Shown: piece after piece, positions 1 to 64,000 of the stretch | How the letters are laid out: each line of letters opens with the position of its first letter | How positions within the stretch are numbered: the first letter of the stretch is position 1 | From: Leptolyngbya subtilissima AS-A7 | Lineage (GTDB): Bacteria; Cyanobacteriota; Cyanobacteriia; Phormidesmidales; Phormidesmidaceae | DNA: 64,000 nt | Direction of reading: 5' to 3' | Assembly (NCBI RefSeq): GCF_039962255.1 | Contig: NZ_JAMPKY010000009.1 | Location: forward strand, 124,001 to 188,000 | Position numbers and translations under genes: made by a program | Notes under the pieces: generated by a model | Seen by the model: only the letters and a program-made list of their open reading frames with translations | Database searches by the model: none | Told to the model about the DNA's origin: nothing

Positions 1-423
1 CGTTATAGGTAATCCAGTGGAGATTTAGCGTTTTAAGGATATCGACTAGCTGATCAAAGTCGGGCGGTTTAGCAATGTAGGCGTTGGCACCCAAGTCGTA
101 GAGGCGATTGACATCGGTATATTCTCTGGATGAGGTGAGCGCCACCACGGGCAAGCGCCGGAGTTGGGGCTGTTGGCGAATCCAGGCTAATACTTCGGCC
201 CCCGATCGCCGCGGCAGCTTGAGATCGAGCAGTACAAATACAGGCAATGGATAGGTGGCGCGATCGCTGTAGGGCGCTTCTCCGTTGAGGTACTGAAGTG
301 CTGCATCACCGTCGCTGACCACCTGTACCAAGGTGGTGATATTAGCTTTGCGAAAGGCCCGCTGAACTAAAAAAACATCCTTAGGATTGTCTTCGACCAG
401 TAATATGGTGTGTTCTGTGCTCA
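1..423 (-). CDS. Response regulator, single receiver domain (3' end outside window)
   Basis: Stand-alone CheY-like receiver of the Rcp1 type, probably accepting phosphate from one of the two histidine kinases encoded just upstream. Translation starts at the ATG ending at 423 with MSTEHTILLVEDNPKDVFLV. The acidic pair E11-D12, the phospho-acceptor D67 (in FVLLDLKLPRRSG), the switch threonine in VALTS and the conserved lysine in AYIAKP are all visible. 141 codons lie in the window and no stop is reached, so the C-terminus is cut by the left edge; single-domain receivers of this type are about 145-150 residues, so little is missing. It lies 139 bases after the receiver-PAS-kinase gene in the same direction, which suggests one phosphorelay unit. 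No output domain is seen, so the downstream target is unknown. Confidence 0.9.
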
Positions 424-562
424 TGGGAGAGGGGCAGCCGGGGGAGTGATGATTAGTTTGATTCAGGAAAAACTGGAGAAATTATTCACGCTATTCAGTA
501 TGGCAACTCAAGGCTACTAATTTAGAGATGGATCAGACCTTGCAACCAAAATCGGGCGCGCC

Positions 563-2080
563 TTACGGCTTTCCAGCAGGTAACTCTATCCAAAATCGGC
601 TGCCCTGCCCGAGTTGGGATTCAACGCCTATTTGCCCACCCATGCGCTCTATGCCTTTGCGGGCGATCGCTAGCCCAATTCCAGTCCCTGGATAGTCTGC
701 TTCGCTGTGCAGCCGAGCAAAGGGGCTAAAGATTTGCTGCTGGTGCTCTGACGCAATACCAATGCCATTGTCCTCCAGGTATAAACGAACGGTCGATGGC
801 TCCCCTGCCGCTTCGTCCGGCCGGTTTTCAACCGCCCAGACTCGTACCTGGGGCTGCACACCATCGGCCACAAACTTAACCGCATTCAACAGTAAGTTGA
901 TCAAGACCTGATTGAGCATGGGGCGATTGGCTCGAACCATCGGCAGCGGTTCTTCGAGATCGATTTGAGCCTGGCGTTCTTGCAGCTCCGGCTTCAAGGT
1001 CGCTAATACATCTGTTAGAGCGACGGATAGATTGACCGGCTCTAGGGCAACTTCAACCCGTCTCATGCGGCTGTAGGCGAGTAGGTCGGTAATCAGAGTA
1101 TTTAGCTGCTTGGTGTTAGCCAAAATCCGCTGCAAGCATTCTGAGTTGCTCGCATCTAAGGAAGGACCAATGTCTTCTAACAAAATTTGAGCAAAGCCTT
1201 GAATGGCTCGCAGGGGGGCACGCAAATCATGGGAGATGGAATAGGTGAACTCTTCGAGATCCTGATTTACCGCTTCCAGTTCGGCCGTTCGTTTTTGCAC
1301 CCGTGCTTCTAAGGTGGCGTTGAGTTCTTGCAGGGCTACTTCACCTTGCTTGCGCTCTGTAATGTCTTCGATCAGGCCATCGATAACGGTAATGCCTTCA
1401 ACCGTATTCAAGGTTGTGGTTAAAAGGGCCCAAAATTCAGTTCCATTGCTTCTGTGCAGCTGCACTTCTTGCTCCTGCTGCTGGGGGGGCGGTAAATCGA
1501 TTAAAAGACTGTAGTAATGGCGAGTATCAATCAAATTGAGTTCGCTCGCTTGAGCCAGTGACTCTGCGCCCAATAACTCTAGAAAAGCACGATTTGCCTC
1601 CAGCAGGGTGCCCTCTGAATTAGAGCGAAAAATGCCGATTTTGACCTGATTCAGCAATCCCTGTAGGCGAATTTCTAACAGGGCAGCTCGTTGTTGTACT
1701 TGCCGCCGTTCTAGCGCAATTCGAACGGCAGTCGGTACGCGGATGTAGCGATTGGGTTCTTTAAGAATGTAGTCGTCGAGGCCTAGCTTCATTGCTTCGA
1801 CGGCAACTTCCTCGGTGCCGGTATTGGTAAACATAACTACTGGGCAGCGGGGATAATGTTGTCTCACCGTTTCTAGAATGTCTAGTCCGGTGGTCCAGCG
1901 CAGTTGAAAGTCGGTCACCACGGCGTCGAAGTTGCCTGATTTGATGGCCCGACTAAATTCACCGGAGCTGTTAATTTGCTGAACGTCTAGCTGGTCAAAT
2001 TCACGCTTTAATTCTCGCAGCACTAGGAGGCGATCGCTGCGGTTGTCGTCAATAAGAAGAATTCGGAGGGGTTGGGTCAT
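563..2080 (-). CDS. Hybrid sensor: receiver-PAS-histidine kinase
   Basis: A 505-residue cytoplasmic signalling protein with the receiver at the front. Residues about 5-125 form a receiver with D11-D12, phospho-acceptor D57 (VVTDFQL) and the lysine in YILKEP. A PAS domain spans about 137-245 (FRSNSEGTLLEANRAFLELLG). A coiled coil leads to a HisKA dimerisation domain with the phospho-accepting histidine in SISHDLRAPLRAIQG, then a HATPase domain with N box (NQVLINLLLNAVKF), G1 (DNGIGIA) and G2 (GTGIGLAIARKG). The ATG at 2080 overlaps the end of the upstream CHASE3 kinase gene by 32 bases, so the two are almost certainly co-transcribed and translationally coupled. The layout suggests a relay from the membrane kinase into this receiver. 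The signal sensed by the PAS domain cannot be told from sequence. Confidence 0.93.
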   Translation of the reverse strand: MTQPLRILLIDDNRSDRLLVLRELKREFDQLDVQQINSSGEFSRAIKSGNFDAVVTDFQLRWTTGLDILETVRQHYPRCPVVMFTNTGTEEVAVEAMKLGLDDYILKEPNRYIRVPTAVRIALERRQVQQRAALLEIRLQGLLNQVKIGIFRSNSEGTLLEANRAFLELLGAESLAQASELNLIDTRHYYSLLIDLPPPQQQEQEVQLHRSNGTEFWALLTTTLNTVEGITVIDGLIEDITERKQGEVALQELNATLEARVQKRTAELEAVNQDLEEFTYSISHDLRAPLRAIQGFAQILLEDIGPSLDASNSECLQRILANTKQLNTLITDLLAYSRMRRVEVALEPVNLSVALTDVLATLKPELQERQAQIDLEEPLPMVRANRPMLNQVLINLLLNAVKFVADGVQPQVRVWAVENRPDEAAGEPSTVRLYLEDNGIGIASEHQQQIFSPFARLHSEADYPGTGIGLAIARKGIERMGGQIGVESQLGQGSRFWIELPAGKP

Positions 2081-4067
2081 GGGTCAAATTATGGGATGGG
2101 GGAACAGCCATTGGTAACGCAATCCAAAACCGACTGCCGCGGCCCAGTTGCGATTCCACTCCGACTTGCCCGCCCATCCGCTCTAGCCCTTTGCGCACAA
2201 TGGCTAGGCCAATGCCCGTGCCGGGGTAGCTCTCGGCCCCATGCAGACGTTCAAAGACGCGGAAGACTCGCTCTTGGTGTTCGGGTGCAATGCCAATGCC
2301 GTTGTCTACGATCCACATTCGTATCCAGCGGCGCCCATTGTGATACGTTTCTTCGGCAAAAATATCTATCTGTGGTTGGGTAGTGGGCTCAACAAACTTG
2401 ATTGCATTGCCGATTAAGTTGGTCACGGCTTGAATGAGGGTTGAGCGATGGGCCATGACCCCAGGCAAGGCTGCCGCAACCTCAATCTGAGCCTGCTTTT
2501 CCTGAATTTGAGCCGTTAGCTGCTTCAAAGCGTCTTCTACGACTTCAGCTAGTTTTGTGGGCTGTAGACTAATTTGAGTGCGAGTGAGACGGCTGTAGTT
2601 TAGTAAGTCGCTGATTAGTCCATTCATCTGCGCCGCATCTTCCATGATGGAAGCGATATAGTTGCGGCCCAGGTCGTCTAGCTGCTCACCGCAGTCTTCG
2701 ATCAGGGCGTTGGCAAACCCATGAATGGTGCGCAGCGGCGCGCGCAAATCGTGGGAAACCGAGTAGGTAAACGCTTCTAGTTCCTGGTTGGTTTCTTCTA
2801 GCTGAGCGGTGCGATCGCTAACCCGTTGCTCTAGTAGCGCCGCATAGTTTTGAAGCTGGGTGCGAAGCCGGGTCTGCTCTAGGGCGATCGCCAGCTGGTT
2901 GGCCACCTCAAAGGCAATCTCCTGGGCTTCTTCGTCAAAGGCAGCCGGCTCAGTCGATGCCAGGTTGAGTTCGCCCACGAGGGTGTGGTCTACCCGGAGG
3001 GGCACACTTAGGCAGCTTAAAAATCCCTGGGCTCTCAACTGCACCAGTACCGGTGGGCAGGCTTCTGCGGTGGACAGATTTTGAACGTAGCGAACGCCGT
3101 TGAGCATGGTCTGCTCGAGGGCAAAGTCGGCAACGGTGAGACGAGTGCCCACCGGCAGGGCCAGTTCGCCGACCTGGCTATTGCTGGCCAAGACTTGAGC
3201 GGTTTCGGTCTCTAAGTCGAAAATAGCCACAAACGCCTGTTGGAACTTCACAACTTGGCGCATTTTGGTAAGGGCTTTGCCGATCAGAGGTCTGTCCAGC
3301 TCTGCGGCTAATATTGCTCGGTCAATGTCGTGTAGAGCCGCCAGTCGTCGAGCGCTGCGCTGGAGTGAAATGGCCGATTGTTCAGCTTCTTGAGTTCTCA
3401 ATTGGGCTGTTTGCAGGGCATCTTTGTAAACCCGCGAGACCCATAAAATTTGGCGGTAGATGAAATAGGCAAGCATGGCACCGATGCCAGCTGCCAAAAG
3501 CAAACTGGTCAAAATAACGGATTGAGTCGTCGCCTGAGCCGTCTGACTGCGCTGGTTTCGCAGCCGCTCCTCCGTGGAGATAAATGCAGCGATCTGTTGC
3601 CGCATTTGATCCATGATCTGTTTTCGGCCCCTGAGATCACTTAACGGTTCTAACTCGCCCCGCTGCCGGCGGGCAATGGCAGGTAAAACCTGTTGTTCCC
3701 ACCGTTGAAAGGATGCCGTCAGTTCAACAACTCGCTCAACCTGGCTCGGATTGTCTGAAACTAAAGTCTTTAACTCCTCCAGCCTGGGCTCAATTAACCG
3801 GTTAGCTTGCTCGTAAGGTTCCAAAAACTCTTGCTCGCCGGTCAGCAGATACCCCCGAAAGCCAGTTTCCATATCCAACAGCAGATTTTGAGCCGAGTTG
3901 GCTTGCGAAATCACCCTGCTTGTGTGGTCTACCCAGTCCAAGGCCGACAATAGCCGAGTGGTTTGCCAGATGGAAATACCTGACAAAAGCAGCAGTAGGA
4001 CGATGGGTAGGGCGATCGCGCGGGTCAGCCTACGGCGAAACTGGGTTTGAGGAACGATAAGAATCAT
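2049..4067 (-). CDS. Membrane sensor histidine kinase, CHASE3-GAF-HisKA-HATPase
   Basis: A 672-residue transmembrane kinase. An N-terminal hydrophobic helix (about 17-36) and a second one (about 178-203) flank a CHASE3 extracytoplasmic sensor with its typical text NLLLDMETGFRGYLLTG. A GAF domain follows (about 245-410; LAALHDIDRAILA to FEVANQLAIALEQ), then a coiled coil, HisKA with the histidine in SVSHDLRAPLRTIHGF, and HATPase with N box (LIQAVTNLIGNAIKF), G1 (DNGIGIA) and G2 (GTGIGLAIVRKG). The GAF domain lacks the chromophore-binding cysteine context of a phytochrome, so a light role is not supported. The kinase cores of this and the next gene are closely similar, suggesting local duplication. 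It is the first gene of the minus-strand signalling cluster, with its ATG at 4067. Confidence 0.93.
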   Translation of the reverse strand: MILIVPQTQFRRRLTRAIALPIVLLLLLSGISIWQTTRLLSALDWVDHTSRVISQANSAQNLLLDMETGFRGYLLTGEQEFLEPYEQANRLIEPRLEELKTLVSDNPSQVERVVELTASFQRWEQQVLPAIARRQRGELEPLSDLRGRKQIMDQMRQQIAAFISTEERLRNQRSQTAQATTQSVILTSLLLAAGIGAMLAYFIYRQILWVSRVYKDALQTAQLRTQEAEQSAISLQRSARRLAALHDIDRAILAAELDRPLIGKALTKMRQVVKFQQAFVAIFDLETETAQVLASNSQVGELALPVGTRLTVADFALEQTMLNGVRYVQNLSTAEACPPVLVQLRAQGFLSCLSVPLRVDHTLVGELNLASTEPAAFDEEAQEIAFEVANQLAIALEQTRLRTQLQNYAALLEQRVSDRTAQLEETNQELEAFTYSVSHDLRAPLRTIHGFANALIEDCGEQLDDLGRNYIASIMEDAAQMNGLISDLLNYSRLTRTQISLQPTKLAEVVEDALKQLTAQIQEKQAQIEVAAALPGVMAHRSTLIQAVTNLIGNAIKFVEPTTQPQIDIFAEETYHNGRRWIRMWIVDNGIGIAPEHQERVFRVFERLHGAESYPGTGIGLAIVRKGLERMGGQVGVESQLGRGSRFWIALPMAVPPSHNLTHDPTPPNSSY

Positions 4068-4133
4068 GCTTTTATGCTACTGCGCTCCCCAGCAGCGCCA
4101 ACCTGAGGGTCAACGCGGCCCAGGTGCTGAACC

Positions 4134-5579
4134 TTAAAGGCGAATGTCAGGGCCAATTAAGTCGGAGAGCTTTTCTACGTCGTAGAGCAGCATCGCAATG
4201 CGCTCTAGACCGAGGCCCCAGGCGACGGTGGCTTTTTCGCCGCAGCCTAGGGGGGCGAGCATTTCTTGGCGGAATAGGCCCGAATTGCCAACTTCAATGT
4301 AGCGATCGCTGGGTGGATGATAGGCAAACACCTCCAGCGACGGCTCCGTATAGGGGTTGTAGGTAGGCTTAAACTTCAGATCCTTAAACCCTAGCCGCTC
4401 GTAGAAATAGGTCAGGTAGCCCATCAGCGTGCGCACGCTGAGCAGTTCACCCACCACCACGCCTTCGATCTGGTGGAACTCGGCTAGGTGCGTGCGATCG
4501 ACGGTTTCGTTGCGAAAGACGCGATCGATGGAGAAGTATTTGCCGTCTTTGCCCTGGAGCTGGTGCAAGCGGCGGGCGGTAGAGGTCGTGGTGTGAGCCC
4601 GCAGAATGGCGCGGCTGGCTTCGGCCTCGGTCCACTGGCCGCCGTAGTTGGCTTCGTGCACCTGTTTGACTCGCTGCACTAGAGCCGGGTCATCCGGGAG
4701 GGGTAGGGTCTGGGGGTTGGCCAGATAAAAGGTGTCCTGCACCTCGCGGGCCGGGTGGTCTTGGGGGGTAAACAGGGCGTCGAAATTCCAAAAGGCCGAC
4801 TCCACCATATAGCCCGACATCTCGTCGAAGCCCATGTTCAAGAAAATATCGCGGATGCGCTGAATGCACTGGGTGAGAATGGTGGGTCGTCCATAGGCGA
4901 CATTGGGCACCTCGGCGTGAATGTCGTAGGGCTTGAGGTCGGCCTGCCGCCACTGGCCCGACAAAATTAGCTCGCTGGTCAGGGTCGTCACCACATCCCC
5001 CAGGTCCAGGGTTTGCAAGGCCGGGAGCACAGTGAGGCTGTAGTCTGTCTCGACCCGACTGATGATGTAACCCTGCTGCTGGAGCCATTCCAGCGAGGAC
5101 GCCGCGCTGGAATCTAGATCTTTGCCCGCTGCGATCGCCTCAAACACTCCCTGCCGCTGCTGGTAGGCACCCAACACCGACGACTTCAGCACGGCCACAG
5201 TCCCTTCGCCATCGCCATCAATCAAATCGACGGCCTGCTCGCGCCGCAGGGCACCGTAGTTGAGGCTAAAGGCAGGGCCGAGCTCAGCCTGGAGCTGGGC
5301 GCGATCGCACTGGCCTGCCAGCAGCCGATCCGCCAGCAGAGACCCCGGCAGCACGCCGGCCAAATCCTCTCCTTTGGCCGTTAGCGCCCAGGTTTGCTGG
5401 GTATGCTCCTGCCACTGCACATAGCCATTTAGAGCCCCGCTGAGCAAAAAACCATTGATAAAGTTGAAGTCAAACCCGGCTTGGGCACAGAGCGATCGCA
5501 GACTCGCCACCGTTTGGTGCTGCTGCAACAGGTCGATAAACTGCCGCTGTTTGCCAGTGAGCTGAAGCAAGTCGAGCAT
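4134..5579 (-). CDS. pheS: Phenylalanyl-tRNA synthetase alpha subunit, archaeal/eukaryotic type
   Basis: Charges tRNA-Phe with phenylalanine, normally as an alpha2-beta2 enzyme with PheT. This is not the usual ~335-residue bacterial PheS: the protein is 481 residues from the ATG at 5579 (MLDLLQLTGKQ). It has N-terminal winged-helix-like segments (about 1-170) and a catalytic core that reads like the archaeal/eukaryotic alpha chain: ESAFWNFDALFTPQDHPAR, LRAHTTTSTARRL, FSIDRVFRNETVDRTHLAEF, KFKPTYNPYTEPSLEVF and WGLGLERIAML. A TTG/GTG-type extension of 32 residues upstream is possible but looks non-coding. pheT is not in the window. The gene is divergent from the membrane protein gene at 5690, sharing about 110 bases of promoter region. 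Function is confident; the phylogenetic type is judged from motif memory. Confidence 0.93.
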   Translation of the reverse strand: MLDLLQLTGKQRQFIDLLQQHQTVASLRSLCAQAGFDFNFINGFLLSGALNGYVQWQEHTQQTWALTAKGEDLAGVLPGSLLADRLLAGQCDRAQLQAELGPAFSLNYGALRREQAVDLIDGDGEGTVAVLKSSVLGAYQQRQGVFEAIAAGKDLDSSAASSLEWLQQQGYIISRVETDYSLTVLPALQTLDLGDVVTTLTSELILSGQWRQADLKPYDIHAEVPNVAYGRPTILTQCIQRIRDIFLNMGFDEMSGYMVESAFWNFDALFTPQDHPAREVQDTFYLANPQTLPLPDDPALVQRVKQVHEANYGGQWTEAEASRAILRAHTTTSTARRLHQLQGKDGKYFSIDRVFRNETVDRTHLAEFHQIEGVVVGELLSVRTLMGYLTYFYERLGFKDLKFKPTYNPYTEPSLEVFAYHPPSDRYIEVGNSGLFRQEMLAPLGCGEKATVAWGLGLERIAMLLYDVEKLSDLIGPDIRL

Positions 5580-5689
5580 AGCCAAGGTTGAGAAAATCTC
5601 TATCAGCCTATCAATCTTCCCCCATTCCCAAGGGCCAACATTGATGAAAAGATAGACACCACTGCCCGGATTCAAGGGATTTTTCCACT

Positions 5690-6142
5690 ATGTCTGACGA
5701 GCCTACTCTGCCCTCCGGTCCCGGTTTCGGCTTCACGTTTCTGTATTACTTTTCTGGCACTGCTCTAGTTACAGCCCTGCTGGCGGTCAACTCTCTCGGC
5801 ATTGGCTTAGACACTGGTTTGCCCAACCTATACGGCACCCTATTTGGCACGGCGGGCGGCCTCTTAGGTGCTTTCGGTAACCGCAGCACCACGTTGATCC
5901 TGCCCATCAACAGCCGCAAAACCTTCAAGCGGGAGCTAGATGCTGCCCTAGCTGAGATGGGCTACACCGAAGATGCCGAAGCCAACCTAGAGGGCATCTT
6001 GGTCTACCGCCGTCCCTTTGTGCGTCAGCTCCTCTCCGGCCGTGTCTACGTGCTGCTAAGTGACAAGCAGGCTCAGATCAGCACCCGAGCCGTGCACATG
6101 GGCGGCATCAAAAAACGCCTCGAAGCCAGCGGTATACGATAG
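5690..6142 (+). CDS. Conserved cyanobacterial membrane protein, function unknown
   Basis: A 150-residue protein starting at an ATG shortly after the divergent pheS. The first third is hydrophobic, with a membrane helix at about 13-32 (FTFLYYFSGTALVTALLAV) and a second glycine-rich one at about 45-62 (LYGTLFGTAGGLLGAFG). The rest is a soluble alpha/beta region (KTFKRELDAALAEMGY ... GRVYVLLSDKQAQISTRAV). The organisation resembles small cyanobacterial/plastid cofactor-assembly-type membrane proteins (CCB families), but I cannot assign it to one with certainty. It heads a short plus-strand run with the two small genes that follow. Confidence 0.75.
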   Translation: MSDEPTLPSGPGFGFTFLYYFSGTALVTALLAVNSLGIGLDTGLPNLYGTLFGTAGGLLGAFGNRSTTLILPINSRKTFKRELDAALAEMGYTEDAEANLEGILVYRRPFVRQLLSGRVYVLLSDKQAQISTRAVHMGGIKKRLEASGIR

Positions 6143-6187
6143 GAGAGAGGTGAGTGTTTTGAGTGTTTAATTTTTCTGACACAACTC

Positions 6188-6229
6188 AAAACTCCCTACC
6201 CTCCCACTCCCTACCCTCCCACTCCCCCA
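6188..6229 (+). repeat. C-rich tandem repeat directly before a start codon
   Basis: Two and a half copies of a 15-base pyrimidine-rich unit (ACTCCCTACCCTCCC) run up to the ATG of the Trp-rich protein gene. There is no Shine-Dalgarno sequence between the repeat and the start. It is the same style of sequence as the ATCYACCC octamer tracts elsewhere in the window, though the unit differs. Confidence 0.7.
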
Positions 6230-6496
6230 ATGCCCCGCAAGCAAAAATATCCCCACCTGCTCGGCTCAAAATGGACGGCCTGCCAGAAGACCGACGGCTG
6301 GCGACATTTTCAGGTGACCAACCGCAAGCAGGATGGCCAGTGGGTGTTTGCGGAGCTGGTAGCCTCCTGTGATCCCACGGTGCGGCTGTGGGTCAACGCC
6401 AAACAGCTCAAAAATCGTGCCCTCTGGCAGCCGGGGTGGCAACCCCTCAACCCGTCAGCTCCCCCGGCTGAGGAAGACTTATTTTGGTTAAACTAG
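6230..6496 (+). CDS. Trp-rich conserved protein, TIGR02450 family
   Basis: An 88-residue protein with seven tryptophans and the family hallmarks LLGSKWTACQKTDGWRHFQV near the start and LWQPGWQPL near the end. The family is found in cyanobacteria and some proteobacteria and its role is unknown. The start at 6230 (MPRKQKYPHLLGSKW) keeps the conserved N-terminal KWTA segment; an overlapping frame beginning at 6163 gives repetitive proline/serine text and is not a gene. The leader before the ATG is the C-rich tandem repeat rather than a normal ribosome binding site. Confidence 0.85.
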   Translation: MPRKQKYPHLLGSKWTACQKTDGWRHFQVTNRKQDGQWVFAELVASCDPTVRLWVNAKQLKNRALWQPGWQPLNPSAPPAEEDLFWLN

Positions 6497-6599
6497 AGGT
6501 TAAGAGGTGCTGACATTTGAGTTTTTGATCTGGCGAAGCACGCAGACCTGAAACGCGTTAGAGTCAGTACAGGCAAAGGTTCGCCAGAGGACAGCAGCT

Positions 6600-6926
6600 A
6601 TGTGGCACGTGGTTTACATTATTGCGTTTGCGGTTCTGGCGATCATGGCGATCGCTAACCTAGTCAGAAACTTGATTTTGCTTGGCGGTAACGCCCGCAA
6701 TCCCCAATCGCCTAGAACCTACGGTGGCCAGCAGAACGCTTCAGGCGATCGCCCCATGCCCCACCCAGAGCTGCTTGATCAAGACGGCCAGGTGATTCGC
6801 GAACCGCTGCTGGTCATGCGATCCATTTCGGTAAAAGATGCCCGTGACCAGCTCGACGCCCTCTACAACGGCACTGGCAGCCCCCTCGATGAGCCAGAAG
6901 ATAGCGGTTCTGAGTCTGAGCGTTGA
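6600..6926 (+). CDS. DUF2973 family small membrane protein
   Basis: A 108-residue protein with one N-terminal membrane helix (MWHVVYIIAFAVLAIMAIAN) followed by the conserved LVRNLILLG and a hydrophilic, acidic tail (PHPELLDQDGQVIREPLL). This matches the cyanobacteria-specific DUF2973 family, which has no assigned function. The ATG at 6600 follows a stretch without another plausible start. The gene ends 30 bases before a strong bidirectional terminator that it shares with the convergent DCC-family gene. Confidence 0.8.
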   Translation: MWHVVYIIAFAVLAIMAIANLVRNLILLGGNARNPQSPRTYGGQQNASGDRPMPHPELLDQDGQVIREPLLVMRSISVKDARDQLDALYNGTGSPLDEPEDSGSESER

Positions 6927-6956
6927 TGCCATTCTTTAACCAACTTCCTTGAAACT

Positions 6957-6996
6957 AAAAAGGCTGGGTTCTGTTTTAAGAGAACCCAGCCTTTTT
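6957..6996. terminator. Bidirectional intrinsic terminator
   Basis: A perfect 16-base inverted repeat: 6957-6972 (AAAAAGGCTGGGTTCT) and 6981-6996, separated by an 8-base loop. A-tracts and T-tracts flank the GC core on both strands, so it can stop transcription from the plus-strand gene ending at 6926 and from the minus-strand gene ending at 7042. Confidence 0.93.
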
Positions 6997-7041
6997 GATA
7001 TCTGCTTGTGTTGGCTGGGGAGACTGGAGATCGGCACTGCT

Positions 7042-7560
7042 CTAAATGCGGCAGCGATTGGCAAGGGATTCGTCAACCGACCCAGAAGTAGAATCAGTTT
7101 CTGGATTGCCGCAGCCCTCGGCTAGACGGGCTTCACGCTCGGCCAAAATCGTCTTGAGACTGGGCCTGCCGGTAATCGCTAGACGCCAGTTAGCCCACAG
7201 ACCGTAGACCCAATCGACCAGCGGGCCAAGGATTGGCCAGCGGGTAGGCGCGTAGATCCAGCCAATACCTAGAACTGCGTAGACTTGGCGAAACACATCC
7301 ACATTCTGAATCACGGTGCCGTCGGCCTTCACAGCGTGGATGCGACCCATGGCCGTGGCAAAATCGATACCGCCGTTGTCTGCGGGGTTGTAGTCGTCAG
7401 CCGCAATATCGGTAAAGGCGATCAGCCCACGGCCGTTGTCTTGCTTGCGCAAAAAATTGACTTCCCGCAGACATAGGGGACAGTCGCCATCATAGAGCAG
7501 CTTGATTTTCCAAGCGATCGCATGGGGTGTTTGGGCAGAAGATGCAGCAGCAGTCGTCAT
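7042..7560 (-). CDS. DCC-family thiol-disulfide oxidoreductase-like protein (DUF393)
   Basis: A 172-residue protein whose N-terminal half carries the family signature LLYDGDCPLCLREVNFL, with a CxxC pair (CPLC) in a thioredoxin-like fold. The following ALGIGWIYAPTRWPIL segment and RLA... tail are also typical. DCC proteins are predicted redox proteins but very few have been tested, so the substrate is unknown. The ATG at 7560 (MTTAAASSAQTPHAIAWKIKLLYDGDC) gives a short hydrophilic lead-in before the domain. It converges on the DUF2973 gene across the shared terminator. Confidence 0.85.
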   Translation of the reverse strand: MTTAAASSAQTPHAIAWKIKLLYDGDCPLCLREVNFLRKQDNGRGLIAFTDIAADDYNPADNGGIDFATAMGRIHAVKADGTVIQNVDVFRQVYAVLGIGWIYAPTRWPILGPLVDWVYGLWANWRLAITGRPSLKTILAEREARLAEGCGNPETDSTSGSVDESLANRCRI

Positions 7561-7685
7561 AGAAATATGAGGCCAAGACAGTGCGAAGGAAGAAACTATT
7601 CCCTACACATATCTTAACAACCTAGACCTTGGTCTGCTGCGAGAACCATTAGATTTCGCGATTTAGACGGCTAAACGTCGCCAGT

Positions 7686-8612
7686 CTAAAGCACCCGAGC
7701 TTTTAGCAGGGTGCTGGGCAAGGTAAGCAGCTTGCGCAGAGAAGGGACGTAGGCTCGCTGAGTAAACACGTCGTAGCCGTTTTTTTCAATCACGTCCAAA
7801 ATCTGGCGGTAGAGAGCTAGGGCAGCCCACACGGGCCAGCGAGCGTCTTCACTTAGCAGCCCAATGCCGCTCTCTGCTTCGGCGTAAAACCGACGGGCGC
7901 GATCGATCTGAAAGGCCATGAGGGCACGCCAGCGATCGTCTACAATACCAGCGACTAGGTCAGCTTCGGTGTAGTCAAAGGCGGCCAGATCCTTTAGGGG
8001 TAGGTAAATGCGGCCTCGGCGAGCGTCTTCGCCCACGTCGCGCAGAATGTTGGTAAGTTGGTTGGCAATGCCTAGGGCGATCGCCTGGGGAGTGGGGTCG
8101 AGCTGCTGTTGCTGGCTCCAGGGAGCAGTTTGCAGTTGGGTATCAATGCCCATCACTGTGGTCGACATCAACCCTACGGTGCCGGCTACGCGGTAGCAGT
8201 ACAGCTCTAGGTCTTCGAAGGTGTCGTAGCGATTGCGGTGTAAATCCATCCGCTGGCCCGCGATCATGTCGCGAAAGGGCTGAATGTCGAGGGGAAACTG
8301 CTCCAGGGTATCTACCAGGGCGACATCCTCGTCATCCACTGGGCATCCGGCAAAAATTGACTCTAGCTGCGACTCCCACCGATCCAACGTCTTTTCGCTG
8401 GTGAACTGCGCCTGCGGCCCGTCCACGAGTTCATCGGTGCGGCGACACCAGACGTAAATAGCCCAGATGGCGCGCCGCTTGGCAGGGGCCATCAGCATGG
8501 TGCCGGTGTAAAACGTCTTGGAATATTTCGCCGTGACGCGTCGGCACACCTCGTAGGCATCCTCAACGGAGGATAGGGATTGGATGGGGGGAGAATCCGT
8601 CAGTTGCAGCAT
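7686..8612 (-). CDS. crtB: Phytoene synthase
   Basis: Condenses two geranylgeranyl diphosphates to phytoene, the first committed step of carotenoid synthesis. The 308-residue protein (ATG at 8612, MLQLTDSPPIQSL) carries both Asp-rich substrate and magnesium sites, RRTDELVDGP and NILRDVGEDARRGRIYLP, plus YSKTFYTGTMLM and the C-terminal WPVWAALALYRQILD. A 16-residue extension to an upstream start at 8660 is possible but the shorter start matches the family. In many cyanobacteria crtB follows phytoene desaturase crtP; here no crtP is adjacent, so the gene appears to be transcribed alone. Confidence 0.96.
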   Translation of the reverse strand: MLQLTDSPPIQSLSSVEDAYEVCRRVTAKYSKTFYTGTMLMAPAKRRAIWAIYVWCRRTDELVDGPQAQFTSEKTLDRWESQLESIFAGCPVDDEDVALVDTLEQFPLDIQPFRDMIAGQRMDLHRNRYDTFEDLELYCYRVAGTVGLMSTTVMGIDTQLQTAPWSQQQQLDPTPQAIALGIANQLTNILRDVGEDARRGRIYLPLKDLAAFDYTEADLVAGIVDDRWRALMAFQIDRARRFYAEAESGIGLLSEDARWPVWAALALYRQILDVIEKNGYDVFTQRAYVPSLRKLLTLPSTLLKARVL

Positions 8613-9069
8613 TAATGACCCAAACCTGGAGAATATAAATCTCAAACCGACTACAGGCAATTCTGCTTAACCTAGCCTCTCACAACTGCACCCAACTTTG
8701 GCAAAACAGTTGAAATCGGCCCATTCCCCGAAGCAACCCTGCCTCTGCCGTTCCTAAAGATTATATGTTGCAATCCGTAACATTTGTCCGCAAATTCCAA
8801 ATGCGTGCTCTCTATTTCCAGCGTATTAAGGGCTGACTACCCATTTGAAGGCCATCCAGATAAGATAATAGACTGCGTATTAAACTGCTTGATGCCAAAC
8901 CCCCGCTGTGGGTTCTCTGCGCTCCACCATGGGCTGAGCCTCGCGCAGCGATTCCTGAGGGAGTTGCAGGGCAGTAAGCAGCACCGCTTTGGGGGAAGGC
9001 GCTCTATCGGCTACCCGTTAACGGTCCCCTTTGTCTGTCTAGTTCTGTCGATTGTTGGGAGCCTTGCCC
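8613..9069. other. Intergenic region between divergent crtB and glyA; no gene seen
   Basis: About 450 bases that must hold the promoters of both crtB and glyA. A 99-codon open frame (8784-9083) gives low-complexity text with no family resemblance and I do not call it. An A/T-rich patch near 8755-8785 (AAGATTATATGTTGCAATCC) is a plausible promoter area. No RNA element was recognised. Confidence 0.5.
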
Positions 9070-10353
9070 GTGCCTCAAACTAACTTTGATTTTTTGCAAG
9101 AGTCCGATCCGCTGCTGGCCAGCATTATTCAGCGCGAGCTACAGCGCCAGCGCGACCACCTAGAGCTCATCGCCAGCGAGAACTTTACCTCGTCTGCGGT
9201 GCTAGCGGCCCAGGGATCGGTATTGACCAACAAGTATGCCGAGGGGCTGCCCGGCAAGCGCTACTACGGTGGCTGCTCCTTTGTGGATGAGGCCGAGCAG
9301 TTGGCGATCGATCGCGCCAAAGAACTCTTCGGTGCCGCCCACGCCAACGTGCAGCCCCACTCCGGGGCCCAGGCTAACTTTGCCGTGTTTCTGGCCCTGC
9401 TTCAGCCCGGCGACACCATTCTGGGCATGGATCTCTCCCACGGCGGGCACCTGACCCACGGCTCGCCCGTGAACGTGTCGGGCAAGTGGTTTAATGTCGT
9501 TCAGTACGGCGTTGGCCGCGAGACCGAACAACTCGACTTTGACCAGATCCGTGAGCTGGCTCTAGAGCACCAACCCAAGCTGATCATCTGCGGCTATTCG
9601 GCGTACCCCCGCGTGATCGATTTTGAGAAGTTTCGCGCGATCGCAGACGAAGTTGGTGCTTACCTGATGGCCGACATCGCCCACATCGCTGGATTGGTGG
9701 CTGCCGGTTATCACCCCAACCCCCTGCCCCACTGTGACGTGGTGACCACCACCACCCACAAAACCCTGCGCGGCCCTCGCGGTGGCCTGATTTTGACCCG
9801 TGATGCCGAACTGGGCAAAAAGTTTGACAAGGCAGTGTTCCCCGGCAGCCAGGGCGGTCCTCTAGAGCACGTGATTGCGGCTAAGGCCGTAGCCTTTGGC
9901 GAAGCCCTCAAGCCCGAGTTTCGTGCCTATGCTGCTCAGGTAATCGCCAATGCCCAGCGCATGGCGGCTCAGCTCCAGCAGCGGGGCATCAAGGTGGTGT
10001 CTGACGGTACCGACAACCACCTGGTACTGGTCGATCTGCGCTCTATCGGCATGACCGGCAAGCGCGCCGATCAGCTGGTGAGTGAGGTCAACATTACGGC
10101 CAACAAAAACACCGTGCCCTACGACCCCGAGTCGCCTTTTGTCACCAGCGGCCTGCGCCTGGGCTCTCCGGCGATGACCACCCGCGGCATGGGCGAGACT
10201 GAGTTCACTGAGATCGCCAACATCATCGCCGATCGCCTGCTCAACCCCGAAGATGCGGCGATCGCTGAGCACTGCAAGCGTCGAGTGGCGGCATTGTGCG
10301 ATCGCTTCCCCCTCTATGCCCACTTGGGCGGGCTAGTTCCAGCTCTGGTTTAA
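9070..10353 (+). CDS. glyA: Serine hydroxymethyltransferase
   Basis: PLP enzyme interconverting serine plus tetrahydrofolate with glycine plus methylene-tetrahydrofolate; it supplies one-carbon units and also serves photorespiratory glycine metabolism. Visible features are [12 protein letters not shown] near the start, [11 protein letters not shown], the PLP-binding [12 protein letters not shown] and the Schiff-base lysine region [14 protein letters not shown], and the C-terminal [17 protein letters not shown] choose the GTG at 9070 ([14 protein letters not shown], 427 residues), which fits the family length; a TTG six codons upstream is the alternative. Confidence 0.97.
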
Positions 10354-10401
10354 GGGTGTAATACCTTTTCGGACAAGCCTTTGACCCGCAGGTCAGGCGT
10401 T

Positions 10402-10470
10402 AACTCCATGCAAAACCGCAGAAAGTTAGGGTTACTCCTTAATGATCTGTCATAATTGCATGGAGTTTTT
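10402..10470 (+). terminator. Long-loop inverted repeat after glyA, possible terminator or operator
   Basis: Perfect 12-base arms AACTCCATGCAA (10402-10413) and TTGCATGGAGTT (10456-10467), 42 bases apart, the right arm running into five T residues. It lies about 50 bases after the glyA stop and 200 bases before the next gene. The T run suggests a terminator, but the large loop is unusual and a protein-binding site is an alternative. Confidence 0.4.
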
Positions 10471-10672
10471 GCTTATTTGACAAGACTCGGCCTATCCTAT
10501 GGACTGTTTCGGGCCAAATTACCCTTTGGCCTGATCGACCTTGGTTAAGGGCAGTCCCTAGGGCTACCCGAGGTGATTAGCGATGGCCAAAGAACTAGTT
10601 TGCTGGGGTTAGGCCTGGGCTAGGGAGGTGGCTAGCCAGGAGAGAGTTTCTCCAACCATAGAGGGGAGTGAG

Positions 10673-11731
10673 ATGCCGTTTTATCTGTATCACGTGTTGG
10701 CCTTTGGTATCTCCGCCGCGGTGGTGCTGGGCACGACACCAATCGTGCGCCGCATCGGCCTTAAAAGTGGGCGAGTCGATCAGCCCGGCGAACGCAAGGT
10801 ACACGACAAGCCCATGGTGCGGTTGGGTGGGGTGTCAATTTTTATTGGTACGCTGCTAGCCTTGCTGGTCGTATGGTCTATGGGCGGCTTTATTGATGCT
10901 GCCGGAGCCCATTTAGCCCCACCCCAAGAGTTTCAGATCTGGGGGGTGACCCTCGGCGGGTTAGCCTTCTTCTTAATTGGCCTTACCGACGACCTGTTTG
11001 GCCTCTCGCCCCTCAGCCGCCTGTTTATGCAGGCGGTGGTGGCTACCATGGCTTGGTACGTAGGCGTGAGCATCGACTTCCTCACGATTCCTTTCTACGG
11101 GCTTACCCAGCTGCCCGCCTTCATCAGCCTGCCGGTGACCATTCTGTGGCTGGTGGGCATGGCTAATGCCATCAACTGGATCGACGGCCTTGATGGCTTG
11201 GCAGCCGGGGTGTCGGGTATCGCCGCAGTTGTGATGCTGGTGGTAAGTCTCTACATGAACCAGCCCGCAGCGGCGCTAATTGCTGCCGCCCTAGCCGGTG
11301 GAGCCTTAGGCTTTTTGCGCTACAACTTCAACCCGGCCAAGATTTTCATGGGAGATGGGGGAGCCTACTTCATGGGCTTTACCCTAGCTGGGGTCGGCGT
11401 CATCGGCTTAGTTAAAACGGTGACTACCGCTGCGGTCCTGCTTCCCTACCTAATTCTGGCGGTGCCGATTCTCGATATGTCGGCCGTGATTGTCGATCGC
11501 TTGCGAGCAGGCAAATCCCCCTTTGTAGCCGACAAGCGCCACCTACACCACCGGCTGCTCCAGGCGGGGCTCTCTCATCGGGTGACGGTGCTCTTTATCT
11601 ACGTGCTGACGCTGTGGGCCGGCAGTTTGGCCCTGGCGTTTGCGGGCATGCCCAGCGGCCTAGTCTATGCCCTAGCTGCCACCGCGCTACTCAGCTACAC
11701 TGGCTGGCGGCTGCGGCAGCGCACCCGCTGA
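10673..11731 (+). CDS. WecA-like undecaprenyl-phosphate sugar-1-phosphate transferase
   Basis: A 352-residue polytopic membrane enzyme of the MraY/WecA superfamily that transfers a sugar phosphate (probably GlcNAc-1-P) from UDP-sugar to a polyprenyl phosphate, starting a cell-surface polysaccharide or glycolipid. Key motifs are RKVHDKPMVRLGGVSIFIG, the Asp pair GLTDDLFGLSP, NAINWIDGLDGLAAG, FNPAKIFMGDGGAYFMGF and the cytoplasmic histidine motif DKRHLHHRLLQAG typical of the WecA/TagO branch rather than MraY. The ATG at 10673 has a good Shine-Dalgarno (GAGGGGAG). The 3' end overlaps the convergent glycosyltransferase gene by 45 bases. Confidence 0.9.
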   Translation: MPFYLYHVLAFGISAAVVLGTTPIVRRIGLKSGRVDQPGERKVHDKPMVRLGGVSIFIGTLLALLVVWSMGGFIDAAGAHLAPPQEFQIWGVTLGGLAFFLIGLTDDLFGLSPLSRLFMQAVVATMAWYVGVSIDFLTIPFYGLTQLPAFISLPVTILWLVGMANAINWIDGLDGLAAGVSGIAAVVMLVVSLYMNQPAAALIAAALAGGALGFLRYNFNPAKIFMGDGGAYFMGFTLAGVGVIGLVKTVTTAAVLLPYLILAVPILDMSAVIVDRLRAGKSPFVADKRHLHHRLLQAGLSHRVTVLFIYVLTLWAGSLALAFAGMPSGLVYALAATALLSYTGWRLRQRTR

Positions 11732-13450
11732 GGGACCGTAGGGGTAGGGGTAGGCCTGCCGCAAATTGTTGGCGCGATACACGTGAATGGTCTCGGTCAC
11801 TTCGCCGCCGCGCATGATCGGTACGGCGCCTAGCGGCTCAATGCTGTCGAAGAGGGGGCGATAGCTCTCTACAATTTTGTCGTCTTGGGCAAAGCGATCG
11901 AGCGTCATATAAAGCGCATCTTGCCCCACCCATTCCTGGGGGTTAAACCAGTAGGCAAACCCCCGCGCGTCTTGGCTAAAGGCTGTCACTGGCAGATCGA
12001 CTAGAGGGTGAATAGCCATGGCAAAGTAGCCCCCCAGGTAATATTCGTTGGTGAAGACAAACCCCACCTCATCGAGAGCTGCTTGGATCTCTAGGTTGCT
12101 GGCAAACTGCCGCTTGAGCTGGCTCGTGTCGATCAGTTCTGTAGATCCATCCTGCTCGACGGGTAATAGTCCACCAAACAGAGCGTAGGTGCTTGGTTTT
12201 TGCAGAACGCCCAGCTTGAGGTGGAGCAGTGCCACAAGCGACAGAGAGCCTAGAAATAGCCCCGACCCCCATAGCCAACGGCGAATGAGGCGGGGGCGAT
12301 CGCGCCGCCAAACCAGCACCTGAGCGGCCAGCAAAATGGCGATGCCCCAGTAGCCAGGGGCGGGCCAAGCTGGCAGAATCTGCTGCTTGCCCCCTAGCAG
12401 GGTAAACAGCAGCATAATCGGCAGCGATAGCCACAGGACGAAACCCTGTTTGTAGTGCTCTTGGACTTCACTGTCGCCCAGGCCGGGGGAACGCCAGAAC
12501 ATCGTCTGCTTAGCGCTCTGTCTTGCCGCCACCCACCACAGCGGAAAGCCAATTAGGGGAAACAGATAAACATTTGACAGCAGCCAGTAGCCCACCATTT
12601 GCCCCAGGCTAAAGCCGGCGGGGGCAGTGTTGCTGTCAAACCTCATGCCCAGCTGAAAGCGAAACGAAATCCAGTCGTTCTGGCTGTTCCAGTACCACAG
12701 GGGGAAGAGGGTGAGAATGAATACACTCAGGGCAAGCAGCGTCCAGGGCGATCGCAGCGCCGCGCGGTAGGGTCGATAGGCGGCACAAAACCCCACTAGG
12801 CTAATGCCCAGCACAAAGCCGTGGTACTTGCTCAACCCCGCCAGGGCCACCGTCAGCCCCAACAGCACAATGCGCCAAGTAGGTAAGTAAGCTTTTGCCT
12901 TAGGGTCCTCAATCCGGTCGCTATAGGGAAAAAACTCCCAAGCGGCGACCAGCAGGGTGGCACTCCAAAACAAAATCAGCCCGTTGTCGGGGGAGGTGAG
13001 AATACCAAAACCAATGTTAAACAGCGGTATCAACGTGACAATGGCCACGGTCATCTGCCCTACCGCCGCTGAAAACAGCCGCGTTGCCGCCAGGTACAGC
13101 AGCCCTAAGCTGAGACAGTAGAGCAGCAGCGCCCCCAGGCGAATGGTGAAAGGTGAAATGACTCCTGTGAGCCACCAGCCTATCCCGGTTGTGACGGCCA
13201 CCATCGGTGGATGGTCAAAGTAGCTCAGGCTCAGGTAGCGGCTGTAGAGGTAGTAATAAGCTTCGTCAAACCCCGGAAACAGCCAGAGCGCCACGATAGC
13301 GCGGTAGAGCAGGCCCCCTAACACTAGGGCTAGCAGCCCGGTAGCCCAGCCCGGTTTGCGATCGCCCCCGATGACAGGTTTTTGACCATCGCCCCCGGCG
13401 GGTCTATCCCCCTCGCTCCAACCTGCCATCGGGTAGCCTCCCCTAAACAA
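11687..13450 (-). CDS. GT39-like membrane glycosyltransferase (ArnT/PMT superfamily)
   Basis: A 587-residue integral membrane protein with about ten hydrophobic helices and the hallmark of polyprenyl-phosphate-sugar-dependent glycosyltransferases: the first periplasmic loop FPGFDEAYYYLYSRYLSL followed by YFDHPPMVA. The acidic D-E pair there is the presumed catalytic site. The soluble C-terminal third (from about 420) is extracytoplasmic. Acceptors in this superfamily include lipids, glycans and proteins; the acceptor here is unknown. Its tail overlaps the WecA-like gene tail-to-tail by 45 bases. The start is uncertain: residue 1 or the methionine at residue 8. Confidence 0.85.
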   Translation of the reverse strand: MFRGGYPMAGWSEGDRPAGGDGQKPVIGGDRKPGWATGLLALVLGGLLYRAIVALWLFPGFDEAYYYLYSRYLSLSYFDHPPMVAVTTGIGWWLTGVISPFTIRLGALLLYCLSLGLLYLAATRLFSAAVGQMTVAIVTLIPLFNIGFGILTSPDNGLILFWSATLLVAAWEFFPYSDRIEDPKAKAYLPTWRIVLLGLTVALAGLSKYHGFVLGISLVGFCAAYRPYRAALRSPWTLLALSVFILTLFPLWYWNSQNDWISFRFQLGMRFDSNTAPAGFSLGQMVGYWLLSNVYLFPLIGFPLWWVAARQSAKQTMFWRSPGLGDSEVQEHYKQGFVLWLSLPIMLLFTLLGGKQQILPAWPAPGYWGIAILLAAQVLVWRRDRPRLIRRWLWGSGLFLGSLSLVALLHLKLGVLQKPSTYALFGGLLPVEQDGSTELIDTSQLKRQFASNLEIQAALDEVGFVFTNEYYLGGYFAMAIHPLVDLPVTAFSQDARGFAYWFNPQEWVGQDALYMTLDRFAQDDKIVESYRPLFDSIEPLGAVPIMRGGEVTETIHVYRANNLRQAYPYPYGPSAGALPQPPASVAE

Positions 13451-13585
13451 CCAATGCGCGACATAATTTTAGGGATTTTGCCAATGAGCCAAACGGGCTT
13501 TTCCTGGCTTCCCTGCAATGGCCATAATGACACTATTGCGCCTCAGCCATCCCATCCCCGGCCCATTTCGCCCCTAGGACGTTTT

Positions 13586-14911
13586 ATGACCCCAAGCCCA
13601 GCATTTCAGCCCTCCGAGACCGACAAGTTGCCCTCTGGCACCAGAAGTGCAGAGATTATCTGCGTGGGCACTGAGCTACTGCTGGGGGATATTCTCAATG
13701 GCAATGCTCAGTTTTTGGCTAAAGAGCTGGCCAGTCTAGGCATTGCCCACTACTACCAAACCGTTGTGGGTGACAACCCAGCCCGCATTCAGCAGGCGGT
13801 GACTACCGCGGCCGAGCGGTTTGCGAAACCTTCGGGTATGGAATCGCAGCTCCTGCTTTTCACGGGAGGTCTGGGCCCTACCCCCGATGACCTCACCATA
13901 GAGACGCTGGCTGACCTGTTTGGTGCCCCTTTGGTTGAACACCCTGACCTGCTAGCAGATATTGAGACGAAATTTACCGCCCGGGGCCGAACTATGCCCC
14001 CCAATAACCGCAAGCAGGCGCTGTTACCCGAGGGGGCCATGGTGCTACCCAACCCCCAGGGCACTGCCCCCGGCATCATCTGGTCGCCCCGGCCTGGCCT
14101 AACTCTAATGACCTTTCCCGGCGTGCCGCGAGAAATGCAAGCGATGTGGAAAGAGACCGCTGTACCCTATCTGCGTGCCCAGGGTTGGGTGACCACCACC
14201 ATCGTCAGCCGCATGCTGCGGTTTTGGGGCATTAGTGAATCGGCTCTAGCGGAGCAGGTTGCTGCTTACCTCAGCCAAGGCAACCCGACGGTGGCCCCCT
14301 ACGCCAGCAAAGGCGAAGCCAAGCTGCGCATTAGCGCGCGGGCCGACTCCACCGCTGCGGCCCTGGCCAAGATTGAGCCGGTTGAAGCGGGTATTCGGGA
14401 GCTAGTCGGCGCTGACTACTACGGTGCTGATGACGATACTTTGGCCTCGGTGGTTGGCAAACTGCTGCTAGCTCGACAGCAAACTGTAGCGGTGGCCGAA
14501 TCTTGTACGGGCGGTGGCCTGGGGCAGCTCTTGACCGACGTTGCCGGCAGCTCTGCCTACTTCTATGGCGGCGTGATCGCCTACGATAACCGGGTTAAGG
14601 TCAACCTTCTAAAGGTGGATGCCGCTGTTTTGGAGGAGCAGGGAGCGGTGAGTGCGATCGTGGCGGAGCAGATGGCTCTAGGCGCTAAGGCGCTGCTGCA
14701 AACCGATTGGGCCTTGAGCATTACTGGCATTGCTGGGCCAGACGGAGGCAGCGAGACCAAACCTGTAGGCCTGGTTTATATCGGTTTAGCTACTCCCGAG
14801 GGCGAGGTGTTGACGTATAAACACGAGTTTTCTGGCTATCGGGGACGTGACTGGGTGCGCCAGCTCAGTGCTCTCTCTGCCTTAGATGCTCTACGACGCA
14901 ACCTGCTGTAA
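13586..14911 (+). CDS. cinA: CinA family protein (NMN amidohydrolase-type domain)
   Basis: The 441-residue protein has the N-terminal MoCF-like domain (IICVGTELLLGDILNGN, FTGGLGPTPDDLT, FPGVPREMQAM) and the C-terminal CinA domain (VAVAESCTGGGLGQLLTDVAG, SITGIAGPDGGSETKPVG). The C-terminal domain of the family deamidates nicotinamide mononucleotide in the pyridine nucleotide cycle; the N-terminal domain has ADP-ribose pyrophosphatase activity in some members. The ATG at 13586 fits the family length; the open frame continues 68 codons upstream to 13382, overlapping the divergent glycosyltransferase gene, but that text is proline-rich and non-conserved. Confidence 0.93.
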   Translation: MTPSPAFQPSETDKLPSGTRSAEIICVGTELLLGDILNGNAQFLAKELASLGIAHYYQTVVGDNPARIQQAVTTAAERFAKPSGMESQLLLFTGGLGPTPDDLTIETLADLFGAPLVEHPDLLADIETKFTARGRTMPPNNRKQALLPEGAMVLPNPQGTAPGIIWSPRPGLTLMTFPGVPREMQAMWKETAVPYLRAQGWVTTTIVSRMLRFWGISESALAEQVAAYLSQGNPTVAPYASKGEAKLRISARADSTAAALAKIEPVEAGIRELVGADYYGADDDTLASVVGKLLLARQQTVAVAESCTGGGLGQLLTDVAGSSAYFYGGVIAYDNRVKVNLLKVDAAVLEEQGAVSAIVAEQMALGAKALLQTDWALSITGIAGPDGGSETKPVGLVYIGLATPEGEVLTYKHEFSGYRGRDWVRQLSALSALDALRRNLL

Positions 14912-15038
14912 CGTAGGTTGATCATTTGCTTCAAATGGCTATTATGTAATTATGGATAAATGCAGCCCCCATCTGGCCTAGAGCTGGTTTTAGGTAAGAG
15001 CAACCAGGGTGGCATGTGCCAGTAAGGAGTTTGCCCTA

Positions 15039-15170
15039 ATGGACTACATCGAAAAGGCTCTCGAAAAGCTGAGCGACTGGGTCGATAGAGTAATTGAAGC
15101 TCTATTTGGCCCTGAGCATCAGGCAGAACCTGACTTGATTCCTATTCCGGTAGAAGAACCCCGCCGTTAG
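15039..15170 (+). CDS. Small conserved-looking protein of 43 residues
   Basis: Open frame from ATG 15039 to TAG 15170 preceded by a clear Shine-Dalgarno AAGGAG at 15024-15029. The product begins MDYIEKALEKLSDWVDRVIE and continues ALFGPEHQAEPDLIPIPVEE before a PRR end: an amphipathic helix of about 24 residues with a Pro/Glu-rich tail. No known domain. The strong ribosome site, the ordered helix and the absence of any overlapping gene argue that it is real. Function unknown. Confidence 0.6.
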   Translation: MDYIEKALEKLSDWVDRVIEALFGPEHQAEPDLIPIPVEEPRR

Positions 15171-15327
15171 GGGTGCTCTTAAAAGATTTTGACTAGAGTC
15201 TAGCGATGTTGTCGCTTGATATCATTCTTGAGTGCAGCACTTGTGACTTAGAGCGCTGTGCTCGTATGGAGAATGAGCAAGCAAATGGTATTGCTAGCGT
15301 AAACATTAATCCAAAGGGCAACGAGCA

Positions 15328-15789
15328 TTGCTAAGGGTTCAAGTTGTTCATGGCCCCAATCTCAACATGCTGGGCTTGCGAGAACCCGAGATCTATGGTC
15401 GGCAAACCCTCGCTACCATCGAAGCATCCCTAGAGGCTGAAGCGACTACCCTAGGTGTTTCTTTAGATTTCTTTCAGTCCAACAGCGAAGGGGCGCTTGT
15501 GGACTGCATTCAGGCTGCCTTTGGTCAAAAAGACGGCATCTTAATCAATCCTGGGGCTTACACCCACACTAGCGTGGCCCTTCGAGATGCGATCGCAGCC
15601 GTTGGCCTTCCCACTGTCGAGGTGCATCTCAGCAACATTCACCAGCGCGAGGCCTTTCGCCATCATTCATATATTGCTGCGGTGGCTGTGGGTCAAATCT
15701 GCGGCTTTGGGGCTGATAGCTATCGTCTGGGCCTGCACGCGCTGGTGAAACACCTCAAAGACCGGCATCAAGTGCCCGCAGATTCTTAG
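15328..15789 (+). CDS. aroQ: 3-dehydroquinate dehydratase, type II
   Basis: Dehydrates 3-dehydroquinate to 3-dehydroshikimate in the shikimate pathway, forming a dodecamer in the type II family. Signature sequences are [19 protein letters not shown] (with the catalytic tyrosine), [33 protein letters not shown] and [19 protein letters not shown] (catalytic histidine). The start is a TTG at 15328 giving [11 protein letters not shown]; no ATG or GTG lies at a sensible distance. 153 residues, normal for the family. Confidence 0.95.
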
Positions 15790-15831
15790 TGGTTTAGACT
15801 GAGATCAGCGCTGAACCCTCCCCGAGGTTGC

Positions 15832-16422
15832 ATGGCCAATGCCACGATTAAATTTTTGGAGACGCCAACTTCTCAAGCGTGGGTTGAGCAAGCTCTGGCC
15901 AATCTGGATGTGATTTTGCTCGACCACGCCCAGTGCGAGCGCAAGGCGGCGGGGGTGGCCATGAGCCTGATCAACCGCTATCCGTCGGATGCTGAGTTAG
16001 TGAAAGCGCTAACTGCGATCGCCCAGGAAGAACTGGCCCACTTTGCCCAAGTCAACCAGTGGCTAGAGCGTCGCCATGTTGCCTTTGGCCCCTTGCCGCC
16101 ACCCCCCTATGGAGCCGCTCTGCGTCAGCAGGTACGCTCCGAAGAACCCCATCGTCAGCTCGACGTGCTGCTGGTGTCGGCTCTGATTGAAGCCCGCAGC
16201 CACGAGCGGTTAGGCTTGCTGGGCCAGCACTGCCCTGACCCCGAACTAGCCCAGTTTTACCGCAGTCTCATGGCTTCGGAGGCTCGCCACTACGGGGCCT
16301 ACTGGGTGCTGGCTACTGGGCGCTTTCCCCGTGCCGAGGTAGAAGCGCGGCTAGCTGAATTGGCCGCCGCCGAAAGCGAAATTTTAGCCAGCCTGCATTC
16401 TCAACCCCGCATTCATAGCTAG
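15832..16422 (+). CDS. miaE: tRNA-(ms2io6A37) hydroxylase
   Basis: Di-iron monooxygenase that hydroxylates the isopentenyl group of ms2i6A at position 37 of tRNAs. The 196-residue four-helix protein shows the carboxylate/histidine iron ligand motifs in order: QCERKAAGVAMSL, IAQEELAHFAQVNQWLE, ALIEARSHERLGLL and MASEARHYGAYWVLA. It lies 42 bases after aroQ and 9 bases before a GNAT gene, so the three are probably an operon. Confidence 0.93.
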   Translation: MANATIKFLETPTSQAWVEQALANLDVILLDHAQCERKAAGVAMSLINRYPSDAELVKALTAIAQEELAHFAQVNQWLERRHVAFGPLPPPPYGAALRQQVRSEEPHRQLDVLLVSALIEARSHERLGLLGQHCPDPELAQFYRSLMASEARHYGAYWVLATGRFPRAEVEARLAELAAAESEILASLHSQPRIHS

Positions 16423-16431
16423 AGAAGTTCG

Positions 16432-16950
16432 ATGCCGCTAGAACACCGCAGCACCTTTGGTCCTTATCTAATTCGCAGCTGGCAGCCGAGCGATCGCGCC
16501 GCCGCCGTTGCCATCATTAGCGAGGTGCTGCAGGAATATCGCCTCACCTGTGAACCAACCGATAGCGATCGCGATGCCCTAGAAGTCGAAGACTGCTACT
16601 GGAAGACGGGCGGCGAATTCTGGGTAGTAGAGCTTGACGGTGTGATGGTTGGCACTGCTGGCTATCGTCCTACCCAGCGTGGGGATGGTGCCGTGGAGCT
16701 GCGAAAGATGTACCTGCTGCCTCAGGCGCGCGGCCAAGGGCTAGGACGTTACCTGCTCAGCACATTAGAATCTGCTATTCAGCAGCGCGGCTTTACCGAT
16801 ATTTGGCTAGAAACGGCCTCGGTGCTAAAGGAAGCGGTCATGCTGTACGAAGCCAGTGGTTATGAAGCGGCTAGTGGGGTGGAAACAGCTCGATGCGATC
16901 GCGTCTACCGTAAGCGCCTGCCCTCTCCGGCTAACCATCCCGTCCTATAG
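16432..16950 (+). CDS. GNAT family N-acetyltransferase
   Basis: A 172-residue single-domain acetyltransferase. The acetyl-CoA binding motif A is ELRKMYLLPQARGQGLG, with the RGQGLG pyrophosphate loop, followed by IWLETASVLKEAVMLYEASG and the terminal GYEAA. The substrate cannot be predicted. It sits 9 bases downstream of miaE, implying co-transcription. Confidence 0.88.
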   Translation: MPLEHRSTFGPYLIRSWQPSDRAAAVAIISEVLQEYRLTCEPTDSDRDALEVEDCYWKTGGEFWVVELDGVMVGTAGYRPTQRGDGAVELRKMYLLPQARGQGLGRYLLSTLESAIQQRGFTDIWLETASVLKEAVMLYEASGYEAASGVETARCDRVYRKRLPSPANHPVL

Positions 16951-17027
16951 AAGCGTGGGTCTGAGCCTTAATGGCTAGAAATTAGCTATAATCGCCACAT
17001 TAATCCTGGAATACTGGCTAAGCCGTT

Positions 17028-17579
17028 TTGATTGCCATCTATCCCGGCAGTTTTGACCCCATTACCTTGGGCCATTTAGACATCATTACCCGCGGCAGTC
17101 GATTGTTTGAGCGGGTGATTGTGTTGGTGTCTAGCAACCCCAACAAGGTGCCCATGTTTTCTACCGACAAGCGGATTCAGCAAATCGAGCGATCGGTGAG
17201 GCATCTCAACAATATTGACATCGACCATTACGATGGTCTCACCATCAACTATGCAAGGCAGCGCCATGCCCAGGTGTTGCTGCGGGGGTTGCGAGTGCTC
17301 TCCGATTTCGAAAAAGAGCTGCAAATGGCGCATACTAATAAGACCCTGGCCGATGATATTGAGACTCTTTTTCTGTCAACCTCTACAGAGTACAGCTTTC
17401 TTAGCAGCAGCCTGGTCAAAGAAATTGCCCGCTTTGGCGGCCCCATCGACCACCTTGTTCCCCACCATGTAGCGCGAGACATTTACCAATGCTACGCCCA
17501 GAACCCTCCCGCCTCAACGCTCAGCCCCGCACCGCCCAGTCCCGCAGTGTCGGTGCCCAAACCAATGGATTGTCTGTAG
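17028..17579 (+). CDS. coaD: Phosphopantetheine adenylyltransferase
   Basis: Transfers AMP from ATP to 4'-phosphopantetheine, the penultimate step of coenzyme A synthesis. The N-terminus [19 protein letters not shown] has the nucleotidyltransferase GSFDP and HxGH-type (TLGH) motifs; ANKT-like substrate text is [18 protein letters not shown], and [16 protein letters not shown] is the second nucleotide motif. Translation starts at a TTG (17028). The C-terminal 20 residues are Pro/Ser-rich and overlap the following gene by 91 bases in another frame. Confidence 0.95.
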
Positions 17580-18313
17580 AGGCGACGGAAACAAACTCGG
17601 GCCTGCCCAACCCCGGCGACATCGACATTCAACAGGAGCTGAATAAGCTCGAAGAGCTGATTTTGGCTAGTCCCCGGGTGCCTTTTAGTGGTCGTACCCT
17701 GGTCGATGAGGATCAGCTGCTTGACCAACTCGACGCTATTCGCCTCAACCTGCCGCCGGCCTTTCGCCAAGCGGTGCAAATTTTGCAGCAGCGCAACAGC
17801 CTGCTTGCTGAATCTGAGCGCTACGCCCAAGAACTGATCGCCGCTGCTGAGCAGCAGGCGGCCCAAATACTCGATGAACTTGGCATTGTGCGCCAGGCTG
17901 AGCAAATGGCCCAACAGCTCAAAGCCCAAGCCCAGCAAGATTGCGACAGCTTGCGTACCCAGGTGATGGGTGACATTGAGCAAATGCAGATTCAAGCCCA
18001 GCGTGAGTGGGAGTCCCTGCGCCAAAAGGCCCTAGACGAGCAAGACATGATTCAGCAGGAGGCCGACGGCTACGCTGACCAGGTTCTCTCCAGCGTAGAG
18101 CAGCAGCTCTCGCAGATGTTGCGCATCATTCAGAACGGGCGCAGTCACCTTCAGCCACCGAAAGAAACATCAGTGCCAACTCCAGCCCAGCGCCCCAAAT
18201 CCGGTAAGGGTTCGTCGCCCAGTGCGATGCCATCGGACCTCCGCGCCGATGCTGGGAGCGATCGCCCCTCACATCGCCCTCGTCCACCGCAAAAGCCTGA
18301 CCCCTCGGCATGA
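17489..18313 (+). CDS. DivIVA/Cdv3-like coiled-coil protein
   Basis: A 274-residue protein with a disordered N-terminal 40 residues, a conserved core ([38 protein letters not shown] is split over about 50-90), a long coiled coil rich in Q, A and E (about 100-215) and a Pro/Ser-rich tail. Position right after coaD and this layout match cyanobacterial DivIVA-like proteins such as Cdv3, which act in cell division; automated pipelines often call them ATP-synthase-B-like. The assignment is from architecture and neighbourhood. The start at 17489 overlaps coaD by 91 bases, and a TTG about 27 codons in is an alternative. Its stop overlaps the ruvA start as ATGA. Confidence 0.75.
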
Positions 18314-18936
18314 TCAGCTATCTCAAGGGGGTGCTGGCCGATGTGCAAAAGCCTGGTAACCACAAAATTATCGTTACCTTAGATGTCAATCAGGTGGGCT
18401 ACGACATGCAGGTGCCCGCCCGCCAGCTATCGCAGCTGCCACCCCTAGGGGAAGTGGTGCAGCTCTTTAGCCACCTCTACTTTCGCGAAGACCAGGCGGT
18501 ACTGTTTGGCTTTGGTCAGCGCCAAGAGCGCGACTTGTTTCGGCTGCTCATTAGCGTCAGCGGCATTGGTCCTCAGATGGCTCTGGCCCTAATCGACACC
18601 TTAGGCGAGGCCGAGCTAACCCAGGCTGTAGTTAGCGGTAACACCCGCCTGCTATCGCGTACCCCAGGGGTGGGCAACAAAACCGCCGAACGTCTGGTGC
18701 TAGAGCTTAAAACCAAGCTGCAAGACTGGCAAACTCAGTCGGGGGTGGGCTTGGTGCCCGATGCTGGACCGATACCAACCCTCTACGAGGAAGTTGAAGC
18801 CACGCTTAGCGCCCTGGGCTATAGCCAGAGCGAGATTCTCAAGGCGCTTCAAGCGGTAGGGCGTAGCTCTGCTTTGCAAAAGACGGCGGATCCAGAGAGT
18901 TGGGTGCGCGAGGCGATCGCATGGCTCAGTCAGTAA
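18310..18936 (+). CDS. ruvA: Holliday junction branch migration protein RuvA
   Basis: Binds the four-way Holliday junction and loads the RuvB motor during recombination repair. The 208-residue protein shows the N-terminal OB fold ([12 protein letters not shown] ... GYDMQVP), two helix-hairpin-helix motifs (LISVSGIGPQMALALI and LSRTPGVGNKTAERLVLELK) and the RuvB-binding domain III (EEVEATLSALGYSQSEILKAL). The ATG overlaps the stop of the preceding coiled-coil gene (ATGA), implying translational coupling. ruvB is not in the window. Confidence 0.96.
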   Translation: MISYLKGVLADVQKPGNHKIIVTLDVNQVGYDMQVPARQLSQLPPLGEVVQLFSHLYFREDQAVLFGFGQRQERDLFRLLISVSGIGPQMALALIDTLGEAELTQAVVSGNTRLLSRTPGVGNKTAERLVLELKTKLQDWQTQSGVGLVPDAGPIPTLYEEVEATLSALGYSQSEILKALQAVGRSSALQKTADPESWVREAIAWLSQ

Positions 18937-19028
18937 TCCGCTGCTGAGACCAGATGGGTGCAGTAGCCCCTATGCTATAGTGAAAAATCCTGGCTCAAAA
19001 TTATTCTTCTAGAGAAGTTGTCTGTCCC

Positions 19029-19298
19029 ATGACTCTGTTGCAAGCGCGTAAGCAGGAACTTATTTCCGACTATCAGGTGCACGAAACTGACACCGGCTCC
19101 GCCGATCTGCAGATTGCTATGCTCACCGAACGCATCAATCAGCTGAGCGCCCACCTGCAAAAGAACAAAAAAGACTACTCGTCTCGCCGTGGCCTGCTCA
19201 AAATGATTGGTCACCGCAAGCGCCTCATGGCCTACCTGCAAAAGCAAGACTCCGAGCGCTATCGGGCGCTGATTCAAAAGCTTGGTATTCGCGGTTAG
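19029..19298 (+). CDS. rpsO: 30S ribosomal protein S15
   Basis: Primary 16S rRNA-binding protein of the small subunit platform. At 89 residues it matches the family exactly, with DTGSADLQIAMLTERINQL, the HL..NKKDYSSRRGLLKMIG rRNA-binding section and RKRLMAYLQKQDSERY. A promoter-like TATAGT sits about 55 bases upstream. The next gene encodes a PAM68-like protein, a neighbourhood conserved in cyanobacteria. Confidence 0.97.
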   Translation: MTLLQARKQELISDYQVHETDTGSADLQIAMLTERINQLSAHLQKNKKDYSSRRGLLKMIGHRKRLMAYLQKQDSERYRALIQKLGIRG

Positions 19299-19417
19299 GT
19301 TTTCCGCTAAAGCCAAATTAGCTGGGTGGGTTGAGTTGAACTCAGCAAGGTTCTCTGGTAGGTAACCTGAGTTGGGTACTGCGATCGCGTTATTCGATCT
19401 TTGCCTTTAGGTAAGAA

Positions 19418-19444
19418 CGTTGGGCTAGCACCGCTAGCCCAACG
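19418..19444. terminator. Perfect hairpin between rpsO and the PAM68-like gene
   Basis: A 12-base perfect stem, CGTTGGGCTAGC (19418-19429) with its complement at 19433-19444, and a 3-base ACC loop. There is no proper U tract after it (CCCATTTATT), so it may be an attenuator or RNA-processing/stability element separating rpsO from the downstream gene rather than a full terminator. Confidence 0.6.
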
Positions 19445-19486
19445 CCCATTTATTCCTGTCGCTTGTTGTAGTCCGTGTAGCGCTCT

Positions 19487-20011
19487 ATGGCCTCTGAGTC
19501 TTCCCGAAAGCGGCTGCCCTTTGAGCCAGGTGGTAAGAGTGGTAGCAAGCCTGCCGATGAGTCACCAAAGGCTGCTAAGCCAGCCCCTACAAAGAAATTA
19601 GCCAAAAAGCCAGCTGCCGTGAATAAGACTGCTGCGGCTAAGCCAGTTGTTGCTAGCAAAAAGCCAGCTGAAGCTAAGCGGTCGAACAGTGCAACAACCG
19701 CTATTCCTCAGGTAGTGAGCGATCGCATGCTGCGCCGCATGTTGGCCTTCTCCGGCGTCCCTACAGGGCTGGGAATACTGACCTTTTTCGTTAGCTACTA
19801 TCTGGTAGCAAATCAGGTAGTAGAGTTGCCCTCTTACTTTGTGCTGCTAGTGACTTTGGGCTGCTTTGGCCTGGGGGTAGTAGGCCTTACTTATGGTGTG
19901 CTGTCAGCATCTTGGGATGAAGAACGCCCCGGCACCTGGTTGGGCTTAGACGAGTTTCGAGTTAACTTTGGCCGCGTAACTGGTGCCTGGGGTGCCAAGT
20001 CAGAGCGCTAG
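19487..20011 (+). CDS. PAM68-like photosystem II assembly protein (DUF3464)
   Basis: A 174-residue protein with a basic, Ala/Lys/Pro-rich N-terminal 65 residues, then the conserved RMLRRMLAFSGVPTGLGI, two membrane helices (about 85-105 and 115-138) and the family end SWDEERPGTWLGLDEFRVNF. PAM68 (Sll0933 in Synechocystis) helps assemble the CP47/photosystem II intermediates in the thylakoid membrane. Placement after rpsO agrees with the cyanobacterial arrangement. The ATG at 19487 directly follows the hairpin region. Confidence 0.9.
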   Translation: MASESSRKRLPFEPGGKSGSKPADESPKAAKPAPTKKLAKKPAAVNKTAAAKPVVASKKPAEAKRSNSATTAIPQVVSDRMLRRMLAFSGVPTGLGILTFFVSYYLVANQVVELPSYFVLLVTLGCFGLGVVGLTYGVLSASWDEERPGTWLGLDEFRVNFGRVTGAWGAKSER

Positions 20012-20087
20012 GGCCAAGACTGGATATCCACTTGGCTCCTAAGGTTCGGCAATGTAGCCGCTAAGCCATTAGTGAAGACTGTCCAGA

Positions 20088-20101
20088 ATGCCAGGGCTGG
20101 C
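20088..20101. terminator. Short hairpins in a convergent gap
   Basis: TGCCAG-GG-CTGGCA is a small perfect hairpin. A second imperfect one, GCCAAG ... CTTGGC around a TGGATATCCA palindrome, lies near 20013-20036. They sit between the PAM68-like gene and the convergent gene ending at 20174. There is no clear U tract, so terminator function is tentative. Confidence 0.35.
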
Positions 20102-20173
20102 ACTCCCGATATTGCCTACGGTTTTCGTTCTTTGCGTTGTATTTTTGCCATAGCTCCTGACTTTTTGACAGGG

Positions 20174-21373
20174 CTATGTCTCACTGTCTGGCTCAGTAGA
20201 CGACTTCATAATCTGCTCAATCTGCTCTTCCATCATTTTGAGTAGCTGACTTAGGGCTTCCAGCGTCCGCGCCGAAGGAGGCTCAATCGTCAGCGACTGG
20301 CGAGCTCGGTGACGAATCTCAAAAATACGTTTTTGCAGGGTTTGAGCAACCCCAAGGGCATCCTCTCCCATCTGTTTAATTTGTTGCTGCTGATAAAACT
20401 TGAGAGCGGCCCCCCGTAGGACTTGAAGGGTAGCTTCTTCGCCGTGGGCACCGGACATCAGACGCAGGCGCAGCAACACGCGTTCGCCTTTGTACAGCCG
20501 CTCAATGTCAGCCTGTTTGGGTTGGGCAGTTGGTAGCAGGGGCAAATGCGTTAGCCGCTTGAGTTCGTTGATGACGCTTTGAACCTGGTCGAGGCTCAGG
20601 TTTTTTAGGGCGGCTTGAACCACGCCGTCTCTGCTCCAAAGCACTTGGCCATGGGCGGCTCGCCGTTCTAGATAGAGACGTCCAATGCCCTCGGTTAGCA
20701 CCTGATAAAGCAGCGCCTGGGTGAGTTTGGGGGGCGGTAAGCGATGTAGCTGGTTGAGCGGAACCTGGCTAAGAATTGGGTCAAGCACGAGGGCTAGGGG
20801 TTGAGACTCTAGCTCAATTCCTGGAGGTTGAGGTTGGGGCGGAGTTGGAGTAGAGGGCGGCGGCGGCAGGTCAGGAGCCGGGCGATCGCTCTGCAATTCT
20901 TTTGAGCTGTCAACAACTGGAGCTGGGCGATCGCTTCTCAGATCTTCTGGGCTGTCAACAATAAACGTGAGAAACTCATCGACCTGGTTTTGTGGCTGGG
21001 GCACTGCCTCATCTTGCGGCTGGGGCTTAGCCTTTTGCCGAGATGCGTGACTTAGATACTTGGAGAGCATTTTGCGCTGCCAGTCGGAGGCCACGGGCCA
21101 CGACACTACAGAGCAGTGAATGAAGGAGACTTGCTTGCGGGCATATTCCGTAGCAACGGTGTCCGACGGGTTGACCATGCCGAGGTGCAGGCAACTCGAC
21201 TCCACAGAGAGAGGAATGATCTCGTGGTAGAGACAGGCCTCAAAGGGCAAAATGCTGTCGATTAGAGAGAGCATTTGGTCCACATTGAGGCGGCTATCAA
21301 TAGCCGCGCTGCCGCTTTGCACGTCAAGGGCAGAAAGGTCGTTGGATGGAGAGTGAGTGTCGGGCTCCGGCAT
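20174..21373 (-). CDS. Unknown protein resembling the N-terminal parts of a PilB/GspE ATPase
   Basis: A 399-residue soluble protein. Residues about 28-110 (QMLSLIDSILPFEACLYHEI ... LHLGMVNPSDTVATEYARK) look like the MshEN/T2SSE N-terminal domain, including the NPSD turn. A Pro-rich linker (about 115-200) carries a near-duplicate of SPEDLRSDRPAPVVDSS-type text. Residues 210-350 contain ERVLLRLRLMSGAHGEEATLQVLRG, reminiscent of the N2 domain of secretion ATPases (lRvs..hGE). No Walker A or B motif is present, so it cannot be an ATPase. A role in type IV pilus or secretion regulation is inference. It is the last gene of a five-gene minus-strand run. Confidence 0.65.
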   Translation of the reverse strand: MPEPDTHSPSNDLSALDVQSGSAAIDSRLNVDQMLSLIDSILPFEACLYHEIIPLSVESSCLHLGMVNPSDTVATEYARKQVSFIHCSVVSWPVASDWQRKMLSKYLSHASRQKAKPQPQDEAVPQPQNQVDEFLTFIVDSPEDLRSDRPAPVVDSSKELQSDRPAPDLPPPPSTPTPPQPQPPGIELESQPLALVLDPILSQVPLNQLHRLPPPKLTQALLYQVLTEGIGRLYLERRAAHGQVLWSRDGVVQAALKNLSLDQVQSVINELKRLTHLPLLPTAQPKQADIERLYKGERVLLRLRLMSGAHGEEATLQVLRGAALKFYQQQQIKQMGEDALGVAQTLQKRIFEIRHRARQSLTIEPPSARTLEALSQLLKMMEEQIEQIMKSSTEPDSET

Positions 21374-21762
21374 GGGCCTGGCAAGTTAACGATCAGGATT
21401 TCCCTATGCTAGGCGTGGGGCAAGACGCGAAGGTAGATTCTTAAGATCAGCCCATTAATCTTTATGAGAGACTTTACTATTTTGCTGGATTTGCAGTCAG
21501 TTGCCCAGGTTTTGGAGAATTGGCAATAACGAAAAGGACATTTACAAGGCTTAAAACATTACTAGAAAGGACTGTTCCAGTGTTGTGGTCAGTGCTGTTG
21601 TTGGTTAACCACTGAAAGTTGGCTGCTTTGCTCGCGATCGCAATTCTTGCGGCGTCGCGTCTTTCGGTCGACGACTTTCTGTCAGCAACCCAGGCAATGC
21701 TGATGGTGTTCTCTCTATACCTAGGCTCTGCTGCTGTAGATCAACTCGAGATACTCAGGGGA
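21374..21762. other. Intergenic region, no gene seen
   Basis: About 390 bases between two minus-strand genes. No coding frame with family resemblance, no tRNA and no strong hairpin was recognised. It probably contains the promoter of the gene starting at 21373. Confidence 0.5.
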
Positions 21763-23814
21763 CTACTGAGCTAAGGCGCCTTCCCGTGCAGCGTCTGGGG
21801 TAATGACTTGGCTTGGCTCTGCATCTGGTAGGGCGATCGCCTCTGGTTCTAAAGGCTCGACATTCGTAAGAGAAGTCCCCAGCGACAGGTCGTCTGAGCT
21901 GACCTGCTCGAACTCCAAGGGCTTTTCTGGCTCAGGAGTGCTCGCCGCGTCAGCGGGGACAGCGGCCTCCGGTTCCGCCTCTGGAACAACTAAAGGCGCT
22001 TCTGAGGTATTTAGGGCGTCCGAGGCCTCGGGCGGTTCGGCCTCTGGATTGGCGGTAACCTCGGTCGCTGGAGATGCGAAACCTTCCTGAGGTGCTATAG
22101 CTGGCTGCGCATCGGGTTCTGCAACGGTAGCCTGAGGCATATAAATCGTGCTGTCGGGGAATGCCCCAGGTACAGGGGATGTAGTAGTGATTGGAACAAC
22201 GGATTGGCTACCTTCTCTTACATCGGCCCAGGATGGAGGGGCGATCGCAGCTGGCTCTGCTCCCGTCTCTGCTGGGGGTGCAGCAGCAGACGGCATTAAT
22301 TCTGTTCCAGGCTTTTGAACTCCACTGTCAGTAGCCTCTGCTGGTATCGGGGTCGGTGATGCCTCATCGACAGAAGGTGCACTATCGCTACTGGCAACCG
22401 ATGCTGGCGGTGGGGCTGTTGCCTCGTCGTTGTCTGAGACGGCGGTTGTGGTAGCAGAACCATTGCCCCGGTTAAACAGGGCGTTAGCAAGGGAGGCTGT
22501 CTGCGGCGAGGTGCCAGTTCCCGATGGGAACGCCGCTTGAGAGAAGCGTTCGACGGTGACCTGCCATAGCGCTGCTAGTGGATCGGTGTCACTGACCTCA
22601 GCTGGGTTTGGTGCAGCGGCGATCGCCTCGTTGGTCGGTTCAATCTGGGCAACGGGGTCACTGGGAGAAGTCCACATTTGCAGTACCTCATCCACCGGCT
22701 CCGCCTCAGAGCTATCTAGAGCCACCAGGGTTTCAGGCTCGGGGGCGGGGGTTAGCACCCAGGTCTGGGGATGGAGGTCAGGATTTTGGGTCTCATAGGC
22801 GGCGATCGCCTGGGCTACGGCATTAGCTCGGCGCTGCTGGTCACGGCGAATGCCGGCTTCGGTGTTGCCCAACCCAGGGGCATTCCAGCGCCCGGTGTTG
22901 GGGTTGATATAGGAACGGGTGCGAGCCACCAAAATGGCCTCAGAACCCTCGTATCCATTCGCCTTAGCCTCAGCGAGACGCTCAACGTAACCTACCCGCC
23001 CGATGGCGGCTAGGGGCGATTGATTAGCCAGGTCCAGCCCGTTGAGGGTTTCCTCAAGGGTAAGGTTCAGGCCGTGCTTGAGGGCTCTTTGGCGCAGCAC
23101 ATCCCCTTGATTTTGAAGTCGGGCCAGCTGTTTTTGGTCGGCTTCTTCGGGAGTTTGAGCCCCGTGCTGGTAGGAAAACGTGCCCATGTTCCACACGCGG
23201 TTGCCGGGGTCGGTGTGGCCAAAATAGGCAGGATTGATCGCACCGTTAGGGGTGCGGGTGCCCTCAGCGCTGCCCACTGCCCTGGCCACTAGAGAATCTG
23301 AGTTGCCTTCAAATAGACCTAACAATGGGTTGGGAATGGCTTTAGGCTCAGACAATTTTGCCTGGGCCATAACCACCGCCGCCGAGGGTTCTAACCCAAA
23401 ATCGAGGGCTAGCCGCTGCGTTTCCTTTGGTGGTTCAACCTTGGGTTCTGGGGCGACTGGTTCAGGAGCTGCGGCCACCATCACTGGCGCCATAGACAGC
23501 GGTGGAGCCGGTGGCAGCAGGGCAGTGGCCGATGTGCTCTCATTTAGCCCTACGGCTACCCCGCGCCGATATACCCCCGCCGGCAGCTGCTGAGGGGAGT
23601 GGTAACGCATTGGTGGATTGGCTGCCTGGGCCGGAATGGGCAGGGGCTGGTTGGCGTTGTCTACCGCAGGTGCGACGGCATCGGCAACCGGCGGCTCTAC
23701 CCACTGAGGCGGCGAGAGCTCAAAGCTAAGAATGCCGTCGTCGGCCTGCACCGCAGTCGGACAAAGCAGTGCCAGCAGAGCACTAGCGGCTAGGAGAGTG
23801 AGATGTAGCTTCAT
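21763..23814 (-). CDS. Exported Pro/Ala-rich protein with a lysozyme-like core, function unknown
   Basis: A 683-residue protein with a signal peptide (MKLHLTLLAASALLALLCPTAVQA, cleavage predicted near residue 24). Low-complexity Pro/Ala/Glu text fills about 25-165. A conserved globular core lies at about 170-340, with SLVARAVGSAEGTRTPNG, YFGHTDPGNRVWNMGTFSYQ and YINPNTGRWNAPGLG. Then come over 300 residues of acidic Ala/Pro/Glu repeats. The core resembles a cyanobacterial family with a possible lysozyme/transglycosylase-like fold (E in SAEGT), but catalysis is unproven. The long disordered acidic tail suggests a periplasmic or wall-spanning role. Confidence 0.65.
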   Translation of the reverse strand: MKLHLTLLAASALLALLCPTAVQADDGILSFELSPPQWVEPPVADAVAPAVDNANQPLPIPAQAANPPMRYHSPQQLPAGVYRRGVAVGLNESTSATALLPPAPPLSMAPVMVAAAPEPVAPEPKVEPPKETQRLALDFGLEPSAAVVMAQAKLSEPKAIPNPLLGLFEGNSDSLVARAVGSAEGTRTPNGAINPAYFGHTDPGNRVWNMGTFSYQHGAQTPEEADQKQLARLQNQGDVLRQRALKHGLNLTLEETLNGLDLANQSPLAAIGRVGYVERLAEAKANGYEGSEAILVARTRSYINPNTGRWNAPGLGNTEAGIRRDQQRRANAVAQAIAAYETQNPDLHPQTWVLTPAPEPETLVALDSSEAEPVDEVLQMWTSPSDPVAQIEPTNEAIAAAPNPAEVSDTDPLAALWQVTVERFSQAAFPSGTGTSPQTASLANALFNRGNGSATTTAVSDNDEATAPPPASVASSDSAPSVDEASPTPIPAEATDSGVQKPGTELMPSAAAPPAETGAEPAAIAPPSWADVREGSQSVVPITTTSPVPGAFPDSTIYMPQATVAEPDAQPAIAPQEGFASPATEVTANPEAEPPEASDALNTSEAPLVVPEAEPEAAVPADAASTPEPEKPLEFEQVSSDDLSLGTSLTNVEPLEPEAIALPDAEPSQVITPDAAREGALAQ

Positions 23815-23888
23815 GGGCAGAAGGGGGTTAAATTGCCGGGAGCAGGCTTAAGGGAGTTGATTGGAGTTCTAAAACAGCGCGGCTGGGC

Positions 23889-24497
23889 TTAGAACGGTAA
23901 GCGTGGCGGTGGTCGATTGAGCGATCGCTCCAGCACGCGATCGGAGGGCTCGACCATAGCCCAGGAGCCATCGGGCTGCCGTCGCAGAGTGGCAAAGTGA
24001 ATGTAGCGCCCGCGCCCCATCACGTCTCCGGCTTCAATGGGTCCCAAATGGGGGCGGCTCACACCGCAGTAGCGAAACAGGTAGGCCGGTACCTCTGGGC
24101 TCGAAAAGTAAATACAGTTAAACCCCTTAGCTGCTAGTTCTACCTGGCCCGTAAAGGGAGCGCGCAGCCGAGCACCCTGCAGCCGGATCGAAATATCTCC
24201 CAGGCTGCCGGTTACTAATTGCCCAGCTACGCGATCGCCTGATTCGATCTCCCAAGCCTGCTTCAGCACAATCTGACGTGGCACCATCGGCGTCAGCCTG
24301 CCGCAACCACCTAGGCCAAGCAGCAGCAGGCCCAATCCTAGACCTAGGGCCAGTCGGCCGAGTCCAAGGGGTAGTTTGCCTGAGCGCCAGGGCTGAGAAA
24401 ACCGACCTCTTGCCCAGGGGCCTAAGGGTCTCCAGCCAAATTGGCCGCTCAGCAGGGCACTATTGAAACCGAAAGCGGTAGCCAGCGTACTCGTCAT
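23889..24497 (-). CDS. Predicted lipoprotein, function unknown
   Basis: A 202-residue protein whose residues about 40-66 form a hydrophobic segment ending in a lipobox (LLLGLGGCG), so it is probably a lipoprotein; the true start may be one of the later in-frame codons, shortening the arginine-rich lead. The mature part is beta-rich (IESGDRVAGQLVTGSLGDISIRL ... ARLRAPFTGQVELAA), then HLGPIEAGDVMGRGRYIHFAT. It overlaps the preceding gene by 38 bases, so the two are co-transcribed. Confidence 0.6.
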   Translation of the reverse strand: MTSTLATAFGFNSALLSGQFGWRPLGPWARGRFSQPWRSGKLPLGLGRLALGLGLGLLLLGLGGCGRLTPMVPRQIVLKQAWEIESGDRVAGQLVTGSLGDISIRLQGARLRAPFTGQVELAAKGFNCIYFSSPEVPAYLFRYCGVSRPHLGPIEAGDVMGRGRYIHFATLRRQPDGSWAMVEPSDRVLERSLNRPPPRLPF

Positions 24498-24873
24498 TTT
24501 CGTACAGAATTACTAGCTGAACGGTCGGATCCCACGCCATGGGGTATGCTTCGCGCTCTGAAACCACCCCAGAGCGTACCTGGAGCTGAGGCAGGCTACA
24601 GTAGGGCTCGGCAACAATCTTGCGCACATTCTCTTTCGGGTCACGTTCGGGCACGACCAGCAGCTGAGCGAGCTGCTCACGACTCAACTGGGCAGTGCTC
24701 TGCACAATCTTTTCGCATCCCTCAACGCTCTGGGTACCAGCCGCCTGCAACCAGCCGCCCAGCCTCTGACCGTCGATGGCCAGTAACCCGATGGCTAACA
24801 CAATGGCCCCTGCGATAAAGGGCTTGGCATTTGCCAAAGTGATTTTCTCTTTCTGGGGATGCATTGGAACCAT
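24460..24873 (-). CDS. Small membrane-anchored protein, function unknown
   Basis: 137 residues with one N-terminal membrane helix (AKPFIAGAIVLAIGLLAIDG) and an extracytoplasmic domain with two cysteines (GCEKIVQST ... PYCSLPQLQVRSG) and the ending LVILYENDEYAGYRFRF. The Cys pair and the anchor suggest a periplasmic fold. It sits between two other envelope-type genes of the run and overlaps the next one by 38 bases. No family recognised. Confidence 0.65.
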   Translation of the reverse strand: MVPMHPQKEKITLANAKPFIAGAIVLAIGLLAIDGQRLGGWLQAAGTQSVEGCEKIVQSTAQLSREQLAQLLVVPERDPKENVRKIVAEPYCSLPQLQVRSGVVSEREAYPMAWDPTVQLVILYENDEYAGYRFRFQ

Positions 24874-24918
24874 CAGCTGCCTCCTTAAAACTCAGTGAAG
24901 AATAGAGCCAACCTCGCG

Positions 24919-25938
24919 CTAAAGTCGGCCGCCCACAACTAGTCCTAAAACCAGCAAAAACACCCGAATGGCTGGGCCAAAAGCTAGTTTGGGGGCCAGA
25001 GTGGCTCGGTAGAGGGCATAGGCTGTGATCGCGGTAATTGCTGCTACTGCTACTGACCAAAGCGCTGGAAAGGCGGCCAGTAGCAGATTCAAAGCCAGTC
25101 GACCAATGACTCCACCCCCCAACCACAGCACCCCGTCAACCACAGAAAGAGACGCTCCTCGCCGCGGCTGCCCCAGGGGAGCACTAGACGCAATCGGGAG
25201 CCTGGCCTGCTGAGGGGCTACAAAGCGAGCGATCGCTAACCCGATATCCCATACGGTGCGACTCAGGCGAGCAACCAGCTCAGAGGGCTCTTGACCCAGG
25301 GCGACCAAGTCAGAAGCTAGGGCACTCCACTGGCCTCGCCCCCGACGTTTAGCAGGACCGTAGGTGGTGCGCAAATGGCCAGCCAGCTGGTTGACCTCGG
25401 CTGCAATAGGATGGGCCCGAGGCCCGGGGGATGGGGTGGGGCTAACGGTACGGTAAGCCAATACGATGTTGCCTTGGCTATCCATCTCTGCCGACGCTAA
25501 AACTGCCCGATCGACGTCGAGGGAGGGAGGCGCTATAGGCTGCCCTTGAGTGTTGGTAATGGGATGAGTGCGGGTCAGGCGAGCCCGGATCAGCTGCATT
25601 TCTGCGATCGCTCGTTCCTGCTCTGACGATAGCTGGTTAATCTTGTGCGCTATAGCGTTCAGGCGTTTGAGGTAGACTTCTGCAGGCGCTGATCCAGCGG
25701 GTAAGCTGGCCGCTAGATCGGCTCCCCCTGCCTGTTCAGAGCGCCATTGCAGAGCATTAATAGCCGTAGAAAAATCTACGCTGGGGCGCGATGGCCCTCC
25801 AGGGACAGCCTGAGGCCCTCGCGCCACTGTGCTTGGCAGCGATGGTTCACTGGCCCAGTCAACCTGTACGGGGGCATCGTTTTGGCTCAGGGCGTTGACT
25901 GTGTTGGTGAGTTTGGTTTGAATGCTTTGAAAATCCAT
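24919..25938 (-). CDS. Conserved membrane-anchored protein, function unknown
   Basis: A 339-residue protein from the ATG at 25938 (MDFQSIQTKLTNTVNALSQ). The N-terminal 80 residues are Ser/Pro-rich; a helical segment follows (LKRLNAIAHKINQLSSEQERAIAEM), then a beta-rich part and two or three C-terminal hydrophobic helices (LWLGGGVIGRLALNLLLAAF, LWSVAVAAITAITAYALYRA, IRVFLLVLGLVVGG). It is the first gene of the minus-strand envelope run; a candidate LexA box lies about 130 bases upstream. No family recognised. Confidence 0.65.
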   Translation of the reverse strand: MDFQSIQTKLTNTVNALSQNDAPVQVDWASEPSLPSTVARGPQAVPGGPSRPSVDFSTAINALQWRSEQAGGADLAASLPAGSAPAEVYLKRLNAIAHKINQLSSEQERAIAEMQLIRARLTRTHPITNTQGQPIAPPSLDVDRAVLASAEMDSQGNIVLAYRTVSPTPSPGPRAHPIAAEVNQLAGHLRTTYGPAKRRGRGQWSALASDLVALGQEPSELVARLSRTVWDIGLAIARFVAPQQARLPIASSAPLGQPRRGASLSVVDGVLWLGGGVIGRLALNLLLAAFPALWSVAVAAITAITAYALYRATLAPKLAFGPAIRVFLLVLGLVVGGRL

Positions 25939-26064
25939 TGTCTGGTAACCGTGTGAGGAGCAGCCAAAAACCATTAACTCTGCCCATCAACTCAAGCTGG
26001 TCGGTGTAGAGCGATCGCTTATGACCGACAATCACCCAGCCAAGGGGCAGTCCCGAAAGAATTT

Positions 26065-26078
26065 GGTACAAGTGTACC
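26065..26078. promoter_or_regulatory. Candidate cyanobacterial LexA operator
   Basis: GGTACAAGTGTACC is a perfect 6+2+6 palindrome and fits the cyanobacterial LexA consensus RGTAC-N3-D-GTWCB at every position. It lies 127 bases upstream of the minus-strand gene starting at 25938, and 440 bases from the plus-strand gene at 26520, so the former is the more likely target. A related but wider-spaced pair of GTAC half sites is at about 26096-26112. Confidence 0.5.
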
Positions 26079-26519
26079 ATGTCTTTTCGAGACGCGTACT
26101 AAAAAATGTACTATATTTTTGGTTTCTAGAGAAGCTGGGCTAGGAGCGTTGGCAGTAGGTAAGCGTTGATATGGTTTGAAGCGGCAGTGCCGGGCATCCC
26201 CTTAAGAACGGGTTTCGCTTCAAAAAGCAGCCAAAATTGTGAAAATTGTCGGAAGAAACGTCGGTAACCCAGTCAGGCTCTGTAAATTGGGGACACTTGG
26301 GTGACGATTTATCACAATTGCCTTTAGTGCTTGGCCTTGGCCAATATTGGCTGCGCTGGCTTGGGGCGCGGCATTAGCCTGATTCAGGCCTGATTTCACG
26401 CTTGAGTAGAGGCATCTTTGTCGTCGCTGCCATTGCAGTACAGCTCCACAGAACTGCCCTATTAGGGCACTCTGAGCTTGGAAATTTGCCTCTGCCCATC
26501 TACCCTACGAGTTGTTGCC
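26079..26519. other. Intergenic region between divergent genes
   Basis: About 440 bases without a believable gene. It includes an A/T-rich patch (about 26100-26125) that could be a promoter, and short palindromes such as CCAATATTGG (26341-26350) and GCCTGA-T-TCAGGC (26377-26389). No RNA family recognised. Confidence 0.45.
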
Positions 26520-27386
26520 ATGGTTAAGGCCTACGACAAAGCCCTGCGGCGTTCCTTTGCCCTCCCAGAGTTGACCAACTCCGGCTGTGTCTCCCGGCCT
26601 GAACCCCGACCGGCAGTGACCGTGCGGGCGAAATCTTGCCCTTATCACATTGTGATGGCCTGCTTTTTGGGCGGACAGGTGCTCATGCGCATTCTGCGTG
26701 GCCGAGTCAATGGCCAGCGGACCTTAGAGCAAATGGTTGCGGCAGGGCCATTCACCCTAACGCCAGTGCTGTTGACAAATGTTTTTGCTGGCATGATTTT
26801 TACCGTGCAAACCGCGCGCGAGCTGGAGCGCTTTGGAGCAATGCACGCCCTGGGTGGGGCCTTTGCTATGGCCTTCTGTCGAGAACTGGCCCCCATCTTG
26901 ACGGCGGCGATTATGGCCGGGCAGGTGGGCACAGCCTACGCGGCTGAAATCGGCTGCATGAAGGTGACCGACCAGATCGATGCCCTTAAGGTGCTGCGCA
27001 CAGACCCCATTGACTACCTGGTGGTGCCTCGGGTGGTGGCCTGTTGCGTGATGCTGCCAGTGCTCACGGTGCTGGGCCTCGTGTTGGGAATTGTCGGCGG
27101 AGCTGGAGTGGCCTTTTTGTTCTACGAAATGCCCGTGGAACAGTTTTTAGACTCAGTGCGATCGCTGATGGTGCTCAACGACCTGATTGCTGTCTTAATC
27201 AAATCGGTTTTGTTTGGGGCCATCGTCGCTTTGGCGGGCTGCACCTGGGGGTTGACGACCACCTGTAGCCGGTCGGTCGGTCGAGCTGCGACTTCAGCGG
27301 TGGTTACCACCTGGGTGGGGCTGTTTATGGTCGACTTCTTTTTGTCGCTGGTGTTGTTCGGCGGTGCTGGGGTGGCGCTGCACTAA
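26520..27386 (+). CDS. MlaE-family lipid ABC transporter permease
   Basis: A 288-residue permease of the MlaE/TGD1 (DUF140) family, which moves phospholipids or other lipids between membranes together with an MlaF ATPase and MCE-domain MlaD proteins. Characteristic text is LTNVFAGMIFTVQTARELERFG, FCRELAPILTAAIMAGQVGTAYAAEIGCMKVTDQIDAL and the terminal helices TTWVGLFMVDFFLSLVLF. The ATG at 26520 is preferred to a TTG at 26478. The N-terminal 50 residues are extra compared with typical members. No mlaF or mlaD neighbour is present, so its partners are elsewhere. Confidence 0.9.
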   Translation: MVKAYDKALRRSFALPELTNSGCVSRPEPRPAVTVRAKSCPYHIVMACFLGGQVLMRILRGRVNGQRTLEQMVAAGPFTLTPVLLTNVFAGMIFTVQTARELERFGAMHALGGAFAMAFCRELAPILTAAIMAGQVGTAYAAEIGCMKVTDQIDALKVLRTDPIDYLVVPRVVACCVMLPVLTVLGLVLGIVGGAGVAFLFYEMPVEQFLDSVRSLMVLNDLIAVLIKSVLFGAIVALAGCTWGLTTTCSRSVGRAATSAVVTTWVGLFMVDFFLSLVLFGGAGVALH

Positions 27387-27472
27387 GTTATTGCTAGCTA
27401 GTAGTCGCCTCAGGCTCCCTTGCCAAAACCGCAGTCCTGTAGCGACGACCGTCAGTCAAACCTGCTGGGGTG

Positions 27473-28033
27473 CTATTCTGCCCCGGCTGGCAGCATGTCA
27501 AAGTTAAAGTCTATGTAGGTGTGGTCAGGCATCATGGCCCCGATCAGGTTGGCCCCGTCGAGGTCAGTGTTGGTCAGGTCAGCTTCGCGCAGATCGGCTC
27601 CTTGAAGGTTGGCGTGGCTGAGGTTAGCGCCCCGCAGACAGGCCCGTTTGAGGTTGGCGCCGCGCAGGTCACTGCCACTGAGCACGGCTTCTTTGAGAAC
27701 AGCACCCTGAAGATTGATGCCGGTCAGCTTGGCTCCCGAAAGCAGAGCGCGGTTGAGGTGAGCGCCAGATAAATCGGCCCGAAAGAAGTCGCTGCCGATG
27801 AGGTTGGCCCAGTTGAGTTTGCTTTTGCGTAGGAGGCTGTGGGTAAACACGCCTCCCGGCATAAAGGCCCCCGATAGATTCAGGCCCGAGAGGTTGCAGT
27901 CAATAAATTCAACGAAGGGCAGCTTCATGCCCTCCAGCGATACGTTCCGCAGATCTAAATGGTGAAACTTGAGCTGCCCACGGCTGTAATTTTGGGTGAG
28001 TAGATCAAGAGAGTAGCGCGTGTAGGAATGCAT
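27473..28033 (-). CDS. Pentapeptide repeat protein
   Basis: 186 residues; from about residue 25 onward there are roughly 27 consecutive A(D/N)LXX-type pentapeptides (ANLIGSDFFRADLSGAHLNR, LSGSDLRGANLKRACLRGAN and similar), forming a right-handed quadrilateral beta helix. A small capping segment (HTYIDFNFDMLPAGAE) ends the protein. Such proteins are abundant in cyanobacteria and mostly without known function. Its ATG at 28033 is divergent from the small membrane protein at 28462. Confidence 0.93.
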   Translation of the reverse strand: MHSYTRYSLDLLTQNYSRGQLKFHHLDLRNVSLEGMKLPFVEFIDCNLSGLNLSGAFMPGGVFTHSLLRKSKLNWANLIGSDFFRADLSGAHLNRALLSGAKLTGINLQGAVLKEAVLSGSDLRGANLKRACLRGANLSHANLQGADLREADLTNTDLDGANLIGAMMPDHTYIDFNFDMLPAGAE

Positions 28034-28334
28034 GGGAAGGCCGTGTAGAGCAGGCTAGATTGAGCGATCGCAGACAAGCAATCGTCTGGGCAATGCAAAT
28101 GACCCGTGCGTCTCATCGATCGCTCAAACCCTTGCGGTGAGGGATGTTGACGCATTTACCGTGGATCTCATCCTAGACGCTTTTGCAGAGCATATAACCA
28201 AGGGACCTTTTAATATTTGTGTCCTCCTAGAGCTTCTTCGGGGACAGCTTTGCGAGGGTCAGGGGAGCGATGAGCACTGGCTTCACCGCTTGGTCAAGAC
28301 TGCTACCATTTGCAGCCGTTATCTGCAATCTAAT
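28034..28334. other. Intergenic region, no gene seen
   Basis: About 300 bases upstream of the promoter at 28335. A 72-codon plus-strand frame (28137-28355) gives text without resemblance to a family and overlaps the promoter, so it is not called. No other structure recognised. Confidence 0.45.
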
Positions 28335-28363
28335 TTGACATTTTGTTACATTTGATTTATATT
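28335..28363 (+). promoter_or_regulatory. Near-consensus sigma-70 promoter
   Basis: TTGACA (28335-28340), a 17-base spacer, and TATATT (28358-28363). Predicted transcription starts near 28370, leaving a leader of about 90 bases before the ATG at 28462. This is the closest match to a housekeeping promoter noticed in the window. Confidence 0.75.
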
Positions 28364-28461
28364 AATTTACATAAGCGCAATGCATCGGCATCAATTGCAT
28401 CGCTGAGTTAGGTGAGCGGCGCGTTTTGCGACTGTCACCATCCCGCACTGGAGGTTTATTT

Positions 28462-28692
28462 ATGATTGCCCTATTGATTTCTCTTTTCGTCATTGGCTGG
28501 GTCGCTGCTGCACTGATTGGCACCCAAGCTTATTTCCGAGGTGAGCAAACTAAGCCAATCCACGAGCGCAACTGGCGTTCTGATTCCTTTGATCAACTGG
28601 CTCTGTCTGTGACTGGCCAGTCCACTGATTTTGGCGATCGCGTACCCGCCTACAGCGGTGATGCCTTTTCGAGCAGCGTGATTTCTAAGTAA
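28462..28692 (+). CDS. Small single-pass membrane protein, function unknown
   Basis: 76 residues from the ATG at 28462, which has a strong GGAGG site 7 bases upstream. One N-terminal membrane helix (MIALLISLFVIGWVAAALIG) is followed by a conserved-looking soluble tail (YFRGEQTKPIHERNWRSDSF ... FGDRVPAYSGDAFSSS). Strong promoter, strong ribosome site and dedicated terminator point to high expression. The size and topology suggest a thylakoid accessory protein, but no family is recognised with certainty. Confidence 0.8.
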   Translation: MIALLISLFVIGWVAAALIGTQAYFRGEQTKPIHERNWRSDSFDQLALSVTGQSTDFGDRVPAYSGDAFSSSVISK

Positions 28693-28754
28693 TAGCTAGC
28701 TGCTGATTCCCATCTGCCAGCAGCAGTTGTTTCCTGTAGGACTCCTACCTCTAG

Positions 28755-28783
28755 AGCCGTCTCCAATCCGGGGGCGGCTTTTT
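28755..28783 (+). terminator. Intrinsic terminator
   Basis: Stem AGCCGTCTCC (28755-28764) with GGGGGCGGCT (28770-28779), ten pairs including two G-U, a 5-base loop and a run of T residues to 28783. It ends the small membrane protein transcript. Confidence 0.85.
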
Positions 28784-28833
28784 GTTGCTGCTAACGTTGG
28801 GTCTAGCGAGCAGCATCGCTTTTCTAAAGAGGA

Positions 28834-31599
28834 TTAGCTGGCCTCCCGCTCTACCACAATCACGTTTTCGGTAACCTGCTCAAACGTGTCATCGTGGCTG
28901 ATCACAAACAGCTGCTCAAAGGTTTTGATGCGGCCGATCGCTTCGGCTAACCCCTGGCGGCGGGGGCGGTCCATGTTAGTAGTGGGTTCGTCGAAGAAGG
29001 CAATGTCGGCATCGGCCAGCACTTTGAGTAGAGCTAGGCGCACCGCCAGAGCTGCACACATCTGCTCGCCCCCCGATAGATTGATAAACCGCCGCTGGTT
29101 AGGCCCATCCTGTACGACAATTTCGTAGTCTCTGGTCCATTGCAGAGCTACGTTGGGGCGGTTGAGCAGATCGCGAAATAGGCGATCGGCCTGCTGGGAA
29201 ACGCTGCGCAGATATTGCTCAGTAATGCGTGGCCCCGCTTCGTTATAGGCCTTACGGGCAAAATTGATAAAGCGTCTAGCCTTTTCCTGTGCCTGGAGCC
29301 GCTGCTTGGCGCTGTCGCGACGCTGGGCGATCGCCTCAAGCCCGGCAATTTGCTGGTCGATGTCGGTCAGTCGCTGACGCTGCTGGGGCAAGCTCCCCGC
29401 CAGCTGGTCAGATTCAGATTTGGTCGTGCTGTAGGTGGTTTCTAACGTGGCAGCAGCCTCGGGGTTGAACTCCGCTAGGGCAGATTGGTAGGCCTGCTCA
29501 GCATCCTGCTGCTGCTGCAACGCCTTGGCAAGGTCGGCCTCGGCCTCAGCGAGTTCGGCCTCCAGCCGGCTGTGCTGGTCAGCCAGCGGTTGGTTTTGTA
29601 GGTATAGCCTGTAGCCTGTTTGATGTTGGGCGCGATCGCGCTGCACCTGAGCCAGGCGCTGGTCTAGGTCAGCGAAGGGCTCTAGCTGACTAGTCAGCGC
29701 TTTGAGCTGTTGGTCTAGCGCCTCTAGGGCGGTGGCTTGGGCAGTGGCGGCCTGCTCCACCCGGGCTTTGTCTTGCAGAGTGCGTCCGAGAATCTGGCTT
29801 TTTTCGCGCGGTCGCCCCAGGGTCTCAAGCTCTCGCTCCAGCTTTTCTAAGGTGGTCTGTACCTGGGTATGCTGCGCCAGCTGCTGGGTGAGGATTTCTC
29901 CCTGCGCAATCAACTCAGCCTGGGCCTGCTGAATGTGCTCTAGCTGAACGGCGATGCCACCCAGCTGCGCTAACTCGGCTCGCCAGCCATAGCGCTGTTT
30001 GAGGTTGTTTTCTAGCGTGTGCAGCGTGGTCTTGAGGGCGGCCTCGTCGGTTTGATCTGCTAGGTCGCTGAGAATGGCGTCTAGGGCTGACAGCAATGAT
30101 CCGTGCAGCTTGGTAGCTCCCTGGAGTGACTGCTCTAGACGGTCAAGGGTTGGGCCTGAGAGCAACGGCAGGCTCTCAGCTAACACCGCTAAATCCCTTA
30201 GCACTGCTTCAATCTCAGACTGCTGGACTTGACCCTGGCGGCGGCTGTCTGCCACCAGAGCATTAATTTCCGCTTCAAACTGGCGGGCAGCGGCCAAGCG
30301 GCTGAGCTGCTGCTGGAGGCGATCGCGCTGGTCTTCGAGGGCAGCAATGGCCTCGACCTGAGGCTGTAGAGCTAGCAGGCGATCGCGAGATTGGATTGCT
30401 TGTTGCCGCTGCTGGTCGAGCTGCTTCAGCTCCGCTTGGTACTGCTGCTGTTGGATCTGCCACCGCTGACCCTGCTCTAGCTGCTGCACCAGGTCTTGGC
30501 GCTGGGCCTCAAGCTGAGTCTGGGTAGCTATCTGGGGCCCTAGCTGGGCTAGCTCCCGCTCTGTCGCCGCAAACGATTCGAGCTGGGTTTGCCACCGAGC
30601 TAGCTCAACCTGGGCTTTGCTCTGGGCAGTTTGCAGCGTTTGGTATTCGATCTGCAAGTGCTGGCGCTGCTGCTGGGCCTGACCTAGTGCCTCCAACGCC
30701 TGCTCCGCTGCTTGATAGCCTTTGAAGGCCTGCTGATGGGTTTGACACAGGGCGATCGCCTGCTCAGCCTGCTGCACCGACTGCTGAAGCCGGACTAATG
30801 CGGTCTGCTTGACCTCAAACTGATGCACCAGCCCCTGGCGCTGAGTAGCCAAGGTTTGCACCGCCTGAGCTTGGGCCTTGAGCGCGTCCCGCTGGGTTTG
30901 CAGAGTAGCGAGTATAGTCTGCAAAGCCTTTAGACGCTGTTTGCTGATCCCAATTGCGTTGGTCAGGTGTTGCTGTCGCTGGTGCAGGTCATCCCAAAGG
31001 GTGAGCGCTTCCTCGTATTGGGCAATTTCTCGCTTAGTGGCCTCCGCCTGGTCCTCGGCGTAGCGGCGCAGGGCGTTCATCTGCTTAAAGGCCAGCTTGT
31101 AGTCTTCAACCTTGAGAATGGCATCGAACACCGCTTTGCGCTGTTCAGCAGGCTGTAAAAAGTCGGCAGTGAAGGTGCCTTGGGGCACCCCCAAGGTGCG
31201 GGCAAACAGCTGAGCTAGGTTGGTGGTGGGGCCTAACCCGAGGTGTTGGCGCAGCCAGGGAAGCACCTCATCTTTGATGCGGGTGTAGGGCAGCCGCTCA
31301 TTAAGCTGAGGGTCAAATAGAGCGTAGCCCCGCTGGGTACAGCGCTGAGCATGGTACGTGCGGCCGTCGTAATTGGAGGTAAACGCCACCGTAACCTGAG
31401 CACTGCCGCTGCCGTTGCGAATCAGATCGTCTTTGCCGTAGTCGCCCTGGTAATTGAAAAGCACCCAGGCGATCGCCTCTAAAATGCTGGTCTTGCCCGC
31501 GCCATTTTCGCCGCAGATGGCATTGGTGCCCGGTTGAAACTCAAAGTAGCGATCGCGGTGGGTCTTGAAGTTTTGCAGCGCCACCGACAAAATTTGCAT
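28834..31599 (-). CDS. sbcC: SbcC/Rad50-like SMC-family ATPase
   Basis: A 921-residue DNA repair ATPase, normally partner of the SbcD nuclease in processing hairpins and DNA ends. The N-terminal head begins MQILSVALQNFKTHRDRYFE with Walker A GENGAGKTS (30-38) and Q-loop region; about 600 residues of Q/A/E-rich coiled coil follow; the C-terminal head has the ABC signature NLSGGEQMCAALAVRLALL, Walker B ADIAFFDEPTTNMD and the H-loop VISHDD. The only four cysteines seen are in the head domains or single, so the CXXC zinc hook of Rad50/SbcC is absent at the coil apex. No sbcD is adjacent. It starts 58 bases after the caspase-STAND gene in the same direction. Confidence 0.88.
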   Translation of the reverse strand: MQILSVALQNFKTHRDRYFEFQPGTNAICGENGAGKTSILEAIAWVLFNYQGDYGKDDLIRNGSGSAQVTVAFTSNYDGRTYHAQRCTQRGYALFDPQLNERLPYTRIKDEVLPWLRQHLGLGPTTNLAQLFARTLGVPQGTFTADFLQPAEQRKAVFDAILKVEDYKLAFKQMNALRRYAEDQAEATKREIAQYEEALTLWDDLHQRQQHLTNAIGISKQRLKALQTILATLQTQRDALKAQAQAVQTLATQRQGLVHQFEVKQTALVRLQQSVQQAEQAIALCQTHQQAFKGYQAAEQALEALGQAQQQRQHLQIEYQTLQTAQSKAQVELARWQTQLESFAATERELAQLGPQIATQTQLEAQRQDLVQQLEQGQRWQIQQQQYQAELKQLDQQRQQAIQSRDRLLALQPQVEAIAALEDQRDRLQQQLSRLAAARQFEAEINALVADSRRQGQVQQSEIEAVLRDLAVLAESLPLLSGPTLDRLEQSLQGATKLHGSLLSALDAILSDLADQTDEAALKTTLHTLENNLKQRYGWRAELAQLGGIAVQLEHIQQAQAELIAQGEILTQQLAQHTQVQTTLEKLERELETLGRPREKSQILGRTLQDKARVEQAATAQATALEALDQQLKALTSQLEPFADLDQRLAQVQRDRAQHQTGYRLYLQNQPLADQHSRLEAELAEAEADLAKALQQQQDAEQAYQSALAEFNPEAAATLETTYSTTKSESDQLAGSLPQQRQRLTDIDQQIAGLEAIAQRRDSAKQRLQAQEKARRFINFARKAYNEAGPRITEQYLRSVSQQADRLFRDLLNRPNVALQWTRDYEIVVQDGPNQRRFINLSGGEQMCAALAVRLALLKVLADADIAFFDEPTTNMDRPRRQGLAEAIGRIKTFEQLFVISHDDTFEQVTENVIVVEREAS

Positions 31600-31657
31600 T
31601 GCTTGCCCCGTTCCATCGCTTTAGCCACGAAGACTAGGATAGCTTTCTTTGCTGGGG

Positions 31658-34492
31658 CTAGGGCTGCCCCGGTTGGCTGCGGGCGGCGGTGGAGGTAAAA
31701 CACACCGGTTCTGCCTGGGTGCGCGTACACCAAATTTGAATCATCACCGATGGGTCGTCGGGCGAAACCCACCAGGCCTCAAGCTTGACTACCTGGTTGG
31801 CTGGAGGCAGACTGCTGCTTTCGCTAGCGGCGGCTGAGGTAGCAAGGGTGGCCTGAGCTGCCTCTGAATCATTGGTACGAGGGAGCGGCTTCAATTTTTG
31901 GGCCGTCTTGGCCAGGGCTGCCTGCAGCTGCGGTGCGGCCGCCCGATGCTCTTGAGGCGGTGGGCTGGGCAGGGGCGACCCTAACGGCAGCATGTTGGTG
32001 CGCACTACTCCTGTCTGGGGCGAACCCAAATGAGTGGGAATGTCTGCGTCGGTAGGGGTTGGCGGGTCGGCAAGGTTGAAGGAAGGAGTAACCGCGCTGA
32101 CCCCAGGCTCCTTCGCCAGGCTAAACCCAGTCGCTGGCTGGCTGAGGTAGCTGTGGCCGTAGGCCGTCAACATGCCAGTGGCCATGCTCAGCGGAATCAG
32201 CAGTCGAACCAGGTGACGCTGACGGCCGCAGCGCTTGGTGTAGCGATCGCAGGCCTCCAAATAACGGTTAGCCAGCACCGAGAGCTGCTCGGGGTGAGTC
32301 TGCTGAAAAGCTTTTGCCTCGTTAAGGCGAGTTTTGCTCAAGAAATAGTCGGGATGGTTAGGCTGCTCCTGCTGTTGCCATTCTTGGGCTGCACCCTCAA
32401 TGGTTCGCTGCTGCCTGACCCGTGGCCCCTGGATTTGCAAACATTCTTGCAGTAGCGGCCAGTTGCGAATCAATGCCTCATGGGCAATGTCAAAACAGGG
32501 AATGCTGGTGGTGGCTGGCTGAGAATTCAACAGCTCACCCGTAATGGTGAACAGACTACCGTCAGGATCCGCCGGTGCCCATCCGGGCACCGAATGGGCC
32601 GCGATATTGCACCTGGGGAACTGTGACTGGGTTTGGGCAACTACCAGCCGGGCTGCTATGAGCTTGTCTAGTACAGCGATCACGGTGGGCTCGGGCATGG
32701 CCTCGGTGACCAGCTCAGGCAAAGACACTGAACGGCGAGTCACCATGGCGCCATCGCCTAGGTCACAAAGGCTCAGAAATATGCGCTGGGCAACGGCTTG
32801 CTCAGGAGCCGTAAGGCTCTCGTACAGCTCGTTAGCCCGCTGGTTAAGCAAGTGACGAATGCCCCCGATTTTCGCGTAGGCGGCTAGGGTCAAATGCGGC
32901 GGCTTGGAGAGGGTGGGGGTGCTTTCTCGCCGCAGCCACAGCTCTTTCAGAACCAGCTGAAGCAGCGCTAAGTCGGCAGGGGCACTGACAATGTCGAGCA
33001 GTAGCGTGTAGACCAGGTTGGCGTCATAGCTTAGCCCCACCTTTTCGAGCGGGCCGACAATGGTGGCTTTGAGCTGGTTGTAGGTCATGGCCGGTATGGC
33101 CAGGCTGTGGGCCGTCACCAACGCCTGAAAGTCTGGGAACTCGTTTAGGCTCTCAAGGTAGTGGGCCCGTAGACCCAGCACTAAGTGAACCGGGACATGG
33201 GCGTTTTGCACTGCTGCTGTCAAGCAATCGATCACCAGGTGGCGATCGCGATCGGAGATTGAACCAGGCGTCAGCAGTGCTTCTATCTGATCAACAGCGA
33301 GTACCAGGCGGGCTTCTGGCCCTTGTTCCCCCATCAGGGCTTGGATCAGCTGGCAAAATCCCTCTGCTCCCTGCTGCAAAAACGATTCGGCCCGACGTAG
33401 CTGTTCTGCCCGATGCAAGCCCGTAGCACCGGGGTCAACAAAGGCGTCTGCCAGACTGGTGAGGGGCGAAGACCCCAGGGCCAAGTAGCGCAGCGTCCAG
33501 GCGGTGGTGCCTTCGCTTTTAGCTAGGCGGGGCAGCAGCCCGGCCCGCAATAGCGAGGTCTTGCCAATGCCTGATGCCCCTGTGACCACACACAGCCGAG
33601 ACGACTGCACTTGCTCGACTAGGGTTTGCGTGATTTCGTCACGACCAAAGAAGAATTCGCTATGGGCAGCCTCGAAGGGGGCAATTCCCGGAAAGGGGCA
33701 AAATCCATAGCGGAGCTTTTGCAGTCTCTCCAGCAGTGGGGGCGGCGTATCTCCGGCCGGGGCAACCATGCCTGACACTCGAGTCAGCACAATCTCGCTG
33801 CCAGAGCTTTCAAACAGAGGCTGCTGTAGCTCGCCCTTGAGTTCTCGGTTAACCGTGTCCGTGAGGGAGTGGCCGTTAACAATGCCTCCCTTGATTTTGT
33901 AGGGGTTGAGGCCTGACAGTAGCGCCTGGGTGAAGACGCTGTGGTTGCTGTTGAGAGATTCGTAGGCGGCTTCATACTCGCGGGCCGCTGCCATAAAGAG
34001 GCGATCGGTGCCGGCTCGGGCACCCGGATCGGCCTCTAGCATGTTAAAAAACTCGCCGCTGTTGCAGCAGTCGAGCAGAATGACTCGTTGACGCACTGGG
34101 CTCTCTTGCAACAGTCGCCGCAGCCAGTGCAGCGACAGCCCGTAATGCCCTGCGGCCGGGTTGGCATCGCTAGTTGCTAAATAGCCTTCTTGAATGCCGG
34201 CCTGGCGTTGTAAACCGTGGCCAGAATAATAAAAAATGGCGGTTTGAGGAATGGTTTTGCCGGCTGGCTTAAATAGTTTGATGAGCGCTTCTTCAAGTAG
34301 CGCTGTGGTCACACCGCCTCGCTGACTAATCTCCGGCTTTTGATGGGTGATGGCCTCTGGAAGCCTGACTACGCGGCATTCAGCGAAGCTTTCTAAGCAG
34401 CGGGCCACTGACTCAGCATCGTGGGCTGGTGCCTGCAAAACCGGCAGGTGCTGATAGGCATTGATCCCGACAACAAGCGCATCCCTTGACAT
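31658..34492 (-). CDS. Caspase-like protease with STAND NTPase and membrane anchor
   Basis: A 944-residue multidomain protein. Residues 1-250 are a C14 caspase-like (orthocaspase) domain starting MSRDALVVGINAYQHLPVLQ, with catalytic His92 (FYYSGHG) and Cys143 (VILLDCCNSG). From about 270 (PFPGIAPFEAAHSEFFFGR) begins an nSTAND1-type NTPase with P-loop VVTGASGIGKTSLLRAG and acidic motif RLVLAVDQIEALL. A single membrane helix near 770 (RHLVRLLIPLSMATGMLTAYG) precedes a Pro-rich linker and a small C-terminal domain (KLEAWWVSPDDPSVMIQIWC). Many cyanobacterial relatives end in WD40 repeats; these are absent. STAND-coupled proteases often act in immunity or cell death; that role here is inference. 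Confidence 0.88.
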   Translation of the reverse strand: MSRDALVVGINAYQHLPVLQAPAHDAESVARCLESFAECRVVRLPEAITHQKPEISQRGGVTTALLEEALIKLFKPAGKTIPQTAIFYYSGHGLQRQAGIQEGYLATSDANPAAGHYGLSLHWLRRLLQESPVRQRVILLDCCNSGEFFNMLEADPGARAGTDRLFMAAAREYEAAYESLNSNHSVFTQALLSGLNPYKIKGGIVNGHSLTDTVNRELKGELQQPLFESSGSEIVLTRVSGMVAPAGDTPPPLLERLQKLRYGFCPFPGIAPFEAAHSEFFFGRDEITQTLVEQVQSSRLCVVTGASGIGKTSLLRAGLLPRLAKSEGTTAWTLRYLALGSSPLTSLADAFVDPGATGLHRAEQLRRAESFLQQGAEGFCQLIQALMGEQGPEARLVLAVDQIEALLTPGSISDRDRHLVIDCLTAAVQNAHVPVHLVLGLRAHYLESLNEFPDFQALVTAHSLAIPAMTYNQLKATIVGPLEKVGLSYDANLVYTLLLDIVSAPADLALLQLVLKELWLRRESTPTLSKPPHLTLAAYAKIGGIRHLLNQRANELYESLTAPEQAVAQRIFLSLCDLGDGAMVTRRSVSLPELVTEAMPEPTVIAVLDKLIAARLVVAQTQSQFPRCNIAAHSVPGWAPADPDGSLFTITGELLNSQPATTSIPCFDIAHEALIRNWPLLQECLQIQGPRVRQQRTIEGAAQEWQQQEQPNHPDYFLSKTRLNEAKAFQQTHPEQLSVLANRYLEACDRYTKRCGRQRHLVRLLIPLSMATGMLTAYGHSYLSQPATGFSLAKEPGVSAVTPSFNLADPPTPTDADIPTHLGSPQTGVVRTNMLPLGSPLPSPPPQEHRAAAPQLQAALAKTAQKLKPLPRTNDSEAAQATLATSAAASESSSLPPANQVVKLEAWWVSPDDPSVMIQIWCTRTQAEPVCFTSTAARSQPGQP

Positions 34493-35255
34493 TTTCCTCG
34501 CACCCTGTTTTGGCGTTCTCTAAATTTGACTGACTAGTAAATAGAAAGGGGAACATAAAAACTTTAGCCATTACTTCAGGTGAGATTTTCAGTGACCCAG
34601 CTAATCGAGAACTGTAGAAAACTAGCTCTCAAACTGAGTGCTCACGCCTCAATAGGTTAAGTTTATCTAAGAGGCCAAAATCCTTTAAGAGGGGTTTCAC
34701 CCCTACGAGAAATATTGAAGGAGCAAACTTTTTTAGGAATAAATCAATCCGTAGATCTGCGTAAACATTCGATTTTTGAGCGCCTTATAGGTTTAATCGC
34801 AACAGAGAAATCCGAAAAATATGACGTGCTTTTGTGGGTCAAATCGGCCAACTGGTAGTAGGCTTCCGTAAAATTACAGAGGTAATTTTGTACTTCCGTC
34901 ATCTGGCCGAAACGAAAGTTTATTTCTTGGTTTCTAAATGCGGGTTCAGGTTTTCGCGAATTTGTTGTCTTTTGAATCGCTAGAGCGACTGTCCAAATGA
35001 TGTGATTAAGCCCTTGGGATCGCCGATTTGGTGGGCGATCGCCACCAGGGTTTGACATCTCTGCGCTACCGATAGTTTAATTTGGCGGTAATACTCTATA
35101 TCTAGCCCTATGTCAGAATCACGGCCTAGGGGTTCATTGGTGAAGCCTGACGTAGGGAGGCGGATCCCCATGCGATGCAGCTTGGGTAGAAAACTGGGCG
35201 CACTGAGTTTGGGGATGACGCTGGGGGAAGTTATGCACTGCCCGGTGTAGCGAAC
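34493..35255. other. Gene-poor, A/T-richer stretch
   Basis: About 760 bases without a confident gene and visibly richer in A/T than its surroundings. Two overlapping minus-strand frames (34744-35058 and 34980-35171) give protein-like but unassigned text; one piece (QTLVAIAHQIGDPKGLITSF) faintly recalls TPR repeats. They may be remnants of a decayed gene. A short hairpin (GGGGTTTCACCCC) lies near 34691-34703, just before an A/T-rich part. Confidence 0.4.
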
Positions 35256-35528
35256 ATATCTTCTGAGTGGTTATAGGAGGGCGAGAGCCTGAGGACGGTC
35301 TGCCAATTTGCTGACTTTGCTGCCGCCGTCGCCCTTGTAAATGCGTCTCGTAGAACCCGCTGATAGGTTGGAGCACCACCCCGATCTAGCGATCGCCAAC
35401 CGCGTCACGCTCTCGGTGACCACCCATGACGCTAAGGTTCGACGAGCCTAGATTTTGCCCTGGCTGAGGAGATCTTTGCGCTGCACAATGGGCAATGTCA
35501 GACGCCTTTACATCCGCAACCGCCATGA
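35256..35528 (+). pseudogene. Decayed pterin-4a-carbinolamine dehydratase
   Basis: Three consecutive pieces in alternating plus-strand frames reconstruct the PCD/DCoH fold. Piece 1 (about 35259-35346) reads SEWL-stop-EGESLRTVCQFADFAAAVALVNA; piece 2 (about 35350-35436, shifted one frame) reads VEPADRLEHHPDLAIANRVT then LSVTTHDA; piece 3 (35439 on, back in the first frame) reads STSLDFALAEEIFALH. These match in order the family's FADF, HHPDL, NRVTL, THDAGGLT and DFALA motifs. One in-frame TAG and two frameshifts mean it cannot make the enzyme, which recycles tetrahydropterin. The tail overlaps the start of the methyltransferase gene at 35495. Sequencing error could explain single indels but not all three lesions easily. 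Confidence 0.75.
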
Positions 35529-36172
35529 CCCTATCTCCGACCGGCAACCAATGGACCTCGGCCAGCCATGCCCTAGATTATCTAGCCCGGGCTGATACGA
35601 TTCCGCACCGCACTGAGGGGGAGGCTGTACTGCTGGATCTGGTGCCCAAAACGGCTCGTCGTATTCTCGACCTGGGCACGGGAGATGGGCGGCTCCTGGG
35701 GCTGCTAAAAATCGATCGTCCTGAGGCCAGTTGCGTAGCGCTGGATTTTTCGCCGACTATGGTGGCGGCGGTGCGCGATCGCTTCGGCGCAGACCCCAAC
35801 GTTACTATCGTTAGCCACGACCTGTCTCAGCCTTTACCCAATCTCGGTACCTTTGACGCAGTGGTCTCAAGCTTTGCTATTCACCACCTCGACCATCCCC
35901 GTAAGGCAGCCCTTTACGCAGAGATATGCCAAATTCTGGAACCCGGAGGCTGCTTTTGCAACCTAGAGCATGTGGCTTCTCCTACAGAACGGCTGCACCA
36001 CCAGTTTTTATCGGCCATTGGCTATACCCCTGAAGAAGATCCCTCCAACCAACTGCTGGATGTGGAAACTCAGCTGGGCTGGCTAAGGCAGCTTGGGCTT
36101 GACGATGTTGACTGCCACTGGAAATGGCGCGAGATGGCGCTGCTAGCGGGTCTTAAGCCGCTCAAGAGGTGA
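35495..36172 (+). CDS. Class I SAM-dependent methyltransferase
   Basis: A 225-residue methyltransferase with SAM motif I ILDLGTGDGRLLGLL, motif II acidic VALDFS, motif IV FDAVVSSFAIHHLDH and post-motif EPGGCFCNLEHVAS. The target is unknown; the HHLDH/EPGG style is that of small-molecule methyltransferases. The start at 35495 lies inside the remnant of the PCD gene; a second ATG at 35525 (MTLSPTGNQW) is an alternative. It ends 3 bases before the convergent DUF456 gene. Confidence 0.85.
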   Translation: MSDAFTSATAMTLSPTGNQWTSASHALDYLARADTIPHRTEGEAVLLDLVPKTARRILDLGTGDGRLLGLLKIDRPEASCVALDFSPTMVAAVRDRFGADPNVTIVSHDLSQPLPNLGTFDAVVSSFAIHHLDHPRKAALYAEICQILEPGGCFCNLEHVASPTERLHHQFLSAIGYTPEEDPSNQLLDVETQLGWLRQLGLDDVDCHWKWREMALLAGLKPLKR

Positions 36173-36175
36173 ACT

Positions 36176-36904
36176 TTAGGCCCAGCTTCCTGGCCAAGTA
36201 GTGACTAAGAACACGATCAGGCTAATCAAGGCAAGAATGCCCTGTAAAACATTGCCGACTAGCGTGCCAACCACGATGGCCAAGCCTACCTTGGCTGATT
36301 GCTTAACTCGCTGGAGCAGCTTCAGCTCACGGCGGTGCAGAAATTCGCTAATAAAAGCCCCCATAACTGTACCGACCAAAAGCCCGAGTAGGGGAATGCC
36401 TGTCGGCAAAAGAGGTAGCAACCCAAAAAGGCCAAAAAACATGCCAATAAAAGCCCCAATTTGACCCCAGTTGCTGGCCCCTACTCGCTGCGCCCCCAGC
36501 ACCCCAGCCAAGTAATCGATGACAAAGCTGAGGATGAGAGCGGCGATCGCGACCCCCAATGCCCACTTGAGGCCGGCAAACCCAACCACTAGGCCCCAGA
36601 TCACCATGGCCCCTACAATCAGCGTGATTCCAGGCAGGGCCGGCACTACTGCACCAATTACCCCCACCACCATGATCAGCACCAGCAACCAATATAGGGC
36701 TAGATGCCACGCCGCGGTAGTGTCGATCGCTGTGGGTACCTGCACCTGAGCAGGCAAGCTAGCGATGTTGTGACCGATCTGACTCAGGGAGTTGCTGCTG
36801 CTGTTGACTAAGCCAGCTACCCACTGGATTACTTGAGAGTAAATCCCAGAGAGGCCTTGTAGGAGCGGTGATGTAGTCGGGTCAAGGGCTGGAAAATCAG
36901 GCAT
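36176..36904 (-). CDS. DUF456 family membrane protein
   Basis: About 242 residues from the ATG at 36904 (MPDFPALDP), preferred because AGGA sits about 10 bases upstream; two earlier in-frame starts (36913, 36931) exist. After a soluble N-terminal 75 residues come six hydrophobic helices with the Gly/Pro-rich DUF456 text VPALPGITLIVGAMVIWGL and GQIGAFIGMFFGLFGLLPLL. The repeated Gly-rich helices recall small glycine-zipper membrane proteins. Function unknown. Confidence 0.85.
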   Translation of the reverse strand: MPDFPALDPTTSPLLQGLSGIYSQVIQWVAGLVNSSSNSLSQIGHNIASLPAQVQVPTAIDTTAAWHLALYWLLVLIMVVGVIGAVVPALPGITLIVGAMVIWGLVVGFAGLKWALGVAIAALILSFVIDYLAGVLGAQRVGASNWGQIGAFIGMFFGLFGLLPLLPTGIPLLGLLVGTVMGAFISEFLHRRELKLLQRVKQSAKVGLAIVVGTLVGNVLQGILALISLIVFLVTTWPGSWA

Positions 36905-37079
36905 AGAAAGCATCCTGGAGAAATGTTGCACCTCTAGGAGCAGGGTGCTGGAGTAATTGCCACAGTCTAAAGCGCATCATAGCCAAAACCAGGGTCACTA
37001 CTAGGACGGCTGGAGGTGCGGCCATCCATACATCTATATATTTATGCTGGTGATAGCAGCGTATCGATGCCGTCGCTAG

Positions 37080-38033
37080 ATGGAGTGGTCGGAGAGCGTT
37101 AGAGTTGGAGGACGCTTTTTCGCCTCCTTGATCTTGGAGCTTTGCCCTGTGCTGCCTAACTCTTGGCTACCCAAGCCCCTGCTGCCTACCTTTAACCCGC
37201 CAGCGCCGCTGTTGGTGATAGCCGCTATGGCCTCGACCCAGCTGGGCTCAACCTTGGCCAAGAGCTTGTTCGGTCAGGTGGGACCCTTGGGCATGGTGCT
37301 ACTGCGGGTGGGGTTGTCGGCCGTGGTGTTAGTGGCTTGGTGCCGTCCCCGTTGGCGTGGGCACCGTCCGGCTGACTACCGGCTGCTAGTGGTTTTTGGG
37401 CTGTCGTTGGCGGTGATGAATGCGCTGTTTTACGGTGCGATCGCCCGGATTCCCATCGGCGTTGCGGTGGCGCTCGAGTTTTCCGGCCCGCTGGCGGTGG
37501 CGCTGCTGCACTCACGCCGCTGGCTCGACGGATTGTGGGTTGCGCTGGCGGCGGTGGGCATTGTGTTGCTATCGCCCCTCAACACCCCAGCGCTCGACAG
37601 TTGGGGGGTGGTGATGGCGCTGCTGGCCGGGGTGGCCTGGGGCAGCTATATTGTGCTGTCGGCCCGCATGGGACAGGCTTTTCGTGGTGGGGAGGGGCTG
37701 GCGCTGTCGATGGCGGTGGGTGCATTGCTGCTGCTGCCCGTCGGGATCGCAGCGGAGGGCCGACTGCTGCTGTCACCCCATATTTTGCTGCTGGGGTTGG
37801 GGGTGGCGATGCTGGCCTCGACTCTGCCCTATTCTCTAGAGATGACGGCGCTGCGCCGCATGCCGGTGAACGTGTTTGGCGTGCTGATGAGTTTAGAACC
37901 TGCGATCGCTGCCGTAATCAGCTTTTTCTGGCTCGGCGAAACCCTGAGCTCAACCATGATTGGTGCCATTGGTTTAGTCACGCTCGCCGCAGCGGGTGTG
38001 TCTTTATCCCAGCCTGCTACCAAGGCTGTTTGA
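37080..38033 (+). CDS. EamA/DMT superfamily exporter, RhtA-like
   Basis: A 317-residue transporter with ten predicted membrane helices in two EamA repeats. The first repeat includes QLGSTLAKSLFGQVGPLGMV and the second WGSYIVLSARMGQAFRGGEG; the RMPVNVFGVLMSLEPAIAA segment and FFWLGETLS are typical of the RhtA (threonine/homoserine exporter) group. The substrate is a guess from similarity. The open frame starts at ATG 37080; the first 40 residues are variable and a later start near the first helix is possible. Confidence 0.85.
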   Translation: MEWSESVRVGGRFFASLILELCPVLPNSWLPKPLLPTFNPPAPLLVIAAMASTQLGSTLAKSLFGQVGPLGMVLLRVGLSAVVLVAWCRPRWRGHRPADYRLLVVFGLSLAVMNALFYGAIARIPIGVAVALEFSGPLAVALLHSRRWLDGLWVALAAVGIVLLSPLNTPALDSWGVVMALLAGVAWGSYIVLSARMGQAFRGGEGLALSMAVGALLLLPVGIAAEGRLLLSPHILLLGLGVAMLASTLPYSLEMTALRRMPVNVFGVLMSLEPAIAAVISFFWLGETLSSTMIGAIGLVTLAAAGVSLSQPATKAV

Positions 38034-38166
38034 GTTGAGCGTGCTGGCAAAAGCGCGCCGCTCTGCTGAACTTAATAGAGTCTTACCTGCCCTACAGCAG
38101 GAGTGATCGCCGCCGAGTTCAGGGGAATTCTGGAGTTAATCAACACGGCGGAGGCGGGGTTAACCG

Positions 38167-39324
38167 GTGGCAACAATCAGTGGAAAACTGCGGCAGGGAT
38201 GGATCTTAATCATGGGCGTGAGTGCCCTGATGGGTTTAGTGTTCTGCGCTCCTGACTCAGCCCTAGGCAACGCTAATGTCCAGTCCGTTCTGGGCCAAAC
38301 TGCTGCCGACTCCCTGCTGGCTCAGGCTCGAACAGGCTACCCCCAGCGCCAAGACGCCCAGATCAACGACTACGGCGAGGTGCTGCTACCGGCTGATGCC
38401 GCTCACCTGCGAGAGTTGTTGGAGCAGGTTAAGACAATTAATGGCATCGAAATCGTGGTGGTGACAGTGCCTTCAATCGGGGTTTACGAAACCGGGGATG
38501 ATGCTATTGAAAGTTTTGCCACCAATCTTTTCAACGCCTGGGGCATTGGCGATGCCCAACGCAACGATGGGGTACTGGTGCTGTTTTCAGAGGGCGATCG
38601 CGCTGTACGCATTGAGCTAGGTAAGGGCTACAGCCGTGTCTACGACGCTCGCATGCAGACCGTAATTGATGACTACATGCTGCCGCGCTTTCGGACCTCA
38701 GCCTACAGCACGGGTTTGTACGAAGGCACTCAAGCCTTGGTCGGACAGCTGACAGGGCCACCGCCTACAGCCCTAGAGAAACTGCCCTGGGGGTGGCTGA
38801 TTCTCGGCCTAGGCGGGCTCGTTTCTGGTGGGGTTGCGATCGCGGGTTATAAACTGCTGCTTAACCTGTGGCGACCCCAGTGCGAGCTATGCCAGGTGCG
38901 AATGACCAATCTGAGTGACACCGAGGCCAAAGCTCACCTAGACGCAGGGCAAATTTTAGAGCTGGAGCTGCAGTCGGTCTTTCACACCGTTGCTGAGTGC
39001 CCCCAGTGCCATAAGCACACCGCTCGTCACTTTGATAACTTAATCACTTCCTTTGAGTCCTGTCCGAGCTGTCACTATAAAACGCTAGAAGAGGTGCAGC
39101 GAACCACAGTGAAAGAGCCAACCTATTACTCGCCGGGAGAAGCGCTGGCCAAACGGCACTGCCGCCACTGCGACCATAGCGACCAAAAGACCATTACCTT
39201 AGCTCAGCTGCATCACAGCCCTAGTTCATCCTCCAGTAGCTTTAGCGGTGGCTCATCCTCTGGGGGCAGCTCGTCTTCGGGGGGTGGGTCGTCTTCGGGG
39301 GGCGGAGCCAGCGGCAAATGGTAA
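38167..39324 (+). CDS. TPM-domain protein with zinc-ribbon cysteines and Ser/Gly tail
   Basis: A 385-residue membrane protein. A GTG start gives an N-terminal signal/anchor (WILIMGVSALMGLVFCAPDS). A TPM domain spans about 50-195 (INDYGEVLLPADAAHLRELL, NDGVLVLFSEGDRAVRIELGKG, the family's phosphatase-like fold known from PSII repair protein TLP18.3). A membrane helix follows at about 215-235, then four CXXC-type pairs (CELCQ, CPQCH, CPSCH, CRHCD) predicting zinc ribbons, and a 45-residue tail of Ser and Gly ending GGASGKW. The YgcG/TPM family role is unclear; a photosystem II repair role is only suggested by homology. Confidence 0.82.
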   Translation: MATISGKLRQGWILIMGVSALMGLVFCAPDSALGNANVQSVLGQTAADSLLAQARTGYPQRQDAQINDYGEVLLPADAAHLRELLEQVKTINGIEIVVVTVPSIGVYETGDDAIESFATNLFNAWGIGDAQRNDGVLVLFSEGDRAVRIELGKGYSRVYDARMQTVIDDYMLPRFRTSAYSTGLYEGTQALVGQLTGPPPTALEKLPWGWLILGLGGLVSGGVAIAGYKLLLNLWRPQCELCQVRMTNLSDTEAKAHLDAGQILELELQSVFHTVAECPQCHKHTARHFDNLITSFESCPSCHYKTLEEVQRTTVKEPTYYSPGEALAKRHCRHCDHSDQKTITLAQLHHSPSSSSSSFSGGSSSGGSSSSGGGSSSGGGASGKW

Positions 39325-39439
39325 TTGAACCCTACCTTTTGGCGGTTGACCAATTGCAAAGAAAGGCCGTTGCCTAGACAAACCGCCTGCATTCCGTGGA
39401 ACACTGTTGCTACACAGGGAATGCATTCTAACGTCGGCT

Positions 39440-41560
39440 ATGAGTCTTTGTATTAACCCAAATTGCCGTCAGCCTAACCATCCCGATAATGGGGGCAGTC
39501 CTACCTGCATGGCCTGTGGGTCGGCTCTGGTGCTCCAGGGTCGCTACCGGGTGATGCGGCTGATTAGCAGCGACAGCGGCTTTGGTCGCGTGTACGAGGC
39601 TTACGAGCGCAACGTCCCCAAAATTCTCAAGGTGCTCAAAGAGGGCTATAACACCAACGACAAAGTGGTGGAGCTGTTTCGCCGTGAGGCCCAGGTGCTG
39701 AGCCAGCTCAACCATCCGGGGGTGCCTCGGATCGAGCCTGAGGGCTATTTTCTCTACTACCCAGCCAATGGTGGCGAGCCTTCTCACTGTCTGTTGATGG
39801 AGAAGATCGAAGGCCCCAACCTGAAGCAGTGGATGGTGCAGCAGGGCAACCACCCAATCAGCGAAAAGCAGGCCATGCTGTGGCTCACCCAGCTGACCGA
39901 TGTGCTCGATCTGGTGCATCAACACAACTATTTTCACCGCGACATCAAGCCCGAAAACATTATGCTGCGCCCCTCAGGGCAGCTGGTGCTGGTCGACTTT
40001 GGTGCGGCTCGCGAGATGACCCAAACCTACATGGCCAACCTGGGCGATAGCGGCATTACAACCGTGAGTTCGGCGGGCTACACGCCCCCCGAGCAGGAGC
40101 AGGGCCAGGCGGTGCCCCAGTCTGACTTTTATGCCCTGGGTCGCACGCTCATCTATTTAATGACGGCCAAGCTGCCCAACGACCCGGCGATCTACAACTC
40201 GCGTACCAATGCGTTTGCGTGGCGATCGGCAGCGCCGCAGATTTCTGCCCCTCTGGCCGATTTGATTGACAATCTAATCGCTCCAGCGGCGGCCTATCGC
40301 CCCCAAAACACCGAGGCAATTTTAGAACGTCTGGCCCAGGTGCGATCGCGCCAAGTCTCTGGCCTGCCTCGCTCGACTAACACCACCTCGGCCCCGACCT
40401 GGCCCCTAACGACCCTCAACCCCCACGAGGCCCAGACTCTCCCTGAACCCTCGCGCAGCTTTTTGCCCCCCTGGTTAGACCAACGCCCCTGGTTGCTGGC
40501 CGGCCTCACGGGGCTAGCTCTGGCGGTGCCCTTGGGCTGGTATGCGCTGAGCCGAGGGGCACTGCCCTTGGCCTTGAGTGACTCTCAAGTGACAGCACCG
40601 GCTCTCCAAAATTTGACTGTCAGCCCGGTGGCGGTCCTGACTGGACACGAGAATGATATCTACGATCTATTGCTGCTACGAGACGGCAAAACGCTGATCT
40701 CTGCCAGTGCTGACAGCACGGTTCGAATTTGGGATTTGGAGGACAACACCCTGCGTCACACCCTGACCCATGCCAATGTGGTTCAGGCGATCGCCACCAC
40801 CGTCGATCAGACAACCTTAATTAGCACCGGAGACGATCGCGCCATTCGCTTTTGGTCGCTGCCCGATGGCCAACCCCTAGGACAGATTGACAATGCCCAT
40901 GGCACGCCCATCCGCGCTTTGGAGGTCAGTCGCAATGGCCGCACGCTGGTGAGTGCTGACAGCGAGGGGAGTATTAAACTGTGGCCTTTGACCAACGCTG
41001 CCGGATCCCTAAATTTATCCGGCATGTCGGTGGCTGGTCCTAGCCACACTCTTCAGGCCGATGGCACCCTCAACGATCTGTTGTTCACCCGCGATAACAC
41101 CATGCTGATCAGCGGCGGTAAAAGCCTCCAGCTTTGGGATTGGGCCAGTTTAAGGGATGGCGCCACGGGTGCGGCTAGTTTGCCCACCACCCTAGAAGGG
41201 CATACCAGCTTTGTCAACCGCATTGAAATTACCGACGATGATCAAACCCTAGTGAGTGCCTCAGCCGATCAAAATGTGCTGCTTTGGGATATGGCGACAA
41301 AATCCCAAAGCGCAGCGTTGGAAGGTCACCAAGGTTACGTCAACACCCTGCGTCTAGAGGGGCCTCAGCTCTGGAGCGCTGACGCTGACAAAACGATTTT
41401 GGTGTGGGATTTGCAGCAAAAGGCTCCGATTCAACGGATTACCGGCTTTGAAACCGATATTTGGCGCTTTGCGGTGCAGCCCAACGGCCAAATTATTACC
41501 ATTGGCGGCACCCAGCCCTACATTCGGCTCTGGCGTTTAGATCAGCCCCCTGAGCCCTAG
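39440..41560 (+). CDS. Serine/threonine protein kinase with WD40 propeller
   Basis: A 706-residue cyanobacterial Hanks-type kinase. The start is the ATG at 39440 (MSLCINPNCRQPNHPDNGG), giving an N-terminal four-cysteine ribbon (CINPNC and CMAC). The kinase domain (about 36-310) has a degenerate glycine loop (LISSDSGFGRVYEA), the lysine in KILKVLK, catalytic HRDIKPEN (166-173), DFG (186-188) and the substrate loop GYTPPEQ. A membrane helix at about 352-372 (WLLAGLTGLALAVPLGWYAL) leads to an extracytoplasmic seven-bladed WD40-like propeller (LTGHENDIYDLLLL, DSTVRIWDL, DQNVLLWDM). Substrates are unknown. Confidence 0.93.
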   Translation: MSLCINPNCRQPNHPDNGGSPTCMACGSALVLQGRYRVMRLISSDSGFGRVYEAYERNVPKILKVLKEGYNTNDKVVELFRREAQVLSQLNHPGVPRIEPEGYFLYYPANGGEPSHCLLMEKIEGPNLKQWMVQQGNHPISEKQAMLWLTQLTDVLDLVHQHNYFHRDIKPENIMLRPSGQLVLVDFGAAREMTQTYMANLGDSGITTVSSAGYTPPEQEQGQAVPQSDFYALGRTLIYLMTAKLPNDPAIYNSRTNAFAWRSAAPQISAPLADLIDNLIAPAAAYRPQNTEAILERLAQVRSRQVSGLPRSTNTTSAPTWPLTTLNPHEAQTLPEPSRSFLPPWLDQRPWLLAGLTGLALAVPLGWYALSRGALPLALSDSQVTAPALQNLTVSPVAVLTGHENDIYDLLLLRDGKTLISASADSTVRIWDLEDNTLRHTLTHANVVQAIATTVDQTTLISTGDDRAIRFWSLPDGQPLGQIDNAHGTPIRALEVSRNGRTLVSADSEGSIKLWPLTNAAGSLNLSGMSVAGPSHTLQADGTLNDLLFTRDNTMLISGGKSLQLWDWASLRDGATGAASLPTTLEGHTSFVNRIEITDDDQTLVSASADQNVLLWDMATKSQSAALEGHQGYVNTLRLEGPQLWSADADKTILVWDLQQKAPIQRITGFETDIWRFAVQPNGQIITIGGTQPYIRLWRLDQPPEP

Positions 41561-42375
41561 CTCTTGGCCACAGTCAAGACTTTGCGGTGGTTAATGTCAA
41601 AGCGATCGCCGTGGGCCAGCAGGTGCAGCCGCAGCCCGTGGATGCTGAGCGGGTCGGAGGCGGTAATGTCGGGCTCGTTGGTGTGGGTCATATCGCTGGG
41701 GTCGACCACGGCAATCACCCCTTTGCCAATCACTCGAAAGCTACCGTCGCTCTCAAACAGAGCACAGGTGTCTTCGTCAATGCCCAACCCGAGACGGTTG
41801 GGCTGCATAGCCATGGCGCTCATTAGCCGGGCCATGCGGTTGCGGTTGTGAAAGTGCTGGTCAACAATCACCTCGGGCACAAAGCCTAGACCGATCGCCA
41901 TATCCACCAGCGACCGATTGGGCGACTCACCGCTGCCGCCCCCGGCGATCATGTGGTGGCCCATGACAGCAGCCCCGGCGCTGGTGCCGCCAAGGGTAAT
42001 TTCGCCCAGCTGCGCCCGCTGCCGCACCAGGTTAATTAAGGGAGTGTCGGCCAGTAGGCCGCAGAGGCGCACCTGGTCGCCGCCAGTGATAAAGACACCA
42101 GTGCAGGGTTCGACGATGGTTTCCCAGTCGGGGTCTTCGCCCTGGGCGCGATCGCGAATGTCCATCACCACCGTCTTGGGAGCGCCCATTTCGGCAAAAA
42201 TCTCTTGATAGCGACCCGAGATTGCTACCGGATCCCGCGAAGCGCAAGGAATGATACCAATGCAGGCCGCCGTCCCCCCAGACCGCTCGAAAAAGGTGTG
42301 CAAAATCTCTTTGCCGTGAACTTTATCTTCTGCGCCACCAATGGCCAGAATCGCATGGTGCTTGACGGGAGACAT
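41557..42375 (-). CDS. cphB: Cyanophycinase
   Basis: Serine-type exopeptidase releasing beta-Asp-Arg dipeptides from the nitrogen store cyanophycin. The 272-residue protein (ATG 42375, MSPVKHHAILAIGGAEDK) has the nucleophile elbow LGGTSAGAAVMG, the VFITGGDQVRL segment, GFVPEVIVDQHFHNRNRMARL and GLGIDEDTCAL, all typical. Length matches characterised enzymes. A TTG at 42417 would add 14 residues. The stop overlaps that of the convergent kinase gene by 4 bases. Cyanophycin synthetase is not in the window. Confidence 0.95.
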   Translation of the reverse strand: MSPVKHHAILAIGGAEDKVHGKEILHTFFERSGGTAACIGIIPCASRDPVAISGRYQEIFAEMGAPKTVVMDIRDRAQGEDPDWETIVEPCTGVFITGGDQVRLCGLLADTPLINLVRQRAQLGEITLGGTSAGAAVMGHHMIAGGGSGESPNRSLVDMAIGLGFVPEVIVDQHFHNRNRMARLMSAMAMQPNRLGLGIDEDTCALFESDGSFRVIGKGVIAVVDPSDMTHTNEPDITASDPLSIHGLRLHLLAHGDRFDINHRKVLTVAKS

Positions 42376-42444
42376 GGGCCGCTCAACAAAGGGACGAAAA
42401 TTGCTACCTAGACTCAATTACTGCATGATAGAGAGCGTTATATA

Positions 42445-42503
42445 CCAAGTCCAGCTCAAGATCTGTAGTTTTCCTACCGGTAGGGCTCCACTTCTGGACT
42501 TGG
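42445..42503. repeat. Palindromic repeat element, copy 1
   Basis: Outer arms CCAAGTCCAG (42445-42454) and CTGGACTTGG (42494-42503) are perfect complements, enclosing GATCTGTAGTTTT and the 12-base palindrome CCTACCGGTAGG (42473-42484). A clearly related element lies at 49219-49276. Located between divergent cphB and trmD. Confidence 0.75.
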
Positions 42504-42552
42504 ATGACGTTTACTCAACCCATCAGGTCGTTAGGCCTCAGCAGTCTAGGCT

Positions 42553-43275
42553 ATGACAACTGGCATTTCGGGGGCTTCCCATCTGAGAGTAGATGTTGTC
42601 AGCCTGTTTCCAGACTTTTTTGTATCTCCCTTAGAGTCAGGGCTGATTGGTAAAGCCCTGGCCCGCCAAATTGCAGAAGTTTATCTTACCAATCCCAGGG
42701 ACTTTACAACGGACAAGCACCACCGGGTCGATGACGAACCCTATGGCGGTGGTGTAGGCATGCTGATGAAGCCAGACCCAATTTTTGCGGCTGTAGAATC
42801 GCTGCCCGTGCTGCCCCGACGCGAGGTGATTTTGCTCACCCCCCAAGGCGAGGCGATGACCCAAGACCTGTTTCGCCATCTCGTCACCCTGGATCAGCTG
42901 GTGCTGATCTGCGGCCACTACGAAGGGGTCGATGAGCGCGTCAGCCACCTGCTGACGCGAGAGGTCTCCCTGGGAGACTTTGTGCTCACCTGCGGCGAAA
43001 TTCCGGCCCTGGCATTGATCAATGGCGTGGTGCGGCTGCTGCCGGGCACCGTGGGTAAAACTGACTCCCTGCGTTTTGAAAGCTTTGAGACCCCGCTGCT
43101 CGACTACCCCCAGTACACTCGCCCCGCCAGCTTTCGCGGCTGGGAGGTGCCGGAGGTGCTGCGCTCGGGTAATCACGAGGCGATCGCCCAGTGGCGCAGG
43201 CAGCAGCAGATCGAGCGCACACGGCAGCGGCGGCCCGATCTATATGAGCGGTGGGTGGAGGAGTGTGGGGAGTAG
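42553..43275 (+). CDS. trmD: tRNA (guanine37-N1)-methyltransferase
   Basis: SPOUT-family trefoil-knot enzyme making m1G37, which prevents +1 frameshifting. Visible are VVSLFPDFF near the start, DDEPYGGGVGMLMKPDP, the knot region LICGHYEGVDERV, GDFVLTCGEIPALALINGV and LDYPQYTRPASFRGWEVP. 240 residues, normal length. It precedes ispF by about 157 bases that contain G-rich repeats. Confidence 0.96.
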   Translation: MTTGISGASHLRVDVVSLFPDFFVSPLESGLIGKALARQIAEVYLTNPRDFTTDKHHRVDDEPYGGGVGMLMKPDPIFAAVESLPVLPRREVILLTPQGEAMTQDLFRHLVTLDQLVLICGHYEGVDERVSHLLTREVSLGDFVLTCGEIPALALINGVVRLLPGTVGKTDSLRFESFETPLLDYPQYTRPASFRGWEVPEVLRSGNHEAIAQWRRQQQIERTRQRRPDLYERWVEECGE

Positions 43276-43336
43276 GTGGGTAGATGGGTGGATGGGTAGA
43301 TGGGTAGGAGGGTGGATGGGTAGGAGGGTGAGGGGA
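43276..43336 (+). repeat. G-rich octamer tandem repeat, G-quadruplex candidate
   Basis: About seven imperfect octamers of the type GGGTRGAT begin right after the trmD stop. Runs of GGG recur every 8 bases (GGG-N5-GGG-N5-GGG), which is a G-quadruplex-forming pattern on the plus strand. The same octamer in the opposite orientation occurs near 49605, 53242 and 55345. Confidence 0.85.
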
Positions 43337-43350
43337 TAATCATGCAGGAC

Positions 43351-43378
43351 GTAGGGTGCATTAGCGAAGCAATGCACC
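43351..43378. repeat. Dispersed cyanobacterial palindrome
   Basis: GTAGGGTGCATTAGCGAAGC followed by AATGCACC: arms GGTGCATT (43355-43362) and AATGCACC (43371-43378) around a GC-GAA-GC hairpin. This GTAGGGTGCxTTAGCGAAGC type of palindrome is common between genes in many cyanobacterial genomes (from memory). Located between trmD and ispF. Confidence 0.7.
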
Positions 43379-43432
43379 GTTTAGGAAAGCGTATTCATCC
43401 AAAGAATTTAAGAGATATAGGGACGAGAACTT

Positions 43433-43915
43433 ATGGGGATCAGGATTGGCAACGGGTACGACATTCATCGGCTAGTGGAAGGGCGATCGCTGATTCTAGG
43501 CGGCGTTACCATCCCGCACCACCTGGGGCTGGATGGCCACAGCGATGCTGATGTGCTGACCCACGCGATCATGGATGCGCTGCTGGGAGCCCTGAGTTTG
43601 GGCGATATTGGTCTCTACTTTCCCCCCGGCGATCCTGAGTGGGCAGGGGCCGACAGCTTAAAGCTGCTAGCGCAGGTGAATGCAATGGTGCAGGAGCGGG
43701 GCTGGCAGGTGAGCAATATTGACTCAGTAGTGGTAGCCGAGCAGCCTAAGCTAAAGCCTCACATCGAGGCGATGCGATCGCGCCTAGCGGGCCAGCTAAG
43801 CCTAGCTCCCGATCAGGTAGGGGTTAAAGCGACCACTAACGAAAAACTCGGCCCCGTAGGACGCCAGGAGGGAATCGCCGCCTATGCCGTGGCGCTCTTA
43901 ACAACCGCTAGCTAG
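43433..43915 (+). CDS. ispF: 2-C-methyl-D-erythritol 2,4-cyclodiphosphate synthase
   Basis: Cyclises CDP-methylerythritol 2-phosphate in the MEP isoprenoid pathway, feeding carotenoid and chlorophyll side-chain synthesis. 160 residues with the metal-binding [13 protein letters not shown], the [20 protein letters not shown] active-site segment, the PPGDPEW loop and the terminal [21 protein letters not shown] at 43433. Confidence 0.96.
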
Positions 43916-44276
43916 GAGGCTTTCTCCCACAAGCGTTCTACAGGATGCTAAAAATTTAGCTCACGCGAGGCGGGAACCTTTTGTTTTGGCGTGGGTCAAA
44001 CCACTTTGTAAAATCTTTATGGCCAGTCCGCAGTAGATGTAGATTTGACGACACAACTCTCGGCAATGGTTGTAAAAGATACTTAATCTGTTCGAGAAAC
44101 CCGTAAACTTACTTTATAATATCTTCAAGTTTGACAAGGTTTTGAAGCGGAATTTGCGGTAATGGCCGTGTATCTACTGCTGAGCCTCGATCTAGGTCTG
44201 GTCTCGAAGCTAATCCAAGTGGGTTAGTAGCTGTAGGTGCTGGTTTTTGTCCCAGAGACAAAGGGGTAGGGCTCAA
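43916..44276. promoter_or_regulatory. Intergenic region with candidate promoter (TATAAT at 44115-44120)
   Basis: About 360 bases without a gene. A perfect -10 box TATAAT (44115-44120) has a weak -35 (TCGAGA, 44092-44097) at 17 bases. This would give a leader of about 150 bases before the BON-like gene at 44277. No riboswitch was recognised in the leader. Confidence 0.45.
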
Positions 44277-44663
44277 ATGACTAACGTCATGCAATCGCTG
44301 GTGGCAACGGGCCACACCATTCGTGGAGTTTGTTATGCCAAATCTAGCTATTTAAACCAGGCGATCGCAGCACTGTCGGCCATTCCCCCCGAGCGGGTAG
44401 GTCTAAACGGCGAATACGACTACTACGGCTTGGCTAAGCGCATTAAAGCGAGCTACCACAGTCAGGTCGGGCGCGATGCTGTCAAGCAAATCACTGTCAA
44501 GCAGCGCGGCTCGGCTGTCATTCTCAGCGGCCAGGTAGACACCCTAGACTTGCTCGATCAGCTAGTTAATTTAGCGCTGCATACCGAAGGCGCAACCCAC
44601 GTCGAAGTGCACGACGTGCAGGTTAACGTTCTAGAGCTAGCCCAACCAGCACGGGTGGCTTAA
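44277..44663 (+). CDS. BON-domain-like protein
   Basis: 128 residues from ATG 44277, preceded by a purine-rich AGGGGTAGGG. The C-terminal half (QITVKQRGSAVILSGQVDTL ... ATHVEVHDVQV) has the alpha/beta pattern of a BON domain, which binds phospholipid or acts as an oligomer module. The N-terminal half (YLNQAIAALSAIPPERVGLN) is uncharacterised. No signal peptide, so probably cytoplasmic. Its exact role is unknown. Confidence 0.7.
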   Translation: MTNVMQSLVATGHTIRGVCYAKSSYLNQAIAALSAIPPERVGLNGEYDYYGLAKRIKASYHSQVGRDAVKQITVKQRGSAVILSGQVDTLDLLDQLVNLALHTEGATHVEVHDVQVNVLELAQPARVA

Positions 44664-44782
44664 GCAAGCTTCAACAGACCCAGGGTTTAGGGTTTAAGGT
44701 ATCTGGTTTAAGGCGGGTTATGACCCAGACGCCTTGAACCCCTGCTTACCTGTCACCTTTGGTTTGGCAGACTACCAGGTTG

Positions 44783-45709
44783 TTATGCCATGGGCGTTGA
44801 GCCATCGTTGACTGTCAGACGCAGGGCAGACAGCACAAGAATGACTAAGAATAGCCCCAGCCCAATGGTGCAGGCGTAGCTGATTTCGAGCTTTTGGAAG
44901 GCCTGCTCGTAGATGTAGTAGACCACGGTTTTAGAGCTGTGACGCGGACCGCCCTGGGTCATGATGTAGACCTCCTCAAAGACTTTGGTGGCGGCGATCG
45001 CCGAGATTACGCTCACCAGCACCAGGTAGGGCCGCATCAACGGCAGCGTAATATCCCAGTGGCGTCGCCAGCCGTCAGAGCCATCCAGCGCTGCCGCCTC
45101 GTACAGGTCTTGGGGAATGCCCTGGAGCCCTGCCAGATAGATCACCATGTAGTAGCCCAGCCCCTTCCACACCGTCACCACCATGACGCTAAACAGCGCC
45201 AGGGCTGGGCTGGTGAGCCAGGGAATACCGTTCTCCGTCAGTCCCAAAGATTTGAGTACTTGGTTAAACAGGCCGGTCTCGGCGTAGAGCCAGCGCCAGG
45301 CAATGCCTGCCACCACCATCGACACCACCACCGGAGAATAGTAGGCTACCCGCAGCCAGTGAATGCCCCGAAGCTGTCGGTTGACTAAGATCGCCAATCC
45401 CAGCGGCACAAAGGTCAAGATCGGCACGACTCCAGCTAGATAAATCAGGGTATTGCGTACCGTCTGCCAGAAAATTGGGTCGGTTCTCAGCCGCTGCACA
45501 TTGGCCCAGCCTACCCAGGTGGGGGCCGCCGTCAGGTCAACTCCAAAGGTGGTAAAGCTCAAATAAAACGCCCGCAGCGCTGGCCAAAACACCGAGATCC
45601 CCAAGGCTACCAAGGCGGGCAGCAAAAACAGGTAGGGAATCACCTGTTGAGGGACTGTAATGCCCAGGGGCCAGATTTTGCGGGGGGCCGAACGCGGGGA
45701 GGCGGTCAT
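44783..45709 (-). CDS. MalF-type sugar ABC transporter permease
   Basis: A 308-residue permease with six predicted membrane helices of the carbohydrate uptake type 1 family: YLFLLPALVALGISVFWPAL at the start, FWQTVRNTLIYLAG, and the EAA coupling loop YEAAALDGSDGWRRHWDITL. The final part, TQGGPRHSSKTVVYYIYEQA, is typical of the MalF/UgpA class. No partner permease, binding protein or ATPase is adjacent, so its substrate cannot be guessed from context. Confidence 0.92.
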   Translation of the reverse strand: MTASPRSAPRKIWPLGITVPQQVIPYLFLLPALVALGISVFWPALRAFYLSFTTFGVDLTAAPTWVGWANVQRLRTDPIFWQTVRNTLIYLAGVVPILTFVPLGLAILVNRQLRGIHWLRVAYYSPVVVSMVVAGIAWRWLYAETGLFNQVLKSLGLTENGIPWLTSPALALFSVMVVTVWKGLGYYMVIYLAGLQGIPQDLYEAAALDGSDGWRRHWDITLPLMRPYLVLVSVISAIAATKVFEEVYIMTQGGPRHSSKTVVYYIYEQAFQKLEISYACTIGLGLFLVILVLSALRLTVNDGSTPMA

Positions 45710-45995
45710 AGATTGCCGACAAGCATGGAGAACTGAGTCTAACTACAGAATTACATAACCGCAGCAGCCCGATCCCATAATGGGAAAACATACTTGAAGG
45801 GTGTATGAAGAAACAGTGTTTTTAGGGGTTTAGATCGCCTTGGAGCTCGGGATTAATGAAGGTGAGGGCGTTTTATGTAGCGACTACCTTGCCACGTCGA
45901 CCAGCAATATAGCGCGAAACGACACATCAAAGCCCCATCTACAGCCCTACTAAACGCCTCCATCGAGCCACCTACTGTTGTGGTGGAGGACACCA
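45710..45995. other. Intergenic region between divergent genes
   Basis: Under 300 bases holding the upstream regions of the MalF-type gene and the disrupted diguanylate cyclase gene. No clear regulatory motif recognised. Confidence 0.4.
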
Positions 45996-47019
45996 ATGGC
46001 TAACGATCTACAGGCCACAAAACGCTTAGTTGAGATTATTCGGGATTTATGCTTTGCCCCTAGCCTAGACATTCTGATGACCCTGGTGGGGGTAGCTGCT
46101 CGCGAACTCACCCATGCTGACGGGGCTACTTTTGTACTCAAGGAAGGGGATCAGTGCTTCTACGCCCACGAAAACGCAGTGGCCCCCCTGTGGAAGGGGC
46201 AGCGGTTTCCGCTCTGTAGCTGTATCTGTGGCTGGGCGATTAACCACAAACAGGCCGCCATCATTGAAGACGTGTACAGCGATGCGCGGATTCCGGTAGA
46301 GGCCTATGCTCCAACCTTTGTGAAAAGCCTGACCGTGGTGCTTATGCGTCAGGACAATCCGGTGGGTGTGATCGGTGTGTACTGGGCTGAACGCCATCAA
46401 CCCCTGACCGAGGAAGTTGAGCTGCTGCAAGTCTTGGCCGACACCACCGCCACTGTGCTCGATCGCCTCCTCGGTCAAGAGTTGCCAGAGGTGGAGGCGC
46501 GATCGCAGCTCGAAGTGCTTGAGCATACCAATGCCAAACTGCGGGCTGAGGTCTTGCAGCGCCACACCATCGAAGCCGAGCTAACGCGGCTTTCGCTCAC
46601 CGATGGCTTAACCGGCTTGTATAACCGTCGTGGCTTTTTTCTGCTGGCCAATCCACTGTTGCGGCAGGCCCATCGTCAGCAAGAGTCAGTGACAGTCTTC
46701 TTTATTGATGTTGACTATCTCAAGCCGGTCAACGACCACTACGGCCACGAAGCAGGCGACTGGCTGATTTTGGGCGCCGCCGCCAGCCTGCACAAGACCT
46801 TCCGCGAGGGCGATATTTTGGCGCGGCTAGGGGGCAGACAATGATCTACCCTATCCCCTCTCAATGAGTGTGGGCCAAGCGGTAAGCCAGAGGGAGGGTA
46901 GCAACCTAACGTTGAATCAGCTGGTCTCCCAGGCCGATGCCGCCATGTATACCCAAAAGCAGCGCAGACGGCAGCTCAACATCGCCGAAATCAAGGCCTT
47001 TCAGCGGTGGGGCGTTTGA
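45996..47019 (+). pseudogene. Diguanylate cyclase (GAF-GGDEF) with the GGDEF centre deleted
   Basis: The first part (ATG 45996, good GGTGGAGGA site) encodes a GAF domain (about 20-170) and the N-terminal half of a GGDEF domain (LTDGLTGLYNRRGFFLLANP, FFIDVDYLKPVNDHYGHEAGD). It then runs ILARLGG straight into RQ-stop at 46844, where GGDEF should follow. In another frame, 46864-47019 encodes SVGQAVSQREGSNLTLNQLV and QADAAMYTQKQRRRQLN, the normal C-terminal end of the same domain. About 40 residues, including the catalytic GG(D/E)EF, are missing, so no cyclic-di-GMP synthesis is possible. The 282-residue truncated product could still be made as a GAF protein. Confidence 0.88.
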
Positions 47020-47067
47020 TTACAGAGCACGGGTGTAGAAGACCAGTCGGATCCCGTCGCGGGTTGA

Positions 47068-48558
47068 CTAGTTCAACAGCGGCGTCAGATCTAGATGCTC
47101 GCTGACCGCTTCAGTGAGTTCATTGAGAATGGCCTCGCGCTGTTCGCGGTAGTTGGGGATGCCGGTGGGCAGTGACCCCAGACCCCGCTGCTGGCGCAGA
47201 CGATTGAGCCAAGCCCGCCGCCAGGGGCCGTTGTCGAAGATGCCGTGCAGGTAGGTGCCCCACAGCGACTGGCTGACATCGACTACGCCTAGACTGCGGT
47301 CCTCAAATAGAAACTCGAACTTGGTGCCCTTTTCGTCTTGCCCCTCGGAGAGGAGGAGTTGGGTGCGGCCCTGGTGCAGCTCGTAGCCCGACACCGGCAG
47401 CCCCTCCTGGGGAAATCGGGAGCTGACGGTGCGCTGGCGGGCAATCTTTTGCTGGGTAATGACTGTTCTCAGCGGGAATAGATCGAGACCGGGGAAGCGG
47501 CCTTCGTGGCCCTCAATGCCTTCGGGATCGGCTAAGAACTGCCCCATCATCTGGAAGCCGCCACAGACGCCCATCACCGTGCCCCCAGCAGCCACATAGT
47601 TTTGGATTTCTTCGGCCATGCCGGTGCGCTGCAAAATTAGCAGGTCAGCGATGGTGGTCTTGGTGCCGGGGATAATCACCGCGTCGGGGTAGCTGAGTTT
47701 TTCTTTAGGGCTGAGATAGACGACCCGCACGTTAGGCTCGGCTTCCAGCGGGTCAAAGTCGGTGAAGTTAGAGATGCGCGGCAGGCGAATGACGGCGATG
47801 GTAATGTCGGCCTGCTTTTTGCTGCCGGGGGTGCGATCGAGCAGGCTGAGGGAGTCTTCGGCAGGCAGGGCATTTTCAATCCAGGGCACGACGCCGAGGA
47901 CGGGAATGCCGGTGCGCTCTTTGAGCCAGGCTAGACCGGGCTCTAACACCTCACGCTGTCCGCGAAACTTGTTGATGATGATCCCTTTTACCAGGGCGCG
48001 CTCCTCAGGATCCATCAGCTCTAGGGTGCCGATGATGTGGGCAAACACGCCACCGCGATCGATGTCGGCCACTAGCACGGTGGGGGCGTTGAGGTGCTTG
48101 GCGATGCGCATGTTGGTGAGGTCGCGATGTTTGAGGTTGACCTCCACGGGGCTACCGGCCCCTTCGCAAACCAAAAAGTCAAAGTCTTGGCTGAGGCGGG
48201 TGAGGCTTTCTTGAATGGCCTGCCAACCCTGGTCAAAGAAGTTTTCGTAGTACTGCATGGCGGTGGTGCGCCCCACGGCCCGGCCCTTGAGAATGACCTG
48301 AGAGGTCATGTCGCCCTGGGGCTTAAGCAGAATGGGGTTCATCTCAACCTGGGGAGGCACGCCTGCGGCCCAGGCCTGTACTGCCTGGGCATAACCCATT
48401 TCGCCACCGTTAGCGGTGACGTAGGAGTTGAGGGCCATGTTTTGCCCTTTGAAGGGGGCGACCCGCCAGCCCCGCCGGCTAAGAATGCGGCAAAGGGCCG
48501 TGGTAATCAATGATTTACCCACGTGGGAGGCTGTTCCCACTACCATGATTGCTCTCAT
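47068..48558 (-). CDS. cobQ: Cobyric acid synthase
   Basis: Glutamine-dependent amidation of adenosylcobyrinic acid a,c-diamide at four carboxyls in cobalamin (in cyanobacteria often pseudocobalamin) synthesis. The 496-residue protein has the dethiobiotin-synthetase-like N-terminal P-loop (VVGTASHVGKSLITTALCRI), FKGQNMALNSYVT, the ADIDRGGVFAHIIGT segment and a C-terminal glutamine amidotransferase domain with nucleophile GVCGGFQMMG and the His in GTYLHGIFDN. No cobalamin riboswitch was recognised upstream. Transcribed alone as far as the window shows. Confidence 0.96.
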   Translation of the reverse strand: MRAIMVVGTASHVGKSLITTALCRILSRRGWRVAPFKGQNMALNSYVTANGGEMGYAQAVQAWAAGVPPQVEMNPILLKPQGDMTSQVILKGRAVGRTTAMQYYENFFDQGWQAIQESLTRLSQDFDFLVCEGAGSPVEVNLKHRDLTNMRIAKHLNAPTVLVADIDRGGVFAHIIGTLELMDPEERALVKGIIINKFRGQREVLEPGLAWLKERTGIPVLGVVPWIENALPAEDSLSLLDRTPGSKKQADITIAVIRLPRISNFTDFDPLEAEPNVRVVYLSPKEKLSYPDAVIIPGTKTTIADLLILQRTGMAEEIQNYVAAGGTVMGVCGGFQMMGQFLADPEGIEGHEGRFPGLDLFPLRTVITQQKIARQRTVSSRFPQEGLPVSGYELHQGRTQLLLSEGQDEKGTKFEFLFEDRSLGVVDVSQSLWGTYLHGIFDNGPWRRAWLNRLRQQRGLGSLPTGIPNYREQREAILNELTEAVSEHLDLTPLLN

Positions 48559-48714
48559 GGAGCGTCTCCAAAGTTGAATGAGTTCGATGGTAGGGCCAGA
48601 GCCGGAGTAAATTTACTTGCCGAGCCGTAGCCACTGTCTATGCAGATTCTTCAGGAACAACGCAACCCATCAGGACGATATAGCCCTGCTACCAGCTGGG
48701 CGATGATAACCGGC

Positions 48715-49125
48715 CTAGAAGGGCCAGCGCACCCACCGGCACCATGCATTATAAAGATGATCGCCCAGGGTGGGGCGATACTGAGCCGGACTCAGGGGGG
48801 ATAGGTGCTCAAACACCTGCCGCCCCATGGGGGTGAGACGAAAGCTGTCGGTGAGCCCCTGGCCGTCGACTTCGCGACGCAAGATGCCCACGGCGATCAG
48901 CCACATCATCTCGTTTTCGGCCTGGAGCTCGGCTAGATTTCGACGGCTGTAGCGGCTTTTGACCCCGGCTGGTCCACTCACCTGGCGAATGGAAATGCTC
49001 TGCAATCGCATATCCGCTAGCAGATCTAACCGAAAAGAAGAGCACCGAAAGGCGCGTTCGGCCCGCTTGAGCGATCGCCGGGGATAGCGAAGGGCAATGG
49101 CGTAATCAGACTCAACTGGGGCCAT
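48715..49125 (-). CDS. Npun_F0494 family protein
   Basis: 136 residues with RYPRRSLKRAERAFRCSSFR, LAELQAENEMMWLIAVGILR, REVDGQGLTDSFRLTPMGR and the end DHLYNAWCRWVRWPF. This is a cyanobacteria-specific conserved family with no assigned function; the middle looks like a winged-helix (DNA-binding-like) fold, which is inference. It is divergent from the accessory operon beginning near 49.3 kb. Confidence 0.75.
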   Translation of the reverse strand: MAPVESDYAIALRYPRRSLKRAERAFRCSSFRLDLLADMRLQSISIRQVSGPAGVKSRYSRRNLAELQAENEMMWLIAVGILRREVDGQGLTDSFRLTPMGRQVFEHLSPLSPAQYRPTLGDHLYNAWCRWVRWPF

Positions 49126-49218
49126 GGGTTTAGAAAATGTGACTGCCTTAAATTGTAGGTTTATTTCACCGTCAGTCGGGCGAAAAACGGCGAAGAATTC
49201 TGCCTGTCCGAATAGATC

Positions 49219-49276
49219 TAAGTGCAGCTCAGGATCCGTAGTTTTTACGGGAAAAACTCTACTTTTGGACCTGAAT
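49219..49276. repeat. Palindromic repeat element, copy 2
   Basis: Related to the element at 42445-42503: both share AAGTxCAGCTCA, GATCxGTAGTTTT and CTCxACTTxTGGACxT in the same order. Here the inner hairpin is GTAGTTTTT-ACGGG-AAAAACT. The outer arms have drifted (AAGTGCAG against TTGGACCTG), so the fold is weaker than in copy 1. Confidence 0.7.
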
Positions 49277-49296
49277 TTGGTTTAAAGGAGGATTTA

Positions 49297-49310
49297 GTAA
49301 CAGCGGTTAC
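49297..49310 (+). promoter_or_regulatory. Candidate NtcA binding site
   Basis: GTA-ACAGCGGT-TAC matches the cyanobacterial nitrogen regulator consensus GTA-N8-TAC. TATTAG-like and TAAGCC sequences 22-28 bases downstream could serve as the -10 element. It lies about 90 bases upstream of the guanidine-I aptamer, where the promoter must be. The six fixed bases occur by chance every few kilobases, so position is the main support. Confidence 0.5.
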
Positions 49311-49398
49311 TTTCTAATGGTTGAGCAATTGCTAAGCCTATTAGTGCATCAACCGTCGACTTAAGTCGCCAGTCACTCAACCAGTTCTAATAGCCAAA

Positions 49399-49590
49399 CG
49401 GTTTCTAGGGTTCCGGCTTGCCGCCGCTGCGGTGGAGCGTCTGGTCCGAGAGAAACCGCCAGATCAGTCACTGGCCCCGCTTCAACAGCAGGGCTCACGG
49501 CATCTGGTACACGGCGGGATAAAAGCCCGGGAGGATAGCGAAGCATTGCTTGGCCATTCTCTCGGGCTGCTGTGTTTCATAACGTTTTTT
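49399..49590 (+). promoter_or_regulatory. Guanidine-I (ykkC class) riboswitch with competing hairpin
   Basis: The aptamer spans 49399-49534. P1 arms CGGTTT (49399-49404) and AAACCG (49453-49458) enclose the conserved CTAGGGTTCCG (49405-49415) and CTGGTCCGAGAG (49441-49452). P3 arms CCAGAT (49459-49464) and ATCTGG (49502-49507) are followed by the diagnostic ACACGGCGGGATAAAAGCCC (49509-49528). These match ykkC-RNA conserved blocks. AGCCCGGGAG (49524-49533), the 3' edge of the aptamer, can instead pair over ten bases with CTCTCGGGCT (49559-49568), with six T residues at 49585-49590. Ligand binding would therefore block this hairpin and allow expression. ykkC variants sensing ppGpp or PRPP are the alternative; the downstream transporter genes favour guanidine. 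Confidence 0.9.
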
Positions 49591-49602
49591 CTCCTGTAGC
49601 AC

Positions 49603-49649
49603 CTATTCACCACCCATCCGCCCATCCACCCATTTACCCCTACCCACCT
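49603..49649 (+). repeat. C-rich octamer tandem repeat directly before a start codon
   Basis: Imperfect period-8 units (TCCGCCCA, TCCACCCA, TTTACCCC, TACCCACC) fill the space between the riboswitch region and the ATG at 49650. No Shine-Dalgarno sequence is present. Confidence 0.75.
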
Positions 49650-51011
49650 ATGGCCCACCCGCTAACTCCTGAAATCGAAGCGCTGAAATCCTCTTTGGAG
49701 CATAAAGGCGTCAAGTACGCCCTGGCCAGCTATGTGGATATCCACGGCATGGGCAAGGCCAAAATGGTGCCTCTGGCTCACCTGGGTCAAATGATGGCGG
49801 GTTCAGAGCTGTTTACCGGCGCGGCCCTCGATGGGGTGCCCCAGGAGATTAGCGATGAGGAAGTGGCGGCAATGCCCGACCCGGCCTCGGCTACGGTGCT
49901 GCCCTGGAAACCCGAAGTCGCCTGGTTTGCCAGTGATCTGTACCTTAAGGGACAACCCTTTGAGGCATGCTGCCGCACCATTCTCAAGCAAATGCTGGCC
50001 AAGGCAGCGGCGATGGGGTTTACCTTTAACCTGGGCATCGAGACCGAGTTTTTCATGCTCAAGGAAAACGCTGACGGTAGCTTTGGGCCGGTGAGCGATC
50101 GCGACCACCTCGCCAAACCCTGCTACGACCTACCCAGCCTGCTCGACAACGCCCCCTGGCTGAGCGAACTGGTGGAATACATGAACCAGCTCGGTTGGGA
50201 TGTCTATTCCTTTGACCACGAAGACGCCAACGGCCAGTTTGAGACCGACTTTGCCTACAGCGACGCCCTGACCATGGCCGATCGCCTCACCTTCTTTCGG
50301 CTGATGGTGAAGGAGATCGCCCGCAAACACGGCTATTTCGCCAGCTTTATGCCCAAGCCCTTCGGCGATCGCACCGGTAGCGGCGCCCACTACAACATGT
50401 CTTTGGCCGATATCCAGACCGGGCAAAACCTGTTTGAAGACCCGGACGACCCACGCGGCTGCAAGCTCTCTAAGCTGGGCTACCAGTTTATTGCTGGGGT
50501 GCTGCGCCACGCCAAGGCGATCTGCGCCGTCACCTGCCCCACGGTCAACAGCTACAAGCGGCTGCTGCGCCAGGGCAGCATGTCGGGCTTTACCTGGGCC
50601 CCGGTTTACATCTGCTACGGCAACAACAACCGCACCAACATGCTGCGCATTCCCCTGGCGGGAGGCCGGGTCGAGTGCCGCGCTGCCGATATTGCCACCA
50701 ACCCGTATCTGGGGGCCGCAATGATTCTCGCCGCCGGGCTAGAGGGCATTGCTGAGGGGATTGATCCCGGTGACCCCCACACCGAAAACATGTACAACTA
50801 CTCCCTAGCTGACCTGCAGGCGATGGGCATCGACATGCTGCCTCGCACGCTGCAAGAGGCGATCGACGCCTTTGAGGCCGACTCGCTCAGCCAGGCCGTG
50901 ATGGGGCCGCTGATGTACCAGACCTACATTGATTTTCGCCGTCGGGAATGGGAGGAGTACCACACCCACATTTCTGACTGGGAAATTAAGCGGTATCTCA
51001 AGTTTTTCTAG
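49650..51011 (+). CDS. GlnT-type glutamine-synthetase-like ligase
   Basis: A 453-residue gamma-glutamyl ligase of the GS superfamily, closest in motif style to the rhizobial GlnT (type III in TIGR03105) group. Start chosen at ATG 49650 (MAHPLTPEIEALKSS). Motifs: YVDIHGMGKAKMVPLAHLG, metal ligands in NLGIETEFFM (about 127) and HEDANGQFETDF, GDRTGSGAHYNMSL with the metal histidine, NNRTNMLRIPLAGGRVECRA and ATNPYLGAAMILAAGLEGI. The catalytic framework looks intact. Ordinary GS assimilates ammonia, but relatives (PuuA, IpuC, AtdA1/TdnQ) glutamylate amines. First gene after the guanidine-I riboswitch, so guanidine, a derivative, or ammonia released from it is the likely co-substrate (inference). 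Confidence 0.88.
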   Translation: MAHPLTPEIEALKSSLEHKGVKYALASYVDIHGMGKAKMVPLAHLGQMMAGSELFTGAALDGVPQEISDEEVAAMPDPASATVLPWKPEVAWFASDLYLKGQPFEACCRTILKQMLAKAAAMGFTFNLGIETEFFMLKENADGSFGPVSDRDHLAKPCYDLPSLLDNAPWLSELVEYMNQLGWDVYSFDHEDANGQFETDFAYSDALTMADRLTFFRLMVKEIARKHGYFASFMPKPFGDRTGSGAHYNMSLADIQTGQNLFEDPDDPRGCKLSKLGYQFIAGVLRHAKAICAVTCPTVNSYKRLLRQGSMSGFTWAPVYICYGNNNRTNMLRIPLAGGRVECRAADIATNPYLGAAMILAAGLEGIAEGIDPGDPHTENMYNYSLADLQAMGIDMLPRTLQEAIDAFEADSLSQAVMGPLMYQTYIDFRRREWEEYHTHISDWEIKRYLKFF

Positions 51012-51088
51012 CGCTCGCCCCTCGCTCCAGGGTGTCCCAAACACCCACAGCTTTCCCTGTAGTTTTTGAGTCTCAAACATCCACCGCC

Positions 51089-52132
51089 ATGAAACGACGT
51101 ACCTTTTTACCCACGCTGTTTGCCTTTTTTTGCAGCCTGCTGATTACCGTTAGCTGTGCTCAAAACGCGCCCCAGGCCGATGCCCCCGCCGATGCCCCTG
51201 CGACTGCTACAGCGGGGGAACCCATAAAGCTCGGCTACAGCAGCTGGGCGGGCTGGTGGCCCTGGGCGATCGCCGAAGAAGAGGGCCTATTTGAAAAGAA
51301 TGGGGCCAACGTCGAGCTGATCTGGTTTGACGGCTACCTAGAATCAATCCAATCCCTAGCCGCCGGGCAACTCGATGCCAACAGCCAAACCCTCAACGAC
51401 ACCATCTCCTTTGCCGGGGATGCCGTCAACGGCATGGTGGCGGTGCTGGTCAACGACAACTCCGCCGGTAACGACAAGGTAATTGGGGCTGAGGGCATCG
51501 ACACCGTCGCCGATCTGGCTGGCAAAACCGTAGCCCTAGAGGAGGGCGTAGTGGGCGACTTTTTGCTCAGCCTGGCGTTGGAAGATGCTGGGCTAACCCG
51601 AGACGATGTAGAAATCAAGAATTTGGAAACCGGGGCTGCAGCCACGGCCTTTGCTGCCGAGCAGGTAGATGGCTTTGCCGGCTGGGTACCCTTCTGGGAA
51701 ACGGCGCTTTCGCGCGAAGGCAGCAAAGAGCTGGCGAGCTCGGCAGATTACCCGGGCGCGATTCCTGACCTGCTGGTGGTGACCCAGAAGCTGATCGACA
51801 GCCGCCCTGACCAGGTGCAAGCCCTGGTGAATACCTGGTTCGACATTCTGGCCTTTATTGAGGAAAACCCTGAGCGGGCCAACGAGATCATGGCCAAGCG
51901 AGCCAGCGTCAGCGACACCGAGTTTGAGAAGTATACCGAGGGCACCAAAATTTTCACTCTAGATGAAAACTTAGAAGCCTTTAGCGCAGGCGGTGACGAC
52001 ATGAAATACATGCCCTACGCCGCTCAGAAAATGGCCGAATTCATGGTGGAGCTTAAGTTTATCCCCGAGTCCCCTGACCTAGAGGCCATTCTCGATGACC
52101 AATTTATTAAGGCCTACACCGCCAAGAAGTAG
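51089..52132 (+). CDS. ABC transporter substrate-binding lipoprotein (SsuA/TauA/NMT1 type)
   Basis: 347 residues from ATG 51089. The N-terminal MKRRTFLPTLFAFFCSLL then ITVSC is a lipoprotein signal with Cys lipobox. The mature protein is a type II periplasmic binding protein: IKLGYSSWAGWWPWAIAEEE, SLAAGQLDANSQTLNDT, LAGKTVALEEGVVGDFLLSL, AEQVDGFAGWVPFWE. The family binds sulfonates, taurine, nitrate, thiamine precursors and, in riboswitch-controlled members, guanidine. The tryptophan-rich SSWAGWWPW near the ligand cleft is consistent with a cationic planar ligand, by inference. It lies 77 bases after the GS-like gene, before the permease. Confidence 0.92.
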   Translation: MKRRTFLPTLFAFFCSLLITVSCAQNAPQADAPADAPATATAGEPIKLGYSSWAGWWPWAIAEEEGLFEKNGANVELIWFDGYLESIQSLAAGQLDANSQTLNDTISFAGDAVNGMVAVLVNDNSAGNDKVIGAEGIDTVADLAGKTVALEEGVVGDFLLSLALEDAGLTRDDVEIKNLETGAAATAFAAEQVDGFAGWVPFWETALSREGSKELASSADYPGAIPDLLVVTQKLIDSRPDQVQALVNTWFDILAFIEENPERANEIMAKRASVSDTEFEKYTEGTKIFTLDENLEAFSAGGDDMKYMPYAAQKMAEFMVELKFIPESPDLEAILDDQFIKAYTAKK

Positions 52133-52138
52133 CCGTTG

Positions 52139-53059
52139 ATGCAAGCCCCGATCGCCGTTCTGTGGATGATGGGGGCTAATGCTTTTCAGGTTTGTTGTAC
52201 GTTTGGGCTAACCCCTGTGACTCCCGCTTCCCCTTCCTTTTCCACCGCGCCCACCGCCCCCCAGGGCATGAAGCCTAGTGTCTTTTGGCGACTGGCCGAC
52301 GACATTCCCAAACCGATGAGCACGGCGCTAATGGTGCTCTCCATTGCGGTGCCCTTTGCTCTGTGGTGGATAGTGGCCAGCCTGGATCTGGTGAATGACA
52401 AGTTTTTGCCCTCACCGATTCAGGTGGCCCAGGCGCTGGGGCGGCTTTGGACGGATGGCTTTCTGCTGGAAGATACCGCCGCCAGCATTATGCGGGTGAC
52501 CGTGGGCTTTTTGCTGGCGGCGCTGGTGTCGATCCCCATCGGCATTGCGATGGGAGCCTTTGCTAGTGTGCGATCGCTGCTCGAACCCATTGTTGGCGTG
52601 GTGCGCTACATGCCCGCCCCCGCCTTCATTCCCCTGCTGCTGATCTATCTGGGCCTGGGCGAAGCACCCAAAATCGCCCTGATCTTTATGGGCACCGTGT
52701 TCTTCAACATCCTGATGATCATGGATGCGGTGAAGTTTGTGCCCAAGGCCCTGCTCGAAACCACCTACACCCTGGGCGGGCAGCGGCGACAGGCGCTGTT
52801 TCAGGTGATTACGCCCTACGTGGTGCCCAACATTATTGACACCTTTCGCATCAACATTGCCACCTCCTGGAACCTGGTGGTGGTAGCGGAGCTGGTGGCG
52901 GCGGAAAACGGTTTGGGCAAACGGATCGTGCTGGCCCAAAAGTTTTTCAACACCGACGAAATCTTTGCCTGCCTGATCATTCTGGGCGTAATCGGCTTTG
53001 CCCTAGATTTATCGCTGCGAGGGTTGATGAAAGCCACTTGTAAATGGGCGATAGATTGA
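52139..53059 (+). CDS. ABC transporter permease (SsuC/TauC type)
   Basis: 306 residues from ATG 52139, 6 bases after the binding-protein gene; an internal ATG at 52268 (MKPSVFWRLADD) may be the true start because the first 44 residues are non-conserved. Six membrane helices, with the family text FLPSPIQVAQALGRL, FLLAALVSIPIGIAMGA, YMPAPAFIPLLLIYLGLGEA and the coupling loop TYTLGGQRRQALFQVITPY. Forms the membrane channel with the ATPase encoded at 53314, although about 250 bases of repeat-containing DNA separate them. Confidence 0.93.
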   Translation: MQAPIAVLWMMGANAFQVCCTFGLTPVTPASPSFSTAPTAPQGMKPSVFWRLADDIPKPMSTALMVLSIAVPFALWWIVASLDLVNDKFLPSPIQVAQALGRLWTDGFLLEDTAASIMRVTVGFLLAALVSIPIGIAMGAFASVRSLLEPIVGVVRYMPAPAFIPLLLIYLGLGEAPKIALIFMGTVFFNILMIMDAVKFVPKALLETTYTLGGQRRQALFQVITPYVVPNIIDTFRINIATSWNLVVVAELVAAENGLGKRIVLAQKFFNTDEIFACLIILGVIGFALDLSLRGLMKATCKWAID

Positions 53060-53217
53060 GCGCTGGCGTTCCCTCAGCTTGTGAGGTGCGCGATAGATCC
53101 CTCGAGATTCTCGCGTTCTAAGATTCACTCCGTAACCCCGTTAAAAAGGGGGCAGGGGGGATCAACCAGGGTATCCCACCTTCTCTATTCATCCTTGAGC
53201 CGACTCAATCTAGCTTT

Positions 53218-53313
53218 GGTGGGCACTGCCCACCCTACGGCGTACCCATCCACCCTCCTACCCATCCACCCTCCTACCCATCCACCCGCCCACCCCTACC
53301 CCCACTCCCCACC
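53218..53313 (+). repeat. Composite repeat: palindrome plus C-rich octamers
   Basis: GGTGGGCA-C-TGCCCACC (53218-53234) is a perfect 8-base inverted repeat followed by CCTACGG and about nine period-8 units alternating ACCCATCC and ACCCTCCT, ending at the ATG of the ATPase gene. The same composite recurs at 55332-55386. It interrupts the operon between permease and ATPase. Confidence 0.85.
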
Positions 53314-54087
53314 ATGCACTTAGAAATCAACAACCTTAGCAAACAGTTCGACACCCGCCAGGGACCGGTGCTGGCGCTCGACGACATCAACATGCACGTA
53401 GAAACGGGCGAATTTGTCTGCGTGGTCGGAGCCTCAGGCTCCGGAAAATCTACGCTGCTGCGGCTGGTGGCAGGGCTAGATATGCCCACGGCGGGGGAAA
53501 TGACGGTGGATGGCCAAGTGGTGACGGGGCCAGGATCCGATCGCGGCATGATCTTCCAGAGCTACACCCTGTACCCCTGGATGTCGGTGCAGAAAAATGT
53601 CGAATTTGGTCTCAAGCTTCAGGGCGTGGGGCCGCGGGAGCGGCGGGAGATGGCCTCCTACTATCTAGACGTGGTGGGGCTGACCAAGTTTGCGCGATCG
53701 TTGCCCAAGCAGCTCTCTGGTGGCATGAAGCAGCGGGTGGCGATCGCCCGCACCCTGGCCTCGCGGCCCAAAATTATGCTGATGGATGAGCCTTTTGGCG
53801 CGCTAGATGTGCAGACCAAGGAGACCATGCAGCAGTTCATGCTCGACCTGTGGAACCGTACCGGGGTGAGCATTTTGATGATTACCCACGATGTCGATGA
53901 GGCGGTGTTTCTCTCCCAGCGGATCTACGTGCTAACAGCGCACCCCGGCACCATTCAGCGGGAGGTGTTTGTGGACTTGCCCAGCGATCGCACCTACACC
54001 ATTCGCCGCGATCGCGCTTTTCAAGACTACCGCGAAGGCATTATGGATCTGCTGCGGGGAAAGACGACGCCAGCCTTAGTGAGCTGA
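53314..54087 (+). CDS. ABC transporter ATP-binding protein (SsuB/TauB type)
   Basis: 257-residue ATPase energising the transporter. Walker A VVGASGSGKSTLLRLVAG (about 36-53), Q-loop FQSYTLYPWMSVQKNV, signature LSGGMKQRVAIARTLA, Walker B KIMLMDEPFGALD and H-loop MITHDVDEAVFLS are complete. The DVQTKETMQQFMLDLW text is typical of the nitrate/sulfonate/bicarbonate family. The gene overlaps no neighbour; the Rieske gene begins 16 bases after its stop. Confidence 0.95.
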   Translation: MHLEINNLSKQFDTRQGPVLALDDINMHVETGEFVCVVGASGSGKSTLLRLVAGLDMPTAGEMTVDGQVVTGPGSDRGMIFQSYTLYPWMSVQKNVEFGLKLQGVGPRERREMASYYLDVVGLTKFARSLPKQLSGGMKQRVAIARTLASRPKIMLMDEPFGALDVQTKETMQQFMLDLWNRTGVSILMITHDVDEAVFLSQRIYVLTAHPGTIQREVFVDLPSDRTYTIRRDRAFQDYREGIMDLLRGKTTPALVS

Positions 54088-54103
54088 TGGGGAGTGAACG
54101 CTG

Positions 54104-55255
54104 ATGGTTTCCAGTCTGCCGCTGCAATGGTCGAAGACCGGCCCCCAAGGGTCCTCACCGGTTCCTCCCGACGTTCACGGGCTGCCAGAACAATTTTTAC
54201 TCACCGCTGACCACTACACCAATCCTGAATGGATTCCGATAGAGCAGCGGGCGATCTTTCGTCGCACTTGGCTCTACGCGGGCGATGGCGATCGCCTTCA
54301 GTCAGGCATGGTGTGGGCCAAGTCGGTGGCGGGCGCTCCCCTGCTGCTCGTTCGAGACAACGATGGCGAGCTACGGGCCTTTTACAACCTCTGTCCCCAC
54401 CGGGCCGCAATTTTGTCGCCCCAAGCGGGCATTCACCCCTGTCAAAAGCTGGTCTGCCCCTACCACGCTTGGGTGTATGACCTTTCTGGAGATTTGGTGG
54501 GTGTGCCCTCCCAAAATCAGTTTCCGGAGTCGTTTGAGAAGCAGAATTTCCCCCTGCGATCGCTGCGGCTAGAGACCTGGTCGGGCTTTATGTTTGTCTG
54601 CTTCGACGACAGTGCGCCGCCGCTAGTCGAGTTTCTCGGCAGCATCCCCGAGCACCTAGGGCAGCACCGCACCCCCGCCACCCAACCCCTGGCGGCCAAG
54701 CAATACACCGTCGCCTGCAACTGGAAGAACTACCACGACAACACCCTGTGCGACTACCACGTGGCGATCGCCCACCGCACCACCCTAAACCAAGTGCAAG
54801 GCCCCATTCGCCGCTACCAGCACCAGCTCGAAGCCTTCGTTAACCTGCTCTACACACCCACTACTGCCGACTGGCAGGCCGAAAACCCTATTTCACCGGC
54901 CCTCCAGGGCCGCAGCCGCGAGGGATTTTTTACCTACGGCATTTACCCTAACCTGCACCTGCTAGGGCTACCCAACGGTCTGTTAGCCTGGCTGCACATT
55001 GAGCCGCTCACCGTCGAGTCTTGCCAAGTTTCCCTAGACCTCTACGGCGACCCCGCATTTTGTCCACCCACCGAAACCCTGCTAGCCGAATTTGAAGCCT
55101 TTATGCAGGAAGACATGGTGCTCACCGAAAGCGTGCAGCAGGGCTACGCCAGTGGTGCCTACACCCCCGGCCCAGTGAATGGCCTAGAAACGCGAATTAT
55201 CCACCAGCAAAAACTGATCTGGGACGCCCTTGTCGCCGTTGGTAGTACCGAATAA
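54104..55255 (+). CDS. Rieske non-haem iron oxygenase, alpha subunit
   Basis: A 383-residue ring-hydroxylating-type oxygenase. The Rieske 2Fe-2S ligands are C97 and H99 (NLCPHRA) and C117 and H120 (LVCPYHAWVYD). The mononuclear iron site is NWKNYHDNTLCDYHVAIAHR, with H218 and H223; the third carboxylate is probably in the FEAFMQEDM region. The family oxidises aromatic rings, but also choline, betaine, carnitine and other N-alkyl compounds. It requires a reductase, which is not encoded nearby. Located 16 bases after the ATPase gene, so it belongs to the guanidine-riboswitch operon. The pairing with a GS-like ligase recalls aniline dioxygenase systems. Confidence 0.92.
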   Translation: MVSSLPLQWSKTGPQGSSPVPPDVHGLPEQFLLTADHYTNPEWIPIEQRAIFRRTWLYAGDGDRLQSGMVWAKSVAGAPLLLVRDNDGELRAFYNLCPHRAAILSPQAGIHPCQKLVCPYHAWVYDLSGDLVGVPSQNQFPESFEKQNFPLRSLRLETWSGFMFVCFDDSAPPLVEFLGSIPEHLGQHRTPATQPLAAKQYTVACNWKNYHDNTLCDYHVAIAHRTTLNQVQGPIRRYQHQLEAFVNLLYTPTTADWQAENPISPALQGRSREGFFTYGIYPNLHLLGLPNGLLAWLHIEPLTVESCQVSLDLYGDPAFCPPTETLLAEFEAFMQEDMVLTESVQQGYASGAYTPGPVNGLETRIIHQQKLIWDALVAVGSTE

Positions 55256-55331
55256 CAGCACGGCTTAAGCACGGGCAAACCACCGTTCGCCCCTACGCGG
55301 AACCCTGGTTGTATAGCGCTAGGATTCCGCT

Positions 55332-55386
55332 GGTGGGCAGTGCCCACCCTACCCATCCACCCTCCCACCCATCCACCTCCCACCCC
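55332..55386 (+). repeat. Composite repeat: palindrome plus C-rich octamers, second copy
   Basis: GGTGGGCA-G-TGCCCACC (55332-55348) followed by ACCCATCC, ACCCTCCC, ACCCATCC, ACCTCCCA units up to the ATG at 55387. Same architecture as 53218-53313. Confidence 0.85.
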
Positions 55387-56124
55387 ATGCCCTCCAACCC
55401 CTTCCTCGGCGTCTGGCAACGCCGCTCCATCCAGTTTGACCAAGGCCCCATCGAAACCAGCCAATCGGTCCTGTGGATTCAAGCCGAAACCTACTTTGCC
55501 GATGTGCGCAGTGCTCCCTTTGCAGGACGGTTGACGCCAGAGCGGTATCGGGCGATGGATTGGCGATCGCGCTTTGACGCCGACCTGCTGGGCTTTGCCG
55601 GCACTTTTAGCTGGACTGAGTCCCCCCCGATCTGCACCTGGCACCATCGCCTTGCCCTTACCCCACGGCAGTGGCCCGACACCAGCAATTATCAATGGCT
55701 GGGGCCAGACGATTTTTTAGAGCATGGCACCTGTGAGGATGACGAGGGCGGCCTCCACCCTTTTGTTGAGCACTGGTATCGCCTTCACCCCGGCCCGGTG
55801 CAGGTGTGGCGTCTGGATCGGTCAGATCAGCAGGGGCAGGCCCTCAGGGTTGGCAACTGGGCCGTCTTGGTGCATCAATGGCGATCGCGCAGCGTCTCCA
55901 GTGGAGAATCGCCCACCATTGCCTCTTTGCAGGATGCTGAGAACTTTCGCGCGTTTTCTGCCACCGCCTGGGAGTATCGGCAGGGCACCTGGCAGGCTCT
56001 GTTTGGCACTGAGGCTAGCCTGGGCGCCCCACCCCGGTGGACGCCGCTGGATTTAGATGACCCGCTCGGCCTGTGGCAGCTAGAGCGATCGGCCCCAGTG
56101 AGCCAGAGCCTAGAGCTTAACTAA
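55387..56124 (+). CDS. HRI1-like protein, function unknown
   Basis: A 245-residue soluble protein (ATG 55387, MPSNPFLGVWQRRSIQFDQG). The beta-rich N-terminus with GVWQRRSIQF and TSQSVLWIQAETYFADVR resembles the HRI1 fold (two lipocalin-like barrels) known from fungal and scattered bacterial proteins of unknown function. It ends LGLWQLERSAPVSQSLELN. No catalytic motif is obvious. It follows the Rieske gene by 131 bases across a composite repeat and may belong to the same operon; a role as small-molecule-binding accessory is speculation. Confidence 0.65.
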   Translation: MPSNPFLGVWQRRSIQFDQGPIETSQSVLWIQAETYFADVRSAPFAGRLTPERYRAMDWRSRFDADLLGFAGTFSWTESPPICTWHHRLALTPRQWPDTSNYQWLGPDDFLEHGTCEDDEGGLHPFVEHWYRLHPGPVQVWRLDRSDQQGQALRVGNWAVLVHQWRSRSVSSGESPTIASLQDAENFRAFSATAWEYRQGTWQALFGTEASLGAPPRWTPLDLDDPLGLWQLERSAPVSQSLELN

Positions 56125-56297
56125 GTATTGAGCCTGGGTATCTGACAAACTCTCGGTGATAAGGTAAAGCCTGACGTTCTAAGGCTATCTCTGGGGGAAT
56201 AGTCGCCCTCATAGGCCGGTTTCTGCTTCAGGATTGGTAGGACAGTCTAGGCAACATCGGCAGAGGTACTGTCAGCATTCAGCACACAGGTCGCGCT

Positions 56298-58367
56298 ATG
56301 AGTCCAAAAGTTCTCCCTGGCCAAAGCTACCCCTTGGGGGCCACCGTCTACGCTGTGGGGGTGAATTTTTGCCTGTACTCCAAACACGCTACCGGTATAG
56401 ACCTGCTGCTGTTTGACGCCGACGACCTCACCGAACCCAGCCGGGTGATTGCTTTAGACCCGCTGTGGAACCGCACGTTTTACTACTGGCACCTGTTTGT
56501 GCCGGGGCTAAAGAGTGGCCAGGTCTACGCCTACCGCGTCCACGGCCCCTTTGACCCAGCCCGCGGCCACCGCTTCGACGCCACCAAGGTGCTGCTCGAC
56601 CCCTACGCCCGCGCCGTGGTCGGCGACGACATCTACGATCGCAGCCGCGCCATTGGCCCCGGCGACAACTGTGCCACCGCCCTCAAAGGAGTGGTGGTGG
56701 ACACTCGCAACTACGATTGGCAGGGCGATCGCCCCCTGCACATTCCCTATTCCAGCAGCGTCATCTACGAGATGCATGTGGGCGGCTTTACCCACCACCC
56801 TTCCTCTGGCCTGCCCGACGAGCAGCGGGGCACCTACGCCGGGCTAATCGAAAAAATCCCCTACCTGCAAGAACTTGGCGTCACCGCCGTGGAGCTGCTG
56901 CCCATCCACCAGTTCGATGCCCAAGACGCCATGCCTGGGAGGGACAACTACTGGGGCTATAGCACCCTGGGCTTTTTTGCCCCCCACCGCGCCTACAGCT
57001 CCCGCAAAGACCCGCTGGGGCCGGTAAACGAGTTTCGCGACATGGTCAAGGCGCTGCACCGGGCCGGCATCGAAGTCATTCTCGACGTAGTGTTTAACCA
57101 CTCTGCCGAGGGCAACCACGAAGGCCCCACCCTGAGCTTTAAGGGCATCGACAACGAAACCTACTACATGCTCGAAGACAACCCCATCTACTACTCCAAC
57201 TACAGCGGCTGCGGCAACACGCTGTCGCCCAACCACGCCGTCGTTGGGCGCATGATTCTCGACAGTCTGCGCTACTGGGTATCGGAGATGCACGTGGATG
57301 GCTTTCGCTTTGACCTGGCCTCGGTGATGTCGCGCGATATGGCGGGCAACCCCTTGGAAGACCCGCCGATTTTGTGGAACATTGAGTCGGAGCCGATTTT
57401 GGCGGGCACCAAGATCATCGCTGAAGCCTGGGATGCGGCGGGGCTATACCAGGTGGGCAGCTTTATTGGCGATCGCTTTGCCGAATGGAATGGCCCCTAC
57501 CGTGACCACGTACGCCAGTTTGTTAAAGGTGACGAGGGTGTGGTGCCCGACCTGGCCGCCCGCCTGCTGGGTAGCCCCGACATTTACCAAAAGCCCAACC
57601 GCGAGCCCAACCGCAGCATTCACTTTGTCACCTGCCACGATGGCTTTACCCTCAACGACCTGGTTTCGTACGACCACAAGTACAACGAGGCCAACGGCGA
57701 GCATAACCGCGACGGTACCGACGCCAACTACAGCTGGAACTGCGGGGTAGAGGGCCTCACTGCCCCGCCTGAGGTCGAGCAGCTGCGCCAGCGGCAGATC
57801 AAAAACTTTCTTACCCTGCTGTTTATGTCCCAGGGCACCCCCATGCTGCTGATGGGCGACGAGGTGCGCCGCACCCAGCGCGGCAACAACAACGCCTACT
57901 GCCAAGACAACGACCTGAGCTGGTTTAACTGGGATGCCGTAGAGAAAGAACAGCCGCTGCTGCGCTTTACCCAGGGGCTAATTCATTTCATTCAAAACCT
58001 GAAGGTGTTTCAGCTCCAGCACCTGCTGCGGGTAACCACCACCTGGCACTACGAACCTCACATTGTCTGGCACGGCACTACCCTCAACCAGCCCGACTGG
58101 TCGGAGCACTCCCGTACCTTAGCCTTTACCCTGCGCTACCCCGACGCCAAGGAGCAAATTCACGTCATGCTCAATGCCTACTGGGAGGCGCTGATGTTTG
58201 ACCTGCCGGGGCTTGGTCCCCACGATCGCTGGCATCGCATTGTCGATACCGCCGTGCCGCCCCCCCGCGACTTCTGCTACCCCGAGGAAGCCCCGGTGTT
58301 TGAAAGCAATCGATACCCGGTGGGGCCGCGATCGACCGTAGTGCTAATGAGCCGGCCGCAGGGTTAG
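56298..58367 (+). CDS. glgX: Glycogen debranching enzyme (isoamylase type)
   Basis: GH13 enzyme hydrolysing alpha-1,6 branches during glycogen breakdown. 689 residues: an N-terminal carbohydrate-binding E-set domain (about 1-150; [19 protein letters not shown]), then the barrel with [37 protein letters not shown], catalytic nucleophile Asp in [12 protein letters not shown], acid Glu in [10 protein letters not shown] and the transition-state Asp in [13 protein letters not shown], and the C-terminal beta domain. Length and motifs are normal. Confidence 0.96.
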
Positions 58368-58450
58368 CGTTCCATGGCTCGGCAGGCTCAATGCTTAGAT
58401 CCTCTACGCTGTCCTGTATCCTAAACCCAGATCAGCCTTGGCTTTCTCCC

Positions 58451-59584
58451 TTGTACCTCACCCATTTATCGCTTAGGCACTTTCGCAACTACGGCGAGCA
58501 GCAGATCGACTTTGCCGCTCCCAAGACCATTTTGGTGGGGGAAAATGCCCAGGGCAAGTCGAATCTGCTAGAGGCGGTGGAGCTGTTGGCGACGCTGAAG
58601 TCGCACCGCACCAGCCGCGATCGCGATCTAGTGCAGCAAGATCAGCCCATGGCCCAAATCACCGCTTCGGTGCGCAAAGATTTGGGCATAGCCGATCTCT
58701 CCCTGGTACTCCGTCAGGCCGGGCGGCGCACGGCCGTTCTTAACGGCGAAAAGCTGCGGCGACAGCTCGACTTTCTCGGCGCTCTCAACGCGGTGCAGTT
58801 CTCTAGCCTCGATCTCGACCTGGTGCGGGGCGGGCCGGGAGGGCGGCGCGATTGGCTCGATACGCTGCTGATCCAGCTAGAGCCGGTCTATGCCCACATT
58901 CTCAGCCAGTACAATCAGGTGCTCAAGCAGCGCAACGCCCTGATCAAAAAATCCTTTGGTGATGACGATAGTGAGCCTGCCCCGGCCTTAGACGCCACCG
59001 AGTTTGCTCTGTGGGATGCCCAACTGGCGGCCCTGGGCACGCGGGTGATTCGGCGGCGGGCCAGGGCGATCGATCGCCTCGCTCCGATCGCCCACCAGTG
59101 GCACCAGGCGATCAGCGGTCAGCGAGAAGACCTGCGCATGCACTACCAGCCCAATGTGCCCATGGCAGAGGATGACCCCCAGGTGATTCAGGCCAGCTTT
59201 TTGGAGAAGATTAAGTTGAGGGCGATCGCAGAACAGCACCAGCGCACCACTTTGGTTGGCCCCCACCGCGACGACATTGAATTCACCATCAATGACACCC
59301 CCAGCCGTCAGTATGGTTCCCAGGGGCAGCAGCGCACCCTGGTGCTGGCGCTCAAGCTGGCGGAGCTGCACCTGATTGACGAGGTGGTTGGCGAACCGCC
59401 CCTGCTGCTGCTTGACGATGTGCTGGCCGAGCTAGATTTGAACCGCCAAAACCAGCTTCTAGAAGCCATTCAAGACCGCTTTCAAACCATCATTACCACC
59501 ACTCACCTCGGCGCCTTCGGCAGTCAGTGGATGACCTCATCGCAGATTTTGACGGTGAAGTCGGGGCGCATTGAGGGCAACTGA
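58451..59584 (+). CDS. recF: DNA replication and repair protein RecF
   Basis: Gap-repair ATPase that loads RecA with RecO and RecR. Start assigned to the TTG at 58451, giving [17 protein letters not shown], which fits family N-termini; the upstream frame to 58391 is not conserved. Walker [37 protein letters not shown], signature [19 protein letters not shown] and Walker [14 protein letters not shown] are complete. 377 residues. Confidence 0.95.
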
Positions 59585-59642
59585 GGAATCATCATGGTGA
59601 GAGAAACTCCCCCACACCCAAGCTTGATTAGGTGATTGAAGT

Positions 59643-59942
59643 ATGTTTGAAAGGCAGCAAACCTCCCCGACTACTGCTAATGGGCATGCTGTTCCCCCAC
59701 GGCACCGGGCCATTCTAAGTCGAGGGAGTTACTTTAGCTTGTTAAGTCTGGGCAGCGCTGGCAGCATTCTCAGCATTGGCAGCACCGGCAGCATTCTCAG
59801 CATCGGCAGCGCGGGTAGCATCTTGAGCATTGGCAGTGTAGGCAGCATTTTGAGCGTTAGCAGTGCCGGTAGTGTGCTGTCGGTATTGAGTATGGACAGC
59901 ATTCTTAGCGTCTTGCAGTTTTGGGCAGTTCGTCGATTTTGA
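59643..59942 (+). CDS. SILSIGSAG nonapeptide-repeat protein
   Basis: A 99-residue protein. After a hydrophilic lead (MFERQQTSPTTANGHAVPPR) come about seven tandem repeats of the type GSAGSILSI from residue about 36 to 90, each 9-10 residues, with alternating Ser/Gly and Ile/Leu/Val. Such regular spacing suggests a beta-solenoid. Repeats of the same style occur in small unannotated proteins of actinobacteria and cyanobacteria (from memory). The DNA is a 27-base tandem repeat, so the opposite strand is also open. Function unknown. Confidence 0.6.
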   Translation: MFERQQTSPTTANGHAVPPRHRAILSRGSYFSLLSLGSAGSILSIGSTGSILSIGSAGSILSIGSVGSILSVSSAGSVLSVLSMDSILSVLQFWAVRRF

Positions 59943-60472
59943 ATTTTGCCTGGCCCAAGATGGTCAGGTAGTTCATCAAACATTATTTCCAGCTCTTTAA
60001 ACAGCGATCGCATTTGTGGAACCGTCAAAGTCGGATGCTCTGACTAGAGGTTTTCAAATTGGTAGACGGTCTGCACCGCTACGACCGAACCGTAGGGCAG
60101 CCTAATGCCGTTGCGCGGGGTCAAGACCACCATCATCTCGGATTCTAGGGAGCTTGCGGTCTGAAGGCGGAGTTCGGCTTTGGCCAGGGTGAGGAGGGGT
60201 GCTCGCTTGGACGCCAGCACTTTGAGCGGTCACTATGATTCAAACCCCTAGCACTTGTCTGAGACAAAACGCTAGCAACGGTGCGATCAGTCAAATCAGT
60301 CTGTAATTTAGTTTGACAAGAGAAAATTGAGACACTACTCAAAGCGGTTGCAATTTCCATCCTAAGGAGCGGTTAGAAGTAGGGGATTTTACAGCTGAAG
60401 AAGGAGGTTGAGGCCGCTTCGAGTGCTTTAAGGTCTATGCAAGAACTACCGCATGACTAAGGAGACAATCCC
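59943..60472. other. Intergenic region with a possible gene remnant
   Basis: About 530 bases without a confident gene. Minus-strand frames give LESEMMVVLTPRNGIRLPYG continuing SVVAVQTVYQFENL-stop (about 60046-60215) and then SLFKELEIMFDELPDHLG in another frame, protein-like but unassigned, perhaps a degraded gene. The last 100 bases precede the ChaB-like gene and contain its promoter and an AAGGAG sequence at 60459-60464. Confidence 0.4.
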
Positions 60473-60715
60473 ATGCCTTACGAAAATGTAGAAGCTTTGC
60501 CCCAAGATACTCAGTCGCTGCCCCAAGAGGCTAAGCAGATTTTCATGGCAGCTTTTAATGCTGCTTCGAGCGACGGTTTTAGCGAAGACGGTGCCCGCGA
60601 TGTGGCTTGGAGTTCGGTGAAAAACACCTTTGCCCAAGATAGCAATGGCGAGTGGTACTTCAGAGCTGAAGACCGTGATGCCAGAAGCAGCACAGGTACA
60701 ATGCCCGGTAACTAG
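60473..60715 (+). CDS. ChaB family protein
   Basis: 80 residues with the ChaB core PYENVEALPQDTQSLPQEAKQ, IFMAAFNAASSDGFSEDGAR and DVAWSSVKNTF. The family is named after a putative cation transport regulator of E. coli but its actual role is poorly known; many members are stress-induced. The ATG has an AAGGAG ribosome site (60459-60464). A long hairpin at 60798 ends the unit. Confidence 0.88.
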   Translation: MPYENVEALPQDTQSLPQEAKQIFMAAFNAASSDGFSEDGARDVAWSSVKNTFAQDSNGEWYFRAEDRDARSSTGTMPGN

Positions 60716-60797
60716 GCTTGTTTGAGAGTTGGCGTTCTGCACAGTCGTGATATGGGTGCCGCTTAAACTGGCTTCTGGCTGGAGCTTTTAAATGTGG

Positions 60798-60850
60798 AGT
60801 GGGCATTGCTGCGACTAAATTCAAGGTCGTAGTTTTGCCCACTTATTTTA
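60798..60850 (+). terminator. Long hairpin terminator after the ChaB-like gene
   Basis: Outer arms AGTGGGCA (60798-60805) and TGCCCACT (60836-60843) with an inner stem CTGCGAC/GTCGTAG, followed by TATTTTAT. Likely terminator with an imperfect U tract. Confidence 0.65.
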
Positions 60851-61080
60851 TATGAACTAAAATAGAATAACGAAGAATTAAAACATGCTCGACAGGCTGG
60901 AATCCTGACATTTTGCGCTGTCTTAATTCACATTTTGCCTGCTGTAGCTAGCATTAAAATTATGCTTAGTATTTCTGATCTGAAAAGAGCTACTGTCTTA
61001 AAGGTATGCTTTGTTGATTTGGATGTTGCTAGACAAGATTTGCCCATAATAGTTTGACAGTTTTAGTTATTAAACAAGCT
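60851..61080. other. A/T-rich intergenic stretch
   Basis: About 230 bases between the hairpin and the xdhC stop, noticeably A/T-rich, with no coding frame or RNA family recognised. Confidence 0.4.
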
Positions 61081-62046
61081 TTAGTGAAACCCTTCAGAAA
61101 GCGATCGCCCTGTACCCCCCCGCTGCACCAGAATCAGCTCAGCGCTGATGCTGACCGCAATTTCTGCTGGGGTGAGTGCCCCAATATCTAGCCCAATGGG
61201 GCCGTAGATGTTAGCCAACTTTTCTTTAGCAATGCCTACCTGCGCGAGCGCCCCGTAGACCTGACGCACCCGTTTTTCGCTGCCGATCATGCCGATGTAG
61301 CGGCAGGGGATAGGGAGCTGAAGCAACTGCTGAAGGGATTCGAGATCGTAGGTGTAGCCGCGCGTTAGCAAGGCAGCATAGAGGTTTTGGTGGGCAGCTA
61401 GGGCGGCGATCGCACCCTCAATCTTTCCCCTCAAAATTTGGCTGGCTTGGGGATAGTGCTTTAGGTTGGCCCACTCGGGGCGATCGTCTTGCACAACTAT
61501 TTGAAAGCCGATTAGAGCAGCAACTTTAGCAAGTTGAATGCCAACGTGGCCTGCCCCGACAATCAGCAGCGTGGGCGGCGGTTCGAGGGTTTCTACAAAG
61601 GCGATCGCCGCATCTATGGAAATAGGCTTGTCTTCTAGGTAGGGATTGTGAACTCCATCTAAGGGCGTCACCAGCGTTGCCGACTGCCCCTGATGGAGTC
61701 GGTGCAAAATCGTTTGCACTAAGGATTTCGCTGCTTCTCCCTGCCATTGTTCAAGCCACACCTGCATGTGGCCCCCACAGATTCCTTGAGTTTGTCGCTG
61801 GGGAGCGCCAGAAAGGTCAATGTCCACAAACTGCTTTTCGCCAGTCTGCAGCACCTCCTTAGCCTGGCGCAGCACCTTAGCTTCTCCGGCACCGCCACCA
61901 ATGGTGTTGAAGGCTTGGCCATTAACATCAACGACTAACTTGGCTCCTACTTCGCGGGGAACGGAACCACTCACGCTGGTAACGGTGGCAAGAACCGCCG
62001 GGCCATAGGCGAGAGCCTGTGCCAATTGTTGAAAGCAGTTCACCAT
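61081..62046 (-). CDS. xdhC: XdhC/CoxI family molybdenum cofactor insertion protein
   Basis: Chaperone that binds molybdenum cofactor, promotes its sulfuration and inserts it into xanthine dehydrogenase. 321 residues: N-terminal XdhC_CoxI domain (VLATVTSVSGSVPREVGAKL, FNTIGGGAGEAKVL, GICGGHMQVWLE) and a C-terminal Rossmann domain (LLIVGAGHVGIQLAKVAALI, VVQDDRPEWANL, YIGMIGSEKRVRQ, GLDIGALTPAEIAVSISAEL). It follows the molybdopterin-binding subunit gene by 85 bases in the same direction, as expected for an xdh operon. Confidence 0.93.
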   Translation of the reverse strand: MVNCFQQLAQALAYGPAVLATVTSVSGSVPREVGAKLVVDVNGQAFNTIGGGAGEAKVLRQAKEVLQTGEKQFVDIDLSGAPQRQTQGICGGHMQVWLEQWQGEAAKSLVQTILHRLHQGQSATLVTPLDGVHNPYLEDKPISIDAAIAFVETLEPPPTLLIVGAGHVGIQLAKVAALIGFQIVVQDDRPEWANLKHYPQASQILRGKIEGAIAALAAHQNLYAALLTRGYTYDLESLQQLLQLPIPCRYIGMIGSEKRVRQVYGALAQVGIAKEKLANIYGPIGLDIGALTPAEIAVSISAELILVQRGGTGRSLSEGFH

Positions 62047-62131
62047 GAGTTAGACAAACTTTGTATGGCAAAAACGGGGTTGCTGTTTGAACAGGCGATC
62101 GCCCCAGTACCTCCCATTTCCACTCAGCAAA

Positions 62132-64000
62132 TTACGACACAACTTCCACAGGTTGCTCGTGACTCACCGCTGCTTTCACCGCCTCGATCGCCCACAGCGT
62201 TGCTTCCGGGGTCGCCGGTAGCGCCAGGGGCACATAGTCGGCATTGCCGAAAGCCGCTACCGCAGCGCGAATTGCTTCCCGCACGGCCATCGCCAGCATA
62301 AAAGGCGGTTCGCCCACGGCCTTGCTGCCGTAGATCACGCCATCCTGGGCGGCGCGCTCTAGCAGATGCACGGTGAACTGCTCGGGCACTTCACTGATGG
62401 TGGGAATTTTGTAGGTGCTGGGGGCAAAGGTGCGCAGGCGGCCTTCCGCGTCCCACACTAGCTCTTCCATGGTGAGCCAGCCCATGCCCTGCACAAAGGC
62501 CCCTTCGATCTGGCCTCTATCTACCAAAGGATTGAGGGATTCACCCACGTCGTGAACGATGTCAACCTGGCGCAGCTTAAAGGTGCCGGTGAAGCCATCA
62601 ACTTCGACCTCAGAAACGGCGGCACCGTAGGCGAAGTAGTAGAAGGGGCGACCTTTACTGAGCTTTGCATCCCAAAAGATGTTGGGGGTCCGGTAAAAGC
62701 CGGTGGCGGAGAGGCTGATGCGTTCGCTGTAGGCCTGCTTCACCACTTCATCGAAGGTGATGCGGGCGCTGGGGTAGGTGCGGCAGTAGATCCAGTCGTC
62801 CTCAAAGACCATGTCTTCGGGGGCATCGAGATTCAGCATGTGCACGGCGACGGCAGCGAGGCGATCGCGCAAAATCTCACAAGCATTCTTGACCGCCTGG
62901 CCATTCAAGTCTGATCCGCTAGAGGCAGCAGTAGCCGAGGTATTGGGCACCTTGTCGGTGCTGGTGTGCATCATGCGCAGGCGATCGACCTTCACTCCCA
63001 GAGCCTTGGCAGCAATTTGAATCATTTTGGTGTGCAGCCCCTGCCCCATTTCGGTGCCGCCATGGTTGAGCTGAATGCTGCCGTCGGTGTAGATCAGCAC
63101 CAGCGCTCCCGCTTGGTTGTATTGCACGTTATTGAAGGAAATACCGAACTTGACCGGGGTGATGGCCAGCCCGCGCTTTTTGTAGGGGCTGGTTTCGTTA
63201 AAAGCAGCGATCGCCGCCCGCCGCACCATATAGTCAGCCCCTTCCTTAGCCTCTTGCCAGACGCGGGCGATGCGGTTGTCAACGATGTCTTGATCGTAGT
63301 GGGTGCGGTTGGTGTCGCCCTCGCCGTGGTAGAAGTTGCGCTCGCGCACTAGGTCGGGGGGCAGGTTGAGGGTGCGGGCAATGCGATCGCATACTTCCTC
63401 GATCGCGATCATGCCTTGGGGACCGCCGAAGCCGCGATAGGCGGTGTTCGACACCCGGTTGGTTCTGGCGATGTGCCCTTCAATCACTAGGTTGGGCACG
63501 TAGTAGGCGTTATCCACGTGCAGCATGGCCCGACCCAGCACTGGGGGCGATAGATCCAGGCTCCAGCCGCCGTCGGCGGTCAGCACGGCTTTCATAGCGG
63601 TAATCGTGCCGTCGCTGTTGAAGCCCACCTCATACTGGCTTAAAAAGCCGTGGCGCTTGCCGGTGATCAGCATGTCGTGGTGGCGGCGCAGGCGGCAGCG
63701 GGCGGGTCGGCCGGTTTTGTAGGTAGCTAGGGCGGCCGCCGCGGCAAAGGGGTTCGACTGGGATTCTTTGCCGCCAAAGCCACCGCCCATGCGCAGGCAG
63801 GTGCAGACCACCCGGTTTTTGGGCAGGCCAAGAATGCGGGCGACGATCTCCTGGGTTTCGGTCGGGTGTTGGGTCGAGGTGTAGAGCTGAAGGTTGCCTT
63901 CGCCATCGGGAATGGCCCAGCTGACCTGGGTTTCGAGGTAGAAGTGGTCTTGGCCGCCGATTTCAATTTCGCCCGTAAAGGTATGCTCGGCCTCGGCCAG
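62132..64000 (-). CDS. xdhB: Xanthine dehydrogenase molybdopterin-binding subunit (5' end outside window)
   Basis: Large subunit of xanthine dehydrogenase, oxidising hypoxanthine and xanthine to urate and so opening purine nitrogen for use. 622 codons plus stop are inside the window; the frame continues through the right edge with GEIEIGGQDHFYLETQ, about 150 residues short of a full-length subunit. Seen in order: MGGGFGGKESQSNPFAAAAA, TAYRGFGGPQGMIAIEEVCD, LNHGGTEMGQGLHTKM, SATAASSGSDLNGQAV and, near the end, the catalytic glutamate region GSKAVGEPPFMLAMAVREAI. xdhC follows. The FAD/FeS subunit should lie further upstream, beyond the window. Confidence 0.95.
   Translation of the reverse strand: MAEAEHTFTGEIEIGGQDHFYLETQVSWAIPDGEGNLQLYTSTQHPTETQEIVARILGLPKNRVVCTCLRMGGGFGGKESQSNPFAAAAALATYKTGRPARCRLRRHHDMLITGKRHGFLSQYEVGFNSDGTITAMKAVLTADGGWSLDLSPPVLGRAMLHVDNAYYVPNLVIEGHIARTNRVSNTAYRGFGGPQGMIAIEEVCDRIARTLNLPPDLVRERNFYHGEGDTNRTHYDQDIVDNRIARVWQEAKEGADYMVRRAAIAAFNETSPYKKRGLAITPVKFGISFNNVQYNQAGALVLIYTDGSIQLNHGGTEMGQGLHTKMIQIAAKALGVKVDRLRMMHTSTDKVPNTSATAASSGSDLNGQAVKNACEILRDRLAAVAVHMLNLDAPEDMVFEDDWIYCRTYPSARITFDEVVKQAYSERISLSATGFYRTPNIFWDAKLSKGRPFYYFAYGAAVSEVEVDGFTGTFKLRQVDIVHDVGESLNPLVDRGQIEGAFVQGMGWLTMEELVWDAEGRLRTFAPSTYKIPTISEVPEQFTVHLLERAAQDGVIYGSKAVGEPPFMLAMAVREAIRAAVAAFGNADYVPLALPATPEATLWAIEAVKAAVSHEQPVEVVS

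What the first reader, a model, noticed from the sequence alone, without database searches (positions are those of the whole stretch)
49399..56124. Guanidine-I riboswitch driving a GS-like ligase, an ABC transporter and a Rieske oxygenase: candidate new guanidine-use pathway
Seen: conserved ykkC-class blocks (CTAGGGTTCCG, CTGGTCCGAGAG, ACACGGCGGGATAAAAGCCC) with matching P1 and P3 stems, and six same-strand genes downstream: GlnT-like ligase, binding lipoprotein, permease, ATPase, Rieske oxygenase, HRI1-like protein. Known: guanidine-I RNAs usually control SMR exporters, guanidine/urea carboxylases, or in cyanobacteria the nickel-dependent guanidine hydrolase GdmH with an SsuABC-like transporter. 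Neither hydrolase nor carboxylase is here. Aniline dioxygenase systems (AtdA1/TdnQ plus Rieske) and IpuC or PuuA pathways glutamylate an amine before oxidising it. Inference: guanidine or an alkylguanidine is imported, gamma-glutamylated and/or oxidised by the Rieske enzyme to yield assimilable nitrogen. I do not know of a published description of this combination.
Basis: partly seen in the sequence, partly recalled or inferred. Interest (0 to 1): 0.95.

Follow-up and report, generated by a model that had tools for sequence, protein, structure and literature searches.

The report
Guanidine-sensing operon with extra enzymes
A cyanobacterium splits its guanidine-eating genes between two guanidine-sensing RNA switches, and the one found here also controls an importer, an amine-tagging enzyme and an oxygenase that probably let it feed on modified guanidines as well.

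Summary
In detail: a Guanidine-I riboswitch (RF00442, 78.3 bits, gathering score 63) precedes ligase, SsuABC-like importer, Rieske oxygenase and HRI1-like genes. The reading "no hydrolase, so a new guanidine-use pathway" fails in its main point. The same genome (genus Nodosilinea) has a second Guanidine-I riboswitch driving guanidinase GdmH plus HypA/HypB without an importer, and relatives keep everything in one operon. The two arms are a split version of the known guanidinase regulon.

What looks new is the accessory set. The "GlnT" is neither glutamine synthetase nor canonical gamma-glutamylmethylamide synthetase: it lacks the ammonium-site Asp and Glu-flap Glu, and two of seven amine-pocket residues are changed identically in 85 of 88 clade members. 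That clade lies within 9 kb of a Guanidine-I riboswitch at 48 of 90 loci. The Rieske clade has a riboswitch at 34 of 52, beside either guanidinase or guanidine carboxylase. Nine of nine riboswitch-ligase genomes tested have one of the two known routes. Best reading: accessory enzymes that feed substituted guanidines into those routes. Substrates are inferred, not shown. I found no published description in the papers I could search.

The parts
49394..49535 (+). Guanidine-I (ykkC class) riboswitch aptamer
   Evidence: RF00442, 78.3 bits, gathering 63, full model
49524..49568 (+). Terminator-like hairpin overlapping the 3' end of the aptamer; T-run at 49585-49590, about 16 nt after the stem, so not a textbook terminator. 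Inferred ON switch with guanidine
   Evidence: fold of 49518-49600: -32.6 kcal/mol, z -3.97; whole leader z -2.84
49650..51011 (+). Ligase of the glutamine-synthetase superfamily, GmaS/GoaS type (ORF opens at 49572)
   Evidence: TIGR03105 593 bits; best PDB match 9qur glutamate--methylamine ligase 435 bits, glutamine synthetases 276 or less; pocket residues
51032..52132 (+). SsuA-family substrate-binding protein, lipoprotein-like N-terminus by eye (probable start ATG 51089)
   Evidence: TIGR01728 272.6 bits, cut-off 163.5
52136..53059 (+). ABC permease
   Evidence: PF00528
53314..54087 (+). ABC ATPase
   Evidence: PF00005
54104..55255 (+). Rieske non-haem iron oxygenase alpha subunit, nearest solved relatives CntA and stachydrine demethylase; motif HDNTLCDYH
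   Evidence: PF00355, PF00848; PDB by sequence and by model; motif
55387..56124 (+). HRI1-like beta-barrel protein (ORF opens at 55309)
   Evidence: PF16815; AF2 model matches 3rby, E 2.7e-6; relatives in 29 of 149 loci searched, 19 distinct sequences

Best explanation
The operon is the import and substrate-preparation arm of a guanidine-assimilation regulon that is split in this genus. SHOWN by sequence: a Guanidine-I riboswitch precedes this operon, and a second one precedes GdmH-HypA-HypB elsewhere in the genome. INFERRED: guanidine rises, both riboswitches switch on, the SsuABC-like transporter imports guanidine and substituted guanidines, GdmH makes urea + ammonium, and urease finishes. 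The two accessory enzymes are inferred to widen the diet to substituted guanidines. The Rieske enzyme, of the cationic-amine N-dealkylating type, would oxidatively remove an N-alkyl group (methylguanidine is the simplest candidate), giving guanidine + aldehyde. The GoaS-type ligase would gamma-glutamylate a cationic amine or guanidine with ATP, either tagging the substrate or capturing an amine by-product. The HRI1-like barrel could bind a small ligand. The logic resembles the MgdH/MgdL extension of the guanidine carboxylase operon in Vreelandella, with an unrelated oxygenase.
For: Second riboswitch with GdmH-HypA-HypB and no importer; GdmH identity: 7esr/7oi1 828 bits, 9fek 589 bits. Unsplit versions: RS-GdmH-HypA-HypB-SBP-PERM-ATP-Rieske-HRI1 in a genome of the same genus (L143) and RS-GdmH-HypA-ligase-HypB-SBP-PERM-ATP (L067, L186, L187, L189). 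Urease alpha in the genome. Ligase clade: riboswitch within 9 kb at 48 of 90 loci, riboswitch, GdmH or Gca at 52 of 90; riboswitch-linked in nine unnamed families (families). Rieske clade: riboswitch at 34 of 52 motif-bearing loci, any guanidine gene (GdmH, Gca/Cgd, HypA/B) at 39 of 52, with GdmH (for example L073) or with guanidine carboxylase genes (L147, L149, L153-L155). Control in one scan: riboswitch, GdmH or Gca in 16 of 26 close Rieske loci (L191-L215, L223) and in 0 of 53 loci of about 30%-identical relatives. Nine of nine riboswitch-ligase genomes without GdmH or Gca next to the ligase have one of them elsewhere (GdmH 4, Gca 5). Rieske model: top PDB hits CntA and stachydrine demethylase. 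Literature: a comammox guanidinase gave no urea from methylguanidine, reported as consistent with the cyanobacterial enzyme (PMC11410670, passages), and the V. boliviensis Gd-I aptamer does not bind methylguanidine up to 1 mM (PMC12508155, passages), so a dealkylation step would be needed to use it.
Against: No substrate was tested. Six Rieske-clade loci with about 9 kb or more of contig upstream have no guanidine gene within 9 kb (L079, L082, L084, L152, L161, L162), although two of these genomes (G062, G172) have RS-GdmH elsewhere (L083, L085). 38 of 90 ligase loci have no guanidine context; 13 of those pair with a class-I glutamine amidotransferase instead. No reductase or dedicated lyase for the Rieske enzyme is among the six genes. 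The clade's motif has Cys where other Rieske oxygenases carry the bridging carboxylate, except in family f20, so catalysis itself needs proof. N-dealkylation of methylguanidine gives no amine, so the ligase role is not explained by that reaction alone.
Confidence: 0.5

Rival explanations
1. Replacement pathway: guanidine itself is gamma-glutamylated and/or oxidised here to give assimilable nitrogen, instead of being hydrolysed or carboxylated.
For: Ligase and Rieske are riboswitch-controlled with no hydrolase or carboxylase in this operon. The amine pocket has an extra carboxylate, D188 for N188.
Against: GdmH is in the same regulon here. Nine of nine riboswitch-ligase genomes tested still carry GdmH or Gca. 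GdmH followed by urease already gives all three nitrogens without ATP.
Confidence: 0.1
2. Methylamine handling: the ligase is a functional gamma-glutamylmethylamide synthetase that captures methylamine or another small amine released from, or taken up with, methylated guanidines.
For: Nearest solved structures are methylamine ligases. It lacks the ammonium-site Asp and the Glu-flap Glu, as GmaS does (criteria from PMC7948447, passages). Precedent: metformin-degrading Aminobacter pairs an agmatinase-hypAB cluster with dimethylamine monooxygenase, gmaS and the N-methylglutamate genes (PMC11446756, passages).
Against: Two of seven MMA-site residues differ from every GmaS/GSb sequence compared (S for Q175, D for N188), while the second ligase of the same genome (L170) keeps Q and N. 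No N-methylglutamate pathway genes were noticed in the operons read; they were not searched for genome-wide.
Confidence: 0.22
3. The ligase simply assimilates the ammonium released by GdmH and urease.
For: TIGR03105 is named type III glutamate--ammonia ligase.
Against: The residue for the ammonium-binding Asp is Thr and the Glu-flap position is Trp. RhGmaS has a much higher Km for ammonium than for methylamine (PMC7948447, passage).
Confidence: 0.06
4. The Rieske enzyme acts on an unrelated nitrogen compound that is taken up by the same transporter, and shares the operon only because both answer nitrogen limitation.
For: Six Rieske-clade loci lie away from guanidine genes, two of them with a full ABC importer (L079, L082). 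Related two-Rieske clusters hold creatininase- and biuret-hydrolase-like genes without a riboswitch.
Against: 34 of 52 loci are riboswitch-linked, in at least five unnamed families and with both guanidine routes.
Confidence: 0.12

Closest known systems
Synechocystis-type gdmH operon (sll1077, hypA, hypB, sll1080-1082)
   Same: Guanidine-I riboswitch, GdmH, HypA/HypB and SsuABC-like importer in one regulon (PMC8390497 passages; PMC12186494 section 6)
   Different: Here split over two riboswitches, with a GoaS-type ligase, a Rieske oxygenase and an HRI1-like protein added
MgdH/MgdL extension of the guanidine carboxylase operon in Vreelandella boliviensis
   Same: An oxygenase inside a Gd-I riboswitch operon that prepares methylguanidine for a guanidine-degrading enzyme (PMC12508155 passages)
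   Different: MgdH is a 2-oxoglutarate dioxygenase with a lyase partner; here a Rieske oxygenase of another fold, reaction untested
Aniline / 1-naphthylamine dioxygenase systems (AtdA, NpaA)
   Same: Glutamine-synthetase-like amine ligase encoded with a Rieske oxygenase (PMC11335346 passages)
   Different: Those have a glutamine amidotransferase, a two-component oxygenase and a reductase; here none, and Rieske and ligase also occur without each other
Gamma-glutamylmethylamide synthetase (GmaS, RhGmaS 7cql; 9qur)
   Same: Overall sequence, loss of the ammonium-site Asp, Trp in place of the Glu-flap Glu, five of seven amine-site residues
   Different: Q175 to S and N188 to D in 85 of 88 members of this clade
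Quaternary-ammonium Rieske monooxygenases (CntA, stachydrine demethylase, GbcA)
   Same: Best matches by sequence and by model
   Different: Only about 25% identical to CntA and far below the GbcA cut-off (114.8 vs 670 bits); motif HDNxL[C/D]DYH instead of ENxxESYH

Membership tests
Guanidine-I riboswitch (RF00442) | Covariance-model score above gathering threshold over the full model | tested here: met
   78.3 bits vs 63, model 1-107
Guanidine-I riboswitch (RF00442) | Binds guanidine and not ppGpp or PRPP | not testable with these tools
   No other Rfam family competed on the stretch; binding needs in-line probing
gdmH regulon | GdmH with HypA/HypB under a Guanidine-I riboswitch | tested here: met
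   Met for the genome, not for this operon: G000:C5, L033 12258-14907
Guanidine carboxylase pathway (Gca, CgdA/B) | Gca or CgdA/B in the operon | tested here: not met
   None of the six genes; Gca not searched in the whole own genome
Glutamine synthetase | Ammonium-binding Asp and catalytic Glu in the Glu flap | tested here: not met
   Thr and Trp at those positions
Canonical GmaS | MMA-site residues K30', Y147, Q175, D177, E179, E186, N188 | tested here: not met
   Five of seven kept; Q175 is S, N188 is D
TIGR03105 type III glutamate--ammonia ligase | Score above curated cut-off | tested here: met
   593.2 vs 469.6; the GmaS structure 7cql bears the same name
GoaS (organic amide synthetase) class | Glutamylates an organic amine; GS Asp and Glu catalytic residues lost | tested here: inconclusive
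   Residue loss met; activity not testable; additional 15th motif not examined
Rieske non-haem iron oxygenase alpha subunit | CxH...CxxH cluster motif and YHxxxxH iron site | tested here: met
   CPHR...CPYH and DYHVAIAH
Rieske non-haem iron oxygenase alpha subunit | Bridging Asp/Glu three residues before the first iron-site His | tested here: not met
   Cys there in the window protein and most of the clade, Asp in f20; an Asp follows at the next position. That the bridging residue is general is recalled
AtdA/NpaA-type gamma-glutamylamine dioxygenase system | GS-like ligase plus glutamine amidotransferase plus two-component Rieske plus reductase | tested here: not met
   No amidotransferase, beta subunit or reductase among the six genes

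The most novel reading that the evidence does not exclude
The ligase makes gamma-glutamylguanidine (or gamma-glutamyl-alkylguanidine), an N-acylguanidine. The glutamyl tag lets a Rieske oxygenase dealkylate the tethered guanidine, and a hydrolase then frees guanidine for GdmH or Gca. In a number of riboswitch operons that hydrolase would be the creatininase-family protein found near the ligase (18 of 90 ligase loci, 10 of them riboswitch-linked); creatininase acts on creatinine, itself a cyclic N-acylguanidine (recalled chemistry). This would be an undescribed acylguanidine intermediate and an upstream module shared by both known guanidine pathways in cyanobacteria. Against it for this genome: no close homologue (E <= 1e-40) of that creatininase-like protein was found in the 60 family genomes searched (the tool warns that an empty answer without a known positive shows nothing), and Rieske genes also occur without the ligase.
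Probability: 0.17. Interest if true: 0.9.

Novelty: new variant of a known kind. Interest (0 to 1): 0.68.

Why it matters
Guanidine biology has two established degradation routes and few known natural sources. A conserved set of accessory enzymes that answers the same riboswitch and accompanies either route would point to substituted guanidines as what cyanobacteria actually meet in nature, and to new enzymes that release guanidine. The ligase clade is common (85 of 388 class genomes), and the window member carries the family name "glutamate--ammonia ligase", which is probably wrong. The hypothesis is directly testable with purified enzymes and with a culture-collection strain, Nodosilinea nodulosa PCC 7104.

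Tried and rejected
Rejected: a chance riboswitch match; the operon as sole guanidine pathway; glutamine synthetase activity as the main role; an obligate ligase-then-Rieske pair. Looked for and not found: riboswitch at gathering score in L148 and L150, which hold GdmH-HypA-ligase-HypB-ABC-Rieske; a close homologue of the creatininase-family gene in 60 genomes of the window's family.

Published links: searches found no paper with all terms. One search found two papers with "guanidine riboswitch" and "Rieske"; passages show the words in unrelated sections. One search found six with "ykkC" and "glutamine synthetase"; I saw passages of two, where they are unrelated, and only the listing of four. 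One search found four, of which I saw passages of one. Searches were broader; some searches listed 20 of 172, 37 and 16,833. The library holds only openly licensed PMC papers; the two papers most likely to list riboswitch-linked genes (Nelson 2017, Funck 2022) are not held and were not read.

Limits: riboswitch counts rest on a consensus pattern (plus L080, added from cmscan). Among known riboswitch loci L067-L126 the pattern missed L080, L086 and L112; cmscan agreed with it on the other loci checked, except that in L271 cmscan showed a second riboswitch that the pattern missed; 90 place groups from 91 places, two neighbouring copies in one genome counted once. One search used 88 of the 90; two fragments under 300 aa were left out. 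Searches tested nine of the fourteen place groups with a riboswitch but no GdmH, Gca/Cgd or Rieske within 9 kb. Most named cyanobacterial loci are the same places as unnamed ones (equal contig lengths), so and one search are not independent, and related species are not independent either.
Full report
OBSERVATION. The RF00442 model matches window 49394-49535 (+) end to end with 78.3 bits (gathering score 63), and no other Rfam family competes there. Downstream, on the same strand, lie ORFs for a glutamine-synthetase-superfamily ligase, an SsuA-family binding protein, a permease, an ATPase, a Rieske oxygenase and an HRI1-like protein. The leader can fold a strong hairpin at 49524-49568 that uses the 3' end of the aptamer. 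That suits an ON switch by anti-termination, but the T-run lies about 16 nt beyond the stem, so this is an inference.

THE REST OF THE GENOME. The genome gave two RF00442 matches at E <= 0.001. The other, at G000:C5:134916-135049 (-), precedes an ORF whose best solved relatives are 7esr/7oi1 (828 bits) and 9fek (589 bits), deposited as agmatinase 2. These are, from recall, the Synechocystis and Nitrospira guanidinases. HypA- and HypB-like genes follow, and no transporter. Urease alpha is present. In the published Synechocystis arrangement the same six functions sit in one operon (PMC8390497, passages; PMC12186494, section 6). Here they are divided: one riboswitch for GdmH-HypA-HypB, one for the importer with the extra genes. 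Gca was not searched for in the whole own genome.

COMPARATIVE ANATOMY. In a sample of 339 genomes of the phylum, 111 had an RF00442 match. Reading the neighbourhoods gave a canonical order RS-GdmH-HypA-HypB-SBP-PERM-ATP and repeated extensions of it. Rieske after the ATPase occurs in families f12 and f20 and in L143 and L146. The ligase between HypA and HypB, or between HypB and the binding protein, occurs in L067, L186, L187, L189 and in g55 of f20. L148 and L150 hold ligase and Rieske with GdmH but no riboswitch. In L147 and L149 Rieske and ligase lie beside RS-CgdA-CgdB-Gca, and in L153-L155 Rieske lies directly upstream of RS-CgdA-CgdB. A further type is RS-ATPase-SBP-creatininase-like-ligase-permease (L272-L274, L285, L287, L306), and L309 has GdmH-HypA-HypB in front of it; riboswitches there were confirmed by cmscan. 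Named genomes place the window's relatives in Nodosilinea and neighbours: G519, of the window's genus, has the contig length of N. nodulosa PCC 7104, and that strain (L201) has the same operon as the window.

COUNTS. Ligase clade (E <= 1e-150): 85 of 388 class genomes, 91 places. Of 90 place groups, 48 have a riboswitch within 9 kb and 52 a riboswitch, GdmH or Gca; 30 have some Rieske gene, 18 a creatininase-family gene, 13 a class-I glutamine amidotransferase. Rieske clade: of 55 loci examined 52 carry the motif HDNxL[C/D]DYH; 34 of these have a riboswitch and 39 some guanidine gene (GdmH, Gca/Cgd or HypA/B) within 9 kb. Of the 13 without, seven have less than 5 kb of contig upstream and six have about 9 kb or more; three of the seven genomes (G345, G367, G561) show GdmH on another contig. 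Control: among loci of one scan, 16 of 26 close Rieske loci have riboswitch, GdmH or Gca (18 with HypB counted), against 0 of 53 loci with about 30%-identical relatives (L216-L269 without L223), of which one has a HypB-like gene and three have the ligase. Queries and riboswitch pattern are cyanobacterial, so this control leans somewhat towards zero. With one or two riboswitches in about 5.5 Mb, an 18-kb window would hold one in fewer than 1% of places (my estimate).

WHICH ROUTE DO THEY SERVE? Nine riboswitch-ligase genomes without GdmH or Gca beside the ligase were searched whole: four have GdmH (81-85% identical) and the other five have Gca over its whole length (67-74% identical, in one genome as two aligned pieces); the four GdmH genomes show only biotin-carboxylase-sized matches to Gca. 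Together with the Rieske gene's presence in both contexts, this says that the accessory enzymes serve something upstream of, or parallel to, guanidine breakdown and do not replace it.

THE LIGASE. Best solved relatives: 9qur glutamate--methylamine ligase (435 bits), 7cql GmaS (349 bits), glutamine synthetases at most 276. Using the residue assignments of PMC7948447 (passages), the window protein has Thr for the ammonium-binding Asp, Trp for the Glu-flap Glu, and keeps Lys30', Tyr147, Asp177, Glu179, Glu186 and Arg312; but Gln175 is Ser and Asn188 is Asp. In 88 sequences of the clade, 85 share the full pattern; the three exceptions branch at the base and lack guanidine neighbours. The GmaS-like paralogues and the two GmaS structures compared keep Gln and Asn, while the one glutamine synthetase compared has Ala and Asp there. 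The enzyme is therefore not a glutamine synthetase and not a canonical GmaS; an added carboxylate and a smaller neighbour would suit a larger cation. A sister group with the same pocket sits beside a class-I amidotransferase and, divergently, a GmaS-like gene with Fe-ADH and ALDH, without riboswitch. So the pocket is not proof of guanidine as substrate.

THE OXYGENASE. By sequence and by an AlphaFold model (mean pLDDT 85) its nearest solved relatives are CntA (carnitine monooxygenase) and stachydrine demethylase, enzymes that cut C-N bonds of cationic nitrogen compounds (recalled, and as the entry titles say). It has the Rieske and iron-site motifs, but Cys where seven distant relatives have Glu three residues before the first histidine, followed by Asp; family f20 has Asp there. 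Because a Gd-I aptamer and a guanidinase reject methylguanidine (PMC12508155 and PMC11410670, passages) and a 2-oxoglutarate dioxygenase plus lyase demethylates it inside a Gd-I operon of Vreelandella, N-dealkylation of an alkylguanidine is the most economical proposal for this Rieske enzyme. It is untested.

THE HRI1-LIKE PROTEIN. The model (mean pLDDT 80) matches yeast HRI1. A profile found relatives in 29 of 149 fetched loci, 19 distinct sequences. 28 of these loci show a Rieske cluster motif, and the other, L159, has a Rieske gene cut by the contig end. The set searched included riboswitch loci without Rieske, in which none was found, but it was made of loci fetched for this study.

VERDICT. 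A real and well-conserved riboswitch operon, misread as a stand-alone pathway. It is a variant of the known guanidine-I/GdmH regulon. Its real interest is the recurrent ligase and Rieske genes (and, elsewhere, a creatininase-family gene), for which I found no published function; see Tried and rejected for the searches and their limits.

Noticed in passing
L242 112-11811 (same place as L311) and L239 2354-14212 (same place as L280); partial in L240: Riboswitch-free clusters with two Rieske oxygenases of another subfamily, a creatininase-like gene, the same ligase clade, SDR and ABC transporter; L242 also has a true creatininase (TIGR04448, 379 bits, cut-off 235), L239 a biuret-hydrolase-like gene (345 bits, cut-off 370), and both an HRI1-like gene. 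Possibly creatinine or related guanidino-compound use.
   Followed up: partly
L272-L274, L285, L287, L306, L309: Guanidine-I riboswitch operons in which a creatininase-family hydrolase stands between the binding protein and the ligase.
   Followed up: partly
L171-L177, L179-L182: Sister group of the ligase near a divergent GmaS-like gene; in L171 a class-I glutamine amidotransferase precedes it and Fe-type alcohol and aldehyde dehydrogenases follow the GmaS-like gene. Looks like a gamma-glutamylated amino-alcohol pathway.
   Followed up: partly
L069 11569-14985; similar order in L071: After the Rieske gene of L069: a fatty-acid-desaturase-like oxygenase with a weak match to the arginine hydroxylase GntB, a MetX-like alpha/beta hydrolase and a second GmaS-like ligase. 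The same hydrolase family also adjoins the Rieske gene in L148 and L206.
   Followed up: no
window 54104-55255, motif at the iron site: The Rieske clade carries Cys-Asp-Tyr-His instead of the Glu-x-Tyr-His of distant relatives, so the usual bridging carboxylate is displaced, except in family f20.
   Followed up: partly
L271 2919-3513; G361:C1:293675-294178; G486:C181:56362-56858: Pairs of divergent Guanidine-I riboswitches a few hundred bases apart, pointing to operons in opposite directions.
   Followed up: no
window 53219-53298 and 55333-55373; also 43275-43320: GTGGGCANTGCCCACCCTAC followed by CCCATCCACCC-type repeats before the ATPase and HRI1-like genes; the C-rich repeat also occurs at 43.3 kb.
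   Followed up: no
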